Assembly: GCA_017446095.1 (NCBI GenBank)
Contig: JAFSRN010000019.1
Location: 101,820-165,819 of the forward strand
DNA: 64,000 nt
Origin: Eubacterium sp.
GTDB lineage: Bacteria; Bacillota; Clostridia; Oscillospirales; Acutalibacteraceae
Direction of reading: 5' to 3'
Part shown: in pieces, positions 1 through 64,000 of the stretch
Layout of the letters: each line of letters opens with the position of its first letter
How positions within the stretch are numbered: position 1 is the first letter of the stretch
Translations under genes and position numbers: made by a program
Notes under the pieces: generated by a model
The model's input: only the letters and a program-made list of their open reading frames with translations
Told to the model about the DNA's origin: nothing
The model's database searches: none

Positions 1-272
1 TTTGAGGTGGCAAGGTAGTACATATCGCCGATAACGGCAAGGCAGTACTTGATTTTTGCCTTGAAGCCGTCCTCAATCATACGCAGGCGGAACACCTGCA
101 CAACCGAGGAATCAGCCTCTGCAATCGCAGCCTCGAGCAGCCTCATATCAAGGCTTTTGTCGTTACTCTGGCGCGACAGATACACAACCTGATTTTTAGT
201 TTTGAACAGCCTGAGCGGCGCATAAATGACTTTAAGCCCGAACTTAAGCAGTGTAATCAGTAACGTTTTCAT
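1..272 (-). CDS. CDP-glycerol glycerophosphotransferase family protein (partial, N-terminus only)
   Basis: Only the first 90 or so codons are in the window; the rest lies to the left. The visible protein opens with a hydrophobic stretch (MKTLLITLLKFGLKVIYAPL), then KNQVVYLSRQSNDKSLDMRL and, near the cut, GDMYYLATS. This order matches the start of the TagB/TagF-like CDP-glycerol glycerophosphotransferases of Clostridia, membrane-associated enzymes that add glycerol-phosphate to teichoic-acid-type polymers. It starts 5 bases after the glyA stop codon and is probably co-transcribed with glyA. The catalytic C-terminal domain is not visible, so the call rests on the N-terminal pattern. Confidence 0.7.
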   Translation of the reverse strand, partial: MKTLLITLLKFGLKVIYAPLRLFKTKNQVVYLSRQSNDKSLDMRLLEAAIAEADSSVVQVFRLRMIEDGFKAKIKYCLAVIGDMYYLATS

Positions 273-277
273 TTTAA

Positions 278-1531
278 TTACTCATAAAGCGGATACTTTG
301 CGCAGATTTCTGCAACGCCGGCTTTGATGTAATCCTTCTTGTTCTCAAAATCGGTAACTGCAAGGTAAATGAACTCTGCAATCTTATCAAAATCGTCTGT
401 GTTAAGACCGCGGGTTGTTGCAGCAGGTGTGCCGATACGAACACCGCTTGTAACAAACGGTGACAGCGGCTCGTTGGGAACCGTGTTCTTGTTGAGCGTG
501 ATGTGAACATCGTCAAGTCTGTTTTCAAGCTCTTTACCCGTTACGCCCGTACCGCGAAGGTCAAGCAGGCAGAGGTGGTTGTCCGTGCCGCCGGAAACAA
601 GGTTAAGACCGCGGCTTGTAAGACCGTTTGCAAGCGCCTGAGCGTTGTCGATAACGCGCTGCTGATACTCTTTGAACTCGGGCTTAAGCGCCTCACCGAA
701 GCATACAGCCTTACCTGCGATAACGTGCATAAGCGGACCGCCCTGCGTGCCCGGGAATACTGCGGAGTTAAGCTTCTTTGCAAGGTATGGATTGTTGCAA
801 AGGATAAGACCGCCGCGCGGACCGCGAAGCGTTTTGTGAGTAGTGGTTGTAACAACGTCTGCCCACGGGAACGGTGACTGGTGCAGACCTGCAGCCACAA
901 GGCCTGCGATGTGCGCCATATCTACCATAAACATTGCGCCGTTAGCGTGCGCGATGTCAGCCATAGTCTTAAAGTCAATCTCACGCGGATAAGCAGATGC
1001 GCCTGCTACAACGAGTTTCGGCTTATTCTTAATAACAAGCTTGTTGAACGCGGTGTAGTCGATACGTCCGTTTTCGTCCACGCCGTAAGGGATAAAGTTG
1101 AAGTACTTACCGCTGATGTTAACAGGCGAGCCGTGTGTAAGGTGGCCGCCGTTATCAAGGCTCATACCCATTACCGTGTCGCCCGGCTTAAGCAGAGCAA
1201 AGTAAACTGCAGTGTTTGCCTGTGCGCCCGAGTGCGGCTGAACGTTTGCATACTCGCAGCCAAAAACCTCGCACGCTCTTTTGATAGCGATTTCTTCAAC
1301 AACGTCTACATACTGGCAGCCGCCGTAATATCTTTTAGACGGAAGTCCCTCTGCATACTTATTAGTAAGCACAGAGCCCATTGCAGCCATAACCTGCGGT
1401 GTTACCAGGTTTTCAGACGCGATAAGTTCAATATTTTCGCGCTGTCTTTTGAGTTCCAGCGCCATTGCGTCGGCAACTTCTTTGTCGGTTTCGGCAACCT
1501 TGCCGATTGAATCATAGTAATCAGAAAACAT
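278..1531 (-). CDS. glyA: Serine hydroxymethyltransferase
   Basis: A full-length 417-residue PLP enzyme that interconverts serine and glycine and charges tetrahydrofolate with one-carbon units in the cytoplasm. The family signatures are present: [12 protein letters not shown] near residue 40, the [10 protein letters not shown] segment near 100, and the PLP-lysine motif [14 protein letters not shown] near 230. Length is normal for bacterial GlyA. The start is set by a GGGAGG Shine-Dalgarno 8 bases upstream of the ATG. A promoter-like sequence lies at 1566-1594. The partial teichoic-acid-type gene follows 5 bases downstream. Confidence 0.97.
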
Positions 1532-1565
1532 TGTGATTACCTCCCATACCTTTTTTTACAGAAAC

Positions 1566-1594
1566 ATTTTAACATATATAATAAAAATATACAA
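1566..1594 (-). promoter_or_regulatory. Putative sigma-A promoter of glyA
   Basis: On the minus strand a TTGTAT -35 box is followed after 17 bases by TAAAAT, with an extended TGT just before the -10. It sits about 35 bases upstream of the glyA ATG. The region is very A+T-rich, so a chance match is possible. Confidence 0.5.
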
Positions 1595-1676
1595 TATTAA
1601 AAAAATTCAAAATAATGCAAAAAAATTTCAAAAAGTTGTGGAAATCTTATAAAATATGTGTTATAGTATATGCAAT

Positions 1677-1751
<75 letters not shown>

Positions 1752-1752
<1 letters not shown>

Positions 1753-1796
1753 ATAAAAGAACAGTGACCATTTGGTTGCTGTTCTTTTATTCTTTA
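1752..1796 (+). terminator. Terminator of tRNA-Pro
   Basis: A 13-bp perfect inverted repeat (AATAAAAGAACAG / CTGTTCTTTTATT) around a 14-base loop starts at the CCA end of the tRNA and ends in a T-rich run. Confidence 0.75.
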
Positions 1797-1960
1797 TGCG
1801 GGACTTGAAGCCCATCGGGGGTCTGAGCGTTAAGAAAACAGTCCGGTGGACTGTTTTTAGCGAGGAGCGGTGAGTCGGGTACCGAAGCCGCAGGCTTGGG
1901 TCGACGAGCCATCGGATGCAAGCGCAGCGCAGCAGCCGGCAAGTCCCGTCACTCCGACCA
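1753..1960 (+). repeat. tRNA-3'-end-duplicating element downstream of tRNA-Pro
   Basis: The last 21 bases of the tRNA gene (1732-1752, T-arm 3' half to CCA) recur exactly at 1940-1960, an offset of 208 bases. Between the copies lies the terminator hairpin, then an inverted T-arm copy (CGGGACTTGAA at about 1800) and a second hairpin (AAAACAGTCC/GGACTGTTTT at about 1834). No convincing ORF is present. The layout matches insertion at a tRNA 3' end that regenerates the tRNA and leaves the old end downstream, as for integrating elements, but the insert is too small to carry an integrase. Confidence 0.75.
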
Positions 1961-1963
1961 AGG

Positions 1964-1990
1964 GAGCAGGTTTTTTAACCTGCTCTTTTG
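1964..1990 (+). terminator. Intrinsic terminator after the duplicated tRNA end
   Basis: GAGCAGGTT pairs with AACCTGCTC across a 4-base T loop, followed by TTTTG. It begins 3 bases after the duplicated CCA and may be the original terminator of the tRNA before insertion. Confidence 0.7.
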
Positions 1991-1997
1991 TTATGTC

Positions 1998-2047
1998 AAA
2001 ATCCCTCAAAGTGGCTCAAACAGTCACTTTGAGGGATTTCTGTTTTT
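1998..2047 (+). terminator. Long hairpin with T tract
   Basis: AAATCCCTCAAAGTG pairs with CACTTTGAGGGATTT, a 15-bp stem followed by CTGTTTTTT. It is a strong plus-strand terminator shape, the second in a row after the tRNA region. Confidence 0.6.
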
Positions 2048-2120
2048 TACTTGAGATTACCTGAGATAGCCTCAGAAGCGTTGAATTGCAATGAAGTTGC
2101 AACATATTATTCAATAATTG

Positions 2121-2147
2121 AGGCGCGGATTGCTCCGCGCCTTTTTG
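2121..2147 (+). terminator. Terminator facing the secreted-protein cluster
   Basis: AGGCGCGGA/TCCGCGCCT with a 4-base loop and a 5-base T run on the plus strand. It lies just beyond the 3' end of the convergent gene at 2157. The minus strand lacks a clear T run, so it mainly stops plus-strand transcripts. Confidence 0.65.
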
Positions 2148-2156
2148 TTGTTCTGA

Positions 2157-3239
2157 CTATTTAACTTTAATCGTTACTGTTACGGTGACAGTCTTTGCCT
2201 TGTAGGTAGCATTGCCTGCTGCTTTGACTTTAACCTTAACTTTGTAGGTGCCCTTCTTGAGACCTTTCTTAACCGTAATCTTACCTGTTTTCTTGTCGAT
2301 GACAATTTTCTTATTCCCACTTGACTTGGTGTAGGTTATCGTGCCCTTGCCTTTGCTTACGGTGATTGCATCCTTGCGCGCAACAGTTACATTCTTTTTC
2401 TTAACGGTTGCGTATTTAACAGTCTTTGTCTTGCCCTTTGCTGTAATCGGGTTTGCTTTTTTTGCGAGCTTCGGAATTGACTCTGTTTTTGTAGCGCCAC
2501 ATCCGCAGGTGTAGGTCTTTACGCCCGTCGCAGTGGTGGTAGCCGCTTTAGTTACCACGCCGTCGTTCCAGTTGTGCGCGGTGTAATATGCAAGCAGTGT
2601 TGCAGGAGTCGAGCCCATATACGCTTTTGTATATGAATAACTCGAGTAATTAACAGTGAAATCGCCCTGGCTTGCCCAATGGTCAAAGTGGTATTTTTCG
2701 TCATACTCGGGCGGTTCAAGTTCTAATTCCTGGTCCTTGATATAGAAGCCGCTGTACGCAGCAATATAGTGAGAATAACTGAAATCAGGCGTGCCATTAA
2801 GCTCTGCCTCAAGGTATCTGAAGGTTACCGTGAGTTCAAGCTCATAGCCCATTGTGCGATATGTATACTCGTTTTCTTTGATGGACGCGCCGCCTTCCTG
2901 AAGCCTTACGCCGTTGAAATCAACAGAAATGTTATCGGAAAAATCATATCCCGTATTCGCAGAAAGATTAACCGTCAGCGTGTAGGTTTCGTCAGAGTCA
3001 GCATCAATCTGATCGTTGTTGAATGGCTGACCGTTCTGATCCTCCCAATTTACGCTGTAGACAGTAAAATTCTGTCCGCTCGTCGTCGGAGCAAAATTAA
3101 TTCGGTCTCTGTCGTCAAAATAATAACTCAGGTTGACCTTGTAAATGCTTGTGCTTGCAGCGTGCGCCGAAAACGGCAACGCAGCGAGTGTTGTGATTAT
3201 CATTATAAGTGATAACGCGATGGATAATGTTTTTTTCAT
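2157..3239 (-). CDS. Secreted protein with C-terminal lysine-rich beta domain
   Basis: This 360-residue protein opens with a Sec signal peptide (MKKTLSIALSLIMIITTLAA, then LPFSAHA). A middle region without a recognised fold is followed by HNWNDGVVTKAATTTATGVK and a CGCG turn (about residues 230-250). The last 100 residues are a lysine- and threonine-rich beta domain that recurs almost identically in the neighbour at 3267. That domain is common at the end of clostridial BspA-like surface proteins and probably holds the protein at the wall or in the matrix (inference). The function of the middle region is unknown. First of three tandem paralogous secreted proteins. Confidence 0.85.
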   Translation of the reverse strand: MKKTLSIALSLIMIITTLAALPFSAHAASTSIYKVNLSYYFDDRDRINFAPTTSGQNFTVYSVNWEDQNGQPFNNDQIDADSDETYTLTVNLSANTGYDFSDNISVDFNGVRLQEGGASIKENEYTYRTMGYELELTVTFRYLEAELNGTPDFSYSHYIAAYSGFYIKDQELELEPPEYDEKYHFDHWASQGDFTVNYSSYSYTKAYMGSTPATLLAYYTAHNWNDGVVTKAATTTATGVKTYTCGCGATKTESIPKLAKKANPITAKGKTKTVKYATVKKKNVTVARKDAITVSKGKGTITYTKSSGNKKIVIDKKTGKITVKKGLKKGTYKVKVKVKAAGNATYKAKTVTVTVTIKVK

Positions 3240-3266
3240 AATTTACTTCCTTTCATAATTAAATAG

Positions 3267-4868
3267 TTATTTTACTTTCACAGTTACCGTTACGGTGACG
3301 GTTTTCGCCTTATAGGTTGCGTTGCCTGCAGCTTTGACCTTAACCTTAACTTTGTAGGTGCCCTTCTTTATGCCTTTTTTAACGGTAATCTTGCCTGTTT
3401 TTTTGTTAATTGTTATTTTTTTGTTGCCGCTTGCCTTTGCATATGTTACAGTGCCCACCGGCTTTGTAACAGTAATAGCATCTGCACGCTTAACGGTAAC
3501 AGCCTTTTTCTTAACTGTTGCGTACTTAACAGACTTGGTTTTGCCCTTTGCGGTGATGGTGTTTGATTTTTTGTTATAAGTCGTTTTCTTTGTTGCCGTA
3601 CAAACTGTGCAAGTAAAAGTCTTTGTGTAGGCTTTATCTGTTGTTGAAGTGATTTTTCCGTTGTCGTAACTGTGTGTTTTGCTCCAGGTAAGCTTTTTGC
3701 CGTTGTAGTCAGTGCCATAGTTTTCCACATATGTCTTTACTGCAGCATTTGAGCAGGCGCTCTTGATAGTAAAGCCGTCAACGAGAAGGTATTCCTCCTC
3801 TGATTCGTTGTAAACATAGCCAAATGCCAAAGACCAGATATCCGTTACGCTGTCGGGAATTGTAATGCTCTTAAGCTTGGGGCAGTTTGCAAAAGCAGTG
3901 GGATAAACGGTTTCTATTTTATTGCCCAGTTTAACGCTCGTTAAATTACTGCAGCCAATGAAAGCAGACGGTTCAACCTCTTTGATGTTGCCACCTATTT
4001 CAACAGCTTTGATTTTATCAGCATAGACTGCCCAGTAGCGACCTCTGAAACGCACAGACATATCGCCGTTGTAATTAATCTTCAGCAAACCTGTCTGTTC
4101 GTTAAATACAGCGGTATATTTGCCATCCTTGCCTACAGGCATACTGATATTGTAAACATCCCAGTAAGTAAAGCCGTTGGAGTCTGCATAATTCTTTGCA
4201 AGTCCGCTTGTGCCGCAGCCGCCGACAATAAAGTCTGTCACTTTTTTATTGTTGCCGCTGTCATAGTAGTAGCCAAGTGAATTATCGCCGAGCGTTGTAA
4301 CGCTTGCAGGAACAATAACGCCTTTTAAATTGGTGCAGCCGTAAAAAGCGTCCTCCTGAATTAACTGAAGACCGCTATTAAGTCCAACATCATTTAAGCC
4401 GGTGCAATCTTTAAAAGCGCGGTAATCAAGCGTTTTTACAGTGCTCGGAAGCTCTACGGTTTCAAGCGCGGAACATTCGCAAAATGTATCCTGCCCGATT
4501 TCCTCAACGCCCTCGCGAAGCATTATTTCTTCAAGAGCTGTGCAGTTGTGGAAAGATTCGTCCTCTACTCTTTTGCAGGTTGACGGAATTACAACGGTTT
4601 CAATACTTGTATAACCGTCAAACAATCCTGTCATAATTTCGTTAATACCTTCTTCTAAAACAGCATCTGTAATATCGTTTTTATAGGTTTCCCACGGCGT
4701 TTCGTCAACAATGCCTGTGCCCTTGGGCGAAATAGTCAGCTCGCCGTCCTCAAGCGTCCACGAAAAGTTTGTTTCATCGCCGCCCGCTGCATGCGCCGTA
4801 AACGGCAGCGCGCATAAAGTTGTGATTATCATTATTAAAGATAATGTGAGTGATAGTGATTTTTTCAT
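3267..4868 (-). CDS. BspA-like leucine-rich-repeat secreted protein
   Basis: This 533-residue protein has a signal peptide almost identical to that of its neighbours (MKKSLSLTLSLIMIITTLCA). Two blocks of LRR_5/BspA-type repeats follow (about residues 55-200 and 285-350), with units such as FKDCTGLNDVGLNSGLQLI and FANCPKLKSITIPDSV. A TCTVCTATKKTTY segment and the lysine-rich beta domain close the protein. BspA-type LRRs usually mediate adhesion or substrate binding on the cell surface. It is separated from the gene at 2157 by 27 bases. Confidence 0.88.
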   Translation of the reverse strand: MKKSLSLTLSLIMIITTLCALPFTAHAAGGDETNFSWTLEDGELTISPKGTGIVDETPWETYKNDITDAVLEEGINEIMTGLFDGYTSIETVVIPSTCKRVEDESFHNCTALEEIMLREGVEEIGQDTFCECSALETVELPSTVKTLDYRAFKDCTGLNDVGLNSGLQLIQEDAFYGCTNLKGVIVPASVTTLGDNSLGYYYDSGNNKKVTDFIVGGCGTSGLAKNYADSNGFTYWDVYNISMPVGKDGKYTAVFNEQTGLLKINYNGDMSVRFRGRYWAVYADKIKAVEIGGNIKEVEPSAFIGCSNLTSVKLGNKIETVYPTAFANCPKLKSITIPDSVTDIWSLAFGYVYNESEEEYLLVDGFTIKSACSNAAVKTYVENYGTDYNGKKLTWSKTHSYDNGKITSTTDKAYTKTFTCTVCTATKKTTYNKKSNTITAKGKTKSVKYATVKKKAVTVKRADAITVTKPVGTVTYAKASGNKKITINKKTGKITVKKGIKKGTYKVKVKVKAAGNATYKAKTVTVTVTVKVK

Positions 4869-4922
4869 AATTTTTCTCCTTTTTTGTTATTATGCCTTCC
4901 CCTCAAGGGGAAGCCTAAATTT

Positions 4923-6215
4923 TTACTGCACCTTAACGCCCCAGGCTCTGCACCAGTCAGACGCATAAGTTTTGCCGTCTTTGTGCTTGTATATTGTTCT
5001 GATGCGAACCCAGTATTTTTTGCCTTTTTTAAGTTTTTTAAAGGTGCCGGTGTGCTGTTTTGATGTGTTTAAGGTATATGTCTTTTTTGTTTTGCCCGTA
5101 AAATTCTGATTTTGGCAAAGCTGAATCTGATAGCCTGTGCAGCACGCGGAAGTAATCTGTTCCCAGTAAACCTGAAGGCTCTTTTTCTTGCCCTTAAGGT
5201 TAGTAATCTTGGTGCTGTGCGGGAAAATTGTTGCATTTAAAGTTTTCTGTCCTGTGTACTTACCCTTGAATTTAACAACAACCTTAAAGGTTCCGACCTT
5301 CACATTGTTTTGACCGTATGAAACAGAGTAGTCCGTGCCTTTTTTCAGTTTTTTACCCTTTGCGTCCTTAACGGTAACAGACGGCTTTTTAGCCTTGCCG
5401 TTATATGTGTACTTGGTGTTGCTCAATGTAACCGATTTGATTTTCGGAATTGCTATGGTTTTAGTCTGCTGACATTCGCCGCAGTAATACTCTTCAAAGC
5501 CCTGCACGCTCATTGAAGCCTTTTTGGTAACCGTACCGTTTGACGGATAATCGTGCACCTTTTGCCACTTGATTTCGGGATATCTCGAAATATAGTCCGC
5601 GACTGCCTGCGTGTCGCAGGTTGAAACGATTTTGAAATCATCGTACGGAGTGAACACATACGGATAAACGTCCCTTGAATAATCGTAGCCGAAAGCGTGA
5701 GCGCCGATGTCCTCAGCGTTTCTGCCGACCGATACACTTTTAAGCTTCGGGCAGCACGCAAAGGCGCATTCGCCGATGTAGTCCGAGGTAGAAATATCAA
5801 CGTCCGTCAGCGCGGTGTAGCCCTCGAAGCAGCGAGCCGGAATGTCCTGACCGTTGAGCTCAATCGTCTCTACGCAAGGATTGCCCTGGAACGGCCAGAT
5901 GATTTCGATGCCCGAAATGCTCTTGTCAAAGACCATCGAGGTAATGCCGATTCCGATTGCCTCGTCATAAGCGTCCTGGTCGAAATCGTCCGTTGTGTCG
6001 TCGTATATGCCGTCGATAGTGCCTTCTGCGTATTCGCCCTCTATGCCTGTCGGAAGGCCACGGAAAAGCATCTCCCCCGTTGACGTGTCAAAGATGAATT
6101 CAGCAGAAGGACCTGCCCCTCCGGTGATTACTTTTGCATGCGCCGAAAACGGAAGCGCTGTGAGTGTAGCGATTATCATAACGAGTGATAACGCGATGGA
6201 TAATGATTTTTTCAT
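4923..6215 (-). CDS. BspA-like LRR protein with C-terminal Fn3-like domain
   Basis: This 430-residue protein has the cluster's signal peptide (MKKSLSIALSLVMIIATLTA). A short LRR_5 block follows (about 110-180; ELNGQDIPARCFEGYTALTD, FACCPKLKSVSVGRNAEDI), then a CGECQQ turn. A beta domain with TYNGKAKKPSVTVKDAKGKK and a fibronectin-III-like module ending KKYWVRIRTIYKHKDGKTYA complete it. It differs from the other two in its C-terminal module, so the cluster shares signal peptides while swapping C-termini. Likely surface or secreted; ligand unknown. Confidence 0.85.
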   Translation of the reverse strand: MKKSLSIALSLVMIIATLTALPFSAHAKVITGGAGPSAEFIFDTSTGEMLFRGLPTGIEGEYAEGTIDGIYDDTTDDFDQDAYDEAIGIGITSMVFDKSISGIEIIWPFQGNPCVETIELNGQDIPARCFEGYTALTDVDISTSDYIGECAFACCPKLKSVSVGRNAEDIGAHAFGYDYSRDVYPYVFTPYDDFKIVSTCDTQAVADYISRYPEIKWQKVHDYPSNGTVTKKASMSVQGFEEYYCGECQQTKTIAIPKIKSVTLSNTKYTYNGKAKKPSVTVKDAKGKKLKKGTDYSVSYGQNNVKVGTFKVVVKFKGKYTGQKTLNATIFPHSTKITNLKGKKKSLQVYWEQITSACCTGYQIQLCQNQNFTGKTKKTYTLNTSKQHTGTFKKLKKGKKYWVRIRTIYKHKDGKTYASDWCRAWGVKVQ

Positions 6216-6306
6216 AATGTACTCCTTTTTTTATGCGTATAGTTTTACAAGTTAATTATATAAAAATAATAATCTGAATTGTACTACTCAAACGGGTAGT
6301 TTTTTG

Positions 6307-6336
6307 CATAAAAATAACCGCAGGGTGTACCTGCGG
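6307..6336 (-). terminator. Terminator of the response regulator gene
   Basis: CCGCAGG/CCTGCGG with a 5-base loop. On the minus strand it is followed by TTATTTTTATG. It lies just past the response-regulator stop codon. Confidence 0.75.
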
Positions 6337-6347
6337 CTTTTCTTACT

Positions 6348-6971
6348 CTATTTCCCTAATTTCATAACGAAGCCCGTTTTGCGTGCTTCAACAGCAAGCT
6401 CGGTTCGGTTCTGAAAGCCTGTTTTTTCAAGAATGTTTTTCAGGTGAAAGCGAACCGTGTCCTCGCTGATATGCAGCGCGGCGGCAATCTCCTTATTCGT
6501 GGCGCCGGTCGTCAGCTCGCGCAGCACGTCAATCTCGCGCTTTGAAAAATCATAGCTGAACGCGTCGCCGATTTTTACCGTCGGCGTTGTGTCGGGATAG
6601 ATGCTTTCGCCCTCCATCGTCCTGTCCATAACGGCAAGGAGCTCTTTGCTCGAGCGCTTATACCAGAAGCTCTCGATTCCGATATCTCTCGCTCTGTCGA
6701 GCCACGACGCCTCAGGAACGGAGGTGATGATAATGATTTTAATATCAGCGTGGCTCTGCTTTATCGTTTGCGCCGCGTCAAGACCGCTCGCCTCGTATTC
6801 CGTGCATACGTCCATCAGCACCAAATCCACGTTGCCCATCGAGCAGAGCGACGGCGCAATGTCGGCATTTTTTGTCGTGTTGACGACGGTATAGCGCTCG
6901 GACGCGTTGACGGCATCCGTCAGCATTTCAAGGACGAGCTCCTGATCCTCAACTATTAAAACATTTGTCAT
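6348..6971 (-). CDS. LuxR/NarL-type response regulator
   Basis: A 207-residue two-domain regulator. The receiver domain (1-120) has the acidic pair (VLIVEDQE), the phospho-acceptor Asp in VDLVLMDVC and the conserved Lys (SFWYKR). The C-terminal LuxR HTH (about 140-200) reads FSKREIDVLRELTTGATNKE with HISEDTVRFHLKNILEKTG. An in-frame GTG 15 bases upstream exists, but GGGAGG sits 9 bases before the ATG at 6971, so that ATG is used. Last gene of the sensor operon and the obvious output of the kinase at 7049. Confidence 0.93.
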   Translation of the reverse strand: MTNVLIVEDQELVLEMLTDAVNASERYTVVNTTKNADIAPSLCSMGNVDLVLMDVCTEYEASGLDAAQTIKQSHADIKIIIITSVPEASWLDRARDIGIESFWYKRSSKELLAVMDRTMEGESIYPDTTPTVKIGDAFSYDFSKREIDVLRELTTGATNKEIAAALHISEDTVRFHLKNILEKTGFQNRTELAVEARKTGFVMKLGK

Positions 6972-6991
6972 TTTTATTCCTCCCACATTAA

Positions 6992-7044
6992 CGGGCGATT
7001 CGTGAATCGCCCCTACTTATGTAGGGGTCAATCACGATTGACCC
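6992..7044. repeat. Two adjacent intergenic palindromes
   Basis: GGGCGATTCGTGAATCGCCC followed by CTACTTATGTAG and then GGGTCAATCACGATTGACCC, between kinase and regulator. The first palindrome is the GTAGGGGCGATTC module found in elements from 31 kb onward. They could form hairpins in the operon mRNA. Confidence 0.8.
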
Positions 7045-7048
7045 GATT

Positions 7049-8275
7049 CTAATATCGGATTTGTAATATGAATTCAGGTGTGCTTATGATACCAAACTCC
7101 GCATTTATCTTCTCAGCTCGGCTGCGGATATTAGAAAGTCCGCCGCCTTCGGTAATTTCGCACGCGGGCGGATTGCCGTCGTTTGTGATAGTGAAGCCGC
7201 TTTCGGTCGAATTGATAAACACGGTTTTAGCGCCTGCGTGGCGAATGGCATTAACCATACACTCACTTGCCGCGGTGATCAACATTCCGACGTTTTCGTT
7301 TTTATCGGGAAAAACGCCCGAAAATTCAAGCGCTATGCCGAGTGACTCGGCAAGACTTTCCAGCGTTTCAAGCGGATTTTTGCGGTACGGCGCGGTGTCT
7401 CTCTGGAGTTCGAGGACGCCCTCCTTCCACATAGCGCTGACGCGCTTCGCCTCCGATTCGTCGTAATTTTCAATGCTGTTCATCGTCGAAATCAGAAGCA
7501 CGTTCATATCGTCGTGAATCTTTACCTTGCTTTGCAGAAGCTCTCTTTCGTGCACGATTTGGGCAAGGTTACTGTCGTACTCCTCGAGCATTCGGTTGAG
7601 CTGCTCCAAATCTGCGTTCTTACGCTCAAGCTCCCTGTTTTGTGCCGCTTCCTCAGTGATATCGGCAGCAATCAGCTCGTAGAACTCCTGACCCTTCACC
7701 GCGTTTGGGTGCTTGGAAAACGCATAGGTTCTGCCGTCGATTTCCACCACGACGCCATTTTCGTCAGGTGAGGAAATGCTCTTTTCTTTCAGGATGTCCC
7801 AGAACCTTTCTCCGTTATAAAGGTGCTGACCGGCGAACTTCTGCGTGAGCGTGTCCATCGCGTTATTGACAAGGTATATTCTGCCGCCGTTTTCATAGAA
7901 GCAGATACCTGTCGGGAGAGTGTCAAAGCTCTCTTTAATCGAGACAGCTGAGATATGGTTTTTCTGCCATCTTGCAATTTGCAGAGTATAGCAAACAACG
8001 GCAACCGTAAGAATCGCATTGATTAAAACAATCAGCCAAATCGGCGCGTAATCTATGCGGTACGTTTCGCTGTTTACGCCTACATAATAGCTGTTGGCGT
8101 TCAGATACTGCCAGTAAATGTCGCACGCCGCGAAGAACATCAGCGTCGGCACAAGCACCTTATATCGCTTTTGCTGCCACAGCTGCATAACAGACCAGAC
8201 GAGCGCAAGGCAGATAAATAGCAGCCAGAGGGAGAGCAGCCCTCTTATTTCGGGGTGATAGAAAATCGTGTTCAC
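7049..8275 (-). CDS. Sensor histidine kinase
   Basis: A 408-residue membrane kinase. It has three hydrophobic segments in the first 110 residues, then a PAS-like region (about 120-215; ESFDTLPTGICFYENGGRIY), a coiled coil (215-260) and a dimerisation motif with the candidate phospho-His in SKVKIHDDMNVLL. The HATPase domain has SECMVNAIRHAGA as N box, NDGNPPACE as G1 and GGGLSNIRSRAEKI as G2. The class fits kinases paired with LuxR-type regulators. Its start overlaps the 3' end of the upstream gene by 4 bases (ATGA). Signal unknown. Confidence 0.9.
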   Translation of the reverse strand: MNTIFYHPEIRGLLSLWLLFICLALVWSVMQLWQQKRYKVLVPTLMFFAACDIYWQYLNANSYYVGVNSETYRIDYAPIWLIVLINAILTVAVVCYTLQIARWQKNHISAVSIKESFDTLPTGICFYENGGRIYLVNNAMDTLTQKFAGQHLYNGERFWDILKEKSISSPDENGVVVEIDGRTYAFSKHPNAVKGQEFYELIAADITEEAAQNRELERKNADLEQLNRMLEEYDSNLAQIVHERELLQSKVKIHDDMNVLLISTMNSIENYDESEAKRVSAMWKEGVLELQRDTAPYRKNPLETLESLAESLGIALEFSGVFPDKNENVGMLITAASECMVNAIRHAGAKTVFINSTESGFTITNDGNPPACEITEGGGLSNIRSRAEKINAEFGIISTPEFILQIRY

Positions 8276-9789
8276 GCGCTCACCCCCTTGTCAAACTCAA
8301 ACATCAGGGGCGTTTCGTCAATCTTTATGTCAAATAAAACGCTGTTTTCCTTTTCGATAATATCAATTTTCACGCGCTTGATATCGGGCATTTTCTTTTC
8401 AATCAGCGCTTCAAATTCGTCGTATGCATAGAGCAGCGTACCCGACAAGAACGGGATGTCGGACGCGGTATTTATCTCGCCGTCAACGCCCGCTTTTGTC
8501 AGATACGAAAGCGATTCCTTATAAGCAAGGTACAGCTCCGAAAGCGGCGCGGTTTCACTTTTATCCGCCATCAGCATCAGGTTCGTTTTGCGTTTGATAT
8601 AGGCGCCGATAACGCAGACCCAGAGCATATTTTGCTGCCACTTTTCTTCGCTCTTCTCCGCATCAGACACGAGCTTGCGGATTAATTCAGTTTGAGTTTC
8701 AAGCGAAGCGTTCATTCTGTTATAAAGCTTCTGCTGCTCCTCAATTTTCGTTCGCTCCTCTTTGAGCGCGTTTTCCTTCTGCTGAATTTCGGCTTTTTCG
8801 GCAAGCTCGGCGTTCGTTTTTTCAAGCAGCTTTTTCTGCTCGGTAACGGCGGTGTTATCCTCCTGCCAGGTGATTTCACCGCCTGAGATGCTGTGCGAGT
8901 GCTCAATGAAAACGCCGTCACCCTTTTCGAGCGCGGTTTTGTATACTACATTGTTTTCCCTGTCCTTAATCTCCGCGAAAAGATGCGAGCGGTTGAAGAG
9001 CAAATCATATCCCGTATTTGACGGGATAAGCCCCGTTTGCAGGCACGATTCCCAGAACGCCGCAATGCAGAAGCAGAACAGCTCAGTGACGTTGAGAATT
9101 CTGGTGTGTCTGAAATCCGTGAAATTGTAAATGGCAACGCCTGCGAGGGACACGATAATCACCGCAAGCGGAATCATGCCGAGTCTCCTGTTTGCGTTAA
9201 CGGTAGAAAACCGAACGACAATAATAAGCGCAGCGAGCATTAACGAGATAACCCACACAATCGCAATATAGTACAAAACGCCATGGGAATAGTCGTCGCT
9301 CCAATTAACAAAGTTCGGATTGAAGCGAAAGGCAAGCTGATGCCTGTCATTCGTCATAAATCCTGCAATCAGCAGAATTTCGGGAATATATAGCAAATTC
9401 AGTTTGGGACTCAGCCGCTCGGAATCGGCTTTGCCGACGCTCAGCGCAATCATCAGGCTGAAAAGCGGCATCAACAAAATCGGGATATAATATCCGTACC
9501 AGAGTTGGCGCTCTAGCCACTCGCTTTGAAGGAATAAGGAAAACTTAACCGCGCGCTCAATCATCCACAGAAGCATAAACGCACCGAGCAGGGTGAAGTA
9601 GCGCTTCTCTCTGCGCTTGGTTATACGCGACTGAATGCTGACTGTCCAGATAATACAAAGGGAGGAAAAAACCATTGTGCCCGTAAAGCTGAGCGGTTCG
9701 TTCCACGTTACGTTTGCAACTGATCCAAGAACAAAAAACGCAAACAGCAACACTATTGCCGTGATACGGTTACGCAACTTAATCGACAT
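8272..9789 (-). CDS. Multi-pass membrane sensor-like protein with coiled coil (kinase-less partner)
   Basis: A 505-residue protein. Seven or so transmembrane segments fill the first 240 residues, resembling the 7TM sensor region found in front of some clostridial histidine kinases. A long charged coiled coil (about 310-380; KKLLEKTNAELAEKAEIQQK) follows, then a C-terminal domain lacking any H-box or ATP-binding motif. It therefore cannot phosphorylate the regulator itself. It is translationally coupled to the true kinase (ATGA overlap), so it probably senses a signal and controls that kinase through the coiled coil (inference). First gene of the operon. Confidence 0.8.
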   Translation of the reverse strand: MSIKLRNRITAIVLLFAFFVLGSVANVTWNEPLSFTGTMVFSSLCIIWTVSIQSRITKRREKRYFTLLGAFMLLWMIERAVKFSLFLQSEWLERQLWYGYYIPILLMPLFSLMIALSVGKADSERLSPKLNLLYIPEILLIAGFMTNDRHQLAFRFNPNFVNWSDDYSHGVLYYIAIVWVISLMLAALIIVVRFSTVNANRRLGMIPLAVIIVSLAGVAIYNFTDFRHTRILNVTELFCFCIAAFWESCLQTGLIPSNTGYDLLFNRSHLFAEIKDRENNVVYKTALEKGDGVFIEHSHSISGGEITWQEDNTAVTEQKKLLEKTNAELAEKAEIQQKENALKEERTKIEEQQKLYNRMNASLETQTELIRKLVSDAEKSEEKWQQNMLWVCVIGAYIKRKTNLMLMADKSETAPLSELYLAYKESLSYLTKAGVDGEINTASDIPFLSGTLLYAYDEFEALIEKKMPDIKRVKIDIIEKENSVLFDIKIDETPLMFEFDKGVSA

Positions 9790-9819
9790 AGCTTTTCCTC
9801 CTTCATATCATTTTATATT

Positions 9820-9848
9820 ATTATACCTTACTTTCCTTTTCCTTTCAA
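9820..9848 (-). promoter_or_regulatory. Sigma-A promoter of the sensor operon
   Basis: Minus strand TTGAAA, 17-base spacer, perfect TATAAT. The ATG at 9789 lies about 30 bases downstream, with AAGGAGG just before it. Confidence 0.8.
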
Positions 9849-9849
9849 C

Positions 9850-10141
9850 ACAGAAAAGCATTGAGGTCGATTTTTGAGAAATATAAATTTTCCTAAACGC
9901 GATATTTTTCATTACATCCGTTCAGTTTTTCTCAGACGGGGCAACGGTTGTTTTGAAGATTACTATCGACTACGAACGGGAATTGCAAAAACCGAGTCCC
10001 GAAACCCTTGCAAACACTCACTTTTCGTTTTTGACATTTTGCCATAAGCGTCATAAAAAGCGCTTCATAGGATTTTTCAGCAAAAAACCTATGAAATGAA
10101 ACGATAAAAAACCACCCTGCTTTTAGATTAGCAGGGCAGTT
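9850..10141. other. Intergenic region with an inverted repeat
   Basis: No ORF with a ribosome site is visible. The region holds an inverted repeat TTCATAGG/CCTATGAA at 10064-10095 whose arms continue as T5/A5. The terminator of the 10142 gene is at its right end. Nothing else is recognisable. Confidence 0.5.
10104..10140 (-). terminator. Terminator of the DUF6809-type gene
   Basis: CCCTGC/GCAGGG stem with a 10-base loop. On the minus strand it is followed by GGTGGTTTTTTATCG. It starts directly after the stop codon at 10142. Confidence 0.75.
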
Positions 10142-10402
10142 TCATATACATTCTATCATTATTTGTGTTGCCAGCCGATAGCCTTCCTTGAATATCTCCT
10201 CATTAATTATTACAGACAGTTCTTCGGAGTTCATTATGTAATTATCGAATAGTTTTTTCTGTTCTTCAGTCAGCGTTGCTGCAAACTTTTCCTGAGCTTG
10301 AGCGGTTAGTTCTATCAGCTTTTTGTATTCGTGATTGTTTAGCAACTTTTCAGACTCGCACGGGTTTATGTTGCCGTGATACAGATTTTCAAGAGTAGTC
10401 AT
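10142..10402 (-). CDS. Small DUF6809-like protein of phage/ICE type
   Basis: An 86-residue protein starting MTTLENLYHGNINPCESEKL and ending EEIFKEGYRLATQIMIECI. This start and end match the DUF6809 family, small helical proteins found in prophages and conjugative elements of Firmicutes, of unknown function. The ATG at 10402 has AAGGGGTGA in front. Further upstream in-frame codons overlap the previous gene and lack a ribosome site. The stop of the upstream gene is 4 bases away, so the two are co-translated. No other phage genes are adjacent, so this is likely a remnant. Confidence 0.75.
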   Translation of the reverse strand: MTTLENLYHGNINPCESEKLLNNHEYKKLIELTAQAQEKFAATLTEEQKKLFDNYIMNSEELSVIINEEIFKEGYRLATQIMIECI

Positions 10403-10406
10403 TGTA

Positions 10407-10679
10407 TCACCCCTTGTGGTACTTGAAGTTTCCTGTCCACTTGCCGCACGGGCACGACCACGCTTCGTAACCATAAGGGCATCGCTTAACATATTCTTCC
10501 CAAGTGATTTCACCGTCTTCGTACTGACGGTTATATTCGTTCATAACCTTGTCTACGTGCCTGCGTAGCGCCTTTTTAGACTTGAACCACTTACCATTAC
10601 CCTTTGGCATATAGTGCTTATGCATGTGTTTTTTCTTCTTTTTATGCTTTTTATTCCTGCGGAATGAATTATATTTCAC
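10407..10679 (-). CDS. Small lysine-rich protein with C-terminal cysteine cluster (hypothetical)
   Basis: A 90-residue, very basic protein. The first 25 residues are Lys/His-rich (RRNKKHKKKKKHMHKHY), a helical middle has KKALRRHVDKVMNEYNRQYE, and the end has CPYGYEAWSCPCGKW, which could bind a metal. The family is not recognised. It is coupled to the DUF6809-like gene, which suggests a shared mobile-element origin. The ribosome site is poor because hairpin repeats (10680-10805) begin right at its start. Confidence 0.6.
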   Translation of the reverse strand: MKYNSFRRNKKHKKKKKHMHKHYMPKGNGKWFKSKKALRRHVDKVMNEYNRQYEDGEITWEEYVKRCPYGYEAWSCPCGKWTGNFKYHKG

Positions 10680-10805
10680 TTTTTGCGCAGCAAAAAATTC
10701 ATGATGGCGCAGCCATTATTTCATGCTCGGCTGAAGCCGAGTATTTCATTAAAAGTTACCGTCACCAAACAAATCAGGGCATCCGAACGGACGCCCTGTT
10801 TTATT
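10680..10805. repeat. Mini-hairpins joined by ATTTCAT/AATTCAT linkers
   Basis: A row of short palindromes (TTTTTGCGCAGCAAAAA, ATGGCGCAGCCAT, CTCGGCTGAAGCCGAG) separated by AATTCATG or ATTTCAT linkers, then a hairpin AGGGCATCC/GGACGCCCT at about 10780-10798. The same first hairpin appears in opposite orientation near 14070, and the linker style recurs at 18450-18600. No coding potential. Confidence 0.8.
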
Positions 10806-10866
10806 AAATTTATTGAGTTTAGCTCACTTCGCCGCTGAGGGCGTTTGCCCTCCCGTAACTGTGTTA

Positions 10867-11022
10867 TTAAAGCTCGATTGTCCAGCTCGTATTTCTGTAA
10901 TAAACGCTGTGAAGCTGGTCGCCCATCGTGTTGAAATCGTCGCCGCCTGAAGCGGTGAGAACGTCGGGCGTGTTCTGTTTTACAACCCTGAATTCGGGTT
11001 CGATGTATTTACTGTTGTTCAT
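10867..11022 (-). CDS. 51-residue peptide coupled to secreted beta-helix protein (peptide A)
   Basis: A 51-residue peptide, MNNSKYIEPEFRVVKQNTPD then VLTASGGDDF, ending YYRNTSWTIEL. It has no signal peptide and no cysteine. Its ATG lies 12 bases after the stop of the 885-residue secreted protein, and TAAGGAGGGG overlaps that stop codon. The 51-residue peptide at 15500 has the same length, context and an EPEF-VV...DV-T-S core. Peptides of this style (xEPxFxVV...EDVITTS) are common in gut Clostridia and usually go unannotated. Function unknown; a modified or secreted peptide is possible (inference). Confidence 0.75.
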   Translation of the reverse strand: MNNSKYIEPEFRVVKQNTPDVLTASGGDDFNTMGDQLHSVYYRNTSWTIEL

Positions 11023-11034
11023 ACTCTCCCCTCC

Positions 11035-13692
11035 TTATGCAGTTGTAAAGTAGTCGTTTGCGTATTGGTTGTACATATAAATCGACTTAACGAGCGAGCG
11101 GAGCTGATTAACCTTCTCGGGCTCATCGAAATCGTCGGCGCTCGTCGTGTCGCGCAGCACCGTGTAGCAGTACGCAATCGCGCTGTAATTGATTGTCGCG
11201 CTTTGGTTTGTGGACTTGTCTGTAATCGTGAGATGGAACGCGTTGTCGAGGTTTGCGGACTCGATACCCTTTACCTCGATGAACGAGCCTGAATTAGCAG
11301 TGTTGAAGCCTGCGGTAGGTCTGCTGCTGCCGAACCAGGCGTCCTCGCCCTCAGTGTCAACCGACACGCTGACGGTGTAGTTTTCGGGGTCGACAGCCTT
11401 CTCGTCAAAGTAGAAGCGAACCTCCGTATTTGACAGCGACATCAGCGAGGTTTCCGTAATCTCAAACGGCAGAGTGCCCTCTACGTTTGCAACGGGTCTT
11501 GCTGTGACCGTGCTTTCGTTAACCGTGCCCGAAATCGTCTTCGCGCCGGTGTTGATTGCAACGTTTCTGACGTCGTGGAAATAGCGCAGATTACTGTCGA
11601 ATTCGTCGAAATAATACTTGCCGCCGCCGACTCTTTCAACAACGCTCTTGTCCGCCATATCGGACGTGTTGTAGTTGAAGTATTTCTGCGCCGCGGTAGC
11701 GTAGTCGGTAAGCGCCTTGCACACCTCGGCAGCCTTGTCCCACTTTGCAACAACCTCGGGGTCGGCTGTCATTTCGTGCATTGTGATTGCTTGGCCTATA
11801 ATATCGTCGCAGTACTGCCACATCGAGTAATTAGCGTCGTAAAGCTTCGTGCCCGCGCCGTTATACAGCGTAATCTTGATGTTCTCCGTGAGCTGCGCAG
11901 GTGCGGATTCAATGGTGAATCTGTAGGTGCCGTCCTCGTTCGGAGTAATGTCCTTGATGTTGCGCCTCTCGTCGGCAAACTGCGTGCTGTATGTAATCGG
12001 ATTGTGGTTGTAATTGAGCATTACGTAAGCGTTTTCCTTGTCGCTCGCGTTCGGCAGATAGTAGTCAACGTCGAGGTCGAAGTTGATGTCGACCGAATCC
12101 TTCGTAGTGAGCGAAACCAAATTGTTCGGCTCACGCATAATGCGAACGAGCCTTGCCTCCGTTTCATCCTCGCTCAAATCAGCGTACCACGTGTCGTGGT
12201 CGGAGGTGAACAGCGTGTTCGGATTTGCGCTGTTGTAGGTGGTGTAGCCGCTCGTGAGCTTCGTCGCAGAGGCGTCGTCCTCCGCAGCCGAATCGCTGAT
12301 ACCGTCGTCGCGCAGCAGCGGGTCTGTCAGACCGATGCTCGAGCCTTCAAGGCTACCCGTAACGTTTACGAGTTTACTCGTTGAGTAGATGTTGAGGTTG
12401 TTGGTAACGCCGTTCCACGTGTTGCTCTGAATCGTGTTCGCACCCTTAATATTAAGCGTTGAATTGTTGTCGTAGTAAACGCCTGCGCCCTTATCTTCGC
12501 TTGTATTGCCGGTGATTGTGCAGCCGTCAACAGTTGCGTTACACCAAAAGCCCATAACGCATATTCCGCCGCCGTTGCCTGCTGCGTCGTTGCCTGAAAT
12601 AGTCGCATCTTTGAACATCAGTGAGTTTCTGCAAGACATCGCTAATATACCTGCGCCGTAGTACGAGCCGTTACCGGAAACGGTACCGCCGTTTAAGAAC
12701 AAACCTGCACTGCTGACCGGATTATAAGGCGGTGTTGTATAAGCAATTGCACTTGCAAAAGCATAATACTGACCTGAAACAAGAATACCGCCGCCTAAAT
12801 CTGCGTCATTGTTGCTGATAGTACCGCCGTTAATTGTAACGCTGCTGTCAAGATATCCGCTCGGGTATGAAGTTGCAGTCTTTACAAGCGCGATACCGCC
12901 GCCGCCTGTCATAGCTTCGTTGTTTAAAACGTAGCAGCCTGTGATTGTGCCCGAATTCATTGTGAATACCGAACCCTTTGAAACAAACACGCCGCCGCCT
13001 AAAGCAGGTAATGTGCGGGTGTCACCGCTGGGACAGGTACCTGCCGGGCAGTCTGTATCGGCAAAACAGCTGCTGATTGTACCGCCGTCCATAATGAAGG
13101 TTGAGCCTACAGATACTGCAACGCCGCCGCCGTAACATACGGAACCGCCGCTAATGCCGCAGTCGTCAATCGTGCCGCCGTACATATGGAACGTTGAACC
13201 GTAATAAACGGAAACACCGCCGCCGAACGTATTGTTGCCAACAAAATCCGTTACGGTTGTGCCTGCGTACATATTGCAGGTCGCGCCGTTATTGAGTTCA
13301 ATACCCTTCGCGCCGTCTCCGCTGTTCCTGTCACCCTGCAGAACAAGCGTATTGCTTGCATCCGTGCTGTCGCCGAGATTAAGCGTTACGCCGTTATCAA
13401 CACCAACTGCTCCGCTTGTAGTTGCAGAAAGGCTGATCGTGTGACCGTTACCGATAATCGTTGTAACCGTTCCCGACTTACTTAACGAGAAGCCTTCAAC
13501 AGTGATGTCATCCTCCAGGCTGATAATGTAGTCGCCGCCGTCTGACGCGTTGATAAACGTGCAGGCTTCTAACAAGCTTGCGCCCGTCGCGACGTTGATA
13601 GTCGTTGTGTCCGCGAGTGCCGTGAGCGGCATTGATGACATAACCAGCACAAGGGACAGAATAATGCCTGCGATTTTTGTCGTCCTTTTCAT
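11035..13692 (-). CDS. Large secreted beta-helix surface protein (paralogue A)
   Basis: 885 residues from the ATG at 13692 (AAAGGGG ribosome site). A signal peptide (MKRTTKIAGIILSLVLVMSS) precedes a right-handed beta-helix region (about 30-440) of polymorphic-type repeats, e.g. GGGVSVYYGSTFHMYGGTID and GGGVAVSVGSTFIMDGGTIS. The last 370 residues form a C-terminal region with ALTDYATAAQKYFNYNTSDM and an ending SLVKSIYMYNQYANDYFTTA, shared in layout with the protein at 15669. No LPxTG sorting signal is present, so anchoring is by another route or it is released. Probably an adhesin or polysaccharide-binding protein. Coupled to peptide A. Confidence 0.85.
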   Translation of the reverse strand: MKRTTKIAGIILSLVLVMSSMPLTALADTTTINVATGASLLEACTFINASDGGDYIISLEDDITVEGFSLSKSGTVTTIIGNGHTISLSATTSGAVGVDNGVTLNLGDSTDASNTLVLQGDRNSGDGAKGIELNNGATCNMYAGTTVTDFVGNNTFGGGVSVYYGSTFHMYGGTIDDCGISGGSVCYGGGVAVSVGSTFIMDGGTISSCFADTDCPAGTCPSGDTRTLPALGGGVFVSKGSVFTMNSGTITGCYVLNNEAMTGGGGIALVKTATSYPSGYLDSSVTINGGTISNNDADLGGGILVSGQYYAFASAIAYTTPPYNPVSSAGLFLNGGTVSGNGSYYGAGILAMSCRNSLMFKDATISGNDAAGNGGGICVMGFWCNATVDGCTITGNTSEDKGAGVYYDNNSTLNIKGANTIQSNTWNGVTNNLNIYSTSKLVNVTGSLEGSSIGLTDPLLRDDGISDSAAEDDASATKLTSGYTTYNSANPNTLFTSDHDTWYADLSEDETEARLVRIMREPNNLVSLTTKDSVDINFDLDVDYYLPNASDKENAYVMLNYNHNPITYSTQFADERRNIKDITPNEDGTYRFTIESAPAQLTENIKITLYNGAGTKLYDANYSMWQYCDDIIGQAITMHEMTADPEVVAKWDKAAEVCKALTDYATAAQKYFNYNTSDMADKSVVERVGGGKYYFDEFDSNLRYFHDVRNVAINTGAKTISGTVNESTVTARPVANVEGTLPFEITETSLMSLSNTEVRFYFDEKAVDPENYTVSVSVDTEGEDAWFGSSRPTAGFNTANSGSFIEVKGIESANLDNAFHLTITDKSTNQSATINYSAIAYCYTVLRDTTSADDFDEPEKVNQLRSLVKSIYMYNQYANDYFTTA

Positions 13693-13787
13693 ATCATTTC
13701 CCCTTTCGTCTTTGCATTGACCTTCGTAACCCCACGAAACAAAGGAATAAGTAGACATATTTCAGTAATTATTCTATTACACGATAT

Positions 13788-13816
13788 ATTATAGCATTTC
13801 GTCCATTATTATTAAA
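13788..13816 (-). promoter_or_regulatory. Promoter of secreted protein A
   Basis: An extended -10 (TGCTATAAT) on the minus strand, with a weak TTTAAT -35 after 17 bases. The -35 overlaps an AAATAGAC half-site (13814-13821) that recurs in a nearby inverted repeat. Confidence 0.55.
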
Positions 13817-13840
13817 TAGACATTTTACGTGTAATTGTAC

Positions 13841-13863
13841 AAATAGACGTATTTCGTCTATTT
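13841..13863. promoter_or_regulatory. Candidate operator: AAATAGACG inverted repeat
   Basis: AAATAGACG (13841-13849) and CGTCTATTT (13855-13863) form a perfect 9-bp inverted repeat. A further AAATAGAC half-site at 13814-13821 overlaps the -35 of the promoter for the secreted protein. The layout suits a dimeric regulator; no binding protein is identified. Confidence 0.4.
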
Positions 13864-14154
13864 GACGAATTTGGCAAAAATTTGGCAAAAAAAATAAAAA
13901 AAGACAGTACATTCTGCACAAATATTCCGCCGAAATTTCGTATAAACAACCATAATAATTGTGCGTGCGATTCGTGAATTGTTCAATCGGGGTACGACCC
14001 CAATTGAACAATTTGAACATAAAAAAAACAGGGCAGAAATTACTCTACCCTGCGCCATCATGAATTTTTTTGCTGCGCAAAAAGTGAAATAAAATTCATT
14101 TATGTTTGCCTGCGGCAAATTATAAAAAGGTAGCCTTGCGGGCTACCTTTTGCT
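13864..14154. other. Intergenic region with hairpins and mini-hairpin repeats
   Basis: Three structures, no credible gene: an inverted repeat ATTGTTCAAT/ATTGAACAAT at about 13977-14010; a minus-strand terminator (CAGGG/CCCTG, 8 T) at 14023-14053; and mini-hairpins with AATTCAT linkers (14060-14120) that are the inverted version of those at 10680. Confidence 0.6.
14124..14151 (-). terminator. Terminator of the RibU-like gene at 14155
   Basis: AAAAGGTAGCC/GGGCTACCTTTT with a short TTGC loop directly after the stop codon. A-rich on the left and T-rich on the right, so it can act in both directions. Confidence 0.75.
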
Positions 14155-15336
14155 TTATTTTTTCTGTGAGTTTTGCTGCTGCTTTTTCATCGTTTCTACG
14201 TCCTCGGGGTCGAGCGTGGGACGATAGAAAAGTATTTTGCTGAGCCATTTGAATATAATTGCTACAATCACGGTTACAGCAATGTACTTGAGGAACGTAA
14301 ACGGCAGGTTGTAAATCAGCACGCCGCGAGAGAGAGTAGGAATTTCCGTAATAATACCGTTCAGCGGTGCAGGCAGGTGGCTGTTGAGCGCACGCAGCGC
14401 GTCGTTGTAAATAACTAAATACGATTCCGCTGTGTATCCGTATGCGCCGAACTGACGGAAAATCATCGGCTGTGCAATCTTTGTAACAGTAAAGTACGAA
14501 ATCGGGGTTGCAACCAGCGCACCGATTAAGCCGCTTTTAAAAATCATTTTGCCGCGGTTGTCACGAACACCCTCGGGGTCCTCCATCATACGCTTTTCAA
14601 TCGCCATTGGGGAGAACATTCCGCGCGCAAAGATAAAGCTTGCCACGCCTACAAATGCCGAGTCCATAATCGCGTTTGATATTGCCGTTGCGGCTACGGC
14701 GTCGCCCATAATAATAGCAAATAATCCGTTTTTAATAAGCACTATCGCAACGCCCGCGATAGGTCCGAACGAAACCGCTGCAAGCAGTTCGGGAATTGCG
14801 GACAAATCAGTCCTTATCATATTTGGCATAAGCGGAAGTCTGAACGTTATAAGTTGCAGCAAAAACGCTGTTATAGCAAGGACTGCACAGGTTGCGATGT
14901 TGCGGATAACAATCTTTTTGAACACCTTGTCGTCCTCGTCCTCGTTGGCGAGCGGTTTTGCTTCAACATCGCTTGAAAACGACACTGTGCCGCCCTCGCT
15001 GCCCTGTGATAACTTGAGTGTAGACGCGGGCTTTGCGTTAGATTTGCGTTCGCTTTCGACTTGTTTTTTTGCCGCTTCTTTTTCGGCAGCCTCTTTTTTA
15101 ACAGCCTCGCGCTTTGCGATTCTTTCCTTCGCGGTGTAGTCGCCTTCAATCATTTCAAGGGCGTCCTTCATCTCCTGCTCGCGCTCAAGCATTTCGAGAT
15201 AACGCGCTCTGCCGCTTAAGCCTTCCGCGCCGCGGTTATCGCCGGAGGAAGACCTGTAGCCGCCTCTGTCGTCCTTATCCCTGATATATCTGGAGTTAGA
15301 GCCGGAGCCCTTATCTTTAATATATTTAGATTCCAT
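14155..15336 (-). CDS. RibU-like ECF transporter S-component with charged N-terminal extension (paralogue 1)
   Basis: 393 residues from the ATG at 15336 (AGGGGAT ribosome site). About 145 residues of charged, low-complexity sequence (SKYIKDKGSGSNSRYIRDKD, KREAVKKEAAEKEAAKKQ) precede a six-segment membrane domain. That domain has the RibU-family signature LPLMPNMIRTDLSAIPELLA and FGPIAGVAIVLIKNG. RibU-type S-components capture riboflavin and work with the EcfAA'T energising module, which is absent here. The long cytoplasmic N-terminus is unusual for the family. The paralogue at 18885 shares it and the C-terminal YNLPFTFLKY-type motif. It follows peptide B by 163 bases and may be in its operon. 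Confidence 0.75.
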   Translation of the reverse strand: MESKYIKDKGSGSNSRYIRDKDDRGGYRSSSGDNRGAEGLSGRARYLEMLEREQEMKDALEMIEGDYTAKERIAKREAVKKEAAEKEAAKKQVESERKSNAKPASTLKLSQGSEGGTVSFSSDVEAKPLANEDEDDKVFKKIVIRNIATCAVLAITAFLLQLITFRLPLMPNMIRTDLSAIPELLAAVSFGPIAGVAIVLIKNGLFAIIMGDAVAATAISNAIMDSAFVGVASFIFARGMFSPMAIEKRMMEDPEGVRDNRGKMIFKSGLIGALVATPISYFTVTKIAQPMIFRQFGAYGYTAESYLVIYNDALRALNSHLPAPLNGIITEIPTLSRGVLIYNLPFTFLKYIAVTVIVAIIFKWLSKILFYRPTLDPEDVETMKKQQQNSQKK

Positions 15337-15460
15337 ATAATATCCCCTGTTTGTTATTTTTTGCTCGCGGAGCGATGCCGTCACCGTTCCCTACGGATTG
15401 TGCTTTAATGCAGGGAACGCTGACCGCAGCGTTCCAAAACGGAATTGTTATACACCAATC

Positions 15461-15490
15461 AGGGCTGCCCTGTTACGGGCAGCCCCTTTT
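15461..15490. terminator. Hairpin after peptide B
   Basis: GGGCTGCCC/GGGCAGCCC stem with the T run on the plus strand. On the minus strand it is followed only by TGATTGG, so termination there would be weak and could allow partial read-through into the RibU-like gene. Confidence 0.5.
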
Positions 15491-15499
15491 GTTGTAAAT

Positions 15500-15655
15500 T
15501 TATGAGCCGGTGTAAGGTCCAAAATTAGCAAGTGATGCCGGACCGGTCTCAAACACACCGCTCGTGATAGATTTCGGATCAGATGTTGTGATAACATCCT
15601 CAGTGGAGGTATTCACAACTTTGAATTCGGGTTCTTTGTATTCAAACTTTGTCAT
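15500..15655 (-). CDS. 51-residue peptide coupled to secreted beta-helix protein (peptide B)
   Basis: A 51-residue peptide: MTKFEYKEPEFKVVNTSTED then VITTSDPKSITSGVF, ending FGPYTGS. No signal peptide and no cysteine. The stop codon of the 915-residue secreted protein is fused to its ribosome site (TAAGGAGG), 13 bases before the ATG, the same arrangement as for peptide A. Both are 51 residues with the EPEF[RK]VV...DV[LI]T[AT]S core while the C-terminal halves diverge, as expected if the conserved half is a recognition region (inference). Function unknown. Confidence 0.8.
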   Translation of the reverse strand: MTKFEYKEPEFKVVNTSTEDVITTSDPKSITSGVFETGPASLANFGPYTGS

Positions 15656-15668
15656 TGTGTTTACCTCC

Positions 15669-18416
15669 TTATTGTGCAAAATAGTTTTCAGCAGCTGTGC
15701 CGTACAGATATGCAGCCTTTGCAAGAGTTGCAAGTTTAGCATTGCTATCGTATGACATAACCTTTAATACTGTGTTAGCGGTGAAAACAATAGGACCACT
15801 GCTGGTATTAACGGTAATAGTATTGTTCATATTAGCCGGTTCAATACCCTTAATGTTGATTCCCCAGTAATCGCCGTTCTGACCTGTTGCAGTTGCAGCA
15901 AATCTTGAGCCGCCTCTGTCAGTATCAAGTTTTGCGCTGTTTACGCTAATGTCGTAATCAGCAAAAAGATTGATTTCAAGGTCAGACTTAACAACAAGTG
16001 TAGCTAACTTTATGTTGTTTGGAAGTGAAACGAAGTTTGCAACGCCGGAAAGGTCAGCGTTTTTAACGTCATTGTAGAACGCGTTATTGGTGTTATCCTT
16101 TGTTGCCATTTCGCTTTCGTTGTACTCAAACAGCTTCTGTGCAGCTGCTGCATAGTCAAGAGTTGACTCTGCAACTTCCTTAAGTTTTGCATTATACTCG
16201 CCTGTGATGATTTCACGGCAGTATGAGTAAGCGTTTGTTTCATAAGTTTTAACAACAACATTATTCTTAATGATGTTAATTTCTACAGGCTCTGTAATCT
16301 GTGCAGGTGCCTGAGGAATTGAAATCAGACGACCGCCGTCAACTGCCGGAAGAGTATCAATATCTACAGTTTCAGTCTTGAATTCAGGTGTCTGGCTTAC
16401 GTTACTGTTGTGGTTGTAAGTAATCTCAACCTTTGCGTCTTCGCCGTAGTAATCTTCGTCGATGTAGAAGTTTTCGGTGATTGTGTCAGCAACCTCAATG
16501 CTCTGCGCATCTTCAGCAACAGTCTTATAAACTTCACCGGTTGTCATATTCTGTGCGTAGTTAGGTGCAATGTTTTCTGCAGGAATCGTATAAACAGAAT
16601 CGTCAGCCTTTTTAACAGTACCGCCCTTGAACTGAGTGTTTGAAGTTTCGCAAGAAGAACCTGTCTGAATAAGCTTCTTGCCTGCGGGAACTGTGTAGTT
16701 ACCGCCTTCAACATTGATGTGTCCGAACAATCTATTCTGATACTGAGCAGTACCAAGGACAGCTGCGCCGCCTGTTGTGAAGTTACCGCTTTCAACGTTA
16801 ACTGTTGATTCGCAGTCAGCCCAAATAGCGTAATACGCGCTGCTTCCTGTAACGTCGCAATCCTTAACAGTTACTTCGGCATTATAAGTGTGAATACCAT
16901 AGTTAACAGTAAGGTTTTCTAATGTAACAGTAGCCTTCTGTGCAGGGTCGGGCTCTCCGTTAGAACCGTCTCTACCCCAAACGTAAACACCATACTGATA
17001 TCCGGTAGCGTCTGAGTTATCAATTGCTTCCATTGTACCATTCTTGATTGTTGCATTTGTTCCTTCAAAGAGAACGCCCCAACGACCTGAAGCAGTAAAT
17101 GTATGCTGATTAAGGTCAATGGTAACATTTGAAATATCAATCCTATGCTGTCCTTTAGGCTCATACGAAGTAAGGTCAACATCGTTAACAAGTGTTACAG
17201 TGTCAATGCCGGCTGCCTGTGCAGCATCAATAGCGTCCTCAAGGTCGGCATAAAGCACGCCGTCAACCTTTGCAACATAACCGTCTGTTGTAGCAACGGT
17301 ATATGTTCCCTCTGTTGCTCCATTAACGCCTGTGTAACCGTCTGCACAAAATTCCTCAGGAACAGGCGCGCTGAAGGTACCGCCGCTTATAACAAGTGTT
17401 ACATCATCAGTTGCGTCGACTGAGAAGTCACCCATTGCCTTAAGCTCAACATTATTGCCTGCGCCAAGAGCAACGGTAACATCTTCAATTTCAGCATCCG
17501 GGTTTACATAGTCTTTAAGATATTCAACGTTATTTGTGAAGAGGAACTGGTGGTTAGCTTCACCGTCAATTGAGATATCGCAACCGCTAATATCAAAATC
17601 AATATCAGAATCCTCAACAACAAGTGTACCGAATGCATTGGTTAAACCGGAATTCGAGTTCTTTGAAGTAAGTGTGCTGTCGGTAATAGTGAAGGTTGAA
17701 CCTGCAGAGCCTGCAGAGCCGTCAATACCCTTTGCATAAATGCAAGCCCAGCCCTTAACAGTACTGTCGTCAATAGTCATATCAACAGGGTTAAAGGTGA
17801 TGATTGCATAGCCCTTCGAACCGTCATCGCTGGTCTGAATCGTACTGTCGGTAATATTAACCGTTGCCTTCGTGGACTGATTGCCGCCTATAGTGAGGGG
17901 CTGCAGGTAACCTGATGTGCCGGTTGTCTTAAGAGTTGCATTATCAAGAGTAAGCGAATTAAGGTTACCGCGTGTGTCAACACAACGACCTGCATTGGTG
18001 GGGTTGGTAATCGTAATATCCTTAAAGGTAACATCAACGGGTGCGGAAGCATTCATACCAACACCAAAGCCACGGTTATTGATTGTAACAGTATGGTCGT
18101 TACCCTCAAAAGTCAAAGACTTTGAGATGGCAAATCTGCTGCTTGAAGAAGAGCCTGTGTTAATAGTAGCATCCTCAAGCATTGTGATTGTGGCACCGCT
18201 CGGTGCAGCAGCAATAGCCGCTTCAAGAGTTTCATAATGGTCTGTGCCGTTTACAAGGAAGCCGCTGACTGTAGGATTGTCAATACTGATACCTCCGGAA
18301 GCTCCCGTTCCGCTGCCGCTGCTTCCCGGAGGAGCCGCAAACACCGTGAACGGCATCATAGAGATTGCCATTAATGCAGCAAGAAATGCAGCAAGAATTT
18401 TCTTTGAAATTCTCAT
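15669..18416 (-). CDS. Large secreted beta-helix surface protein (paralogue B)
   Basis: 915 residues from the ATG at 18416 (AAAGGA ribosome site). Signal peptide (MRISKKILAAFLAALMAISM), a Gly/Ser linker, then beta-helix repeats (about 50-610) with units such as ATINTGSSSSSRFAISKSLT. The C-terminal region (about 640-915) has ESTLDYAAAAQKLFEYNESE and ends AKAAYLYGTAAENYFAQ, matching the layout of the 885-residue neighbour. No LPxTG motif or transmembrane anchor. Likely a surface or released polysaccharide- or host-binding protein. Peptide B follows in the same transcript. Its leader is long (about 270 bases) and contains a hairpin array. Confidence 0.85.
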   Translation of the reverse strand: MRISKKILAAFLAALMAISMMPFTVFAAPPGSSGSGTGASGGISIDNPTVSGFLVNGTDHYETLEAAIAAAPSGATITMLEDATINTGSSSSSRFAISKSLTFEGNDHTVTINNRGFGVGMNASAPVDVTFKDITITNPTNAGRCVDTRGNLNSLTLDNATLKTTGTSGYLQPLTIGGNQSTKATVNITDSTIQTSDDGSKGYAIITFNPVDMTIDDSTVKGWACIYAKGIDGSAGSAGSTFTITDSTLTSKNSNSGLTNAFGTLVVEDSDIDFDISGCDISIDGEANHQFLFTNNVEYLKDYVNPDAEIEDVTVALGAGNNVELKAMGDFSVDATDDVTLVISGGTFSAPVPEEFCADGYTGVNGATEGTYTVATTDGYVAKVDGVLYADLEDAIDAAQAAGIDTVTLVNDVDLTSYEPKGQHRIDISNVTIDLNQHTFTASGRWGVLFEGTNATIKNGTMEAIDNSDATGYQYGVYVWGRDGSNGEPDPAQKATVTLENLTVNYGIHTYNAEVTVKDCDVTGSSAYYAIWADCESTVNVESGNFTTGGAAVLGTAQYQNRLFGHINVEGGNYTVPAGKKLIQTGSSCETSNTQFKGGTVKKADDSVYTIPAENIAPNYAQNMTTGEVYKTVAEDAQSIEVADTITENFYIDEDYYGEDAKVEITYNHNSNVSQTPEFKTETVDIDTLPAVDGGRLISIPQAPAQITEPVEINIIKNNVVVKTYETNAYSYCREIITGEYNAKLKEVAESTLDYAAAAQKLFEYNESEMATKDNTNNAFYNDVKNADLSGVANFVSLPNNIKLATLVVKSDLEINLFADYDISVNSAKLDTDRGGSRFAATATGQNGDYWGINIKGIEPANMNNTITVNTSSGPIVFTANTVLKVMSYDSNAKLATLAKAAYLYGTAAENYFAQ

Positions 18417-18444
18417 AATAATCAAATCCTTTCATATTTTTAAA

Positions 18445-18600
18445 ATGAATTGAGGCTTCGCCTCATGAATTGGCTGTCGCCATGAATTGTCGGATAAATC
18501 CAACGTGAATTGAATTGCCATAAATGCGAACGCAATTCACGCACAAAGTGCAATTCACGCCGCAAGGCATTTCATGCGCTGAAAGCGCAATTCATTTTAA
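18445..18600. repeat. Hairpin array with AATTCAT/ATTTCAT linkers in the leader of secreted protein B
   Basis: Six or seven small palindromes (GAGGCTTCGCCTC, GGCTGTCGCC, GTCGGATAAATCCAAC, GCGCTGAAAGCGC and others) are separated by ATGAATTG, AATTCACG or ATTTCATG. The whole lies between the promoter at 18693 and the start codon, so it would be transcribed into the 5' leader. Confidence 0.75.
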
Positions 18601-18692
18601 TTGGTTTTGGTATTTGCTCGCTGACCACATATTTTGCCAAGGAGATAATAATCTACGTGCGTAAATATCAAACAAATTAATATACCAACTTT

Positions 18693-18720
18693 ATTATATA
18701 TAATTTAGCGCGCAAGTCAA
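18693..18720 (-). promoter_or_regulatory. Sigma-A promoter of secreted protein B
   Basis: Minus strand TTGACT, 16-base spacer, TATAAT, upstream of the hairpin-array leader. Confidence 0.65.
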
Positions 18721-18840
18721 GAGTTTTTTAAAAAATTGTTAACAAATTGTTATGAAATTTAATGATGTATCTATTATCTTTGGTTTTACAGATTTGAGTG
18801 TTGAAATATTGTGTGCTGCGCACATTGTTAAGCATGCACC

Positions 18841-18882
18841 TTAACAAAAAATCCAAGCACCTGAAAAGCACTTGGATTTTTA
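18841..18882 (-). terminator. Terminator of the rSAM/RibU-like operon
   Basis: AAAAATCCAAG/CTTGGATTTTT stem around a 14-base loop, just beyond the stop codon at 18885. T-rich on both strands. Confidence 0.8.
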
Positions 18883-18884
18883 TT

Positions 18885-19865
18885 TTATTCTTTTGCGGCT
18901 TCGCCTGTATCCTTTTTGTAGATGAAGTTGCGGACAATTGCAAACACAGCCGCTGCAAGAAGTGCGCAGCAGAAGTATTTGAGGAAGTTAAGCGGCAGGT
19001 TGTAGACGAACATACCGTCGCGCAGTGTGCCGATAGACGGCAGAATCATCCCGATAAAAGGCAGGCGGACTATTAGTTTTTCAAACGCACTGCTGTAATT
19101 TTCAAGCAGCATTGCGTTGATTGCCGCACTGTCCGTGCCGAAGAACACCTGCAACAGCGGCATTGTGATAAACCTGAATGTGAGCAGCGAGCAAAACGCG
19201 GTTACCGTGCCGCTTACCAAGCCGCTTAAAAACATCACAAAGCCCGAAAAATCGTTTGGTGCAAGCTCTGTGCTTACGTACACATCGTTGCGCCTGTCGA
19301 GCCGTTTTGACTGTATAATCCGCCTGTACAGCAGCCACGTAATCAGGATAAAAATGATGTTAAGCACAATCTTGTTGGGTATGCTTGGCGCGGCGTTCGG
19401 GTTAAGCAAAAAGTATATGCCGTTTTTTACAAACACAATTGCGATTGCGATTGCAGGGTTAACAGTAAACGCCGCAAGCAGTTCCCCAAATGCGGAAAAA
19501 TCTATGCTGACCAGCGACGGAGTGTACGGCAGCTGAAACGGGAACAAATTAAACGCCAGCGAGAGAATAAGGCACACAAACGTGATGAGCGCCTTGCGCC
19601 GCAAAACCGATTTTTTTGCAGATTTTGCCGCCTCTTTTTCGTTAACGGCAAGCATATTTTTGTCGTCCGCAAGCGGTTTAGCCAGGTCCTGATCGGGCAG
19701 GTTGCCCTTTTGCGACGGCGCTTTGCGGTATTTTGACGGCTTTTTGGAATATTCCTCGTACGGCACAAACCTGTCCTTACGCTTGCCCGGGGGAGCCGGC
19801 GGCGGTGGCGGCGGTGGCGGTGGTGCTATGCGCCGCTTTTCCATATTCGGTTTTTGGTTATCCAT
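18885..19865 (-). CDS. RibU-like ECF S-component with proline-rich N-terminal extension (paralogue 2)
   Basis: 326 residues. The N-terminal 90 residues are cytoplasmic and low-complexity, with a run of nine prolines then APPGKRKDRF. The membrane domain has LPYTPSLVSIDFSAFGELLA and a KNG motif, as in RibU, and ends DGMFVYNLPLNFLKY. It is clearly paralogous to the protein at 14155 (shared KPLA[ND], P..P..[VI].[TI]D.SA..ELLAA, YNLP..FLKY). No Ecf ATPase or T component is nearby. It is third in the transcript after the repeat protein and the radical SAM enzyme, with 33 bases between. Substrate unknown. Confidence 0.7.
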   Translation of the reverse strand: MDNQKPNMEKRRIAPPPPPPPPPAPPGKRKDRFVPYEEYSKKPSKYRKAPSQKGNLPDQDLAKPLADDKNMLAVNEKEAAKSAKKSVLRRKALITFVCLILSLAFNLFPFQLPYTPSLVSIDFSAFGELLAAFTVNPAIAIAIVFVKNGIYFLLNPNAAPSIPNKIVLNIIFILITWLLYRRIIQSKRLDRRNDVYVSTELAPNDFSGFVMFLSGLVSGTVTAFCSLLTFRFITMPLLQVFFGTDSAAINAMLLENYSSAFEKLIVRLPFIGMILPSIGTLRDGMFVYNLPLNFLKYFCCALLAAAVFAIVRNFIYKKDTGEAAKE

Positions 19866-19898
19866 AAAAACTCACCTGTGATTCGTTATTTTCTTTAT

Positions 19899-20930
19899 TT
19901 ATGCATCGGGCGCCAAAGCTGCCCTTAAGCAGACAGCGCTTTCGTACATTTTGCCTGTGTTGAAGTAGTTGAACGACCTGCAGCCGCCTGCGCATCTGTA
20001 CCACATTTCGCAGTCTGCGCACCTGCCCGTGAGCATATCGCGCGTGAACTTCCTGTTATACGCAAAGGAGTCGGGGCTGTTCCAGATTTCGTACAGAGTC
20101 TGCGTTTTGAGGTTGCCCTCAATAAACTCGTCGGCGTAAAGCGATTCGCAGCCGCGCACGTTGCCCAGCGAATCAATGCCGACCACGGTAATCCCTGCGC
20201 TGCAGCCGCCAAAGCAACCGCCCGTTTTAAGGCGAATCCCCTGCTCTTTTTCGGTATGATAGCCGATGTTATCCGCAACAAGCAGGATTGTTTTGCTGCG
20301 CGGCTTGTTGGCGTAAACAAAGTCGCACACCGCAGCCATATCGTCCTTGGACATAATAAGGCTGCGCCTGTCTGCAGCGTTGCCGAACGGCGAGCACGCC
20401 TGCATCTGCCACGCCTCTATACCAAGCGGCAGCAGCACGTCTGCAAGTTCCTGCAAGGTCTTTGCACTCTCGGCATTGAGGGTGGATATAACCGACGTTA
20501 CAATGCCGTTGCTTTTGAGCAGCTTGATAGCGGCAACCGCCTTGTCAAAACTGCCCTGCGTTCTGTATTTATCATGCACCTCTTGCGCACCGTCAATGGA
20601 TACCGAAACGTGCTTTATACCAGCGTTTTTGAGGTCGCGAACAATGCCTTCGTCAACAAGCGCACCGTTTGTGATAATGCTTGTGTCAACGCCTGCAGAG
20701 GTAAGCATTTTGCAGATTTTATCCCAGCCGCTGTACAAAAACGCCTCTCCGCCGATTATAACTACGCGGCGGCATTTCATATCAATAAGCTGCTGCGCAA
20801 CGCCTGCTGATTCCTCAAAAGTAAGCTCGCCCTCGCCCTTTTTGCCTGCGCGCGTGCCGCAGTAAGCGCAGTTAAAATTACAGCGCCTTGTGAGTTCCCA
20901 CACGCAGGTGTCAAGCTTAAACCTCGTCAT
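19899..20930 (-). CDS. Radical SAM/SPASM peptide-maturase-like enzyme
   Basis: 343 residues from the ATG at 20930. The radical SAM cluster motif CNFNCAYC (Cys17, 21, 24) and GGE (60-62) are intact. The C-terminal SPASM region (about 230-335) has GGCFGGC, GNVRGCE, EGNLKTQTLYEIW and CADCEMWYRCAGGCR, enough cysteines for auxiliary Fe-S clusters. SPASM enzymes of this size mostly modify ribosomally made peptides or mature enzymes. Its start overlaps the last 14 bases of the YASPDVM-repeat gene, so the two are translationally coupled and that protein is the best substrate candidate. The linkage made is unknown. An upstream in-frame ATG at 20966 lies deeper in the neighbour without a ribosome site. 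Confidence 0.85.
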   Translation of the reverse strand: MTRFKLDTCVWELTRRCNFNCAYCGTRAGKKGEGELTFEESAGVAQQLIDMKCRRVVIIGGEAFLYSGWDKICKMLTSAGVDTSIITNGALVDEGIVRDLKNAGIKHVSVSIDGAQEVHDKYRTQGSFDKAVAAIKLLKSNGIVTSVISTLNAESAKTLQELADVLLPLGIEAWQMQACSPFGNAADRRSLIMSKDDMAAVCDFVYANKPRSKTILLVADNIGYHTEKEQGIRLKTGGCFGGCSAGITVVGIDSLGNVRGCESLYADEFIEGNLKTQTLYEIWNSPDSFAYNRKFTRDMLTGRCADCEMWYRCAGGCRSFNYFNTGKMYESAVCLRAALAPDA

Positions 20931-21294
20931 CAAACGCCCCCATAATATCGGGACCTGCGTACACATCGTTGCACTCGTCCATATTTGCCGCAGGGTAGCA
21001 TGCGCCCATAACGTCGGGCGAAGCGTAAACCGTCATCGGCATATCGTCAGGCACCTGCGGCAGCGGATACGAATACTGCCCTGCAGGCGGATTGTTGTTG
21101 CCGCTCATAACGTCCGGCGACGCGTAAGCAGGCATTGCCGGACTGAACGGCACGCCGTTTGAATCAAGATTATTTGCAAAAAAATCGGGCGACGGATTGG
21201 GTATCTGCTGTGTCTGCACCTCGTTACAATGCGGGCAGTGAGCATACGAATCCGCGTCAAAGTAATGCCCGTTAGGGCACTGAATAACTCTCAT
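20917..21294 (-). CDS. Zinc-ribbon-like protein with YASPDVM repeats, candidate rSAM substrate
   Basis: A 125-residue protein. Residues 6-23 form C-x3-H-x9-C-x2-C (CPNGHYFD...CPHC), like the metal-binding start of clostridial FHA/zinc-ribbon proteins. A Pro/Asn-rich tail carries repeated motifs: PSPDFF (34-39), YASPDVM (57-63), YASPDVM (90-96), YAGPDIM (112-118), spaced 33 and 22 residues. No signal peptide. The 3' end overlaps the radical SAM start by 14 bases. A leader-like ordered N-terminus, a repetitive core and a coupled SPASM enzyme suggest a multi-core RiPP precursor or modified protein (inference). Not a family I recognise. Ribosome site AAAGGGG 11 bases upstream. Confidence 0.75.
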   Translation of the reverse strand: MRVIQCPNGHYFDADSYAHCPHCNEVQTQQIPNPSPDFFANNLDSNGVPFSPAMPAYASPDVMSGNNNPPAGQYSYPLPQVPDDMPMTVYASPDVMGACYPAANMDECNDVYAGPDIMGAFDDEV

Positions 21295-21388
21295 AAATTT
21301 TACAACCCCTTTAAATTTATGGTTTAATTATACATTATTATGCCGCAGTTTTCAAGTGCAGGGCGCGCCTGTATTTTTGCAAAAAGCC

Positions 21389-21417
21389 TTGACAACGGCG
21401 CAAATCGGATATATAAT
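21389..21417 (+). promoter_or_regulatory. Sigma-A promoter of asnS
   Basis: Consensus TTGACA, 17-base spacer, consensus TATAAT. Transcription would start at about 21424, at the beginning of the T-box leader. Confidence 0.9.
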
Positions 21418-21423
21418 AGTCGC

Positions 21424-21684
21424 AACAAAGGCATTGACGAAGAAAAGTAATGCGAAGATGTGCTTTTAGAGAGCGCGGGACGGTGGAAGCCGCGCAGTAA
21501 CAGTCGCACGAAGAACACTTCTGAGCCGCAAACTGAACGGATTAACCAAGTAGGTGCGCCGCAGGCTGAGCGTTAACACACAGCAGGCTTTAATGACGAA
21601 GCTATGAGAAGCAATATAGGTGGCACCACGGGTAAGCCTACTCGTCCTATGGTTTAGGGCAGTATGGCTTTATTTTTATTTTTA
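21424..21684 (+). ncRNA. T-box leader (Asn specifier) upstream of asnS
   Basis: The leader has the stem I landmark AGAGAG, a specifier-loop region GAAGAACACTTCTGAG with AAC (Asn) at 21514-21516, and the T-box core GGTGGCACCACGGGT at about 21621-21635. A terminator hairpin follows (AAGCC.../...GGCTT then TTATTTTTATTT). Uncharged tRNA-Asn would bind the specifier and the T-box bulge and favour the antiterminator. The specifier agrees with the downstream asparaginyl-tRNA synthetase. Confidence 0.93.
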
Positions 21685-21695
21685 GAGGTGATTTT

Positions 21696-23072
21696 ATGAA
21701 ACACACAGACATCAAGGACATTATCACAAGCGAGGAGTTTATCGGCAAAGAGGTTACTGTTTGCGGCTGGGTTCGCACCGCGCGCGACAGCAAAAACGTT
21801 GCCTTCCTTGAACTCAACGACGGCACAAGCCTTAAGCACCTGCAAATTGTTATTGACAAGAGCAGCGACATCAAGGTTGACCCCGAGGCTACAAAGCTCG
21901 GCGCGTCGCTCAAAGTAACAGGTAAGGTTGTAAAAAACGAGCGCAACAACACAAGCGAAATTGACGCTACGGAGATTACTCTGCTCGGCGTTTGCCCCGG
22001 CGACTATCCGCTGCAAAAGAAGTTCCAGAAGCTTGAAACCCTGCGTGAAATGCCGCACATCAGAGTGCGCACAAACACGTTTAACGCAGTGCTTCGCGTG
22101 CGTTCAGTAATGGCTGCGGCTATCCACAGGTTCTTCCAGGAACGCGGCTACGTTTACATCAACACGCCGCTGATTACAGGCTCGGACTGCGAGGGCGCGG
22201 GCGAGATGTTCCAGGTTACGACCATCGGCTACAGCAAGGACTACGACAGCGAGGAGGAGTACTACGCAGACGACTTCTTCGGTCAGAAAACGGGACTCTC
22301 CGTTTCCGGTCAGCTTGAGGGCGAAATGGCTGCAATGGGCATGGGTAAAATATACACGTTTGGCCCGTCCTTCAGGGCGGAAAACTCAAACACGCAGCGC
22401 CACGTTGCGGAGTTCTGGCACGTTGAGCCGGAAATCGCATTCTGCGAGCTGCCCGACCTTATTGAAATTGCGGAAGAGATGATTAAGTACATCGTTAAGG
22501 ACTATATGGAAAAATGCCCCGACGAGCTTGCTTTCTTTGAGCAGAGGTTTGAAAAGGGACTTACCGAAAAGCTGCTGGGCGTTGTAAACAGCGACTTTGA
22601 GGTTGTTGACTACACGGATGCAATCGAACTGCTTAAAAAGGCAGACGTTAAGTTTGAGTTCCCTGTTGACTGGGGCGCAGACCTGCAGAGCGAGCACGAG
22701 CGCTACCTGACAGAGCAGGTTTACAAAAAGCCGATTTTCCTGATTAACTACCCCAAGGGCATCAAGTCGTTTTATATGAAGCAGAACGACGACGGCAAAA
22801 CCGTTGCGGCAACCGACCTGCTTGTTCCAGGCGTGGGCGAGATTATCGGCGGCAGTGAAAGAGAGGCTGACTACGACAAGCTTCTTGCGGCTATGGAAGA
22901 AAAAGGCATGGGCACAGAGGGCTACGAGATGTACCTTGACCTGCGTAAGTTCGGCAGCGTGCCGCACGCAGGCTTCGGACTTGGCTTTGAGAGAATTATT
23001 ATGTACTGCACCGGCATGGCGAACATCCGCGATGTGATACTCTTCCCGAGAACGGTGGGAAGCATAAAATAA
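21696..23072 (+). CDS. asnS: Asparaginyl-tRNA synthetase
   Basis: A 458-residue class IIb synthetase that charges tRNA-Asn. An N-terminal OB-fold anticodon-binding domain (about 15-110; VTVCGWVRTARDSKNVAFLE) precedes the class II core. Motif 2 is FGPSFRAENSNTQRHVAEFW and motif 3 is HAGFGLGFERIIMY. The HVAEFWHVEPE and YPKGIKSFYMKQ segments are typical of AsnRS rather than AspRS. Ribosome site AGAGGTG. Controlled by the T-box. asnA lies downstream beyond a repeat element. Confidence 0.97.
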   Translation: MKHTDIKDIITSEEFIGKEVTVCGWVRTARDSKNVAFLELNDGTSLKHLQIVIDKSSDIKVDPEATKLGASLKVTGKVVKNERNNTSEIDATEITLLGVCPGDYPLQKKFQKLETLREMPHIRVRTNTFNAVLRVRSVMAAAIHRFFQERGYVYINTPLITGSDCEGAGEMFQVTTIGYSKDYDSEEEYYADDFFGQKTGLSVSGQLEGEMAAMGMGKIYTFGPSFRAENSNTQRHVAEFWHVEPEIAFCELPDLIEIAEEMIKYIVKDYMEKCPDELAFFEQRFEKGLTEKLLGVVNSDFEVVDYTDAIELLKKADVKFEFPVDWGADLQSEHERYLTEQVYKKPIFLINYPKGIKSFYMKQNDDGKTVAATDLLVPGVGEIIGGSEREADYDKLLAAMEEKGMGTEGYEMYLDLRKFGSVPHAGFGLGFERIIMYCTGMANIRDVILFPRTVGSIK

Positions 23073-23265
23073 TGCGGAATTCGGAATGCGGAATTCGGAA
23101 TTATTGGTTTTAAGCTTTGAGTTTTAAGTTTTAAGCTTATTGGTGGGCTCCGCCCACACCTATTGTAGGGGCGGGTATCCCTACCCGCCCGCAATAAAAG
23201 GAGTGTGAGCAAAGCTCACCCTCAAGCTTAACGCCTAACACTTAACACTCAAAATTAACACAGGA
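23073..23265. repeat. Heptad-bounded composite element between asnS and asnA
   Basis: Starts at the base after the asnS stop. Left end: GCGGAAT/TCGGAAT 7-mers, then TTTTAAG/CTTTGAG 7-mers. Core: GTGGGCTCCGCCCAC, GTAGGGGCGGG.../...CCCGCCC and GTGAGCAAAGCTCAC palindromes. Right end: the complementary 7-mers (CTCAAGC, TTAACAC). The two TTTTAAG arrays can pair to close the element. Confidence 0.85.
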
Positions 23266-23275
23266 GGACAAAACT

Positions 23276-24277
23276 ATGATGATATACCCAAAGGACTACG
23301 CGTCGGCGCTTTCACAGAGGGAAACGCAAAGGGCGATTAAAACAGTAAAAGACACATTCCAGGCGGCGCTTGCGGGTTCGCTGCATCTTGACAGAGTCAC
23401 CGCGCCGCTGATGGTTACAAAAAAGAGCGGTATTAACGACGACCTCAACGGCGTTGAGCGCAAGGTACACTTTACGATGAAGAACATCGAGGGCGAAGCA
23501 GAGGTTGTGCAGAGCCTTGCAAAGTGGAAAAGGCAGGCGCTTTACCGCTACGGCTACAAGCCGGGCGAAGGCATTTATGCCGATATGAACGCTATCCGCC
23601 GCGATGACGACACGGACAACCTGCACTCGATGTTTGTTGACCAGTGGGACTGGTGCAAGGTTATTGACAAAGAGCACAGGAACGTTGAGTACCTTAAAAA
23701 AATCGTGCAGAAAATCGTGGACGCAATCTACTTTACCAACGAAAAAGTGAAGTACCAGTACCCGAAGCTTGGCTTTGAGATGACCAAGGACGTGTACTGC
23801 ATCACCACGCAGGAGCTTGAGGATATGTACCCCGACCTTACTCCCAAAGAGCGCGAGGACAGAATAACCAAAGAGCACGGCACGGTGTTCCTTATGCAGA
23901 TTGGCGGCAAGCTGAAAAGCGGCGAAAAGCATGACGGCAGAGCGCCCGACTACGACGACTGGCAGCTCAACGGCGATATTCTGTTCTGGAACGAACTGCT
24001 TGGCTGCGCGTTTGAGATAAGCTCGATGGGCATACGCGTTGACTCACAGAGCCTGCACGCACAGCTTGAGGAAGCAGGCGCGCTTGAAAGAGAGCAGTTT
24101 GACTTCCACAAAGGCATACTCGACGGCACGCTTCCGCTGACAATCGGCGGCGGCATCGGTCAGTCAAGGCTGTGTATGCTGCTGCTGCAAAAGGCGCACA
24201 TCGGCGAGGTGCAATGTGCAATCTGGTCTGACGAAATGCGCGATGAATGCGAGAAGCATAATATAATTTTATTGTAA
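23276..24277 (+). CDS. asnA: Aspartate-ammonia ligase (asparagine synthetase A)
   Basis: A 333-residue AsnA that makes asparagine from aspartate and ammonia with ATP. Recognisable segments are LHLDRVTAPLMVTKKSGIND near the N-terminus, AVVQSLAKWKR-type active-site sequence (here VVQSLAKWKRQAL), DQWDWCKVI, and the C-terminal GGGIGQSRLCMLLLQK. The start has CAGGAGGAC in front. Following asnS, it fits asparagine supply and tRNA charging. The element between the genes carries no obvious terminator, so T-box control may extend to asnA (inference). Confidence 0.97.
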   Translation: MMIYPKDYASALSQRETQRAIKTVKDTFQAALAGSLHLDRVTAPLMVTKKSGINDDLNGVERKVHFTMKNIEGEAEVVQSLAKWKRQALYRYGYKPGEGIYADMNAIRRDDDTDNLHSMFVDQWDWCKVIDKEHRNVEYLKKIVQKIVDAIYFTNEKVKYQYPKLGFEMTKDVYCITTQELEDMYPDLTPKEREDRITKEHGTVFLMQIGGKLKSGEKHDGRAPDYDDWQLNGDILFWNELLGCAFEISSMGIRVDSQSLHAQLEEAGALEREQFDFHKGILDGTLPLTIGGGIGQSRLCMLLLQKAHIGEVQCAIWSDEMRDECEKHNIILL

Positions 24278-24303
24278 AAAAAGCCCCCTCGGGGGCTTTT
24301 TTA
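24275..24303 (+). terminator. Terminator of asnA
   Basis: AAAAAAAGCCCCC/GGGGGCTTTTTT hairpin directly after the asnA stop codon. Confidence 0.92.
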
Positions 24304-24375
24304 GTTTTCAGTGTTCGGTGTTCAGTTAATAAAATGGGTGTGGGCAACGCCCGCCAACAAACTGAAAACTGAAAA
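24304..24375. repeat. Short heptad-bounded element
   Basis: Left 7-mers TTTTCAG/TGTTCGG, core GTGTGGGCAACGCCCGCC, right 7-mers AACTGAA x2. Inverted arrangement. The right end touches the TAG stop codon of the minus-strand gene at 24376. Confidence 0.8.
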
Positions 24376-26157
24376 CTATTCTGTGTAAAACGCAACAAGC
24401 GCGTAGAACATTCCGACTTCGACGAAACTCAATACGTACCGCGGATCCTGCGCAGGTATGCTTACGAACAGCGTTGCGGCAAAAATCACAACGGGCAGTA
24501 TCATAAACAGCCACTCCGCGCGTTTCTTTTTTATCAGCACAAACGACGCGAAAATCGCGGTGAGTATCCAGAAGCCGCCGCGCCAGAGTATGCTGCACAG
24601 CAGCGTGTTTTCCACTGAAAACTCGATGTAACTGTCAATTATTTCGCCTGCCACGGACGGTCTGTACAGCTCGTACTCTTTTACTTCCTCGCCCGACGGA
24701 TAGAACGCGTTGCAGTCGTTCGGGTTGCCGACTCGCCATACTATCGACGTCATATCGAACATCGACTCAAGGTAAGTCAGCGGATGGTGCGTTACAAGCG
24801 ACGCATTAACTTTGATAATTCCCTTGTAAAACTCATCGTCAAACTTATAAACGCCCTCGCCTATTCCGCCCCAGTCGCGCGTAACGGTGTCCGCCCAGTA
24901 GCGGTCTTCTTTGTATGCCTCTATCCAATCTTCAAGCGGCATAATTCTTTCCAGCACGGCTTTGTTTTCATCGCCGAAATCGTTGCCGAGCTTATCCGCG
25001 CACGAAACGGAATAGTAAATCGGCAGCGTGTATTTAACGAATTTAGGGTTGTTGTACTTGTGCAGCACGCCGTCGCCGATGCCGACTGTAACGCCGACAA
25101 ACACGATAACAGGCGTAATCATTATTGCGATATAGCGCTTGATTTCCTGCTTATTCTTGTACTTAAACGCCCTGTAAAGCAGCAGAATCAGCAGGCTGAC
25201 TGCCACAACCTCTACCGCTGCATGGCGGAACAGCGACGCAAGCGACGCGTTAACCGCAAGCAGAATGTAATCTTTTTTTGTGGGATTCGCTTTCCTTAAA
25301 ACGTTGAAAATGCTTATGCAAAACGCGTACATAAACATTGAAAAAACTGTGTCTTTTATCCCCATCGGCGCATAGTAAATCGGCGCAAAGATAATGAGCG
25401 AAAGAAGTGTATAAACCTTCAGCACCTTTTCCGAAGCAAACACTTCGTAAAGCGTTTTCATTGCGTACGCCGTTACCGCAGTCCACATAATGCACTGCAC
25501 CACTATCAGCGGGAACACGAATGGCGCGTTTGGCATCAGCGTAAGGCACAGCGCCATAAGCATCTCGTAACTGATTGTGTGCCAGTCAAACCATATGCCC
25601 TTTTCCTTAAAATACGCGTAAACGGTAAGGGTGTCGTAGCCGTCGTAGCCGTAGCCTGCGGCAATCAAAAACAGCGTGGTTACAAACGCAATTATGATAA
25701 CGTAAAACACATACGGCTTTTTCTTTTCCGTAGGTTTGAGCGTGCGTTCTTTAAGGAATAACTTATAGATAAACTTCAGCACAAAGCAGGTGCAAAAGTA
25801 CACCGCCGCGAAGAAGTACACGCCTATGGCAACGCGAAGCGCCGCAGCCTGCGTGAGCTTGCAGACGGTGAAGTTTACTATGTCTACAAACGACAGCATT
25901 GCCATCCCGAGCAGCGAAAACAGCATAATAAACGCATTTTCCGAGCGCTCGAGTTCGGGCTTTTTTCTGCCTGAAAACAGGATGAGAACCGTGGCAAAGC
26001 ACGGGATTATTGACAGCACCAGCGCGTCGCACCTGTACTCTGAGTGAATCATAAGCGCAAGCACGCAGTATGACGCGGCAAGCAGCAGCAAAAATACGTT
26101 TGAAAGGCTGCCCTTTTCCGCCTTTGATTCAGTTTTTTTGAACAGTTTACTTTTCAT
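24376..26157 (-). CDS. Polytopic membrane protein, GT-C/DUF6020-like glycosyltransferase
   Basis: A 593-residue integral membrane protein with about 12-14 hydrophobic segments. Between segments, residues about 185-210 read GYGYDGYDTLTVYAYFKEKG followed by DWHTISYEMLM, the acidic and histidine spacing seen in GT-C-fold and DUF6020 proteins that use lipid-linked sugars. A large extracytoplasmic loop follows (about 370-510). Its start lies inside the 3' end of the GT2 gene (11-base overlap), so the polyprenyl-sugar-forming GT2 and this transferase likely work in sequence on a surface glycan. The exact reaction is unknown. Confidence 0.7.
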   Translation of the reverse strand: MKSKLFKKTESKAEKGSLSNVFLLLLAASYCVLALMIHSEYRCDALVLSIIPCFATVLILFSGRKKPELERSENAFIMLFSLLGMAMLSFVDIVNFTVCKLTQAAALRVAIGVYFFAAVYFCTCFVLKFIYKLFLKERTLKPTEKKKPYVFYVIIIAFVTTLFLIAAGYGYDGYDTLTVYAYFKEKGIWFDWHTISYEMLMALCLTLMPNAPFVFPLIVVQCIMWTAVTAYAMKTLYEVFASEKVLKVYTLLSLIIFAPIYYAPMGIKDTVFSMFMYAFCISIFNVLRKANPTKKDYILLAVNASLASLFRHAAVEVVAVSLLILLLYRAFKYKNKQEIKRYIAIMITPVIVFVGVTVGIGDGVLHKYNNPKFVKYTLPIYYSVSCADKLGNDFGDENKAVLERIMPLEDWIEAYKEDRYWADTVTRDWGGIGEGVYKFDDEFYKGIIKVNASLVTHHPLTYLESMFDMTSIVWRVGNPNDCNAFYPSGEEVKEYELYRPSVAGEIIDSYIEFSVENTLLCSILWRGGFWILTAIFASFVLIKKKRAEWLFMILPVVIFAATLFVSIPAQDPRYVLSFVEVGMFYALVAFYTE

Positions 26158-27091
26158 TCCTCAAGTCCTTTAATCTGTCGTTAGCTCTGATTAACTGAAT
26201 TTCAAAATCCTGGCGGTTTTTCTGCTTGATTGTATCAAGCACCAAGCCGGAAAAGAAGCTTACTACCGCAGCCAAAGCGGTGATGCCGCTTACTATGACG
26301 GTGGGGATTTTTTCTACAGTTCCCGTGTGCAGGAAGTTCACAAATACGGGGATAAAAAACGCCAGTGCAACAATAATAAGCAGCAGCGCAGCCGTGCTGA
26401 AAAACGCAAGCGGTCTGTAATCCTTGAACAGCCTGCCGATCATTGTGATTACCTTAAAGCCGTCCGAATAGGTGTTGAGCTTTGACTGGCTGTTTTCCGG
26501 TCTGTCCCTGTAATCGATAACCACATTTTTGCAGTTCATATTTTTATACACGGCGTGGATGGTCATTTCCGTTTCAATAGTAAAGCCCTCGGACAGCACG
26601 GGGAAGGTCTTTACAAACAGGAAACTAAACGCCCTGTAGCCGGTCATAATATCCTTGATGTCGGACTTAAAAATCGTGTTTATGCCTGCTTTTACAACTG
26701 CGTTGCCGAGGTTGTGGAAAGGTCTTTTATTCTCCGAATAATATGTTGAGGAAAGTCTGTCGCCGATTACCATATCGGCATTTTCCTGCAGGACGTAATT
26801 TGCCATTTCGGGGGCGTATTCGGCAGGGTAAGTATCGTCGCCGTCCGCCATAATGTAACACTCTGCGTCAATCTCGCGGAACATACGGCGGATTACGTTG
26901 CCCTTGCCCTGATTAGGCTCTTTGCGCACAACTGCGCCTGCCGCTGCAGCAAGCTGCGCAGTATTGTCTGTGGAATTATTGTCGTACACATAAACCACTG
27001 CTTCGGGCAGCGCCGCTTTAAAATCGCGCACAACCTTTTCAACAGTAGCTTCCTCATTATAGCAAGGAATAAGCACCGCAATTTTGTCCAT
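26147..27091 (-). CDS. Family 2 glycosyltransferase with C-terminal membrane anchor
   Basis: 314 residues from the ATG at 27091 (AGGGGTGA ribosome site). The GT2 domain (1-220) has VLIPCYNEEATVEKVVRDF, the DNNSTDNT turn, the metal-binding DGDDTYP and GDRLSSTYY. Two transmembrane helices (about 235-300) follow, then a charged tail. The layout fits dolichol/polyprenyl-phosphate hexose synthases (DPMS-like). The 3' end overlaps the membrane transferase by 11 bases. Sugar identity cannot be told from sequence. Confidence 0.9.
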   Translation of the reverse strand: MDKIAVLIPCYNEEATVEKVVRDFKAALPEAVVYVYDNNSTDNTAQLAAAAGAVVRKEPNQGKGNVIRRMFREIDAECYIMADGDDTYPAEYAPEMANYVLQENADMVIGDRLSSTYYSENKRPFHNLGNAVVKAGINTIFKSDIKDIMTGYRAFSFLFVKTFPVLSEGFTIETEMTIHAVYKNMNCKNVVIDYRDRPENSQSKLNTYSDGFKVITMIGRLFKDYRPLAFFSTAALLLIIVALAFFIPVFVNFLHTGTVEKIPTVIVSGITALAAVVSFFSGLVLDTIKQKNRQDFEIQLIRANDRLKDLRNEK

Positions 27092-27185
27092 ATTTTCACC
27101 CCTGATGTGCTGATAATCAAATATTATCATAAATAGCAAATTATTGCAAGAAGTCAAAAATAATAAATAAGTGTTTATAATTTAC

Positions 27186-27214
27186 TTGCGTGTCGGGGGA
27201 TAATCGTTTATAAT
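27186..27214 (+). promoter_or_regulatory. Promoter of the STAS-kinase gene
   Basis: TTGCGT, 17-base spacer, consensus TATAAT, about 40 bases upstream of the ATG at 27254. Confidence 0.75.
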
Positions 27215-27253
27215 AGTAGTGTATTTTTATTCTTAAATAAAAGAGGTAGCACT

Positions 27254-28381
27254 ATGACTATTAAGATTAGCGGCAGGATTGATTCGTCAAATGCGGCGGA
27301 GGTTGAGAAGAATATCAATGCGCAAATCGGCGATTTTGACGGCGATATTGTGCTTGACGCGGCTGAACTTGAATACATCTCCAGCGCAGGTCTGCGTGTG
27401 ATTCTGCGCGTAAAAAAGAAGAACAGCAGCACCGTTATTGTTAACTGCAGCACCGAGGTTTACGAGATTTTTGATATGACCGGTTTTACCGAGATGATGG
27501 ATATATCAAAGGCGTACCGCGAGTTGTCGGTTGAGGGCTGTGAGGTAATCGGCGAGGGCGCAAACGGTATTGTTTACCGCACCGACCCCGACACAATCGT
27601 TAAGGTTTACAAGAACCCCGACTCGCTTGACGAGATTCACAACGAGCGCGAGCTTGCGAGGAAGGCGTTTGTTCTGGGCGTGCCGACGGCTATCCCGTAC
27701 GATGTTGTTAAGGTCGGCGAGTACTACGGCTCGGTGTTTGAACTGCTTAACGCAAAGTCGTTTGCCGCGCTTATTCGCGACGGCGAGGACATAGACACGC
27801 TTGCAAAGCAGAGCGTGGATATACTCAAAACCATACACAGCAACATTCTGCAGGACGGCGAGCTGCCGAGCAAAAGGCAGGAGGCTATCGGCTGGGCAAA
27901 CTACGTTAAGCCCTATCTGCCTGACGAAATCGGCGATAAACTGCTTAAACTCATCACCGAAATTCCCGAGTGCAACGTTATGATTCACGGCGACTACCAC
28001 GTCAAAAACATTATGCGCCAGGGCAGCGAAAACCTGCTTATTGATATGGACACGCTGGCGCTCGGTCACACGGTGTTTGAATTTTCGCAGATGTACATTG
28101 CGTACCTCGGCTTCAGCGAAACCGACCCCACCGACGTCAAGCGTTTTCTCGGCATTGAACTTGAGGAGGCGCGCGCGTTCTTCAACTGCTCGGTTAAGCA
28201 TTACTTTGAAGGCAGGGACGACGATTTTATCAGCAGCGTTGTTGATATGGCAAGAATCATCGCCTACACAAGGATGATGCGAAGGGCCATCAAGCACAAG
28301 AACAACTCCACAGGCGTTGTGGAAAACTGCACCAAAAACCTCTGCAAGCTTGTACCTGCTACAGATAAACTCTACTATTAG
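27254..28381 (+). CDS. STAS domain fused to an APH-type kinase
   Basis: A 375-residue fusion. Residues 1-95 are a STAS (RsbV/SpoIIAA-like) domain with the regulatory serine region EYISSAGLRVILR. Residues 100-375 are an aminoglycoside-phosphotransferase-like kinase with a GEGANGIVYR loop, lysine in IVKVYKN, catalytic HGDYHVKNIM and metal-binding LIDMDTLALG. It is 17 bases upstream of a SpoIIE-phosphatase/HATPase protein, so the STAS half is probably the substrate of that phosphatase and the partner of an anti-sigma-like kinase. The APH-type half may phosphorylate a small molecule or protein (inference). Ribosome site AGAGGTAG. Confidence 0.88.
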   Translation: MTIKISGRIDSSNAAEVEKNINAQIGDFDGDIVLDAAELEYISSAGLRVILRVKKKNSSTVIVNCSTEVYEIFDMTGFTEMMDISKAYRELSVEGCEVIGEGANGIVYRTDPDTIVKVYKNPDSLDEIHNERELARKAFVLGVPTAIPYDVVKVGEYYGSVFELLNAKSFAALIRDGEDIDTLAKQSVDILKTIHSNILQDGELPSKRQEAIGWANYVKPYLPDEIGDKLLKLITEIPECNVMIHGDYHVKNIMRQGSENLLIDMDTLALGHTVFEFSQMYIAYLGFSETDPTDVKRFLGIELEEARAFFNCSVKHYFEGRDDDFISSVVDMARIIAYTRMMRRAIKHKNNSTGVVENCTKNLCKLVPATDKLYY

Positions 28382-28398
28382 CGCAACAGGTGAATAAT

Positions 28399-31224
28399 AT
28401 GATTATTCCATATGTTAAATTGTCAATAGCGGCACTGCTTCCCGTGCTGATGTCGGTGCTGTTTTACGTGCTTTCCAAAAAAAGCAAGGCGTTTGCAAAG
28501 CTGCCGTTTATGGCGCAGCAGATAATAATCGGCATTGCGTTTGGTGCGCTTGCCTGCGTTGGCACGCACTGGGGCGTGGCGATTAACGGCGCGATGATTA
28601 ACACGCGCGACGCTGCGGTGCTGATTGCAGGGTTGATGTTCGGCTCGCCTGCAGGCATTATTGCAGGCATAATCGGCGGCGTTGAGCGTTACCTTGCAAC
28701 CGCAATCTGGGGCATTGGCGAATTTACCGTTGTTGCCTGCTCGGTTTCCACCTTCCTTGCAGGACTTTACGCGGCGGCGCTGCGCAGATTTATGTTTGAT
28801 AACAAAAAGCCGGGCTGGCTTATCTCGTTTGCCATAGGCATTATTATGGAAGTTTTCCATTTGACTATGGTGTTTGTTACAAACCTGCACGACACGGAGC
28901 GCGCGATGGGCGTAGTTAAAGCCTGCACCGTGCCGATGCTCACTGCAAACGCGGTGGCGGTTATGCTTTCCGCTATTATTCTTACAATTCTTGCGCGCGA
29001 AAAGCGTGATAAAAGCCTGCGCACAAGCATATCCAAAATATCGCAGACCATTCAGCGCGAGCTGCTGATTACCGTTGCCTGCACCTTTGTTATCATCTTC
29101 GTTTTCGTTGCGATGTTCCAGACGGGCGCGGCTGAAAGTCAGGCGGATACCTACCTTAAAATCGCTATAGAAGAGGTTACTAACGATATTAACGACACAT
29201 CCGATTCCAGCATCCTGCGCATTGCAAAAGAGGCTGCAGGCGACTACAAGGGCGGCGTTTCGCTCAAAGATATTGTAACTAAATACGAGGTTGCCGACGC
29301 GTACTATATCGACAGCAAGGGCATTATCACCGACGCGTCCGAGAGCAAGTACGTCGGCTACAATATGGCGTCCGCAAAGCAGTCTGCGGAATTCCTTGTA
29401 ATCCTTGAGGGCGAGGAGAGTTATGTGCAGCCTTTCAGAAAAATGGGTTACGACAATAAGACCTTGAGGAAGTACGCAGGCATTGCGTTTGACGACGGCT
29501 TTTTCCAGATTGGTTACGACGTTGACAGCTTCCAGAACATCATAGACGATTCGATTATTGACATCACCAAAAACCGCCACGTGGGCGAAACGGGCTACAC
29601 CGTTATCCTTGACGACAAGTACAAGCCCGTAAGCGTGCCCGACGGCTTTGACATCACCGAGCTTGACTCGCAGTCGGATATACTCAACGCCTCCAAGGAG
29701 GGCGAAACCTTTGTTATGACTCTGGGCAAGGACAAGGTTTTTGCACGCGCTACGAGGGCGGAGGGCTATGCGATAATCTCCATCTTCCCCGAGAGCGAGG
29801 CGTATGAGTCAAGAACAACGGCGCTTTACGTCAACTCGTTTATCGAGATACTTGTGTTTGCGCTGATGTTTGCGTTCATCTACTTTGTAATCAAGCACGC
29901 GGTTGTTGACCAGATTAAGAAGATAAACAACTCGCTTGCAAAAATCACAAGCGGCAATCTTGACGAAACGGTTAACGTTCGCTCAAGTCAGGAATTTGCT
30001 TCGCTGTCCGACGACATAAACACCACGGTTACGGCGCTCAAGGGCTATATTGCAGAGGCGGAACACCGCATTGAAAAGGAACTTGAGTTTGCGCACACGA
30101 TTCAGCATTCGGCGCTGCCGATGGTGCATCCTGCATATTCCGCGCGCGACGATTTTGACATCTTCGCTTCAATGGACGCGGCAAAAGAGGTCGGCGGCGA
30201 CTTCTACGACTTCTACCTCAACCCTGTTGAAAAGAAGCTTTGCGTGCTGATTGCCGATGTTTCGGGCAAGGGCATACCTGCCGCGATGTTTATGATGCGC
30301 GCAAAAACGCTGCTTAAGAGCCTGACGGAAACGGGGCTGCCCGTTAACGAGGTATTTGAATCGGCAAACAACACACTGTGCGCCGGCAACGACGCCGATA
30401 TGTTTGTTACCGCGTGGGAAGGCATAATTGACCTTGAAAACAAGACCATCACCTACGCCTGCGCAGGGCACAATCCGCCTGCAATCAGGCGCAAGGACGG
30501 CACCTTTGAGTACCTTAACGACAAGCCGGGCTTTGTGCTTGCAGGTATGGAGGGCATACCTTACAAGAAGTACGAAATCAGCTTTGACGAGGGCGACACG
30601 CTGTACCTTTACACCGACGGCGTAACGGAAGCCGTGAACAACGACGAGGATATGTTCGGCGAGGAGAGAGTGCTCAAAGTCCTTAACGATTCGCAGGACA
30701 AAACTGCCGAGGGACTTTGCACCGCGGTTAAAAAAGCCGTGTTTGAATTTGCAGACGGAGCGCCGCAGTTTGACGACATCACTATGCTGTGCGTTAAGCT
30801 GAGTGAGCAGAGCAGCAAGCAGGTGCTTAAAGTTGACGCCCTGACCGAAAATCTTGACGAGGTTATGGACTTTGTGGGCGGTATTCTGGACGAGCAGGGC
30901 TGCCCGATGAAAACGAAGATGCAGTTTGATTTAGCCGTTGAGGAGATTTTTGTTAACATTGCAAACTACGCCTACGGCGACAGCGTAGGCAAGGCGGAGA
31001 TTGAAGCAGAGGTTAACGACGGCACAGTCACGCTGACGTTCATTGACAGCGGTATGCCGTTCAATCCGCTTACCAAAAAAGACCCCGATATCACCCTCTC
31101 CGCAGAGAAAAGGGCAATCGGCGGACTCGGCATCTTCCTTGTTAAAAAGTACATGGACGACGTTTCGTACGATTACGCCGACGGAAAGAATATGTTGACG
31201 GTGACGAAAAAGATAAGCGGTTAG
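28399..31224 (+). CDS. Membrane receptor with SpoIIE phosphatase and HATPase domains
   Basis: 941 residues from the ATG at 28399 (AGGTGA ribosome site; an upstream GTG overlaps that site). Order: LytS-type 5TM receptor (about 1-200; INTRDAAVLIAGLMFGSPAG), extracytoplasmic Cache-like region (about 240-470), transmembrane segment and HAMP (about 480-550), SpoIIE/PP2C phosphatase (about 590-800; AKEVGGDFYDFY, IADVSGKGIPAAMFM, YTDGVTEA), and an RsbW-like HATPase (about 815-940; DLAVEEIFVNIANYAYG, GGLGIFLVKKYMD). It combines receptor, antagonist phosphatase and anti-sigma-type kinase in one chain, and follows a STAS gene, the expected antagonist. The sigma factor or other target is not in view. 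Confidence 0.92.
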   Translation: MIIPYVKLSIAALLPVLMSVLFYVLSKKSKAFAKLPFMAQQIIIGIAFGALACVGTHWGVAINGAMINTRDAAVLIAGLMFGSPAGIIAGIIGGVERYLATAIWGIGEFTVVACSVSTFLAGLYAAALRRFMFDNKKPGWLISFAIGIIMEVFHLTMVFVTNLHDTERAMGVVKACTVPMLTANAVAVMLSAIILTILAREKRDKSLRTSISKISQTIQRELLITVACTFVIIFVFVAMFQTGAAESQADTYLKIAIEEVTNDINDTSDSSILRIAKEAAGDYKGGVSLKDIVTKYEVADAYYIDSKGIITDASESKYVGYNMASAKQSAEFLVILEGEESYVQPFRKMGYDNKTLRKYAGIAFDDGFFQIGYDVDSFQNIIDDSIIDITKNRHVGETGYTVILDDKYKPVSVPDGFDITELDSQSDILNASKEGETFVMTLGKDKVFARATRAEGYAIISIFPESEAYESRTTALYVNSFIEILVFALMFAFIYFVIKHAVVDQIKKINNSLAKITSGNLDETVNVRSSQEFASLSDDINTTVTALKGYIAEAEHRIEKELEFAHTIQHSALPMVHPAYSARDDFDIFASMDAAKEVGGDFYDFYLNPVEKKLCVLIADVSGKGIPAAMFMMRAKTLLKSLTETGLPVNEVFESANNTLCAGNDADMFVTAWEGIIDLENKTITYACAGHNPPAIRRKDGTFEYLNDKPGFVLAGMEGIPYKKYEISFDEGDTLYLYTDGVTEAVNNDEDMFGEERVLKVLNDSQDKTAEGLCTAVKKAVFEFADGAPQFDDITMLCVKLSEQSSKQVLKVDALTENLDEVMDFVGGILDEQGCPMKTKMQFDLAVEEIFVNIANYAYGDSVGKAEIEAEVNDGTVTLTFIDSGMPFNPLTKKDPDITLSAEKRAIGGLGIFLVKKYMDDVSYDYADGKNMLTVTKKISG

Positions 31225-31227
31225 TGA

Positions 31228-31385
31228 CCGTAGGGGCGATTCACGAATCGCCCGCGGAGTTAAGTGGACAGTGGACGGTGGACAGTGGACAGTAGGGCGG
31301 ATTGGGAAATCCGCCCCTACTTATTGTTTGAGGCGAAGCCGAGTAACCAAAATTCCGCATTCCGAATTCCGCATTCCGAATTATA
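31228..31385. repeat. Heptad-bounded composite element
   Basis: Directly after the receptor gene. GTAGGGGCGATTCACGAATC palindrome, GTGGACA 7-mers, GGGCGGATTGGGAAATCCGC palindrome, TTTGAGGCGAAGCCGAGTAA module and ATTCCGC/ATTCCGA 7-mers on the right. Confidence 0.85.
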
Positions 31386-31414
31386 ACAGCAGGGCAACAT
31401 CAATTGCCCTGCTT
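31385..31414 (-). terminator. Hairpin at the 3' end of sigG
   Basis: AGCAGGGCAA/TTGCCCTGCT stem with the sigG stop codon in its loop. The T run on the minus strand is weak (GTTATAATT). Confidence 0.5.
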
Positions 31415-32179
31415 TCCTTTTATCCTGTTAATCACATTCTTTTCAAGGCGGCTGACCTGCGCCTGCGAAATGCCGATTTCATCCGCGGTTTCCATCTGCG
31501 TTTTGCCCTGCATAAACCGCATATAAAGGATGCGGTGCTCGCGGTCGGTGAGGTTTTTCATCTCGTCCTTAAACATCATCTCGTCCACCCAGTCGGTGTC
31601 GGAACGCGTGTCGCCAAGCTGGTCCATAACGTAAATTGTGTCGCCGCCGTCGCTGTAAACAGGCTCGTAGAGCGACACGGGGTCGACTATCGCTTCAAGT
31701 GCAAGCACAACCTCGCTCTTCTTCATACCGAGCTCGGCGGCAATCTCCTCAACCGTGGGTTCCTTGCCGTTTTTGTTGGTAAGTCGCTCTTTGACCTGCA
31801 TCGCCTTGTACGCCGTGTCGCGCACGCCACGGCTGACTCGAATCGGGTTGCTGTCGCGCAGAAAGCGGCGCACCTCGCCGATGCACATAGGCACCGCGTA
31901 GGTGGAAAAACGCACGTCCAGATCGAGATTGAAGTTGTCAATCGCCTTGATAAGCCCGATAACGCCGACCTGAAAGAGGTCGTCCATATTCTCGCCGCGG
32001 TTGGCAAAGCGCTGCACAACGGACAGCACAAGCCGCAGGTTGCCTTTAATCAGCCTGTCGCGAGCCTGCATATCGCCCGAGTGCGCCTTTTTAAGCAGCT
32101 CAATCTTCTCCGCCTCGCTCATCACAGTGAGCTCGCTCGTGTTGATTCCGCAAATTTCGACCTTGTTAAAATACTGCAC
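31400..32179 (-). CDS. sigG: Forespore sigma factor SigG
   Basis: An RNA polymerase sporulation sigma factor. Near the start NKVEICGINTSEL is diagnostic of SigG. Region 2 has LRLVLSVVQRFANRGENMDD and IGLIKAIDNFNLDLDVRFST; region 3 has NPIRVSRGVRDTAYKAMQV; region 4 has MQGKTQMETADEIGISQAQV. It drives late forespore genes. The GTG at 32179 gives 259 residues, the family length. The ATG at 32212 would add 11 residues, but a CATATTA sequence like a SigF/SigG -10 box lies at 32198-32204, inside that extension, and no ribosome site precedes it. Upstream DNA is a repeat element. Start moderately certain. Confidence 0.93.
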   Translation of the reverse strand: MQYFNKVEICGINTSELTVMSEAEKIELLKKAHSGDMQARDRLIKGNLRLVLSVVQRFANRGENMDDLFQVGVIGLIKAIDNFNLDLDVRFSTYAVPMCIGEVRRFLRDSNPIRVSRGVRDTAYKAMQVKERLTNKNGKEPTVEEIAAELGMKKSEVVLALEAIVDPVSLYEPVYSDGGDTIYVMDQLGDTRSDTDWVDEMMFKDEMKNLTDREHRILYMRFMQGKTQMETADEIGISQAQVSRLEKNVINRIKGKQGN

Positions 32180-32215
32180 ATTATCACATTCTTTCGGTAA
32201 TATGTACAGCATAGA

Positions 32216-32337
32216 AGAATTGAGAATTGAGAGTTGAGAATTGAGAATTAATGGCGGCACAGCCGCACCAGATTATAATGGGTGAGGGCTTCGCCCTCCC
32301 GAAATTCTCCATTCTCCATTCTACATTCTCAATTAAA
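32216..32337. repeat. Heptad-bounded element upstream of sigG
   Basis: Left 7-mers ATTGAGA x4, core GGCGGCACAGCCGC and GGGCTTCGCCC palindromes, right 7-mers ATTCTCC/ATTCTAC/ATTCTCA. The ends are inverted complements. It is close to an inverted copy of the element at 60038-60158. Confidence 0.9.
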
Positions 32338-32380
32338 AAAACTCCCCACTCTATTATGAGCAGGGAGTGTATTTTTTATA
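32338..32380 (-). terminator. Terminator of uraA
   Basis: ACTCCC/GGGAGT-centred stem (CACTCCCTGCTC...GAGTGGGGAGT on the minus strand) followed by seven T, right after the uraA stop. Confidence 0.85.
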
Positions 32381-32384
32381 ACAA

Positions 32385-33794
32385 TTATTCTTCTTCAGCG
32401 CGCTCTGTTTTCTTATAATCAGGTTCCAGGTTAATCTGTGCCGATTCCTCAACTGACTCAAAAGCCTTTGACGGATCAAAGTCCTTGTCAGGGAAGATTA
32501 CGTTAAGCAGGATACCTGCGATAGAAGCAACTGCAAGACCTGTGAGTGTGATTGAAGCAGAGCCGATTTTGAAGGTTGCGCCTGCGGAAAGACCGAGTGC
32601 AATTACAAGGATAACTGCAGCAACAATAGTGTTGCGAGCCTTTGAGAAGTCAACCTTAGCCTCAACGATGTTGCGCACACCGATTGCGGAAATCATACCG
32701 TAAAGCACGAATGAGATGCCGCCAACGATTGCAACGGGCATTGAGTTGATGAGCGCCGCAAACTTTGGTGAGAAGGAGAACAGAATTGCAAAGCCTGCTG
32801 CGATTCTGATAACTCTCGGGTCGTAAACCTTGGAGAGTGCAAGCACGCCCGTGTTCTCGCCGTATGTTGTGTTAGCCGGTGCGCCGAAGAGTGATGCAAG
32901 CGAGGTTGCAAGACCGTCGCCGAGGAGTGTTCTGTGAAGGCCCGGGTCGTCGATATAGTTCTTCTGGCAGGTTGCCGAGATAGCTGAGATATCGCCGATG
33001 TGTTCCATCATAGTAGCGATTGCGATAGGCACAATTGCGATGATAGCAGTTGCAGCCTTTGCGCCGTCCGAAACGCCGCCGAATACGGTTGAGTTCCAAT
33101 CATCAATCGGAAGTCCGAACCATGCAGCAGACTTAACTGCAGAGAAGTCAACAGCAAAGCCCTCAACGCCTGCGATGTTACCAACAACGATTGCCACAGC
33201 GTACGCGCCGAGGATACCGAGAAGGATAGGAATAATCTTAACCATACCCTTGCCGAAGATGTTGAAGATAATTACAAGACCGAGTGCAATAAGCGCAAGC
33301 CACCAGTTAGTTGAGCAGTTGTTGATAGCTGACGGTGCAAGGCCGAGACCGATTGCAATGATGATAGGACCTGTTACAACAGGCGGGAAAAGCTTCATAA
33401 CCTTGTGGATACCAACGAGCTTGATAACGAGTGCAAGCACGAGGTAAAGTGCGCCTGCGCAAGCTACGCCGAGGCAGGCATAGGGAAGCATTTCCTTATT
33501 AGGTGAGCCGTCCTCATGCAGCGGTGCGATAGCAGCGTAACCGCCAAGGAATGCGAAGGACGAGCCGAGGAATGCAGGAACCTTAAACTTTGTAAGGCAG
33601 TGGAACAGCAGTGTGCCAAGACCTGCAAACAGAAGTGTGGTCGAAACTGAAAGACCTGTAAGAATTGGTACAAGAACAGTTGCGCCGAACATAGCAAACA
33701 TATGCTGGAAGCCGAGCGTTACCATCTTGCCGGCGCCGAGCTTGCGGGCATCGTAAATGCCTTCGGTGCCGATTTTGATTTTTTCTTTAGCCAT
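32385..33794 (-). CDS. uraA: Uracil/xanthine permease (NCS2 family)
   Basis: A 469-residue membrane transporter with about 14 hydrophobic segments that takes up uracil with protons. Family signatures: FQHMFAMFGATVLVP at the N-terminus, FLGSSFAFLGGY, VTGPIIIAIGLGLAPSAI, and GAPANTTYGENTGVLALSKV in the middle, which carries the conserved transport-site Glu. It follows upp in the same orientation with 82 bases between, so upp-uraA forms a pyrimidine salvage operon. Ribosome site GGAGGAAAAAC. Confidence 0.95.
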   Translation of the reverse strand: MAKEKIKIGTEGIYDARKLGAGKMVTLGFQHMFAMFGATVLVPILTGLSVSTTLLFAGLGTLLFHCLTKFKVPAFLGSSFAFLGGYAAIAPLHEDGSPNKEMLPYACLGVACAGALYLVLALVIKLVGIHKVMKLFPPVVTGPIIIAIGLGLAPSAINNCSTNWWLALIALGLVIIFNIFGKGMVKIIPILLGILGAYAVAIVVGNIAGVEGFAVDFSAVKSAAWFGLPIDDWNSTVFGGVSDGAKAATAIIAIVPIAIATMMEHIGDISAISATCQKNYIDDPGLHRTLLGDGLATSLASLFGAPANTTYGENTGVLALSKVYDPRVIRIAAGFAILFSFSPKFAALINSMPVAIVGGISFVLYGMISAIGVRNIVEAKVDFSKARNTIVAAVILVIALGLSAGATFKIGSASITLTGLAVASIAGILLNVIFPDKDFDPSKAFESVEESAQINLEPDYKKTERAEEE

Positions 33795-33876
33795 TGTTTT
33801 TCCTCCAATAAATTATTTACATAAAAAACGGAGAACAGAGAACGGATGAATCCCTTCCCTATTCTCTCATTATTAA

Positions 33877-34509
33877 CTATTTTGTGCCGAATATTCTGTC
33901 GCCCGCGTCGCCGAGACCGGGAACGATGTAGCCGTTTTCGTTAAGGTGGCTGTCAAGACCTGCGCAGAAAATGTCAACGTCAGGGTGAGCTTCCTTAAGC
34001 TTTTCCAGACCTTCAGGTGCGGCAATCATGCAAAGGAACTTGACGCTTCTGGGCTTGCGAAGCTTAATCTGACCGATAGCGTCAATAGCCGAGCCGCCTG
34101 TTGCAAGCATCGGGTCAACAACAAAAACGTCGCGCTTTTCAATATCCTTGGGCAGCTTGCAGTAGTATTCAACAGGCTGCAGAGTTTCCTCATCCCTGTA
34201 AAGACCGATGTGGCCAACGCGAGCGCCGGGAACGAGCTTTAAGAGTCCGTCCACCATGCCAAGACCTGCGCGGAGAATCGGAACAAACGCCATTTTTCTG
34301 CCGGCAATCTGCTTGCATTCAGCAAGTCCGACGGGAGTCTGCACCTCGATATCCTCGGTTGGGAGGTCACGGGTAGCCTCAAAGAGCATGAGCATAGAAA
34401 TTTCGTTAACAAGCTCGCGGAAGTCCTTGGTGCTGGTTCTTGCGTCACGAAGGATGCTGAGCTTATGCTGGATAAGAGGGTGGTCAAAAATTACGACTTT
34501 TCTATCCAT
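33877..34509 (-). CDS. upp: Uracil phosphoribosyltransferase
   Basis: A 210-residue enzyme that makes UMP from uracil and PRPP. Segments typical of Upp: [20 protein letters not shown] at the start, [20 protein letters not shown], the PRPP loop [15 protein letters not shown] and the C-terminal [15 protein letters not shown]. Ribosome site AAAGGAG. Located upstream of uraA in the same transcript. Confidence 0.97.
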
Positions 34510-34545
34510 ATTTGAATCTCCTTTGACATATTTTTTATCCTTACA

Positions 34546-34574
34546 ATAATATCAAAATTGATTTGCGTATTCAA
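34546..34574 (-). promoter_or_regulatory. Promoter of upp-uraA
   Basis: Minus strand TTGAAT, 17-base spacer, TATTAT, about 37 bases upstream of the upp ATG. A TTACAA...TTGTAA inverted repeat lies about 30 bases further upstream. Confidence 0.6.
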
Positions 34575-34626
34575 TAAAAGTTACAGCATTGTAAAGCATT
34601 GTTACAAGGTTTGTAACATATCATTG

Positions 34627-34832
34627 TTAGTGGACAGTGGACGGTGGACAGTGGACAGAAATGTAGGGGAGTGTTTCCTAACGCTCCCGCGGGCGGATTG
34701 GGAAATCCGCCCCTACAATATGCACTCAACCGTAGGGCGCGACCTCCCGGACGCGCCGTTTATCGTCCGAGCGAAGCGAGTAACCTCCACTGTCCACTGT
34801 CCCCTGTCCACTGTCCCCTGTCCACTAATAAG
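34627..34832. repeat. Heptad-bounded element with GTGGACA/TGTCCAC ends
   Basis: The clearest example of the family. Left: four GTGGACA-type 7-mers. Right: six TGTCCAC/TGTCCCC-type 7-mers, the exact complement. Core: GGGAGTGTTTCCTAACGCTCCC, GGGCGGATTGGGAAATCCGC, GGGCGCG...CGCGCC and GTCCGAGCGAAGCGAGTAAC. It fills the gap between upp and the YlbJ-like gene. Confidence 0.92.
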
Positions 34833-34840
34833 GTGATACT

Positions 34841-35854
34841 ATGAAAAAAATATCCGACGCTGCGCTTGCGGTTATGCTTACGTTGGCAATTGCCCTGCTG
34901 ACGGTGCTGTCGCCGCAGGCAAAGGCAGGGGCGCAAAGCGGCATAAGTATGTGCGAAAATGTAATAATCCCCTCCCTGCTGCCCGTAATGATGCTTGCAA
35001 ATCTGCTGCAAAAATCAAGCGCGGCAGGCGTGTTTGAGTTGCTGCTCGGCAGGCTTTTCCGCCGTGTACTCAACCTGCCGGAAAGTGCTGTAACGCCCGT
35101 GATTTTCGGGCTAATCGGCGGCTACCCCACGGGCGCGGTGCTGACCTTTGAGCAGTACGCCGCAGGCAGACTCACGCAGCAGGAGGCACGGCGGATAATG
35201 CGTTTCAACTTCAGCGGCGGTCTGGCGTTCACCGTGTCCGCAGTCGGGGGCTGGTACAACAGCACAAAAACGGGTGTGCTGCTGTTTATTATAATAGTTT
35301 TATCCGATATAATAATTGCCCTCGCGTTCCCGCGCAAAGGCGAAGCATCAGCCGCACACAGCGCAGAACTGTTGCCGCTGTCCGACGCGCTGTGCAGCTC
35401 TGCCGAGGTCAGCAGCAAAAGCGTTATACTGATGAGCGCGTACATCATACTTTTCTGCTCGTTAACGGGTATCGCAAAGCCGCCGCAGTTCCTCGCGCCG
35501 ATACTCGAAATCACAAGCGGAATATTCACATCAACAAGCAGGATGCCGCTGCCCTACTGCGCGTTTTTCCTGTCCTTCGGCGGACTGTGCGTGCATCTGC
35601 AAATCGCAGGGCTGCTCGCAAAAATGAGGGTGAAATACGCCGAATTCCTGCTCTGCAGAGTGCTTGCCGCCGTGCTGTCCTTTGCGCTGTGCGCGGCTTA
35701 CTGCAAGACTTTTCCGCAAAGCGTGAGCGTGTTTTCAGACAGTGCAGGGGGCGTGCCGCTGCAGTTTTCGCAAAGCGCGTCAGTCGGCATAATCGCAATG
35801 CTCGGCTGCGCCGCCCTCGTGCTCGATATCGAAAGCAGAAAAATCAGGTTGTGA
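34841..35854 (+). CDS. YlbJ-like membrane protein (nucleoside-recognition/GATE type)
   Basis: A 337-residue polytopic protein. The N-terminal half has SLLPVMMLANLL, GLIGGYPTGAVLTFEQYAAG and MRFNFSGGLAFTVSAVGG, close to the SGYPxGA and N-SGP-F motifs of the sporulation protein YlbJ and GATE-domain proteins. It is shorter than typical YlbJ (about 400 residues). Ribosome site AAGGTGAT. A sporulation or envelope role is inferred by similarity; the presence of sigG in the window fits a spore former. Confidence 0.75.
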   Translation: MKKISDAALAVMLTLAIALLTVLSPQAKAGAQSGISMCENVIIPSLLPVMMLANLLQKSSAAGVFELLLGRLFRRVLNLPESAVTPVIFGLIGGYPTGAVLTFEQYAAGRLTQQEARRIMRFNFSGGLAFTVSAVGGWYNSTKTGVLLFIIIVLSDIIIALAFPRKGEASAAHSAELLPLSDALCSSAEVSSKSVILMSAYIILFCSLTGIAKPPQFLAPILEITSGIFTSTSRMPLPYCAFFLSFGGLCVHLQIAGLLAKMRVKYAEFLLCRVLAAVLSFALCAAYCKTFPQSVSVFSDSAGGVPLQFSQSASVGIIAMLGCAALVLDIESRKIRL

Positions 35855-35881
35855 TTTGGGTTATAAAATGATATAATCATT

Positions 35882-36058
35882 TTAGTGGACAGTGGATGGT
35901 GGACGGTGGACAGTAGATAGTGGCTTCCCCTTGAGGGGAAGCTGTCACCGCAGGTGACTGATGAGGTGTAGCAACGACGTTGCGTTATATTGTTTCCCAC
36001 CTCATCCGTCACTCACTCCGTTCGTGCCACCTTCCCCTCAAGGGGAAGGCATTTCATT
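35882..36058. repeat. Composite element with CTTCCCCTTGAGGGGAAG ends
   Basis: GTGGACA-type 7-mers, then CTTCCCCTTGAGGGGAAGC, GTCACCGCAGGTGAC, GATGAGGTGTAGCAACGACG and CACCTCATCCGTCACTCACT, ending with CTTCCCCTCAAGGGGAAGG. The two outer modules are inverted. Same class as 43908-44102 and 46150-46260. Confidence 0.85.
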
Positions 36059-36076
36059 CATTAGGTGGTGCATACT

Positions 36077-36742
36077 ATGAAACTCTACACAAAAATCACA
36101 ACGCTGATAATAGCACTATGTATACTGCTCTGCGCGTGCTCGGGCGCGGCTGGCGTTGAGGAAACAGGAACCACGCAGGAAACCTCTGCAACCACCTCAA
36201 CAACTGCGCCGACCGCCGAGGCAACTACTACCACGATGACGACAACTGCAACTACTACAACTACCACCACGACCACCACTAAACGAAGCGGACTTCCGCT
36301 GCCGAAGCAGGAGGTTGAGGAGTACGAAAGAACGGCGTTTAAGCTGATTAATCAGGAACGCACGTCGCGCGGTATTCCTGCGCTCAAGTGGAACGACGAC
36401 CTGCACAACCTCGCCTGCATCAGGGCGGAGGAAGCAAGCAGGCGCTGGGCGCACACAAGACCTGACGGACGTGAGTGGTCTACCGTTTTTGATGATTACG
36501 GCTTTGGCGATTACTACGGCTACAACGCCACCGAGGGCGACGGCTACCGCTACTACACGGCGGAAAACCTTGCCTCAAACAACAAGGACGTTTACGACGC
36601 AACGAATATGCTGATGGACTCAAAAAGCCACAGAGCCTCCATTTTAGCCACGCAGCATCTGGAGGTCGGCGTTGGCATTTACCGCGCTGACGACGGCTAC
36701 GTTTATATGTCCCAGATATTCCGCGGAAAAGTAATAGAATAA
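36077..36742 (+). CDS. CAP/SCP-domain lipoprotein
   Basis: 221 residues from the ATG at 36077. Lipoprotein signal with the lipobox cysteine at ILLCAC, then a Thr-rich linker (about 35-70) likely to span the wall. A CAP domain (about 80-220) follows with AFKLINQERTSRGIPALKWN, WAHTRPDGREW, YYTAENLA and SKSHRASILATQHLEVGVGI, keeping the His and Glu of the family cavity. CAP proteins in Firmicutes are extracellular and of varied, often unknown, activity. It is followed 10 bases later by a nuclease lipoprotein. Confidence 0.9.
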   Translation: MKLYTKITTLIIALCILLCACSGAAGVEETGTTQETSATTSTTAPTAEATTTTMTTTATTTTTTTTTTKRSGLPLPKQEVEEYERTAFKLINQERTSRGIPALKWNDDLHNLACIRAEEASRRWAHTRPDGREWSTVFDDYGFGDYYGYNATEGDGYRYYTAENLASNNKDVYDATNMLMDSKSHRASILATQHLEVGVGIYRADDGYVYMSQIFRGKVIE

Positions 36743-36752
36743 CGGTGATAAT

Positions 36753-37646
36753 ATGAAAAAAATTAGTATAATTCCCCTGCTGCTTGCGCTTTGTATGGCG
36801 CTTACGGCGTGCAGCATAAACGTCAGCACGGCAGGCACGTTGGCAGCCACAACGCAAACCACGGTAAATTCGGACGAAATAATAAACGCCGCGCAGCCCT
36901 ACAGCAGCGAGGCGTACACAGAGCTTAACGGCAACGTGCCGACCTTTGCCCAAAGCGAAATCACAACCGATTCGTTTGAGGAATACGGCAAGCTCGACGA
37001 CCTCGGCAGATGCACCACCTGCGTCGCCTGCGTCGGCAAAGACCTTATGCCCACCGAAAAACGAGGCAACATCGGATCTATCATGCCCACGGGCTGGCAC
37101 CTTGTTAAGTACGACGGAATCGACGGGCAGTACCTATACAACAGGTGCCACCTGATTGCGTATATGCTCACGGCGGAAAACGCTAATTCGCGCAACCTGA
37201 TTACCGGCACGCGCTATATGAACACCGCGATGATACCGTTTGAAACCGAGGTTTGCAACTACGTTAAAAGCACGAACAACCACGTTATGTACCGCGTTAC
37301 GCCTGTGTTCAAGGACGACGAGTTTGTTGCGCGCGGCGTGCAGATGGAGGCATACAGCGTTGAGGACAAGGGCGAGGGTGTGAGTTACAATGTGTACATG
37401 TATAACGTGCAGCCGGGCATTGAGATTGACTACAAAACGGGTGAAAGCAGAGTAAGCGAGAACGCGACGACGGCGTCCGCCGCCACAAGCGGAACGTACA
37501 TACTGAACACCAACTCGAAGAAGTTCCACAAGCCGACCTGCAGCGGCGCGAAGGACATAAGCGAAAAAAACAAAAAGACCTTCACCGGCTCGCGCGCTGA
37601 CCTGATAAATCAGGGCTACAAGCCCTGCGGCAACTGCAAACCGTAG
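36753..37646 (+). CDS. Extracellular DNA/RNA non-specific endonuclease lipoprotein
   Basis: A 297-residue lipoprotein (lipobox LTAC, Cys about 20). The beta-beta-alpha metal nuclease core (about 80-220) has GWHLVKYDGIDGQYLYNRCH with the catalytic His, NLITGTRYMN and the metal-ligand Asn region. A C-terminal Ada-like or metal-binding module (about 250-297; YILNTNSKKFHKPTCSGAKD ... GYKPCGNCKP) is typical of this family in Clostridia. Likely degrades extracellular DNA for nutrients or uptake. Forms a pair with the CAP lipoprotein. Confidence 0.9.
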   Translation: MKKISIIPLLLALCMALTACSINVSTAGTLAATTQTTVNSDEIINAAQPYSSEAYTELNGNVPTFAQSEITTDSFEEYGKLDDLGRCTTCVACVGKDLMPTEKRGNIGSIMPTGWHLVKYDGIDGQYLYNRCHLIAYMLTAENANSRNLITGTRYMNTAMIPFETEVCNYVKSTNNHVMYRVTPVFKDDEFVARGVQMEAYSVEDKGEGVSYNVYMYNVQPGIEIDYKTGESRVSENATTASAATSGTYILNTNSKKFHKPTCSGAKDISEKNKKTFTGSRADLINQGYKPCGNCKP

Positions 37647-37656
37647 TTTAGCAGTT

Positions 37657-37905
37657 TTGAGCCTAACGGAACGATGTGCCCTTGGAGCGGGCGCCTCACC
37701 CTTTTGTCACCTGCGGTGACATTTCCCCTCACAGGGGAATCTCATCGTTCCCTACGGTTGTGCAATACTTGTAGGGAGCGGCGACCTCGACGCTCCGCAT
37801 TATTGTCCGAGCGAAGCGAGTAACCGACCCCTTGAGTCTTGAGCCTTGAGCTTTGAGCCTTGAGCCTTCGGGCGATTCGTGAATCGCCCCTACATAAAAC
37901 AAAGA
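37657..37905. repeat. Composite element after the nuclease gene, with a nested insertion
   Basis: Contains the TAACGGAACGATG...CATCGTTCCCTACGG hairpin interrupted by a block of about 65 bases (CCCTTGGAGCGGGC to ACAGGGGAATC). Then GTAGGGAGCGGCGACCTCGA, GTCCGAGCGAAGCGAGTAAC, TTGAGCC/TTGAGTC 7-mers and the GGGCGATTCGTGAATCGCCC palindrome. Uninterrupted copies of the hairpin exist elsewhere. Confidence 0.88.
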
Positions 37906-37908
37906 AGA

Positions 37909-37937
37909 AACACCGAGTATAGCACTCGGTGTTTCCC
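37909..37937. terminator. Hairpin after the composite element
   Basis: AAACACCGAGT/ACTCGGTGTTT, an 11-bp stem with a 6-base loop followed by CCCCTC. The rest of the gap to 38118 holds an A+T-rich stretch and no gene. Confidence 0.55.
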
Positions 37938-38118
37938 CTCTCTGTCTATAACAAACTATAGGAGGACAGGTTACCGTTGGCGGTTGCGGCTCCGCCAAAG
38001 GTGTAACACAATAATACACAAAAGTACCCAATTTGTCAAGCACAAAGTTAATAATTTTATAGCAACTTGCCCAATTGTATATATTATTCAAAAAATGTAC
38101 AAAATTTCGTACGAACTA

Positions 38119-38147
38119 TTGACAACGAACATATGTTCGACTAATAT
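38119..38147 (+). promoter_or_regulatory. Promoter with an SOS (LexA) box in its spacer
   Basis: TTGACA, 17-base spacer, TAATAT. The spacer contains CGAACATATGTTCG (38126-38139), a perfect match to the Gram-positive LexA/DinR box. LexA bound here would block RNA polymerase, so the phage-like genes that follow should be induced by DNA damage. Confidence 0.85.
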
Positions 38148-38206
38148 TAATTCAGACGCGGCTACCACTCGGCTGCGTTGAATAATATCAGAAAGAAGGG
38201 CAGAAG

Positions 38207-38428
38207 ATGTCGATTGATGAATTGGCTCGTGAATACGAGCAGCAGTACAAGCTGCTTTGCACCAAGATGGACGCGCTAAAGCCGCTGCTTTGCGTGTACA
38301 CCGGCAAGGACTTGTACCTGCTGAGAAGACGAATTAAGATTTATTACGATATGGCTTGTGAATGCAAAAACACTGCATCTCTGCTGGGCTCATATTACGG
38401 TGAGGAGGAATACGATGGACTTGCTTGA
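38207..38428 (+). CDS. Small phage-type helical protein
   Basis: A 73-residue protein, MSIDELAREYEQQYKLLCTK, mostly helical, ending YYGEEEYDGLA. It resembles small proteins that sit next to sigma-like regulators in Firmicute prophages; no function is known. Its 3' end overlaps the next gene by 14 bases, whose ribosome site lies inside it. First gene behind the LexA-controlled promoter. Confidence 0.75.
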   Translation: MSIDELAREYEQQYKLLCTKMDALKPLLCVYTGKDLYLLRRRIKIYYDMACECKNTASLLGSYYGEEEYDGLA

Positions 38429-38738
38429 TTTGTACTACTATTCCCCTGTTATCACCGCTGACGACAACGAGGAATTTAACCGTGCCAAGCGTAAAGCGTT
38501 TGCGCTGATTCTCCCGAAGATTATGGAAAACGAGCTGACCGAACGCCAGCGCGTCTGCATTAAAATGAAGTATATTGCACATATGACGCAAAAGGAAATT
38601 GCAAACAAACTCGGCATCAGTCAGCCTTCGGTGTCGCGGCACATAATAAGTGCGAAAAAGATAATTAACGGCAATCTGCAATATTGCTGCGCCGCACTTA
38701 CAAAAGCATTATATGAATACGAAAAGGATTGTGCCTGA
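38415..38738 (+). CDS. Sigma-70 region-4-like HTH regulator of phage type
   Basis: 107 residues from the ATG at 38415, with GAGGAGG just upstream. Residues about 40-85 read ENELTERQRVCIKMKYIAHM then TQKEIANKLGISQPSVSRHI, a region-4 HTH. No region 2 is present, so it is not a full sigma factor. Proteins of this type (ArpU/late-regulator-like) control late phage genes. A terminator overlaps its stop codon (38727-38754), so downstream expression may depend on read-through. Confidence 0.85.
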   Translation: MDLLDLYYYSPVITADDNEEFNRAKRKAFALILPKIMENELTERQRVCIKMKYIAHMTQKEIANKLGISQPSVSRHIISAKKIINGNLQYCCAALTKALYEYEKDCA

Positions 38739-38754
38739 CGGCACAGTCTTTTTT
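38727..38754 (+). terminator. Terminator between the HTH gene and the replisome-type gene
   Basis: GATTGTGCC/GGCACAGTC stem with a 4-base loop and 6 T. The stop codon of the HTH gene is in the loop. Confidence 0.7.
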
Positions 38755-38770
38755 CGTGAAAGGAGCAAAT

Positions 38771-39481
38771 ATGGCTAAAGTAAAGCAATCGGACGTAGCC
38801 TTCCTGATGATGAAGGATTGGTACGAGCAGTTTATGTTTTTAAGCGATGAGCAGACAGGTAAGCTAATCAAAGCGATATACAAATACCAGTGCGACGGCA
38901 CGGACTTTGACACCGACGACCCCACGCTTAAGGTTCTGTGGCTGTGCATAAGGCGCGTGTTTAATATCAATAATGAAAAGTATCTGGAAACCTGCGCAAA
39001 AAGACGTGAAAGTGCAAATATTCGTTGGCAGAATAATGCAAATGCATCCAATTGCATTTTTTCGGATGCAAAAGATGCAGATATAGATATAGACAGAGAT
39101 ATAGATACAGATACAGATACAGAAACTGATATAGAAACAGACATTGAAATTGAAAAAGAAACAGTAACAGAAAAAGAAGCAGAAGCAGATACAGACTGCA
39201 CTTCTGCTGCTGCTAACAACGACTTACGACTAATAAAAAGCAGGTTTGACGAGCTTGTCGGCGAGCCGTATTTTCAGACTGCCGAGATGCAATCGCCCGA
39301 TTATCGCTGCAAAAAGCTGACCCTCGGCGAGATGATTGCCCTGCACGAGTTTGTGGACGAAACCGCACTTGAGCGGTACTTCATCAAGGTGAACGACTAC
39401 CGCACGGACAACGCCGCGGAAATGATACTGCGCTGGGCGGTACAGGATGGAACGGTTGCCGCACATTCGCCTTCCCCTTGA
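38771..39481 (+). CDS. DUF6291-like phage protein, 3' end replaced by a repeat
   Basis: 236 residues from the ATG at 38771 (GAAAGGAGC ribosome site). The N-terminal 90 residues (VAFLMMKDWYEQFMFLSDEQ, GKLIKAIYKYQCDG) match the DUF6291 start found in phage and ICE replication regions. A low-complexity ID/TD/TE linker (about 104-142) is encoded by 6-base repeats. The end has a helical domain (about 155-230; KKLTLGEMIALHEFVDETAL). The last codons (HSPSP) and the stop come from the CTTCCCCTTGAGCC module of the adjacent element, so the original end has been replaced. Confidence 0.75.
   Translation: MAKVKQSDVAFLMMKDWYEQFMFLSDEQTGKLIKAIYKYQCDGTDFDTDDPTLKVLWLCIRRVFNINNEKYLETCAKRRESANIRWQNNANASNCIFSDAKDADIDIDRDIDTDTDTETDIETDIEIEKETVTEKEAEADTDCTSAAANNDLRLIKSRFDELVGEPYFQTAEMQSPDYRCKKLTLGEMIALHEFVDETALERYFIKVNDYRTDNAAEMILRWAVQDGTVAAHSPSP
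39080..39193 (+). repeat. Degenerate hexanucleotide tandem repeat inside the DUF6291-like gene
   Basis: Nineteen 6-base units of GATATA/GATACA/GAAACA type. Changes in copy number keep the frame and alter linker length only. Confidence 0.85.
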
Positions 39482-39646
39482 GCCTAACGGAACGATGTGG
39501 TCATCGTTCCCTACGGTTGTACTGTACTTGTAGGGAGCGGCGACCTCGACGCTCCGCATTATTGTCCGAGGCGAAGCCGAGTAACCGACACCTTGCGCCT
39601 TGAGGCTTGAGCCTTCGGGCGATTCGTGAATCGCCCCTACAAGTTC
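39466..39646. repeat. Composite element overlapping the end of the DUF6291-like gene
   Basis: CTTCCCCTTGAGCC, then the uninterrupted AACGATG-TGGT-CATCGTT hairpin, GTAGGGAGCGGCGACCTCGA, GTCCGAGGCGAAGCCGAGTA, TTGAGCC-type 7-mers and GGGCGATTCGTGAATCGCCC. Confidence 0.85.
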
Positions 39647-39675
39647 TTGACTAATTAACGTTACTGAAATATAAT
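39647..39675 (+). promoter_or_regulatory. Promoter of gatCAB (leaderless transcript predicted)
   Basis: TTGACT, 17-base spacer, consensus TATAAT, whose last base is 7 bases from the A of the gatC ATG. Transcription is expected to start at or next to the ATG. No Shine-Dalgarno is present before gatC. Confidence 0.75.
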
Positions 39676-39681
39676 ACAACT

Positions 39682-39966
39682 ATGATTACCAACGAACTTA
39701 TTAACGAACTTGAAGGGCTTGCGATGCTGCGGCTCACGGACGGCGAGAGGGCGAGGATACAAGCCGAAATCGGCGATATTCTTGCATATATGGATGTGCT
39801 TAAGGAACTTGACACCGACGGTGTTGAGGCTAAAAGTCACGCCTTTAACAACGCCTGCGAGCTGCGCGAGGACGTGTGCAGAGAGTCGCTTGATGTGCAG
39901 GAAACAACTGCTAACGCGCCCGTGCGTCAGGACGGCTGCTTTGCCGTGCCCAAGGCGTTTGAGTGA
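39682..39966 (+). CDS. gatC: Asp-tRNA(Asn)/Glu-tRNA(Gln) amidotransferase subunit C
   Basis: A 94-residue GatC, the small subunit that holds GatA and GatB together. ELEGLAMLRLTDGERARIQA, EIGDILAYMDVLKELDTDGV and the C-terminal VRQDGCFAVPKAFE are typical. It has no ribosome site; the -10 box lies 7 bases before the ATG. gatA follows after 8 bases. AsnS and AsnA are also present, so in this organism GatCAB is probably needed mainly for Gln-tRNA (inference). Confidence 0.93.
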   Translation: MITNELINELEGLAMLRLTDGERARIQAEIGDILAYMDVLKELDTDGVEAKSHAFNNACELREDVCRESLDVQETTANAPVRQDGCFAVPKAFE

Positions 39967-39974
39967 GGTGCGGT

Positions 39975-41408
39975 ATGGACGTTTTAAAGCTTACTGCACT
40001 TGAACTTGCAGGCAAAATCAAAAGCGGCGAAATCACGCCGACAGAGGCGGTTTACGCTGTTTACAAAGCCGCAGAAAACGACAAATACAACTGCTACACA
40101 TCGCTTGATATTGAGCCTGCTTTGGCGCTTGCACAGCAGGTTGAACGGCGTATAAAGAGCGGTGACGCGCTCTCCCCTCTTGCAGGCGTGCCTGTTGCGG
40201 TTAAGGACAACATCTGCACCAAAGGTATCCGCACGACTGCCGGCTCAGATATGCTAAAAAACTTTGTTCCGCCGTACGACGCTACGGTTGTTACTCGGCT
40301 TAAAGCGGCGGGTATGATTCCGCTTGGCAAAACGAATATGGACGAGTTTGCGATGGGCGCTACTACGGAAACCTCCGCTTTCGGCACGGTGAAAAATCCG
40401 CACAATGCAGACTGCGTGGCAGGCGGTTCTTCGGGCGGCGCGGCGGCTGCTATTGCCGCAAACAGCGCCGTTATTGCGCTTGGCAGCGACACGGGCGGCT
40501 CTATCCGCCAGCCCTGCTCTTTTTGCGGTGTTACGGGGCTCAAGCCCACCTACGGCGCGGTGTCGCGCTACGGGCTGATTGCCTTTGCCTCGTCGCTTGA
40601 TGTAATCGGCACTATCGGCAAAAACGCAAGTGACGTCGCGGCGGCGTACAATGTTATCCGCGGCAGGGACGGCAAAGATATGACCACCTGCGAAACTGCA
40701 GATGTTGACATAAGTTCCGACCTTAAGGGCAAAAAAGTCGGTATACCTGCCGAGTTCCTTGAGGGCGAAATCAGTATCGAAGTGCGCGACTGCATACTGC
40801 GTGCGGCTGACGAGCTGCGCAATCTCGGTGCAGAGGTTGAAGCATTTTCGCTGCCCATCATTAAGTACACCGTGCCTGCTTACTACATAATTGCCTGCGC
40901 GGAGGCGAGTTCCAACCTTGCGCGCTACGACGGCGTGAAGTACGGCTACCGCACAGATAACGCCGCCACGCTTGACGAGATGTACGTCAACTCACGCAGC
41001 GAAGCGTTTGGCGCAGAGGTTAAAAAACGCATTATGCTCGGCAACTTTGTGCTGTCCGCAGGTTACTTTGACGACTACTACAAAAAGGCTTTGCAGACCA
41101 AGCAGCTTATCTGCAACGCGTTTGACGAGGCGTTCAGGCGCTACGATTTTCTGCTTGCGCCCGTCGCGCCGGACACGGCGTATAAAATCGGCGAAGGCGC
41201 GGATAATCCGCTTAAAATGTACACGGGCGACGTTTACACGGCGGTTGCAAACCTTGCAGGTCTGCCTGCGCTTGCGCTGCCCTGCGGCTATTCAAAAACC
41301 AATATGCCAATCGGTATGCAGTTTATCGGCAGGGCGTTTGACGAGCAGACGATACTGAGCGCTGGAATTGCGTATCAGACGAAAGGCGGTGCAGTCTATG
41401 AAGTATGA
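39975..41408 (+). CDS. gatA: Asp/Glu-tRNA amidotransferase subunit A
   Basis: 477 residues from the ATG at 39975 (GAGGTG ribosome site). This amidase subunit frees ammonia from glutamine for tRNA amidation. The Ser-cisSer-Lys triad is visible: Lys in GVPVAVKDNI, cis-Ser in GGSSGGAAAAIAAN and the nucleophile Ser in LGSDTGGSIRQPCSF. KPTYGAVSRYGLIAFASSLD is also diagnostic. The stop codon overlaps the gatB start by 11 bases. Confidence 0.97.
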   Translation: MDVLKLTALELAGKIKSGEITPTEAVYAVYKAAENDKYNCYTSLDIEPALALAQQVERRIKSGDALSPLAGVPVAVKDNICTKGIRTTAGSDMLKNFVPPYDATVVTRLKAAGMIPLGKTNMDEFAMGATTETSAFGTVKNPHNADCVAGGSSGGAAAAIAANSAVIALGSDTGGSIRQPCSFCGVTGLKPTYGAVSRYGLIAFASSLDVIGTIGKNASDVAAAYNVIRGRDGKDMTTCETADVDISSDLKGKKVGIPAEFLEGEISIEVRDCILRAADELRNLGAEVEAFSLPIIKYTVPAYYIIACAEASSNLARYDGVKYGYRTDNAATLDEMYVNSRSEAFGAEVKKRIMLGNFVLSAGYFDDYYKKALQTKQLICNAFDEAFRRYDFLLAPVAPDTAYKIGEGADNPLKMYTGDVYTAVANLAGLPALALPCGYSKTNMPIGMQFIGRAFDEQTILSAGIAYQTKGGAVYEV

Positions 41409-42813
41409 CATTGTTTGCGGCATTGAGGTTCACACCGAACTGCTGACAAAAACCAAGATTTTCTGCGCCTGCACCACGCGCTTTGGCGGCGAGCCAAACA
41501 CCCAGTGCTGCGAAATCTGCACGGGTATGCCCGGCGCGATGCCCACGCTTAACAAAAAGGTGGTTGAATTCGCCGTGCGCACGGGGCTTGCCCTGAACTG
41601 CAAAATTACGCGCTACACGAAGTTTGACCGCAAAAACTACTTTTACCCCGATTTGCCAAAGGCGTACCAGATATCGCAGCTCTACCTGCCGATTTGCAAA
41701 AACGGCTATGTTGAACTTGACTCCGGCAAGCGCATACGGATTAAGGAAATACATATGGAGGAGGACGCGGGCAAGCTGATACACGACGGCGGCACCACGC
41801 TGATTAACTACAACCGCTGCGGTGTTCCGCTGCTTGAAATTGTGTCCGAGCCCGATATTTCCACCCCCGAAGAAGCGGCGCAGTACACGCAGAAATTGCG
41901 CGATATTCTGCGCTTTTGCGGTGTGTCCGACTGCAAGATGCAGGAGGGCTCGCTGCGTGCGGACGTCAATGTTTCCGTAAAGCCCTGCGGCTCTGACAAA
42001 CTCGGCACGCGCACGGAGATGAAGAACATAAACTCGTTTAAAGCGATACAGTCTGCTGTGGAAAACGAGGCGAAGCGGCAGATTGAACTGCTTGAAAGCG
42101 GCGGCACCGTGCGGCAGGAAACTCGCCGCTGGGACGACAGAGAAAACACGTCCTGTGCAATGCGAATCAAGGAGGAAGCGCAGCACTACAAGTACTTCCC
42201 CGAGCCCGATATTCCGCCGCTTACACTGACTAACGAATACATTGAGGGCATACGCGCCACGCTGCCCGAGCTGCCCGATGAAAAGAAGGCGCGCTACGTC
42301 GGCGAGCTTGGCATTACCGGGTACGACGCGGATGTGATATGTTCCGACCTTGCGTACATCACGCTGTTTGAAAAAACGGCGGCGCTCACTAACTCGCCCA
42401 AGGACAGCGCAAACTGGATTATGGGCGAGGTTATGCACCACCTCTCCGCGTCGCAGACTCTGCCCGAGGATATGGACTTCCCCACCGAGTCGCTTGGCGA
42501 GGTTATCAACCTGCTAAACAGCGGCAAAATTACGCGCCCCACGGCAAAAGCGGTGTTTGAGCGCGTGTTCTTTGACGGCGTGAACCCTGCAGAGTACATT
42601 GAGCAAAACGGTCTGCTGCTTGAAAACAACGCAGATGAAATAGAAAAAGTCGCCGCCGAAGTTATTGCCGCAAACCCCAAGGCAGTCGGCGAATACAAAA
42701 GCGGCAAGCAGAAAGCGATTGGCTTTTTAATCGGTCAGGCGATGAAAAAACTCGGCGGCAAAGCAGCTGCCACCGAGGTTTCTGAAACTATTAAAAGAAT
42801 GATGAATGATTAG
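41398..42813 (+). CDS. gatB: Asp/Glu-tRNA amidotransferase subunit B
   Basis: 471 residues from the ATG at 41398. GatB binds misacylated tRNA and phosphorylates the Asp/Glu carboxyl before amidation. Signatures: YDIVCGIEVHTELLT, CCEICTGMPGAMPTLNKK, RKNYFYPDLPKAYQISQ, and LIHDGGTTLINYNRCGVPLL. The C-terminal YqeY-like tail (AIGFLIGQAMKKLGGKA) is intact. The start is coupled to gatA. The terminal TAG merges into the GTGGACA repeat of the next element. Confidence 0.97.
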   Translation: MKYDIVCGIEVHTELLTKTKIFCACTTRFGGEPNTQCCEICTGMPGAMPTLNKKVVEFAVRTGLALNCKITRYTKFDRKNYFYPDLPKAYQISQLYLPICKNGYVELDSGKRIRIKEIHMEEDAGKLIHDGGTTLINYNRCGVPLLEIVSEPDISTPEEAAQYTQKLRDILRFCGVSDCKMQEGSLRADVNVSVKPCGSDKLGTRTEMKNINSFKAIQSAVENEAKRQIELLESGGTVRQETRRWDDRENTSCAMRIKEEAQHYKYFPEPDIPPLTLTNEYIEGIRATLPELPDEKKARYVGELGITGYDADVICSDLAYITLFEKTAALTNSPKDSANWIMGEVMHHLSASQTLPEDMDFPTESLGEVINLLNSGKITRPTAKAVFERVFFDGVNPAEYIEQNGLLLENNADEIEKVAAEVIAANPKAVGEYKSGKQKAIGFLIGQAMKKLGGKAAATEVSETIKRMMND

Positions 42814-43021
42814 TGGACAATTCGGAATTCGGAGTTCGGAATTCGGAATTAATGGTGGGCGTTGCCCACACCCATTGTATTATGGAATGTCGAGGTCGCC
42901 ATTCCCTACAGTCGCCATTCCCTACAATTGTAGGGAGCGGCCACCGGACGCTCCACATTATTGTCCGAGGCGAAGCCAAGTATCCTCAATTCCTAATTCC
43001 GCATTCCGAATTCCGAATTAA
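42812..43021. repeat. Heptad-bounded element joining gatB and the pyridoxal kinase gene
   Basis: Left TCGGAAT-type 7-mers, GTGGGCGTTGCCCAC, two CGCCATTCCCTAC units, GTAGGGAGCGGCCACCGGAC, GTCCGAGGCGAAGCC, and right ATTCCGC/ATTCCGA 7-mers, complementary to the left. The right array is inside the coding end of the convergent gene. Confidence 0.92.
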
Positions 43022-43814
43022 ACAACAGCTTCTCAAAATACACCCCTTCCGCCACGTACGGCATTGCGCCGTTTTCGGCGAGGGTGAGTTCGATAGCCTG
43101 TTCAATGAACGAGCAGGCTTTTTTTGTTGCGGCAAACACGTCGTCGCCGCTGACAATCGCGGCTGTAACAAAGCTCACGAGCAAATCCCCCGTGCCGGAA
43201 AAACTTTCCCCTCGCTTTTGCTGGGTTACGGTTTCAAACCTGCCGCCGCTGTAAACGGCAGTCAGCACGCTGCCGCCGCGCTTGATGCCCGTGGTGATTA
43301 CAGTGTTAACGCCCGTGCTTTTTGCCATGGCAAGAATATCGCTGTCCGTCAAATCTGCGCTGTATTCCCTGCCCGTAATTATGCACAGCTCGTGCAGGTT
43401 GGGCGTGATGATATCCGCCTTCTTCTCAAGCGCAACCACGGCGCTTATACGCGCGTCGTCAAAGCCGTCGTACACCTCGCCGTCGTCAGCCATAACGGGG
43501 TCAACAACCACAAGCGCACCGTCCCTGAAGTCGTCGATAAAGCGCGAAACAATTTCCCCCTGCGCGGCAGAGGTAATAAAGCCCGTGATAATCGCGTCAA
43601 AGCGCGCGCCGAGCTTTTTCCACTCGTCAATAAAGCCCTGCATACTGTCCGTCAGGTCAACGCTTTTGTAGCTTGCGTAGCCCGTCTGGTTTGAGTAAAC
43701 GCCAGTAACAAGCGGACAGCACTGCACGCCGAACGACGAAATAACAGGCAGCGCCGCCGTGAGCGAGCATCTGCCGAAGCCGGATATATCGTTGATTACT
43801 GCAATCTTTTTCAT
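42993..43814 (-). CDS. Pyridoxal/pyridoxamine kinase, C-terminus extended by a repeat
   Basis: 273 residues from the ATG at 43814 (GGTGATT ribosome site). Ribokinase-fold PLP salvage kinase: VINDISGFGRCSLTAALPVI at the start, GVYSNQTGYASY, VVDPVMADDGEVY, ITPNLHELCIITG and the anion-hole GESFSGTGDLLVSFV. This matches the PdxK/PdxY group seen in Clostridia. The last eight residues, NSEFGMRN, are encoded by the ATTCCGA 7-mers of the adjacent element, so the natural end was replaced. Confidence 0.9.
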   Translation of the reverse strand: MKKIAVINDISGFGRCSLTAALPVISSFGVQCCPLVTGVYSNQTGYASYKSVDLTDSMQGFIDEWKKLGARFDAIITGFITSAAQGEIVSRFIDDFRDGALVVVDPVMADDGEVYDGFDDARISAVVALEKKADIITPNLHELCIITGREYSADLTDSDILAMAKSTGVNTVITTGIKRGGSVLTAVYSGGRFETVTQQKRGESFSGTGDLLVSFVTAAIVSGDDVFAATKKACSFIEQAIELTLAENGAMPYVAEGVYFEKLLFNSEFGMRN

Positions 43815-43907
43815 AATAATCACCGATTAAAGTATAAACTCACAGCAAAAACTTGTCAAGTCGGACTTGAAACAAAGAGTATAATGTGATAGAATACTAA
43901 ATAGTTT

Positions 43908-44102
43908 TTTATATTGCCTTCCCCTTGAGGTACTCCCTGTTAGGGAGATGTCAGCGCAAGCTGACAGAGGGTCTGGCGCCCGCTCCAAGGGAAGGTGCTG
44001 AGCAAAAGCGAAGCGGATGAGGTGGAAATCATTATAACGCAACTTCGTTGCTACACCTCATCAGTCACCTGCGGTGACAGCTTCCCCTTAAGGGGAAGCC
44101 TA
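43908..44102. repeat. Composite element with CTTCCCCTT...AAGGGGAAG ends
   Basis: CTTCCCCTTGAGGTACTCCC, GTCAGCGCAAGCTGAC, GGCGCCCGCTCCAAGGG (inverted form of the block nested at 37680), GATGAGGTGG...CACCTCATC, GTCACCTGCGGTGAC and CTTCCCCTTAAGGGGAAGCC. No gene in the region between pdx and yebC. Confidence 0.88.
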
Positions 44103-44125
44103 AAAAAAGTAAAGGAGATTTTTAT

Positions 44126-44869
44126 ATGAGCGGACATAATAAATGGAGTACAATCAAGCGCAAGAAGGGCGCAAACGACGCGGCGCGCGCAAAGATTTTT
44201 ACAAAAATCGGCAGAGAGCTTGCCGTTGCAGTTAAAAACGGCGGCGCTGACCCGAACAACAACGCAAAGCTGCGCGACGTTATTGCAAAGGCAAAGCAGA
44301 ACAACGTGCCGAACGACAACATTGAGCGTATGCTCAAAAAGGCTGCCGGCGACACGGACAACACCAATTACGAGGAGATCATTTACGAGGGCTACGGTCC
44401 GAGCGGCGTTGCAGTAGTTGTTGAGGCGCTTACCGACAACCGCAACCGCACCGCAGGCGAAGTGCGCCACTACTTCTCAAAGGCAGGCGGCAATATGGGC
44501 AACCCCGGTTCGGTCAGCTTTATGTTCTCAAAGCAGGGCGTTATCATCATTGAAAAGGAAGATACCGACGAGGATCAGCTTATGGAGGACGCACTTGAAG
44601 CAGGCGCTACCGATTTCCTCACAGACGACGAGGATATTTTTGAAATCCGCACCGAGCCAAACGACCTCGGCGTTGTGCGCGACGACCTTGACGCGAAGGG
44701 CTACACAATTGTATCCAGCGAAACGGCGTACATCCCGTCGACCTACACCCGCCTTGACGACGAGGACGATATGAAGAAGATGGCAAAGATGATTGATATG
44801 TTCGACGAAAACGAGGACGTGCAGAACATCTACCACAACTGGGAAAACGAGGACGAGTACGAGGACTGA
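44126..44869 (+). CDS. YebC/PmpR-family transcription or translation factor
   Basis: A 247-residue YebC-family protein. The start MSGHNKWSTIKRKKGANDAA and NNAKLRDVIAKAKQNNVPND are almost invariant. The middle GYGPSGVAVVVEALTDNRNR and GNPGSVSFMFSKQGV are also typical. Members bind DNA as regulators or help ribosomes through difficult motifs. Ribosome site AAAGGAG. Its stop precedes a short palindromic element. Monocistronic by context. Confidence 0.95.
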   Translation: MSGHNKWSTIKRKKGANDAARAKIFTKIGRELAVAVKNGGADPNNNAKLRDVIAKAKQNNVPNDNIERMLKKAAGDTDNTNYEEIIYEGYGPSGVAVVVEALTDNRNRTAGEVRHYFSKAGGNMGNPGSVSFMFSKQGVIIIEKEDTDEDQLMEDALEAGATDFLTDDEDIFEIRTEPNDLGVVRDDLDAKGYTIVSSETAYIPSTYTRLDDEDDMKKMAKMIDMFDENEDVQNIYHNWENEDEYED

Positions 44870-44887
44870 TTTAATTACGCAATAAAA

Positions 44888-44972
44888 AATGTAGGGGCGG
44901 GTTTCCTAACCCGCCCGTAATAATATTATATATTGATTTTCGGGAGGGTCGGGAGACCCTCCCCTACATTTT
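44888..44972. repeat. Two back-to-back palindromes after yebC
   Basis: GTAGGGGCGGGTTTCCTAAC with CCGCCC, then GGGAGGGTCGGGAGACCCTC with CCCTAC at its end. GTAGGGG and CCCCTAC close the unit as inverted ends. Confidence 0.8.
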
Positions 44973-44987
44973 ATCTCTCTTTGTAAA

Positions 44988-46100
44988 TTAGTTTTTTACG
45001 TTGATTAAGCGCTGTTCAAAGCGGCTTACGCTCTTGCCGTAAGCGGAATCCTTTGCGTCGAAGTCCGCGTCGAGCAGCTTACGTGTTTCCGCCTTATAGG
45101 TTTCGCCGTCGATTTCCGCATTCGTGTAGCGGCGCTTGATGGCGAGGTAAAATTCGTAGCGCTTGTCGGGATACGGCAGCTCTGCCATTTCCTTGATAAC
45201 GCCGTCCTCGTAGGCACGGAAGTTTTCAAACAATTGCTTTTGCTTTTCGTTCTCCTTCTTCTCGGCAACCTTTTCGTCCTTGGTGAGCGGAACAACAACC
45301 GTGTTGTTGCTCTTGCCCTTTGGCTTTGCGGTTTTTTCCTCATAAATCGCGGCAACCTCGTTAACGTCACCGCTTGCGATAATATTGCCGTGCTCAAGCA
45401 GGATTGCCTTGTTGCAGATAGCCTTGACCTGGTCGATGTTATGCGATACAAACAGCACCGTAACGCCGCCGTCGAACAGCGAGCGTACCTTTGCAAGGCT
45501 CTTCTTTTTGAACTTTGCGTCGCCGACGGAAAGCACCTCGTCAAGAATCAGGATATCGGGCTCAACCGCCGTTGCAATTGAGAAGCCGAGGCGTGCGCGC
45601 ATACCCGACGAGTAGTTTTTAACAGGCACCTCGATAAAGTGACCGAGCTCGGAAAACTCAATAATCTCGTCAATCTTGCCGGAGATATACTCCCTCGAAT
45701 AGCCGAGGATTGCGCCGTAGAGATAGATATTTTCCCTGCCCGAATAGTTGGGGTCAAAGCCTGCGCCGAGTTCGAGAAGCGGTGCGATAACGCCCTTTTT
45801 GTAAATCTCGCCCTCGCTGGGCTTGTACACGCCGACGATAGTCTTTAAAAGCGTGCTCTTGCCCGCGCCGTTAAAGCCGAGAATGGCAAGGCGCTCGCCC
45901 TTTTTAATCTCAAAGCAGATATCGTTGAGGGCAACAAACTCTTTCCTTTTAAGCGTGCCCTTAATCTTGCGGATAACGAATTCCTTTAGATTATCGACCT
46001 TTTCTTTGCTCAGATTAAAGCGCATTGTAACATGGTCGACTTTAATCATAACATCGTCGTCAAGTTTAGTTTCAAGTTGATTGTTGTTTAATTCTTCCAT
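44988..46100 (-). CDS. ABC transporter ATP-binding protein for wall polymer export (TagH/Wzt-like)
   Basis: 370 residues from the ATG at 46100 (GGTGAAA ribosome site). The ATPase domain (about 15-250) has Walker A GFNGAGKST, Q-loop region, signature SSGMRARLGFS, Walker B ILILDEVLSVGD and the switch His (FVSHN). The pattern LLELGAGFDPNYSGRENIYL is specific to the TagH/Wzt subfamily that exports teichoic acids or O-antigen-type polymers. A C-terminal extension (260-370) is Lys/Glu-rich. The permease partner (TagG) is not in the window; the gene stands alone. Confidence 0.9.
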   Translation of the reverse strand: MEELNNNQLETKLDDDVMIKVDHVTMRFNLSKEKVDNLKEFVIRKIKGTLKRKEFVALNDICFEIKKGERLAILGFNGAGKSTLLKTIVGVYKPSEGEIYKKGVIAPLLELGAGFDPNYSGRENIYLYGAILGYSREYISGKIDEIIEFSELGHFIEVPVKNYSSGMRARLGFSIATAVEPDILILDEVLSVGDAKFKKKSLAKVRSLFDGGVTVLFVSHNIDQVKAICNKAILLEHGNIIASGDVNEVAAIYEEKTAKPKGKSNNTVVVPLTKDEKVAEKKENEKQKQLFENFRAYEDGVIKEMAELPYPDKRYEFYLAIKRRYTNAEIDGETYKAETRKLLDADFDAKDSAYGKSVSRFEQRLINVKN

Positions 46101-46149
46101 AATTTCACCAGATATAATCAAATAAACCTATTTGCCTTCCCAGATATAA

Positions 46150-46428
46150 TCAATCAATCCTACCAAGGCTTCCCCTTGGGGGGGAAGCTGTCAGCCGTAT
46201 GGCTGACTGATGAGGGGATAATATCGGGGGAAGGTGGCTGCACGTAGTGCAGACGGATGAGGGGATAATATGGTTTTAAGTTTTAAGCTTTAAGTTTTAA
46301 GTTTTAAGCTTTCGGTGTTCAGTTTTCGGTGTTCAGTTTTCGGTTTGTTGGTGGACTCCGTCCACACCTATTGTATTACGGAATGTCGAGTCGCCATTCC
46401 CTACAGTCCACTGTCCACTGTCCACTAG
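46150..46428. repeat. Compound of CTTCCCC-type and heptad-type elements
   Basis: CTTCCCCTTGGGGGGAAGCTG, GTCAGCCGTATGGCTGAC and GATGAGGGGATAATA twice, then TTTTAAG 7-mers, TGTTCAG/TTTTCGG 7-mers, GTGGACTCCGTCCAC, CGCCATTCCCTACAG and TCCACTG 7-mers. The right array ends one base before the stop codon of the gene at 46429. Confidence 0.85.
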
Positions 46429-47439
46429 TTAACTATCCAGCACATCCGATTTCATCTTCCACACCAATGCCATCAGCGCGAAGGACGCTGTCAGCAGGAT
46501 TGCGCCTGTTAAGGTTACGGCGCCTGCGGAGGAATCGAGGTAGCGCATTATTGAATCGTTAAGATATGCCGGGAACAAAAACAGCTCTTTTGCCCTTTTT
46601 ACTGCGGCATACGCGCCCGACGTTGCAAAGCAGATTGCCGCCGCGCCGAGTGTTGCGTGGCATATGCTGCGCAGGTTGCGGTAAACCTCGCTGCCCAGCG
46701 TGATAACTATCAGCGCAAACGCCACGGTGAGCACCGCCGCGATAATCGAGGTAACGACTGCCGCCGTGCTGAACAGGTTGACGTAAGTCTGCATCTTTTC
46801 AAGATACGGGAAGGTCATACGCTTTTGGAGGTACGCCGTTATGTCCCCTGCAAAATCTGCCGCCGCATTTTCCTGCCCTGCGGCATACTGCAAGCCGTTT
46901 TGCTCTACGGTGGTGTTGACGCTCTGTGTAATTTTTGCCGTGAGGTCGTCGAGCTTGTCCATATAAACGGTCTGCGAATACTGCTCGTCAAGCGACATCG
47001 TGCCGAGGATATACGCCCTGTCGATATCGTTTACCGCGTCAAACGTAAGCACGTCCTCAACGGCGGAAGCAGGCACGTTGTTGCGCTTGCAGATATCGTG
47101 CGCGTAGGTGTTAACATCGTCGTACAGCGCGGTGACGTAGTCGTAATTAACAAACACGTCCGCCACCTTGTTTTTGTTAACGGGCGCCGCCTTTGCCGTG
47201 ATGCCAAGCGACATCGCAGTAACCGCGATAAACAGCAGAAACGCCATAAAATAGCGCGTTTTACGGTAAGCCTTTACGTCGCTGTTGCGCTTGCGTTTTT
47301 TGCGCTTTGACGACGAGCTGCTGCGGTGATGCCCCGACGAACTGTGATGATGTTCGGAGCTGTGATGATGCTCTGAGCTGTGGTGGCTCGACGAATGCGA
47401 GGAATGTGTGTGTGAGTGAGAATGTGTCTGTTCGCTCAT
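46429..47439 (-). CDS. Membrane protein with His/Ser-rich N-terminus
   Basis: A 336-residue protein of unknown family. Residues 1-45 are His/Ser-rich (THSHSHTHSSHSSSHHSSEH...), followed by a basic KRKKRKRN patch. Four or five transmembrane segments follow (about 63-83, 223-250, 258-280, 312-330) with an extracytoplasmic domain between the first two (about 90-220). The His cluster, probably cytoplasmic, could bind metal. Its ATG overlaps the stop of the sortase-like gene (TAATG), so the two are co-translated and probably act together. Confidence 0.75.
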   Translation of the reverse strand: MSEQTHSHSHTHSSHSSSHHSSEHHHSSEHHHSSSGHHRSSSSSKRKKRKRNSDVKAYRKTRYFMAFLLFIAVTAMSLGITAKAAPVNKNKVADVFVNYDYVTALYDDVNTYAHDICKRNNVPASAVEDVLTFDAVNDIDRAYILGTMSLDEQYSQTVYMDKLDDLTAKITQSVNTTVEQNGLQYAAGQENAAADFAGDITAYLQKRMTFPYLEKMQTYVNLFSTAAVVTSIIAAVLTVAFALIVITLGSEVYRNLRSICHATLGAAAICFATSGAYAAVKRAKELFLFPAYLNDSIMRYLDSSAGAVTLTGAILLTASFALMALVWKMKSDVLDS

Positions 47440-48089
47440 TACTGCACCTCCCCTGCGCCGAGTGTTGCAACAATCATCAGCTTGTCCTTATTCTGGTGGG
47501 CAAAAACGTCGTGGCTTGCCTCTGTGGTAATCAGCAGGTATTCGTCTTTTACCTTGCCTGTAAACTCCTGCGCCGTCATAATCTTTTTAACGGTGTACTG
47601 GTACTCGCTGTCGGCAGTTTTTACGGTGAACACATCGCCTGCTTCCACGTTTGCAAGCGCCTTGAAGGCACCCGACGAGTCGCCGTCGATGTGAATCTGA
47701 CCGCCGCCGCCAAAGAGCTTTGACTCAACGGAAAGCCCTGCGCCGTCGCGCTTTGACACACGGTTGATGCCGTAGTAAATATCGCAGCCGACAGCCGCGT
47801 TGTTGCACTCGATTTCGCCAACCTTGTCGCCGATTTTAAGACCGTCGGCAGTCTGGGCTATGCCCTCCTTTTTGCACTCGTTAAAGTACGTTTTGTCGGG
47901 CTGATAGTCGCCGATAGTCGCCGTGAGGACAGGCTGAATCTGATGCACCCTGTCCGTCAGCACGCTGTAACCCTTGAGCAGCACGGGCAGCGCAAGGATT
48001 ATTGCAATCAGCGCAAACACAAGCGGCGTGATTATCATCGGGCGAACCGTCGCCCGTTTTTTAGTTGATTTAGTCTTTTCGTTTTCCAT
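47439..48089 (-). CDS. Sortase-like membrane protein lacking the catalytic cysteine
   Basis: 216 residues. One N-terminal transmembrane helix (about 20-42), then a sortase-like beta domain: IGDKVGEIECNNAAVGCDIY-YGI, GGQIHIDGDSSGAFKALANV-EAGD, and EYQYTVKKI. The His of the sortase site may be that in QIHID. At the usual TLxTC position the protein reads LLITTEAS, with no Cys, and the final Arg region reads DKLMIVATL with Lys. It therefore looks like an inactive sortase fold, perhaps a binding or scaffolding protein. No ribosome site; the heptad repeats begin just upstream of the ATG. Confidence 0.7.
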   Translation of the reverse strand: MENEKTKSTKKRATVRPMIITPLVFALIAIILALPVLLKGYSVLTDRVHQIQPVLTATIGDYQPDKTYFNECKKEGIAQTADGLKIGDKVGEIECNNAAVGCDIYYGINRVSKRDGAGLSVESKLFGGGGQIHIDGDSSGAFKALANVEAGDVFTVKTADSEYQYTVKKIMTAQEFTGKVKDEYLLITTEASHDVFAHQNKDKLMIVATLGAGEVQ

Positions 48090-48103
48090 AGTCAAACAAA
48101 AAA

Positions 48104-48276
48104 TTATGAGTTATGAGTTATGAATTATGAATTTATGGTGGGCGTTGCCCACACCCATTGTAGGGGCGATTCAAGAATCGCCCGCGGGTCAATCGTGATT
48201 GACCCCTACTTATTGTTTGAGCGCAGCGAGTATCCTCAATTCATCATTCATCATTTATCATTCATCATTGATGACG
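48104..48276. repeat. Heptad-bounded element between sortase-like gene and ilvD
   Basis: Left TTATGAG/TTATGAA 7-mers, GTGGGCGTTGCCCAC, GGCGATTCAAGAATCGCC, GGGTCAATCGTGATTGACCC, TTTGAGCGCAGCGAGTATCC, right ATTCATC/ATTTATC 7-mers that stop next to the ilvD stop codon. Confidence 0.9.
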
Positions 48277-48277
48277 A

Positions 48278-49942
48278 TTAGTCATCCTCAAAAACCGCTC
48301 CTCTTGAACCCGACGTAACGTGCTGTGCGTATCTCTTGAGGTAGCCTGTGAGTTCCTGCTTCGGTGCCTGCCACTTTGCTCTGCGCTCTGCAAGCACTTC
48401 GTCTGAAACGTTTACTTTAAGCACTCTTGCAGGGATGTCGATTTCAATCTCGTCGCCGTCCTCAACAAGTGCGATTGTTCCGCCTACTGCAGCCTCGGGG
48501 CTAACGTGGCCGATTGAAGCGCCGCGTGTTGCGCCGGAGAATCTGCCGTCTGTGAGCAGCGCTACAGATTCGCCGAGCCCCATACCGATAATAGCAGAGG
48601 TCGGGGAAAGCATCTCACGCATACCGGGGCCGCCCTTCGGTCCCTCGTAGCGGATAACCACAACGTCGCCTGCAACAACCTTGCCGCCTGTGATGGCAGC
48701 GATTGCGTCCTCCTCGGAATCGTAGCACTTTGCAGGACCCTTATGCTGCATCATTTCGGGTGCAACCGCGCCCTTCTTAACAACTGCACCCTCTTCGGCA
48801 AGATTGCCCTTGAGCACAGCGATACCGCCGTCCTTGGAGAACGGAGTTTCAAGCTTTCTGATAACCTCGCCGTCTGCGTCTGCGGCAACGGAAATTCTGT
48901 CCGCAACCGTGCCGTTAACAGTAAGGCAGCCTGTGTTGATGAGTCCGCCGCGAGCAAGCTCTTTAATAACAGCCTGCATACCGCCAACGTCGTTGAGGTC
49001 TGTGATAAACACGGACGAAGCCGGATTCAGCTTACAAATCTGCGGCGTGGTGTTGCCCATATCGTTGAGGTCGGACAGGTCAATGTCGTGCCCTGCAGCG
49101 TGAGCAATCGCTGTGAGGTGAAGAATAGTATTTGTTGAACAGCCGATAGCCATATCGCAGCGCATAGCGTTTTCGATAGCCTTTTCCGTGATGATATCGG
49201 ACGGCTTGATGTTCTCTTTAAGCAGATCCATAACCCTCTCGCCTGCCATTTTTGCAAGGCGGAGTCTTGCGGAGTAAACAGCCGGAACGGTACCCGAACC
49301 CGGAAGCGACATACCGATTGACTCGGTAAGGCAGTTCATCGAGTTAGCGGTATACATACCCGAGCACGAGCCGCAGGTGGGGCAAGCGGTAAACGCAGTA
49401 GCCTCAAGGTTCTGCACGCTCATCTTGCCTACAGCCTCCGCGCCTACGTATTCAAACTGCTCGGACAGACCGATAGGATTCTTTGTTTCGGTGCTCTTAC
49501 CCGGAAGCATCGGGCCGCCGCTGATGAAGATACACGGCAGGTTGAGCCTGCACGCAGCAAGGAGCATACCGGGTACAATCTTATCACAGTTCGGGATGAA
49601 CACGATTGCGTCAAGCGGATGCGCTGTGAGCATAACCTCGATGCTGTCCGCGATGAGTTCGCGCGAGCACAGAGAGTACTTCATACCCTTGTGGTTCATT
49701 GCAATACCGTCGCAGACAGCGATGGTGTTGAACTCAAACGGCACGCCGCCTGCGTTGCGGATACCCGCCTTAACCTGCTCTGCGATTTTGTCCAGGTGCA
49801 TATGACCGGGAACGTAATCGCTCTTTGAATTAACAACCGCTACGAACGGTCTTTTCATTTCAAGTTCGTCAACGCCGAGAGCGCGCAGAAGTGAACGGTG
49901 CGGTGCTCTGGACGGACCTTCTTTGATTAAATCTGATCGCAT
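48278..49942 (-). CDS. ilvD: Dihydroxy-acid dehydratase
   Basis: 554 residues from the ATG at 49942 (GAAGGAGAAAA ribosome site). This Fe-S enzyme performs the dehydration step of valine, leucine and isoleucine synthesis. Cluster ligands are in [12 protein letters not shown] and [35 protein letters not shown] and [20 protein letters not shown] are also typical. No other ilv gene is in the window. Its leader region contains a repeat element, and no T-box or attenuator is visible. Confidence 0.97.
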
Positions 49943-49967
49943 AGTATTTTCTCCTTCGTCGAAAATA

Positions 49968-50088
49968 GTTTTCGGTGTTCTGTGTTCGGTTTTCGGCAAT
50001 TGACGGGCTCTGCCCGTACCCATATTATAGGTGTGGACGAAGTCCACCCAACAACTGAAAACTGAATACTGTTTACTGTATACCGGAA
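49968..50088. repeat. Heptad-bounded element upstream of ilvD
   Basis: Left TGTTCTG/TGTTCGG/TTTTCGG 7-mers, CGGGCTCTGCCCG, GTGGACGAAGTCCAC, right AACTGAA/ATACTGT-type 7-mers. The ilvD 5' end begins within about 25 bases of it. Confidence 0.85.
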
Positions 50089-50102
50089 TAACTGTTCAAC
50101 AG

Positions 50103-51935
50103 TTATTCCAAGGGTTTCATCGTGGGGAACGCAAGCACGTCGCGGATTGAGTAGTTATCCGTCAGCAGCATAACAAGTCTGTCTATGCCGATGCCGAGTC
50201 CGCCCGTTGGCGGCATACCGTACTCAAGCGCGGTAACAAAGTCCATATCAATCATATTCGCTTCGTCGTCGCCTGCTTCGCGCAGCTTCATCTGCGCCTC
50301 AAATCTGCCGAGCTGGTCAATCGGGTCGTTAAGTTCGGAATACGCGTTGCCGTATTCGCCGCCCAGAATAAACAGCTCAAAGCGCTCGGTGAGCACAGGG
50401 CAGTCGGGCTTACGCTTTGTAAGCGGACTGATTTCAACCGGATAGTCCATAATGAACGTGGGCTGAATCAGATTTTCCTCAACAAATTCCTCAAAGAACG
50501 AGTTGAGAATATCGCCCCAGGTTGCCTTGCCGTTTTCTATTTCAATTTCCTTTTCCTTCGCTATAGCGACAGCCTTTTCGTTATCGCTCATAAACTCTGC
50601 AAAGTCAACGCCGCTGTACTCCTTAACAGCCTCAACCATCGTCATACGCTTAAACGGCGACTCAAGGTCAATTTCCGTGCCGTTAAAGGTGATGTGCAGG
50701 TTGTCGCAAACCTCGTTTGCAGCGTTGCGGATAATCGCCTCCGCAATATCCATCATACCGTGGTAATCGGTAAACGCCTGGTAAAGCTCAATGCAGGTGA
50801 ACTCGGGGTTGTGGCGCACGTCCATACCCTCGTTGCGGAAGTTCCTGCCGATTTCGTAAACTCTCTCCATACCGCCGACGATGAGCCTTTTGAGGTAAAG
50901 CTCTGTCGCGATGCGCAGGTACATATCCATATCAAGCGTGTTGTGGTGCGTGATGAACGGCCTTGCAGCCGCGCCGCCTGCGATGGTGTTGAGCATCGGG
51001 GTTTCCACCTCGATAAAGCCGAGCGAATCAAGGTAGTTGCGGATTGAAGTGATAATCTTTGAACGCTTGATGAAGGTGTCCTTAACATCGGGGTTCATAA
51101 TCATATCAAGATAGCGCTTGCGGTACCTTGTGTCGGTGTCGGTCAGACCGTGGAATTTTTCAGGCAGAGGAAGCAGCGACTTTGCAAGCAGCCTTATCTG
51201 CTGCGCGTGGACGGAAATTTCGCCCGTTCTGGTCTTGAACACAAAGCCCGTGATTTCAACAATATCGCCGATATCCCAGGTTTTGAACTCCTTAAACACG
51301 TCCTCGCCGACGTCGTTCATACGCACATACGCCTGAATTCTGCCGTTTCTGTCCTGAATATCAATGAAGTTCGCCTTGCCCATATCGCGCCAGGTCATAA
51401 TTCTGCCTGCGATTGTAACTTCCTTTTCCTCAAGCTCGTCAAAGTTTGCCTTGATTTCGTCAGAGTGGTGAGTCTGGGTGGCAAGCGTGATTTCAAACGG
51501 GTCTTTGCCCTCGTCCTGCAGCGCCTTGAGTTTGTCAACCCTTATCTGCTTCTGCTCGTTTTCGGTGAGGACAACCTCCGCCATTTTCATCTGTGCGGCG
51601 TTTGCGTTGTTGCCGATAGCCTCAATCGCAGCAAGCACCTCTGCTTCGTCTGCGCCCTCGCCCTCAAGAGCAACTGCGCCCGTCTGCAAAAACAGCGTGT
51701 ACTTAACCTTATCGCCGTCAGCCTCCACAAGGTACTTGGGGTTAGTTTTTTCCTCATCGCCCTGCAGAGTGTTCTGCACCTTCATTCTGCTGTTCTTTTT
51801 AACAGCCTTGACGCCGCGCTTGCAGGCGTCCTCTTTATCAAACACGGGGGACTTGCCCACCGCCTTGTCATCAACAAAAAATTCAAAAGTGAAAGTACCG
51901 TCACCAGCCTTGGTGATTTCAAACTTTCCTGCCAT
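50103..51935 (-). CDS. lysS: Lysyl-tRNA synthetase (class II) with an N-terminal YegP-like tandem domain
   Basis: A 610-residue protein. The canonical LysRS starts near residue 120 ([18 protein letters not shown]) and has the OB fold, motif 1 ([10 protein letters not shown]), motif 2 ([20 protein letters not shown]) and motif 3 ([12 protein letters not shown]). In front are about 115 extra residues that look like two YegP/DUF1508 repeats ([20 protein letters not shown] ... [12 protein letters not shown], then [20 protein letters not shown] ... AIEAIGNN). Such a fusion is unusual for LysRS. Ribosome site GAAAGGA fixes the long start. Confidence 0.93.
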
Positions 51936-51956
51936 AGTGGTTTTTCCTTTCAGTCA

Positions 51957-52196
51957 AAACAGTTTTCGGTTTTCTGTTTTCGGTTTTCGGTTTGTTGGTG
52001 CCCCTTGGAGCGGGCGCCTCACCCTTTTGTCACCTGCGGTGACATTTTTGCTAGCGCAGACGCTCCCCTCTGTCACTTTGTGACATCTCCCCGTTAATCG
52101 GGGAGTACCTCACAGGGGAATCTCGCACGGCTGTTATAATAGGTGTGGACGAAGTCCACCCAACAACTGAACACTGAACACTGAACACCGAAAACT
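51957..52196. repeat. Long composite element between greA and lysS
   Basis: Left TTTTCGG/TTTTCTG 7-mers, an extended form of the CCCTTGGAGCGGGCGCCTCA block, GTCACTTTGTGAC, CTCCCCGTTAATCGGGGAG, GTGGACGAAGTCCAC, then AACTGAAC/ACCGAAAAC-type 7-mers complementary to the left. Confidence 0.88.
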
Positions 52197-52206
52197 TAAA
52201 ATATAA

Positions 52207-52677
52207 CTATTTTTCGATATTCAAAATTTCCAGTTCAATATTGCCAACCGGCGCTTCAACTGTTACGGTGTCGCCCACTTTTGCGCCGATAAGCGCAGCG
52301 CCAACAGGGCTTTCGTCGGTGATTTTGCCCTCTGCGGCGTTGTTCTGACCGTAGCCGACAATCTCGTAAACAATCTCTTTTTTATCGTTTTTACGAAGCA
52401 CCTTAACCTTTGCGCCCATCGAAACGCTGTCGCTGTCAAGCGACTCAACGATAACCGCGTTGTCAAGCTGATACTTAAGCTCGTTGATACGCGCCTCGAT
52501 TTTAGCCTGCTCGCTCTTTGCCTCGTCGTATTCGCTGTTCTCGGAAAGGTCACCGTAAGAACGTGCAACTTTCAGTTTTTCGGCAATATCGTCACGACCT
52601 TGGGTGGAAAGAAATTCAAGCTCTTCCTCAAGCTTCGCTTTGCCTGCTTCTGTCATTTTAAAAACTTTTGCTGCCAT
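52207..52677 (-). CDS. greA: Transcription elongation factor GreA
   Basis: A 156-residue GreA that rescues backtracked RNA polymerase. The N-terminal coiled coil has LEEELEFLSTQGRDDIAEKL and ARSYGDLSENSEYDEAKSEQ, with the acidic tip Asp and Glu. The C-terminal FKBP-like domain has EIVGYGQNNAAEGKITDESP and VGAALIGAKVGDTVTVEAP. It is upstream of lysS, separated by a repeat element. Ribosome site AAAGGAG. Confidence 0.97.
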   Translation of the reverse strand: MAAKVFKMTEAGKAKLEEELEFLSTQGRDDIAEKLKVARSYGDLSENSEYDEAKSEQAKIEARINELKYQLDNAVIVESLDSDSVSMGAKVKVLRKNDKKEIVYEIVGYGQNNAAEGKITDESPVGAALIGAKVGDTVTVEAPVGNIELEILNIEK

Positions 52678-52756
52678 ATCAAAAACTCCTTTAGTAAAAA
52701 TTACTCTTTTTTATCCTTATAATTATATATTATATATTATAAGATGTCAATATGTT

Positions 52757-53447
52757 TTTAATTCGGAATTCGGAATGCGGAATTCGGAATTTTGGGTGGA
52801 CTCCGTCCACACCTATTGTGTTTGAGCAACAATGTGGTCATCGTTCCCTACGGTGATGCTGTACTTGTAGGGAGTGCTGACCACAGCACTCCGCGTTATT
52901 GTCCGAGGCGAAGCCGAGTAACCGACACCTTGAGCCTTGAGCCTTGAGCCTTGAGCCTTGAGTCTAACGGAACGATGTGCCCTTGGAGCGGGCGCCTCAC
53001 CCTTTTGTCACCTGCGGTGACATTTCCCCTCACAGGGGAATCTCATCGTTCCCTACGGTGATGCTGTACTTGTAGGGAGCGGCGTCCTCGACGCTCCGCA
53101 TTATAATCGGGTGTGGGCAGAGCCCGCCAAACACCTTGAGTCTTGAGCCTTGAGCCTAACGGAACGATGTGGTCATCGTTTCCTACGGTTATACCTGCGG
53201 GCGATTCGTGAATCGCCCCTACTTATTGTCCGAGGCGAAGCCGAGTAACCGACACCTTGAGCCTTGAGTCTTAAGTCTTGAGCCTAACGGAACGATGTGC
53301 CCTTGGAGCGGGCGCCTCACCCTTTTGTCACCTGCGGTGACATTTCCCCTCACAGGGGAATCTCATCGTTCCCTACATTATACCTGCGAGCGATTCGTGA
53401 ATCGCCCCTACTTATTGCCCGAGCGCAGCGAGTAACCAACAACCGCA
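52757..53447. repeat. Large tandem mosaic of repeat modules (greA upstream region)
   Basis: About 690 bases without a gene. ATTCGGA/ATGCGGA 7-mers, GTGGACTCCGTCCAC, GTAGGGAGTGCTGACCACAG, GTCCGAGGCGAAGCCGAGTA, runs of TTGAGCC, and the GATG...CATC hairpin both interrupted by the CCCTTGGAG block (52965-53058, 53285-53376) and uninterrupted (about 53157). Also GGGCGATTCGTGAATCGCCC twice. Several elements appear stacked. Confidence 0.9.
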
Positions 53448-53476
53448 AACTAAAAAGCACCCTCTCGGGTGCTTTT
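53448..53476 (-). terminator. Terminator of the coiled-coil protein gene
   Basis: AAAAGCACCC/GGGTGCTTTT stem with a short TCTC loop, immediately after the stop codon at 53479. Confidence 0.85.
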
Positions 53477-53478
53477 GC

Positions 53479-54039
53479 TTAGCTATGCTTATTCTGTGCG
53501 TTTGAGATACCCTGGCGGATTCTGCGAACGTCCTGAAGTGATTTGTAAAGCGCGTCGTCAATGGAAAGGAGTGTGTCGTCTGCATAGTTGTTGACTGCGC
53601 TGAGCATTTCTCTGGACTTATTCTGTGCGGAAGTAACCATCTCGTTTGCCTGAGTGGTTGCGTTGCCGAGGATTTCCGACGCCTGATTCTGTGCGTCCTG
53701 AATGAACTGCCTGCCCTGCTCGTTAGCGTTTGCCATAATGTCTGCAGCTTCCTTCTGTGCAGCCTTGGTGATTTCGTCACGGGCAACCATATCTCTTGCT
53801 TCAGCCTGAGCCTTCTTGATAATCTCGGCTGCTTCTTTTTTAGCCTCTTCAAGAATGGTGTTTCTTGAATCAACAATAGCCTTAGCCTGCTTTGTTTCCT
53901 GCGGTGTGTTAAGACGGATATCTTCGATGATAGTCTTAATCTTATCAACGTCTACCGCGCTCTTTTTGGAAAGCGGAAGGGCGGTTGCGTCATCGAGTAC
54001 GTCTTCAAGATCTTCAAGTAAAATGTCTGTGTTTGTCAT
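53479..54039 (-). CDS. Coiled-coil (DivIVA/ATPase-b-like) protein
   Basis: 186 residues from the ATG at 54039. After MTNTDILLEDLEDVLDDATA it is almost entirely Ala/Glu/Gln/Lys-rich helix (about 50-150; ILEEAKKEAAEIIKKAQAEA and heptads with N/Q), then a short helical tail (TLLSIDDALYKSLQDVRRIR). No signal peptide or membrane segment. The pattern is that of cytoplasmic scaffold proteins in the DivIVA/SepF neighbourhood; a function cannot be assigned. It starts 1 base after the coaD stop, and its AAAGGAG ribosome site is inside coaD. Confidence 0.75.
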   Translation of the reverse strand: MTNTDILLEDLEDVLDDATALPLSKKSAVDVDKIKTIIEDIRLNTPQETKQAKAIVDSRNTILEEAKKEAAEIIKKAQAEARDMVARDEITKAAQKEAADIMANANEQGRQFIQDAQNQASEILGNATTQANEMVTSAQNKSREMLSAVNNYADDTLLSIDDALYKSLQDVRRIRQGISNAQNKHS

Positions 54040-54040
54040 A

Positions 54041-54526
54041 TTATTTAACTCCTTTACATCTTTTATATATATCTTCTGCAATACCTGAGGGAACAAACGG
54101 TCTTATATCGCCGCCGAGGGTGCAAACCTCTTTAACCATACTTGAGGACAAAAACATATTTTCGCCCTTTGCGCACAGGAACATAGTTTCCGCGTCGGGA
54201 TAAAGGGATTTGTTGATGAGCGCCTGCTGGAATTCGTACTCGAAATCGGACATAGCGCGCAGCCCTTTGACAATTGCAACTGCGCCGTTTTCCCTGGCGT
54301 AGTCAACTAAAAGTCCGTTATATGTGTCAATTTTCACATTGGGTTTGGTGACGGAACGCCTGATGAATTCCATCCTCTCCTCCACCGTGAAAAGAGATGC
54401 CTTTTTGCTGCTGTTACTCATAACGAGGACCGTAACCTCGTCAAAAATCTCCGCCGCGCGTTCGATAATATCGATGTGGCCGAGGGTAACAGGGTCAAAA
54501 CTACCGGGACAAATTGCCTTTTTCAT
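54041..54526 (-). CDS. coaD: Phosphopantetheine adenylyltransferase
   Basis: 161 residues from the ATG at 54526, the family length. It adds AMP to 4'-phosphopantetheine in CoA synthesis. Signatures: AICPGSFDPVTLGHIDIIER with the TxGH nucleotide motif, YNGLLVDYARENGAVAIVKG-LR and the ISSTxxR-like FLSSSMVKEV. AAGGAT, which contains the rsmD stop codon region, serves as its ribosome site. An ATG 18 bases upstream has none. rsmD-coaD order is common in Firmicutes. Confidence 0.95.
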   Translation of the reverse strand: MKKAICPGSFDPVTLGHIDIIERAAEIFDEVTVLVMSNSSKKASLFTVEERMEFIRRSVTKPNVKIDTYNGLLVDYARENGAVAIVKGLRAMSDFEYEFQQALINKSLYPDAETMFLCAKGENMFLSSSMVKEVCTLGGDIRPFVPSGIAEDIYKRCKGVK

Positions 54527-54533
54527 AACCGAT

Positions 54534-55076
54534 TTATCCTTCATTCCTGCGGTAATATGTCAGCTTTGACTTGCCGTACTTGCGCTCGCGCGATTTGGCA
54601 AAGTCGCCTGCCGTATCGGGCATAGGCTCGTTTGCTCTGCTTTCGCAGATAATCACGCCGTCGTCGCTCATATGCTGTGCGAGAGCGTCAAGGCATTTTT
54701 CATAAAGCCCTTCGCTGTACGGCGGGTCGAGAAAAGCGATATCGTAACTGCCGCCCCTCATAAGAAAGGAAACTGCGTCTGCAAACACAAGGTTTGCTCT
54801 GTCGCCAAAGCCGCAATGGTTGATGTTGCCCTCGGTGATTTTGTAAGCCGCTCTGTTATTTTCAACAAAAGTGCAAACCGCCGCACCCCTGCTCAGAGCC
54901 TCTATACCAAGCTGCCCGCAGCCTGCAAACAAATCGAGCACGCGCTTGCCCTCCAGCTCAAACTGGATGGAGCTGAACAGCGCTTCCTTGACTGCCTGCG
55001 AGGTCGGACGGGTTACGTCCTCACCTGATAGGGTTTCAAGTTTTCTGCCTCTTGCGGTACCTGTGATTACACGCAT
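54534..55076 (-). CDS. rsmD: 16S rRNA (guanine966-N2)-methyltransferase
   Basis: A 180-residue SAM methyltransferase. The start RVITGTARGRKLETL and VTRPTSQAVKEALFSSIQ are family hallmarks. SAM binding is in VLDLFAGCGQLGIEALSRGA, and the catalytic motif is FLDPPY. It modifies G966 of 16S rRNA during 30S assembly. It lies 7 bases upstream of coaD. A MITE-like element fills the space in front of it. Confidence 0.95.
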   Translation of the reverse strand: MRVITGTARGRKLETLSGEDVTRPTSQAVKEALFSSIQFELEGKRVLDLFAGCGQLGIEALSRGAAVCTFVENNRAAYKITEGNINHCGFGDRANLVFADAVSFLMRGGSYDIAFLDPPYSEGLYEKCLDALAQHMSDDGVIICESRANEPMPDTAGDFAKSRERKYGKSKLTYYRRNEG

Positions 55077-55090
55077 AGTTTGTTTCCTTT

Positions 55091-55366
55091 AAGTGAAGTA
55101 AGACAAATCTAAACACGGTTTAAAATGGCAGATTTGCCTTATCTCTGTGTTAAAAACACTTGGAATACGCGAGTATTCCTGCGTTTTTTTGCCTTGACCT
55201 AAACCAAATCTGCTCATTTTAAACTGCATAGCACCTTAAATGCTTTAAGTTAAGATGAAATTTGGTATTTGAGGTCGCAGCTTTGCTGGCGCAAAGCAAG
55301 AACGAAAATGCCGAAGTTCGCTTAAATCAATCATTTAAGGCGGTTCAGATTTGTCTTGCTTCACTT
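55091..55366. mobile_element. MITE-like element with 20-bp terminal inverted repeats
   Basis: AAGTGAAGTAAGACAAATCT (55091-55110) and AGATTTGTCTTGCTTCACTT (55347-55366) match at 19 of 20 positions as inverted repeats. Nested inside are GTTTAAAATGGCAGATTTG (about 55118) and CAAATCTGCTCATTTTAAAC (about 55204), also inverted. No ORF. It is of a different type from the heptad elements and fills the rsmD-uvrC gap. Confidence 0.75.
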
Positions 55367-55427
55367 ATATTAAATCATTAAATATTATAACTATCTGCGC
55401 CGTTTTAGTCAAGGCATTCAATAAATT

Positions 55428-57248
55428 TTAATTATTTTGATAATGTTTTGCAATATCTTGTGCATTTTGTAGTGAAATACCGGGTACACTACACAACTCC
55501 TCGACTGTAGCCTCTTTGATTTTTGCCACGGTTTTGAAGTGTTTTAGCAAATTTTTTGCCTTTTTTTCGCCGATGCCGTCAATTTTCATCAGTCCTGACG
55601 AGAAGGTTGACTTTTTGTGCTTTTTGCGGTGGTAGGTTATCGCAAAGCGGTGAACCTCCTCCTGAATGTTGGACACAAGCGTGAACGCGCTGCGGTGCGA
55701 GTTTATCTGAATTTCGCCGCCGTCAAAGGCAATGGCACGCGTGCGGTGCTTGCTGTCCTTGACCATACCGAACACAGGCACGTCGATTTCCATCTCGCGG
55801 ATAACAGGCAGCACGGCGTTTACCTGAGGTTCGCCGCCGTCGAGCAGGATAAGGTCGGGCTTGATTTTGAACGTGCTGCCCTCCTCGTCCTCATAGTAAT
55901 GCTTAAAGCGGCGCGTCAGGACTTCGTTCATCGAGCCGACGTCGTTCTGCCCGTCAAAGCCCTTAATCGCAAAACGCTTGTAGGCGCTTTTCATCGGTCT
56001 GCCGTTGTGGAACACCACCATACCGGCAACGTTGTCCGCGCCGAAGGTGTGCGAAATGTCGTAGCTTTCAATGTATTCGGGCGGCTTGGGAAGCCCCAGA
56101 AGCTCTGCAAGCTCTTCAAGCGCAGCCATTTCCCTGCCGAGCCTGCCCTGCTGCTGGGCAAGGTGCTCGTTTGCGTTTTTGACGCACATATTCACGATGG
56201 CAAGGTGCTCGCCCTTTTGCGGGTGAATGATTTCGCACTTCTTGCCGCGGATGCTCTCAAGGTGCTGACGCAGCAGCTCTTCGTCGGCAATATCGCCGTC
56301 AACCGCAACGCGCGACGGGATGTACTCGCGCATCGAATAGTAGCGCTCAATCAGCTCAAAGCGCGCCTCCGCAAGGTCGTCGACGCTGTCAATCAGCCAA
56401 TGCTCGGTGTCGTAAAGCCTGCCGTTTTTAAAGCGCAGCACGTCAAAGCACGCCTTTTTGTTGCCGTTAACGAGGGCGAAAACGTCCTCCTCCGGCACAT
56501 TGATGGAAACCACCTTCTGCTTTTCGTCAAGGTTCTTGATTGCCTTGATTCTGTCGCGCAGCTTGGCGGCTTTTTCAAACTCAAGATTTTCGGAATACTC
56601 CTGCATTTTTGCGGTCATATCCTTAACCGCCTTCGCGCTGCCGCCCTTGAGGAACGCCACGGCGTCCGCAACGTTCTGCGCGTATTCCTCCTGCGTTATG
56701 CCTGCGTTGCACGGCGCGCTGCACAGCCCCATAAAACCGTTGAGGCACGGGCGCGACTTGCCGTAATCGCGCGGAAACTGCTTGTTACAGGAGGGCAGCT
56801 TGAAGATTTTGAGCGTTTCCTCAACCGCCTTTTTGACCGAAAATGTGGAGATAAACGGACCGATATAGGTAGCGTTTTCGTCGTCCATACGGTAGCACTC
56901 GCGTATGCGCGGAAACTCGCCCTTTGTAACCTTAATATAATTGTAGCCCTTGTCGTCCTTGAGCAGGATGTTGTACTTGGGCATATGCTGCTTAATCAGC
57001 GAGCACTCGAGCACAAGTGCCTCAAACTCGGTATCACAGAGGATGTAGTCAAAATCATCAACATTTTCGACCATTCTGACAACCTTCATCGAGTGCCCCG
57101 AATGGCTGCCGAAGTAGGAGGAAACCCTGTTTTTGAGCGCCTTCGCCTTGCCGATGTATATTATTTTTTTGTCCTTATTCTTCATAATATACACGCCCGG
57201 CTGCAGCGGCAGCGCCATAGCCTTCCTGCGTAGCTCTTTTTCAGTCAC
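55428..57248 (-). CDS. uvrC: Excinuclease ABC subunit C
   Basis: 606 residues from the GTG at 57248, set by GAAAGGAGG 6 bases upstream; upstream in-frame codons lack a ribosome site. UvrC makes both cuts in nucleotide excision repair. Visible parts: the GIY-YIG nuclease domain (GVYIMKNKDKKIIYIGKAKA, about 1-100), CNKQFPRDYGKSRPCLNGFM-GLC, a UvrB-interacting domain, the RNase H-like domain (IESYDISHTFGADNVAGMVV) and a helix-hairpin-helix end (IDGIGEKKAKNLLKHF). Confidence 0.97.
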   Translation of the reverse strand: MTEKELRRKAMALPLQPGVYIMKNKDKKIIYIGKAKALKNRVSSYFGSHSGHSMKVVRMVENVDDFDYILCDTEFEALVLECSLIKQHMPKYNILLKDDKGYNYIKVTKGEFPRIRECYRMDDENATYIGPFISTFSVKKAVEETLKIFKLPSCNKQFPRDYGKSRPCLNGFMGLCSAPCNAGITQEEYAQNVADAVAFLKGGSAKAVKDMTAKMQEYSENLEFEKAAKLRDRIKAIKNLDEKQKVVSINVPEEDVFALVNGNKKACFDVLRFKNGRLYDTEHWLIDSVDDLAEARFELIERYYSMREYIPSRVAVDGDIADEELLRQHLESIRGKKCEIIHPQKGEHLAIVNMCVKNANEHLAQQQGRLGREMAALEELAELLGLPKPPEYIESYDISHTFGADNVAGMVVFHNGRPMKSAYKRFAIKGFDGQNDVGSMNEVLTRRFKHYYEDEEGSTFKIKPDLILLDGGEPQVNAVLPVIREMEIDVPVFGMVKDSKHRTRAIAFDGGEIQINSHRSAFTLVSNIQEEVHRFAITYHRKKHKKSTFSSGLMKIDGIGEKKAKNLLKHFKTVAKIKEATVEELCSVPGISLQNAQDIAKHYQNN

Positions 57249-57287
57249 AATTTTCCTCCTTTCCAAGGGATTGCATTGACGTTCAAA

Positions 57288-57530
57288 CAATCCCTGTAGG
57301 GAGTGCTGACCACAGCACTCCGCAATAAAATGGGTGCGGGTGTCCCGCCCGACCCCTTGAGTCTTGAGCCTAACGGAACAATGTGGTCATCGTTCCCTAC
57401 ATTATACCTGCGGGCGATTCGTGAATCGCCCCTACTTATTGTCCGAGGCGAAACCGAGTAACCGACACCTTGAGCCTTGAGCCTTGAGCCTAACGGAACG
57501 ATGTGGTCATCGTTCCCTACACATTCCGTT
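57288..57530. repeat. Composite element between ptsH and uvrC
   Basis: GTAGGGAGTGCTGACCACAG, two uninterrupted AACGATG/CATCGTT hairpins (one as AACAATG), GGGCGATTCGTGAATCGCCC, GTCCGAGGCGAAACCGAGTA and TTGAGCC 7-mers. No gene. Confidence 0.87.
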
Positions 57531-57539
57531 ATCTTTAAT

Positions 57540-57568
57540 ACAAAAAAACACCGCATTGCGGTGCTTTG
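57540..57568 (-). terminator. Terminator of ptsH
   Basis: AAAGCACCGC/GCGGTGTTTTTTT hairpin on the minus strand, between the ptsH stop and the element. Confidence 0.8.
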
Positions 57569-57587
57569 CGTGTTGTGGATTAGTTAA

Positions 57588-57851
57588 TTACTCATTGAAG
57601 CCGCTTTTAACAAGGGCTACAAGACCTTCAACAGCCTCTTCTTCGTCTGAACCGTCAGCGATGATTCTGATAGCTGTTCCGCCCATAATGCCAAGTGAAA
57701 GCACACCGAGAAGTGATTTAGCGTTTACCCTTCTCTCTTCCTTTTCTACCCAGATAGAGGATTTGAACTCGTTAGCCTTCTGGATGAAGAAGGTTGCCGG
57801 GCGTGCGTGAAGTCCAACCTGATTTTCAACAGTTACATCTTTTACAAACAT
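57588..57851 (-). CDS. ptsH: HPr phosphocarrier protein
   Basis: An 87-residue HPr. His15 in VGLHARPA is the phosphocarrier site for PTS sugar uptake, and Ser46 in AKSLLGVLSLGI is the HPr kinase site used in catabolite control. Both sites are kept, so it is HPr rather than Crh. Ribosome site GAGAGGTAC. It stands alone without ptsI; a 185-base gap separates it from trmD. Confidence 0.95.
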   Translation of the reverse strand: MFVKDVTVENQVGLHARPATFFIQKANEFKSSIWVEKEERRVNAKSLLGVLSLGIMGGTAIRIIADGSDEEEAVEGLVALVKSGFNE

Positions 57852-58036
57852 ATCTAGTACCTCTCAAAAAACCAAATGATATATGTTGTGTCAATTAATA
57901 ACTTTTTTAGTTACCTGCTATATTATAGCACTTAAAATTCAATCGTCAACGAACTTTTAAAAACTTCGTATGACTAATGAATTATTAACAAAAAGAACTG
58001 CTGATATTTGTGCAATTTTAACAGAATTTTTTTGGC

Positions 58037-58768
58037 TTATTTTTCCTCGTTCAAAGATAAAAAACTTTTGTCGTTTTTTGTCAAATCGGCTTTTTCGAGC
58101 AGGTCGGGACGTCTTTCCCTTGTGCGAAGCAGCGATTGTTCCCTGCGCCATTTTTCCACATTTGCGTGATGGCCGGACAAAAGCACCTCCGGCACGGCTT
58201 TGCCGTTCCACTCTGCCGGGTGGGTGTACTGCGGATACTCAAGCAGCGAGTTGTAGTGGCTCTCCTCCTCAAAGCACGCGTCGTCCGACAGCACGCCGGG
58301 CAGCATACGCGAGATGCTGTCCGCAAGTATCAGCGCAGGCAGCTCGCCGCCTGTAAGGACGTAGTCGCCTATTGAGATTTCCTCGGGCTGCAGTTCCTCG
58401 ATAACGCGCTCGTCAATGCCCTCGTAGTGGCCGCAAAGGATAGCGATGTTGTCAAGCTCCGCCAGTTCCTTGACGCGTTCCTGCGTGAGCGTTTTGCCCT
58501 GCGGCGTCATATAAATCAGGTGCGGTTTCGTGCCGATTTCGTCGCACAGCGCGTTGTAGCAGTCGTAAATCGGCTGCGCCTGCATCACCATGCCCATACC
58601 GCCGCCGTAGGGTTTGTCGTCAACCCTGCGGTGCTTGTCGGCAGTGTAATCGCGGATGTCGCGCGTGTTGATTTGCACCTTGCCTGCCGCACGCGCCCTG
58701 CCGATAATGCTCTCGCCGAGCACGCTGTCACACATCCCGGTAAAGAGTGTAAGTATGTCAATTCTCAT
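58037..58768 (-). CDS. trmD: tRNA (guanine37-N1)-methyltransferase
   Basis: A 243-residue SPOUT (knotted) methyltransferase that makes m1G37. Signatures: RIDILTLFTGMCDSVLGESI, VDDKPYGGGMGMVMQAQPI, the knot ILCGHYEGIDERV and EISIGDYVLTGGE. It overlaps rimM by 11 bases, as in most Firmicutes. rplS, which usually follows, is absent here; ptsH comes next. Confidence 0.97.
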   Translation of the reverse strand: MRIDILTLFTGMCDSVLGESIIGRARAAGKVQINTRDIRDYTADKHRRVDDKPYGGGMGMVMQAQPIYDCYNALCDEIGTKPHLIYMTPQGKTLTQERVKELAELDNIAILCGHYEGIDERVIEELQPEEISIGDYVLTGGELPALILADSISRMLPGVLSDDACFEEESHYNSLLEYPQYTHPAEWNGKAVPEVLLSGHHANVEKWRREQSLLRTRERRPDLLEKADLTKNDKSFLSLNEEK

Positions 58769-59267
58769 CGAAAAGTCCTTTCATCGGCTTAATGCGGATA
58801 ACCTGATACTCCGTGTCGATTTCCTTAATAACGTCGGGAATCGCAGGGATAAGCGTGTGCTTGCCCCAGCTTTCTATGTCGTAGATGTCGCACGAGCCGT
58901 AGTTCTGCACGTCAACCACCCTGCCGTACTCCTCCTCGGTGTCAACGTCAACAACGTAGCAGCCGATAATGTCTGCAAGGTAGTAAGCGTCGTCGTCAAT
59001 CGTAACGTCGTCGCGGTTGCAGTAAAGCACCTTGCCCTTGAGTTCCTCCGCCTCGTTGATAGACGGAACCTCTGCGAATTTGAGTATGGCGATGTTCTTC
59101 TGCGGTCTTGCGGCAGTCAGCGTGAGCGATTTTGCGCCGTTTGCATCAAGGTAAACGGTTTTGAGCTGCTTAACAAAGTCAATCCCGTCGCACCACATCT
59201 CGAACTTAACCTCACCCTTCAAACCGTGGGTGTTATTTACTTTTCCTAATTCTAAGTATTGTTTCAT
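58758..59267 (-). CDS. rimM: Ribosome maturation factor RimM
   Basis: A 169-residue 30S assembly factor. LELGKVNNTHGLKGEVKFEM opens the N-terminal barrel; the C-terminal PRC-barrel has YYLADIIGCYVVDVDTEEEY and GKHTLIPAIPDVIKEIDTE. No Shine-Dalgarno precedes the ATG; the DNA directly upstream consists of ATTATGA-type 7-mers of the neighbouring element, which contain CATAAT. Its 3' end overlaps trmD. Confidence 0.95.
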   Translation of the reverse strand: MKQYLELGKVNNTHGLKGEVKFEMWCDGIDFVKQLKTVYLDANGAKSLTLTAARPQKNIAILKFAEVPSINEAEELKGKVLYCNRDDVTIDDDAYYLADIIGCYVVDVDTEEEYGRVVDVQNYGSCDIYDIESWGKHTLIPAIPDVIKEIDTEYQVIRIKPMKGLFDEN

Positions 59268-59271
59268 AGTT

Positions 59272-59455
59272 AATTATGAATTATGTATGAGTTATGAATT
59301 ATGAATTTAGGACGGGCTCTGCCCGTACCCATTTTATTGCGGGTCGTCGGGGACGCCGACCCCTACAATCGTAGGGAGCGGCCACCCGGACGCTCCACAT
59401 TATTGTTCGAGCGCAGCCGAGTAACCCCAATTCATCATTTATAATTTATCATTAG
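59272..59455. repeat. Heptad-bounded element between rimM and khpA
   Basis: Left ATTATGA/GTTATGA 7-mers start next to the rimM ATG. Core: CGGGCTCTGCCCG, GGGTCGTCGGGGACGCCGAC, GTAGGGAGCGGCCACCCGGA, GTTCGAGCGCAGCCGAG. Right: ATTCATC/ATTTATA/ATTTATC 7-mers. It separates khpA from rimM, normally close neighbours. Confidence 0.87.
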
Positions 59456-59456
59456 T

Positions 59457-59483
59457 TAAAAAAGCCCAAAACGGGCTTTTTAA
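59457..59483 (-). terminator. Terminator of khpA
   Basis: AAAAAGCCC/GGGCTTTTT hairpin touching the khpA stop codon. With the element it isolates rimM-trmD transcriptionally from the ffh-rpsP-khpA part. Confidence 0.85.
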
Positions 59484-59717
59484 CTAATCTATTTCAACCG
59501 ATATTTTAGCGTCGCGGCGGTTTGCGGCAGCACGCATAACAACGCGGATTGCCTTTGCAATTCTGCCCTGTTTGCCTATAACTCTGCCCATATCGCCCTC
59601 CGCAACGTGAAGATGATATACAACTACGCCTTCTTCGTTAGGCTCGTCAACATCGACCGAAACTTCGTTTGGATTATCAACCAAACCTTTAGTGATGGAT
59701 ATTAACAAATCCTTCAA
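59484..59717 (-). CDS. khpA: KH-domain RNA-binding protein KhpA
   Basis: 77 residues from the TTG at 59717. The GTG three codons upstream lies next to the AGGAGG site and cannot be used, while the TTG is spaced 8 bases from it. KDLLISITKGLVDNPNEVSV and the KH GxxG loop GRVIGKQGR identify the small KH protein that follows rpsP in Firmicutes. It binds RNA with KhpB and affects cell division and wall synthesis. Confidence 0.93.
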   Translation of the reverse strand: MKDLLISITKGLVDNPNEVSVDVDEPNEEGVVVYHLHVAEGDMGRVIGKQGRIAKAIRVVMRAAANRRDAKISVEID

Positions 59718-59771
59718 AGAAAACACCTCCTGTTAAGTTTTAACATCACTGATATTTCAGCAAAGCCAAAA

Positions 59772-60014
59772 TTAGAGAATGCCTTCTTTTTTGAAAATGC
59801 TCTTAACGGTTTCAGTAGGCTGAGCACCGTTAGCAATCCACTTCTTAGCCTTGTCTGCGTCAATCTTAATCTCTGCAGGCTCGGTCATTGTGTTGTAAGT
59901 TCCGATTTCCTCGATGAAACGACCGTCACGCGGATATCTTGAATCTGCTACTACAACACGGTAAAACGGTGCCTTCTTTGCACCCATTCTGCGAAGTCTG
60001 ATTTTTACTGCCAT
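59772..60014 (-). CDS. rpsP: 30S ribosomal protein S16
   Basis: An 80-residue S16: [39 protein letters not shown] and [11 protein letters not shown] at the end. Ribosome site GGAGGTAAACTAAA. It sits between ffh and khpA in the usual order. Confidence 0.98.
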
Positions 60015-60037
60015 TTTAGTTTACCTCCAAAATATAT

Positions 60038-60158
60038 TGAATGGAGAATGGAGAATGTAGAATGGAGAATTTAGGGTGAGCTTCGCTCACACTCATTATA
60101 TAATCTGGTGCGGCTGTGCCGCCATTAATTCTCAATTCTCAACTCTCAATTCTCAATT
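60038..60158. repeat. Heptad-bounded element between rpsP and ffh
   Basis: Left GAATGGA/GAATGTA 7-mers, core GTGAGCTTCGCTCAC and GGCGGC.../...GCCGCC palindromes, right ATTCTCA/ACTCTCA 7-mers that end next to the ffh stop. Inverted relative of 32216-32337. Confidence 0.92.
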
Positions 60159-60159
60159 T

Positions 60160-61557
60160 TTAAAATCCAAACGGATTTTGCTGACCTTTAATATTCCCCA
60201 TCATTTTTTCTGCCATTTCGGGGTTTTGCTGCATCATGCGGCGCATCTTTTTGCTGACCTTCGGTCCTTTGTAGCCGCCGATCTGCTTCATCATCTTCTG
60301 CATCTGCTTGAACTGCGAGAGCAGCTTGTTAACGTCCTCTACCTGACGTCCGCAGCCTGCCGCGATACGGCGCTTGCGCGATGGGTTAATAATTTCGGGA
60401 TGCGCGCGTTCCTCTTTGGTCATGGAGTAGATAATCGCCCTGAACCTGTCAAACGCGCCCTCGTCGATATCCTCATCCTTAATCTGCTTGCCGATGCCGG
60501 GAATCAGCTTGATTGTGTCCTTAAGCGAGCCCATGCGCTCAATCTGTTCAAACTGGTCAAGCAGGTCGTTGAGGTCGAATTTATTTTTAGCAAGCTTCTT
60601 TTCAAGCTCGGCTGCCTTCTTTTCGTCGAGCGCCATCTCGGCTTTTTCGATAAACGACAGCACGTCGCCCATACCGAGGATTCTCGACGCCATGCGGCTG
60701 GGGTGGAAAGTTTCAAGATTATCAAGCTTTTCGCCCATGCCGACGAACTTAATCGGCTTGCCCGTTACGGCTCTTACCGAAAGCGCAGCGCCGCCGCGCG
60801 TGTCGCCGTCGAGCTTTGTGAGGATAACGCCGTCAATGCCAAGCGTTTCGTTAAAGCTCTTTGCAACGTTAACCGCGTCCTGACCTGTCATCGCGTCGAT
60901 AACAAGCAGAATCTCGTGCGGATGAACGGTTGACCTGATGTTCTGCAGCTCCTGCATCAGCGCTTCGTCAATGTGAAGTCGACCTGCAGTATCTATAATA
61001 ACATAGTCGTTGCCGTGGTCTTTTGCGAACTTAACCGCTTCTTCGGCGATGCGCACAGGATCTTCCGTGCCCATTTCAAACACGGGCGTGCCGACCTGCT
61101 CGCCGACTACCTGCAGCTGCTTGATAGCCGCCGGACGGTAAACGTCGCAGGCAACAAGCAGAGGTCTGTGCCCCTCGTTTTTGAGCTTGAGGGCAAGTTT
61201 TGCAGAGTGCGTGGTTTTACCGCTGCCCTGCAAGCCGCACATCATAACTATGGTCGGCGGATGGTTTGCGATTGCAAGCCTTGCCTCATTGCCGCCCATA
61301 AGTTCGGTCAGTTCCTCATTTACAATTTTAATTACCATCTGACCGGGCGTAAGACTTTCCATTACGTCGGCGCCGATGGCACGGTCTGTTACTTTTTTCG
61401 TGAACTCCTTGGATACCTTGTAGTTAACGTCGGCTTCGAGCAGTGCGAGCCTGACCTCGCGCATAGCCTCTTTAACATCAGCCTCAGTAAGCTTGCCCTT
61501 GGCGCGTAACTTTTTAAAGGAATTTTCAAGGCGTTCGCTTAAACCTTCAAATGCCAT
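60160..61557 (-). CDS. ffh: Signal recognition particle protein Ffh
   Basis: A 465-residue SRP54 GTPase that brings signal-bearing ribosomes to the membrane. N domain (1-85), G domain with GLQGSGKTTHSAKLALKLK, DTAGRLH, TKLDGDTRGGAAL, and the methionine-rich M domain (about 300-465; GMGDVLSFIEKAE, INPSRKRRIAAGCGRQVEDV, MMKQIGGYKGPKVSKKMRRM). Ends NPFGF. ylxM is upstream, separated by a heptad element. Confidence 0.98.
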   Translation of the reverse strand: MAFEGLSERLENSFKKLRAKGKLTEADVKEAMREVRLALLEADVNYKVSKEFTKKVTDRAIGADVMESLTPGQMVIKIVNEELTELMGGNEARLAIANHPPTIVMMCGLQGSGKTTHSAKLALKLKNEGHRPLLVACDVYRPAAIKQLQVVGEQVGTPVFEMGTEDPVRIAEEAVKFAKDHGNDYVIIDTAGRLHIDEALMQELQNIRSTVHPHEILLVIDAMTGQDAVNVAKSFNETLGIDGVILTKLDGDTRGGAALSVRAVTGKPIKFVGMGEKLDNLETFHPSRMASRILGMGDVLSFIEKAEMALDEKKAAELEKKLAKNKFDLNDLLDQFEQIERMGSLKDTIKLIPGIGKQIKDEDIDEGAFDRFRAIIYSMTKEERAHPEIINPSRKRRIAAGCGRQVEDVNKLLSQFKQMQKMMKQIGGYKGPKVSKKMRRMMQQNPEMAEKMMGNIKGQQNPFGF

Positions 61558-61572
61558 AATCTACCCTTACGG

Positions 61573-61697
61573 TAATTGAGAATGTAGAATGGAGAATGGA
61601 GAATGTCGGGTGGACTTCGTCCACACCTATTATATAATTGGGTACGGGCAAAGCCCGTCCTTAATTCTCAATTCTCAACTCTCAATTCTCAATTTTT
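61573..61697. repeat. Heptad-bounded element between ffh and ylxM
   Basis: Left ATTGAGA/ATGTAGA/ATGGAGA 7-mers, GTGGACTTCGTCCAC, GGGTACGGGCAAAGCCCGTC, right ATTCTCA/ACTCTCA 7-mers that reach the ylxM stop codon. Ends are inverted complements. Confidence 0.92.
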
Positions 61698-61698
61698 A

Positions 61699-62064
61699 TT
61701 ATTGTTGTTTCAAATAATCCGCAAGTGAAATAATGCTTGCGGCACTGTCGTTAATCTCGCGTGAGAGTGAGTGCTCAAGATTGTACTCAAAAATTTCGTT
61801 AGCAAGGGACTTAATTTCGTCAAGCCCTTTTGCAAGCTCGCCGAACTTTGCGGCAACGCCGAGCTTTTTTTCCATATCAAAGAGCTGCGCCTCGGCGCGC
61901 TTGATAGCGTCGCGCACGCCCTGACGGGTAATGCCCTCATTCTCTGCAATTTCGGAAAGGGATAAGTCCTCGTCATAATAGTACACCAAAAAATCGTGCT
62001 GCTTCTGCGTGAGAATATCACCGTAGAAGTCCAGAAGATACGACACTTCAAGATTTTTAGCCAC
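61699..62064 (-). CDS. ylxM: YlxM-family SRP-associated HTH protein
   Basis: A 121-residue YlxM: LEVSYLLDFYGDILTQKQHD, LVYYYDEDLSLSEIAENEGI and TRQGVRDAIKRAEAQLFDME, a sigma-region-4-like HTH followed by a coiled tail. It starts with GTG, with AAGGGGAT in front. YlxM is coded upstream of ffh in Firmicutes and binds the SRP. Gene order here fits; a repeat element intervenes. Confidence 0.95.
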   Translation of the reverse strand: MAKNLEVSYLLDFYGDILTQKQHDFLVYYYDEDLSLSEIAENEGITRQGVRDAIKRAEAQLFDMEKKLGVAAKFGELAKGLDEIKSLANEIFEYNLEHSLSREINDSAASIISLADYLKQQ

Positions 62065-62091
62065 TATTACATCCCCTTTCCAAATTAAATG

Positions 62092-62283
62092 TTTTAAGTT
62101 TTAAGTGTTAGGTTTTAAGTGTTAAGCTTTCGGTTACTCGGCTTCACCTCAGACAATAATGCGGAGCGTCCGGTGGCCGCTCCCTACGATTGTAGGGAAT
62201 GGCGACCCCGACATTCCGTTATTATATCGGGTGTGGGCAGCGCCCACCATTAAGCTTAAAACTTAACACTCAACACTTAAAGC
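62092..62283. repeat. Heptad-bounded element upstream of ylxM
   Basis: Left TTTTAAG/TGTTAGG 7-mers, ACTCGGCTTCACCTCAGACA (inverted GTCCGAG module), GCGGAGCGTCCGGTGGCCGC, GTAGGGAATGGCGACCCCGA, GTGTGGGCAGCGCCCACC, right CTTAAAA/CTTAACA/CTCAACA 7-mers. Ends complementary. It lies between the divergent ylxM and oadB genes. Confidence 0.9.
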
Positions 62284-62390
62284 TGCTTCGTCTGTAAAGT
62301 AAAACATCTTTACAGCGAAACATATTATACATAACAACGCCGCCGATGTCAAGTGGTAATTTTGCACAAAATATAATTTGTAATTTCTGG

Positions 62391-62420
62391 TTGATTTTAC
62401 AGTAGTATATATGATATATT
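62391..62420 (+). promoter_or_regulatory. Putative promoter of oadB
   Basis: TTGATT, 18-base spacer, TATATT, in A+T-rich DNA about 32 bases upstream of the oadB ATG. Confidence 0.5.
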
Positions 62421-62451
62421 ATTATTGTATATTGTATCTGGAGGGAAGTAT

Positions 62452-63591
62452 ATGAATTTTCTGGAAACCTTCAAAAGCCTGTTTTCCGCTTTTGGGGCAT
62501 TAGACTGGCGAATGCTACTGATGATTGGTATCGGCGCGCTGCTGGTGTTCCTCGCTATCAAAAAAGAGATGGAACCCACGCTGCTGCTTCCGATGGGCTT
62601 TGGCGCAATTCTTGTTAACCTGCCGCTTTCGGGCGCAATCACGCAGGAGGGCGCGGCGCAACCCGGACCTATCACAGAGCTGTTTAACGCAGGTATTGCA
62701 AACGAGCTGTTTCCGCTGCTGTTGTTCATAGGTATCGGCGCGATGATTGACTTCGGGCCGCTGCTCAAAAACCCGTGGCTGATGTTATTCGGCGCTGCGG
62801 CACAGTTCGGTATATTCTTTACATTCGTAATGGCAGGCTTCTTCTTTGACCTTAAGGACGCCGCTTCAATCGCTATTATCGGCGCTGCGGACGGTCCTAC
62901 CTCGATTTTCGTTGCGGATAAGATGAACTCGGCATATCTCGGCGCAATTATGGTTGCGGCGTACTCGTATATGGCGCTTGTTCCGATTATCCAGCCGCCT
63001 GTAATCAAGGCTGTTACAACGAAGAAGGAACGCCTTATCCGTATGCCTTACAAGGCAGGCGAGGTTTCAAAAACCACAAAGATTGTGTTCCCCGTTATCG
63101 TAACAATCGTTGCAGGTCTTGTTGCACCGGACTCTGTTGCGCTTGTAGGTTTCCTTATGTTCGGTAACCTTATCCGCGAGTGCGGCGTGCTCAACTCCAT
63201 CAGCGAAACTGCGCAGAACGCTTTTGCAAACTCGATTACAATCGTGCTCGGTCTTGCAGTTGCTTCAAAGATGCACTATGCGGAATTCGTTAAGCCGGAA
63301 ACGCTTATGATTCTCGGTCTCGGTCTTATTGCGTTTGTATTTGACACAGTCGGCGGCGTTATGTTCGCAAAGTTCCTCAACATCTTCAGACCGAAGGACA
63401 GGAAGATTAACCCGATGATCGGTGCCGCAGGTATATCTGCATTCCCGATGAGCGGACGTGTTGTTAACCAACTCGGTCTTAAAGAGGATCCGCAGAACTT
63501 CCTGCTTATGTATTCAATCAGCGTTAACGTTTCAGGTCAGATTGCTTCGGTTATCGCCGGCGGTCTTATCCTTGCGCTTGTGCCGCATTAA
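62452..63591 (+). CDS. Sodium-pumping decarboxylase beta subunit (OadB/GcdB/MmdB family)
   Basis: 379 residues from the ATG at 62452 (GGAGGGAAG ribosome site). About eleven membrane segments. The family's key regions are present: IGIGAMIDFGPLLKNPWLML, IGAADGPTSIFVADKM, VAAYSYMALVPIIQPPVI, GNLIRECGVLNSISETAQN and GAAGISAFPMSGRVVNQLG. It couples decarboxylation of biotin-bound CO2 to sodium export. The biotin carrier and carboxyltransferase subunits are not in view, so the acid used is unknown. It is followed by a small membrane subunit. Confidence 0.95.
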   Translation: MNFLETFKSLFSAFGALDWRMLLMIGIGALLVFLAIKKEMEPTLLLPMGFGAILVNLPLSGAITQEGAAQPGPITELFNAGIANELFPLLLFIGIGAMIDFGPLLKNPWLMLFGAAAQFGIFFTFVMAGFFFDLKDAASIAIIGAADGPTSIFVADKMNSAYLGAIMVAAYSYMALVPIIQPPVIKAVTTKKERLIRMPYKAGEVSKTTKIVFPVIVTIVAGLVAPDSVALVGFLMFGNLIRECGVLNSISETAQNAFANSITIVLGLAVASKMHYAEFVKPETLMILGLGLIAFVFDTVGGVMFAKFLNIFRPKDRKINPMIGAAGISAFPMSGRVVNQLGLKEDPQNFLLMYSISVNVSGQIASVIAGGLILALVPH

Positions 63592-63608
63592 TCAAAGGAG
63601 GTACGGTT

Positions 63609-63818
63609 ATGCTTGCAACAATTAATATGGTTATAATTCAGTTGTTCACGGTTGCCGAAAGGGCGCTTCACTTCAGAGGTGCTTCGTGGCAGCAGACGCT
63701 TCCGGCGCTTGTAATCGGAATGCTCGGTATCTTCCTCGTAATCGGAATCATCATCCTTGCGACTTACGCGCTGAACAAGGCGTTTTCCAAAAACAAAACG
63801 GACGACGCGGAAGAATAA
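63609..63818 (+). CDS. Small membrane subunit, OadG-like
   Basis: A 69-residue protein with one strong transmembrane helix (about 30-55; PALVIGMLGIFLVIGIIILA) and a charged C-terminus (NKAFSKNKTDDAEE). Size, helix position and place right after OadB fit the gamma subunit that assembles sodium decarboxylases. It starts 17 bases after oadB with AAAGGAGG. A hairpin follows. Confidence 0.8.
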   Translation: MLATINMVIIQLFTVAERALHFRGASWQQTLPALVIGMLGIFLVIGIIILATYALNKAFSKNKTDDAEE

Positions 63819-63828
63819 CTTCATAAAA

Positions 63829-63858
63829 AGCACAGGGGCGGGTTTCCTAACCCGCCCC
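63829..63858. terminator. Hairpin after the oadB pair
   Basis: AGGGGCGGGTT/AACCCGCCCCT with a 4-base loop. It lacks a T run but resembles the palindrome modules elsewhere in the window; it probably works as a transcript end. Confidence 0.5.
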
Positions 63859-63859
63859 T

Positions 63860-63899
63860 CAGCGTGTCGAAAAACCTAAGAAACAAGTTCGACACGCTG
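63860..63899. repeat. 12-bp inverted repeat at the right edge
   Basis: CAGCGTGTCGAA (63860-63871) and TTCGACACGCTG (63888-63899) are perfect inverted repeats around a 16-base A-rich loop. The remaining 100 bases (63900-64000) show no gene; the region may be the start of another element cut by the window edge. Confidence 0.65.
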
Positions 63900-64000
63900 T
63901 GAGGATGAACGAAAAAGATGCAGAATCCCGTTTTCTTGCGAACTTTGCTGTACAACGGTACCGCTTGTGAGCAAAAAACGGGAAACGCCAAAACCCGCAG

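Follow-up and report, generated by a model that had tools for sequence, protein, structure and literature searches.

The window analysed here (64,000 nt of contig JAFSRN010000019.1 from Eubacterium sp.) carries a gene for a 125-aa protein with a repeated tyrosine motif, and this gene overlaps a gene for a radical SAM/SPASM enzyme (Table 1). The same type of pairing is present in all loci of the enzyme's clade, the motif is conserved between these loci, and the enzymes share kinship with the splicease-type group. Sequence comparisons indicate that this is a real, rare and conserved enzyme-substrate pair, which most likely works like a splicease. The best explanation, which is considered fairly probable, is a splicease-like two-gene module that would excise tyrosine from the backbone of a zinc-ribbon protein.

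Table 1. Features of the two-gene module and the adjacent gene, in window coordinates
Feature	Positions	Strand	Basis or remark
Membrane protein, weak ECF-transporter S-component match (23.7 bits, cut-off 30.7)	18885..19865	-	33-base gap after the enzyme
Radical SAM/SPASM enzyme, 343 aa	19899..20930	-	ATG 20930 overlaps the precursor end (20917) by 14 bases
SPASM domain	20007..20204	-	domain search
WQMQACSPFGN, variant of the relatives' WQxQ....MGN signature	20379..20411	-	alignment
CNFNCAYC, radical SAM [4Fe-4S] motif	20859..20882	-	cysteines invariant in 12/12 clade enzymes
Putative substrate (precursor) gene, 125 aa	20917..21294	-	ORF list; Pfam and NCBIfam searches to E 0.1 without a match
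Core site 3, (V)YAGPDIM, residue 112	20941..20961	-	motif search
Core site 2, (V)YASPDVM, residue 90	21007..21027	-	motif search
Core site 1, (A)YASPDVM, residue 57	21106..21126	-	motif search
Degenerate copy PSPDFF without Tyr (NPSPDFF, residue 33)	21178..21195	-	sequence
Zinc-binding-like N-terminal module C-x3-H-x9-C-x2-C	21226..21279	-	sequence; common to FHA-domain proteins

The 125-aa protein and its repeats

The first-pass annotation described a C-x3-H-x9-C-x2-C start, two YASPDVM heptapeptides, one YAGPDIM and a looser PSPDFF, with the heptapeptides spaced 33 and 22 residues apart. All of these are present in the translated ORF, where the zinc-like residues are C6-x3-H-x9-C20-x2-C23. 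The repeats are not readily produced by composition: in 100,000 shuffles of the protein a single YA[SG]PD[VI]M occurred in one shuffle and more than one copy in none. A DNA pattern of the heptapeptide type has four matches in 41 genomes of the genus, namely the three window sites and one in a beta-galactosidase gene. Sactipeptides and ranthipeptides have Cys in the core, and Cys is absent inside all three window motifs.

Close homologues of the 125-aa protein were not found; a search of genome contigs gave one locus, in which the ribbon only is matched. When 60 genomes from the genus and the order were compared, six non-self matches appeared, in the same genome and three others, and those inspected cover the N-terminus only. 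The start of the protein, CxNGHYYD..CPHC, also heads FHA-domain proteins of this and another genome (L006, L008, L003).

The radical SAM/SPASM enzyme

CNFNCAYC and CADCEMWYRCAGGCR are intact in the enzyme, as had been reported in the first pass, with Pfam matches to Radical_SAM (3e-28) and SPASM (4e-8). The enzyme thus has the radical SAM and SPASM domains with CxxxCxxC that are expected of a splicease. The likely start is ATG 20930, with GGGGGCG upstream, and given this start the overlap proposed earlier between the two genes holds; an alternative longer ORF from ATG 20966 gives an overlap of 50 bases. SkfB and SuiB are the best structural matches of the enzyme model, and PqqE and EpeE are also among the matches. 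By VIA-align, residue 1 of the model falls at about residue 100 in both SkfB and SuiB, so that, given the position of the RRE in these two enzymes, a fused N-terminal RRE is not expected.

The membrane protein gene that follows the enzyme is a possible operon member of the pair; no similar membrane protein was seen beside the relatives' enzymes among the neighbours listed. This ECF-transporter-like protein and another at 14155-15384 (reverse strand) have long charged or proline-rich N-terminal extensions, with Pfam matches below cut-off; between them is the gene of a secreted-looking protein of 918 aa. A small ORF at 15500-15742 (reverse strand) contains MTKFEYKEPEFKVV... and presumably resembles short peptides of Clostridia. 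On the other side of the module, a T-box leader (positions 21425-21652, forward strand; Rfam RF00230, 106.6 bits) precedes the gene at 21696 for a tRNA synthetase of class II (D, K, N).

A clade of twelve enzymes with adjacent motif proteins

The enzyme was used as query against several genome samples. At E 1e-50 there were matches in 6 of the order's 394 genomes and at 1e-60 in 13 of 391 genomes of the class, the window genome being included in both counts; in the family of G116, 4 of 63 genomes matched at 1e-60, one of them new. None of the 40 other genomes of the genus has a match at 1e-40. Six remote matches on viral contigs (23-28% identity) were set aside. Twelve enzymes form one clade with support 100/99, the other 11 being 44-50% identical to that of the window. 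A distant set of eight enzymes was treated apart; seven of them are class matches with 33-38% identity, and the eighth is from a sample of 299 phylum genomes.

A motif protein adjoins the enzyme in all 12 clade loci, which upholds the proposed pairing of a repeated-motif protein with a neighbouring SPASM enzyme. The motif protein is just upstream in 11 of the loci, either overlapping or within 64 bases; in L046 it is only downstream and starts 5 bases after the enzyme, and L045 and L048 have one motif protein on each side. The adjacent motif, V-Y-[A/G]-G/S-P-[E/D], has from one (L043) to ten (L044) copies per protein, and the single site of L043 is on a different protein of 94 aa. There are 55 sites in the clade (53 plus two from L046). 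Val precedes Tyr in 51 of them, and Tyr is followed by Ala in 49 and by Gly in 6; the constancy of Tyr and Pro at all 55 is due to the search pattern, which demanded both. An aromatic residue or Met recurs at position +5/+6. Not counted among the 55 are single loose-pattern matches in other ORFs of L040, L045, L046 (two) and L048, and the looser VYGGLEFF (L047) and NPSPDFF (window).

A stricter DNA pattern is found in 6 of the 391 class genomes, and five of these six have a clade enzyme; in the sixth (G102) the single match is inside an unrelated long ORF. The reversed control pattern is found in 3 of the 391, and one genome (G814) has a clade enzyme with no match to the stricter pattern. The Fisher p value for co-occurrence of motif and enzyme in the 391 genomes, 4.8e-10 (2.6e-8 without the window genome), describes an association and is no independent test, because the pattern was drawn after the loci had been seen. 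Alternatively, the two genes might be unrelated neighbours, the zinc-ribbon protein being an ordinary one and its repeats structural or due to chance; this would be in keeping with the N-terminal zinc module, which further proteins encoded in the genome also have (L006, L008). Such a reading is nevertheless very improbable, as it is contradicted by the adjacency in 12 of 12 loci, and the co-occurrence and the shuffles also speak against it.

Fourteen adjacent motif proteins were compared. Eight of them, from eight loci, have a C-terminal zinc ribbon, all above the Pfam Zn_Ribbon_1 cut-off, and the window protein is the only one with an N-terminal ribbon-like module. Neither type was apparent by eye in the proteins of L038, L043 and L046 and the upstream proteins of L045 and L048. 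The expectation from the window alone was that repeat number would vary among relatives while the N-terminus stayed constant. The number does vary, but the N-terminus is not conserved, and the view of the zinc-like N-terminus as a conserved recognition region has to be given up, since the ribbon is at the other end in eight loci and the window type heads FHA proteins. As the scaffolds differ and the ribbon placement varies, the family shares a motif and not a leader, which would fit a leader-independent enzyme.

No conserved third gene was noticed among the neighbours listed, and no RRE or exporter was found in the 12 clade loci. A search for a PlpY- or PqqD-like protein covered 1,047 ORFs from the 12 loci (22 kb in the case of the window) and gave no match; it is a weak search, made with single short queries and a Nostoc stand-in. 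Some neighbours of individual loci may be recorded. The downstream lipoproteins of L045, L046 and L048 have a Thr/Pro-rich linker that contains PYATP, which may be an additional site or a coincidence; those of L045 and L046 contain a PGA_cap domain. The genes after the enzyme in L014 (2650-3033)/L038 (10478-18001) encode a WXG100 protein, an FHA/DUF6382 protein and a protein kinase.

Relationship to the splicease group

Among NCBIfam models, 11 of the 12 clade enzymes match best to TIGR04103, presumably the model of the tyramine-excising splicease PlpX and corresponding to IPR026482; L041 has 216 bits with TIGR03913 versus 212 with TIGR04103. All 12 are below the TIGR04103 cut-off of 725 bits, with 197 bits for the window enzyme and 212-238 for the others. 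Enzymes of the XYG type (L031, L032, L049-L051, L068) are also below it, at 219-235 bits, and the Nostoc enzyme scores 853 bits. The window enzyme is likewise below the cut-offs of TIGR03913 (174.8 of 591.75 bits), TIGR04133 (162.8 of 425), mycofactocin MftC TIGR03962 (117.2 of 265) and the PapB model (74.4 of 340).

Two signatures, WQxQ....MGN and [AG][DN]NxGY[YFA], are both present in 10 of the 12 clade enzymes. The window enzyme has the variants SPFGN and GYH where the relatives have PMGN and GYY/F/A, and L043 has AHNIGYY. In the alignment the rows of TIGR04103, GDL and XYG-type enzymes have both signatures, and those of TIGR04133 (L056), L057 and MftC (L058) have neither.

The clostridial XYG-type enzymes (L031-L037, L051) have 33-39% identity to the window enzyme and the same signatures. 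The XYG-type enzymes form a separate clade (92/87), the exact place of which relative to the window clade is weakly resolved. Four of the seven loci L031-L037 have multi-copy YGxP, KYGYP or PLYGIEP cores, and L051 has MYGTG; these cores differ from those of the clade in having Gly. A C39-peptidase ABC exporter adjoins the L031 enzyme, a gene not found in the 12 clade loci. In the distant set, X-Y-G cores adjoin five of the eight enzymes (L032, L034, L036, L037, L068), with PLYGIEP in L032 and L034 and AYGIARP in L068, while a clear XYG peptide was not found within the flanks examined of L031, L033 and L035. The L036/L049 protein has ten KYGYPC repeats and the L037/L050 protein nine YGxP repeats, each beside an enzyme 33% identical to that of the window. 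A chagasin-like identity, presumed for the L036 protein, was rejected, as Pfam finds no such domain.

On an Agathobacter rectalis plasmid (L051), an unannotated 35-aa ORF upstream of 3995 ends in VMYGTGVRM directly before the radical SAM gene. The Nif11 precursor of the Nostoc TIGR04103 enzyme ends in ALYGLPPELF, the aromatic ending of which is similar to the clade motif. The earlier statement that the motif is unlike any known class is thus not sustained, as the motif resembles the X-Y-G cores of spliceases (LYGLPPELF, PLYGIEP, KYGYPCG).

These cores also bear on the suggestion that the repeats are docking sites, with the enzyme acting on something else and the zinc-ribbon protein as partner or carrier. 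Many copies in a low-complexity protein would suit such a role, as would the fact that no peptidase or exporter was seen as a conserved neighbour among the neighbours listed and the ORFs of the 12 loci. Small precursors of related systems, however, carry the Tyr motif as their C-terminal core (L054; the 35-aa ORF of L051), and L043 has one site on a different protein. Docking is therefore regarded as improbable.

Two other systems have partial similarity. The GDL-motif maturases (TIGR03913) share the enzyme signatures, and their DUF1843 peptides have Tyr motifs near the start (LYGG, PYGV, LYAA and MYAA, as in LYAAG and LYGGA). Their partners, however, are these small DUF1843 peptides in threes, whereas the window precursor is without a Pfam match. 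The TIGR04133 system, besides its score with the window enzyme, has a similar core, SCYGMPENYY, in a Treponema partner. That partner is a lipoprotein, whereas the window protein starts with the zinc-type motif and has no lipobox, and the L056 enzyme is without both signatures.

Proposed mechanism

PlpX belongs to IPR026482 (PMC11002830). PlpXY is described as excising tyramine at XYG, with a mass change of -135.0757 Da; the natural sites are MYG and LYG, and the leader is dispensable (PMC10533398). PlpXY does not take short tags indiscriminately: the FtsZ table of that report marks only two insertions as accepted, and both LYGLPI rows are not so marked (PMC10533398). Several splicings per precursor are described in a second report (PMC10373908). 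The window pair is similar to PlpXY in its SPASM enzyme, short x-Y-[G/A]-x-P motif, several sites per precursor and common enzyme signatures. It differs in the predominance of Ala after Tyr where splicing is described at X-Tyr-Gly, in carriers that are zinc-ribbon proteins where splicease precursors have Nif11/NHLP leaders, and in scores far below the TIGR04103 cut-off. X-Tyr-Gly is present at none of the three window sites and at 6 of the 55 clade sites. On two tests, the TIGR04103 cut-off and the XYG site, the pair falls outside strict splicease membership. Literature searches, in a coverage that omits most subscription journals, gave nothing relevant to the motif by titles and abstract starts and no match for YGPP together with radical SAM.

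In the proposed mechanism neither a leader nor an RRE would be needed, and the SPASM enzyme would directly recognize each short V/A-Y-A-[S/G]-P-D site. Radical chemistry would remove Tyr, most likely the reactive residue, in the form of a tyramine equivalent (C8H9NO), a change of -135.08 Da at each site, and the tyrosine's carbonyl would be joined to the preceding residue. After excision the zinc-ribbon protein would contain up to three alpha-keto-beta-amino acids (ketoamides). This predicted product probably remains intracellular, and its role may be that of an electrophile or a protease inhibitor.

Several points go against excision: Ala follows Tyr at all three window sites and at 49 of the 55 in the clade, all 12 enzymes score far below the TIGR04103 cut-off, the weak search for a PlpY- or PqqD-like protein gave no match, the window enzyme has the GYH and SPFGN variants, three of the eight distant relatives are without a clear XYG in the flanks examined, PlpXY accepts few short tags, and the aromatic residue or Met at +5/+6 is unexplained. 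The same Tyr motif might be modified otherwise, by cross-linking of Tyr with a nearby residue (Val, Pro, Asp/Glu or that at +5/+6), by decarboxylative or C-C bond chemistry, or by epimerization. SPASM and related enzymes of this fold, including those matched by the structural model, perform many reactions, Ala in place of Gly at +1 could give a different outcome, and excision does not explain the +5/+6 residues. Against this, the signatures and core motifs are common to the splicease-type group, and the Nostoc core has a similar aromatic ending. Such an alternative reaction is rather unlikely, although clearly less so than docking, and tyrosine excision is preferred.

A further proposal is put forward more tentatively than excision itself. 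A clade specialized for X-Tyr-Ala might convert zinc-ribbon proteins inside the cell, which have up to ten sites, into multi-electrophile proteins, either by excision or by an undescribed reaction, and the modified protein itself, not a released peptide, would be the product. If the proposed excision is true, the reach of radical backbone splicing would include sites with Ala as well as resident zinc-ribbon proteins, at sites for which a leader seems unnecessary. This would provide a testable substrate rule, possibly new protein-labelling tags, and a lead to the role of protein-bound ketoamides in cells.
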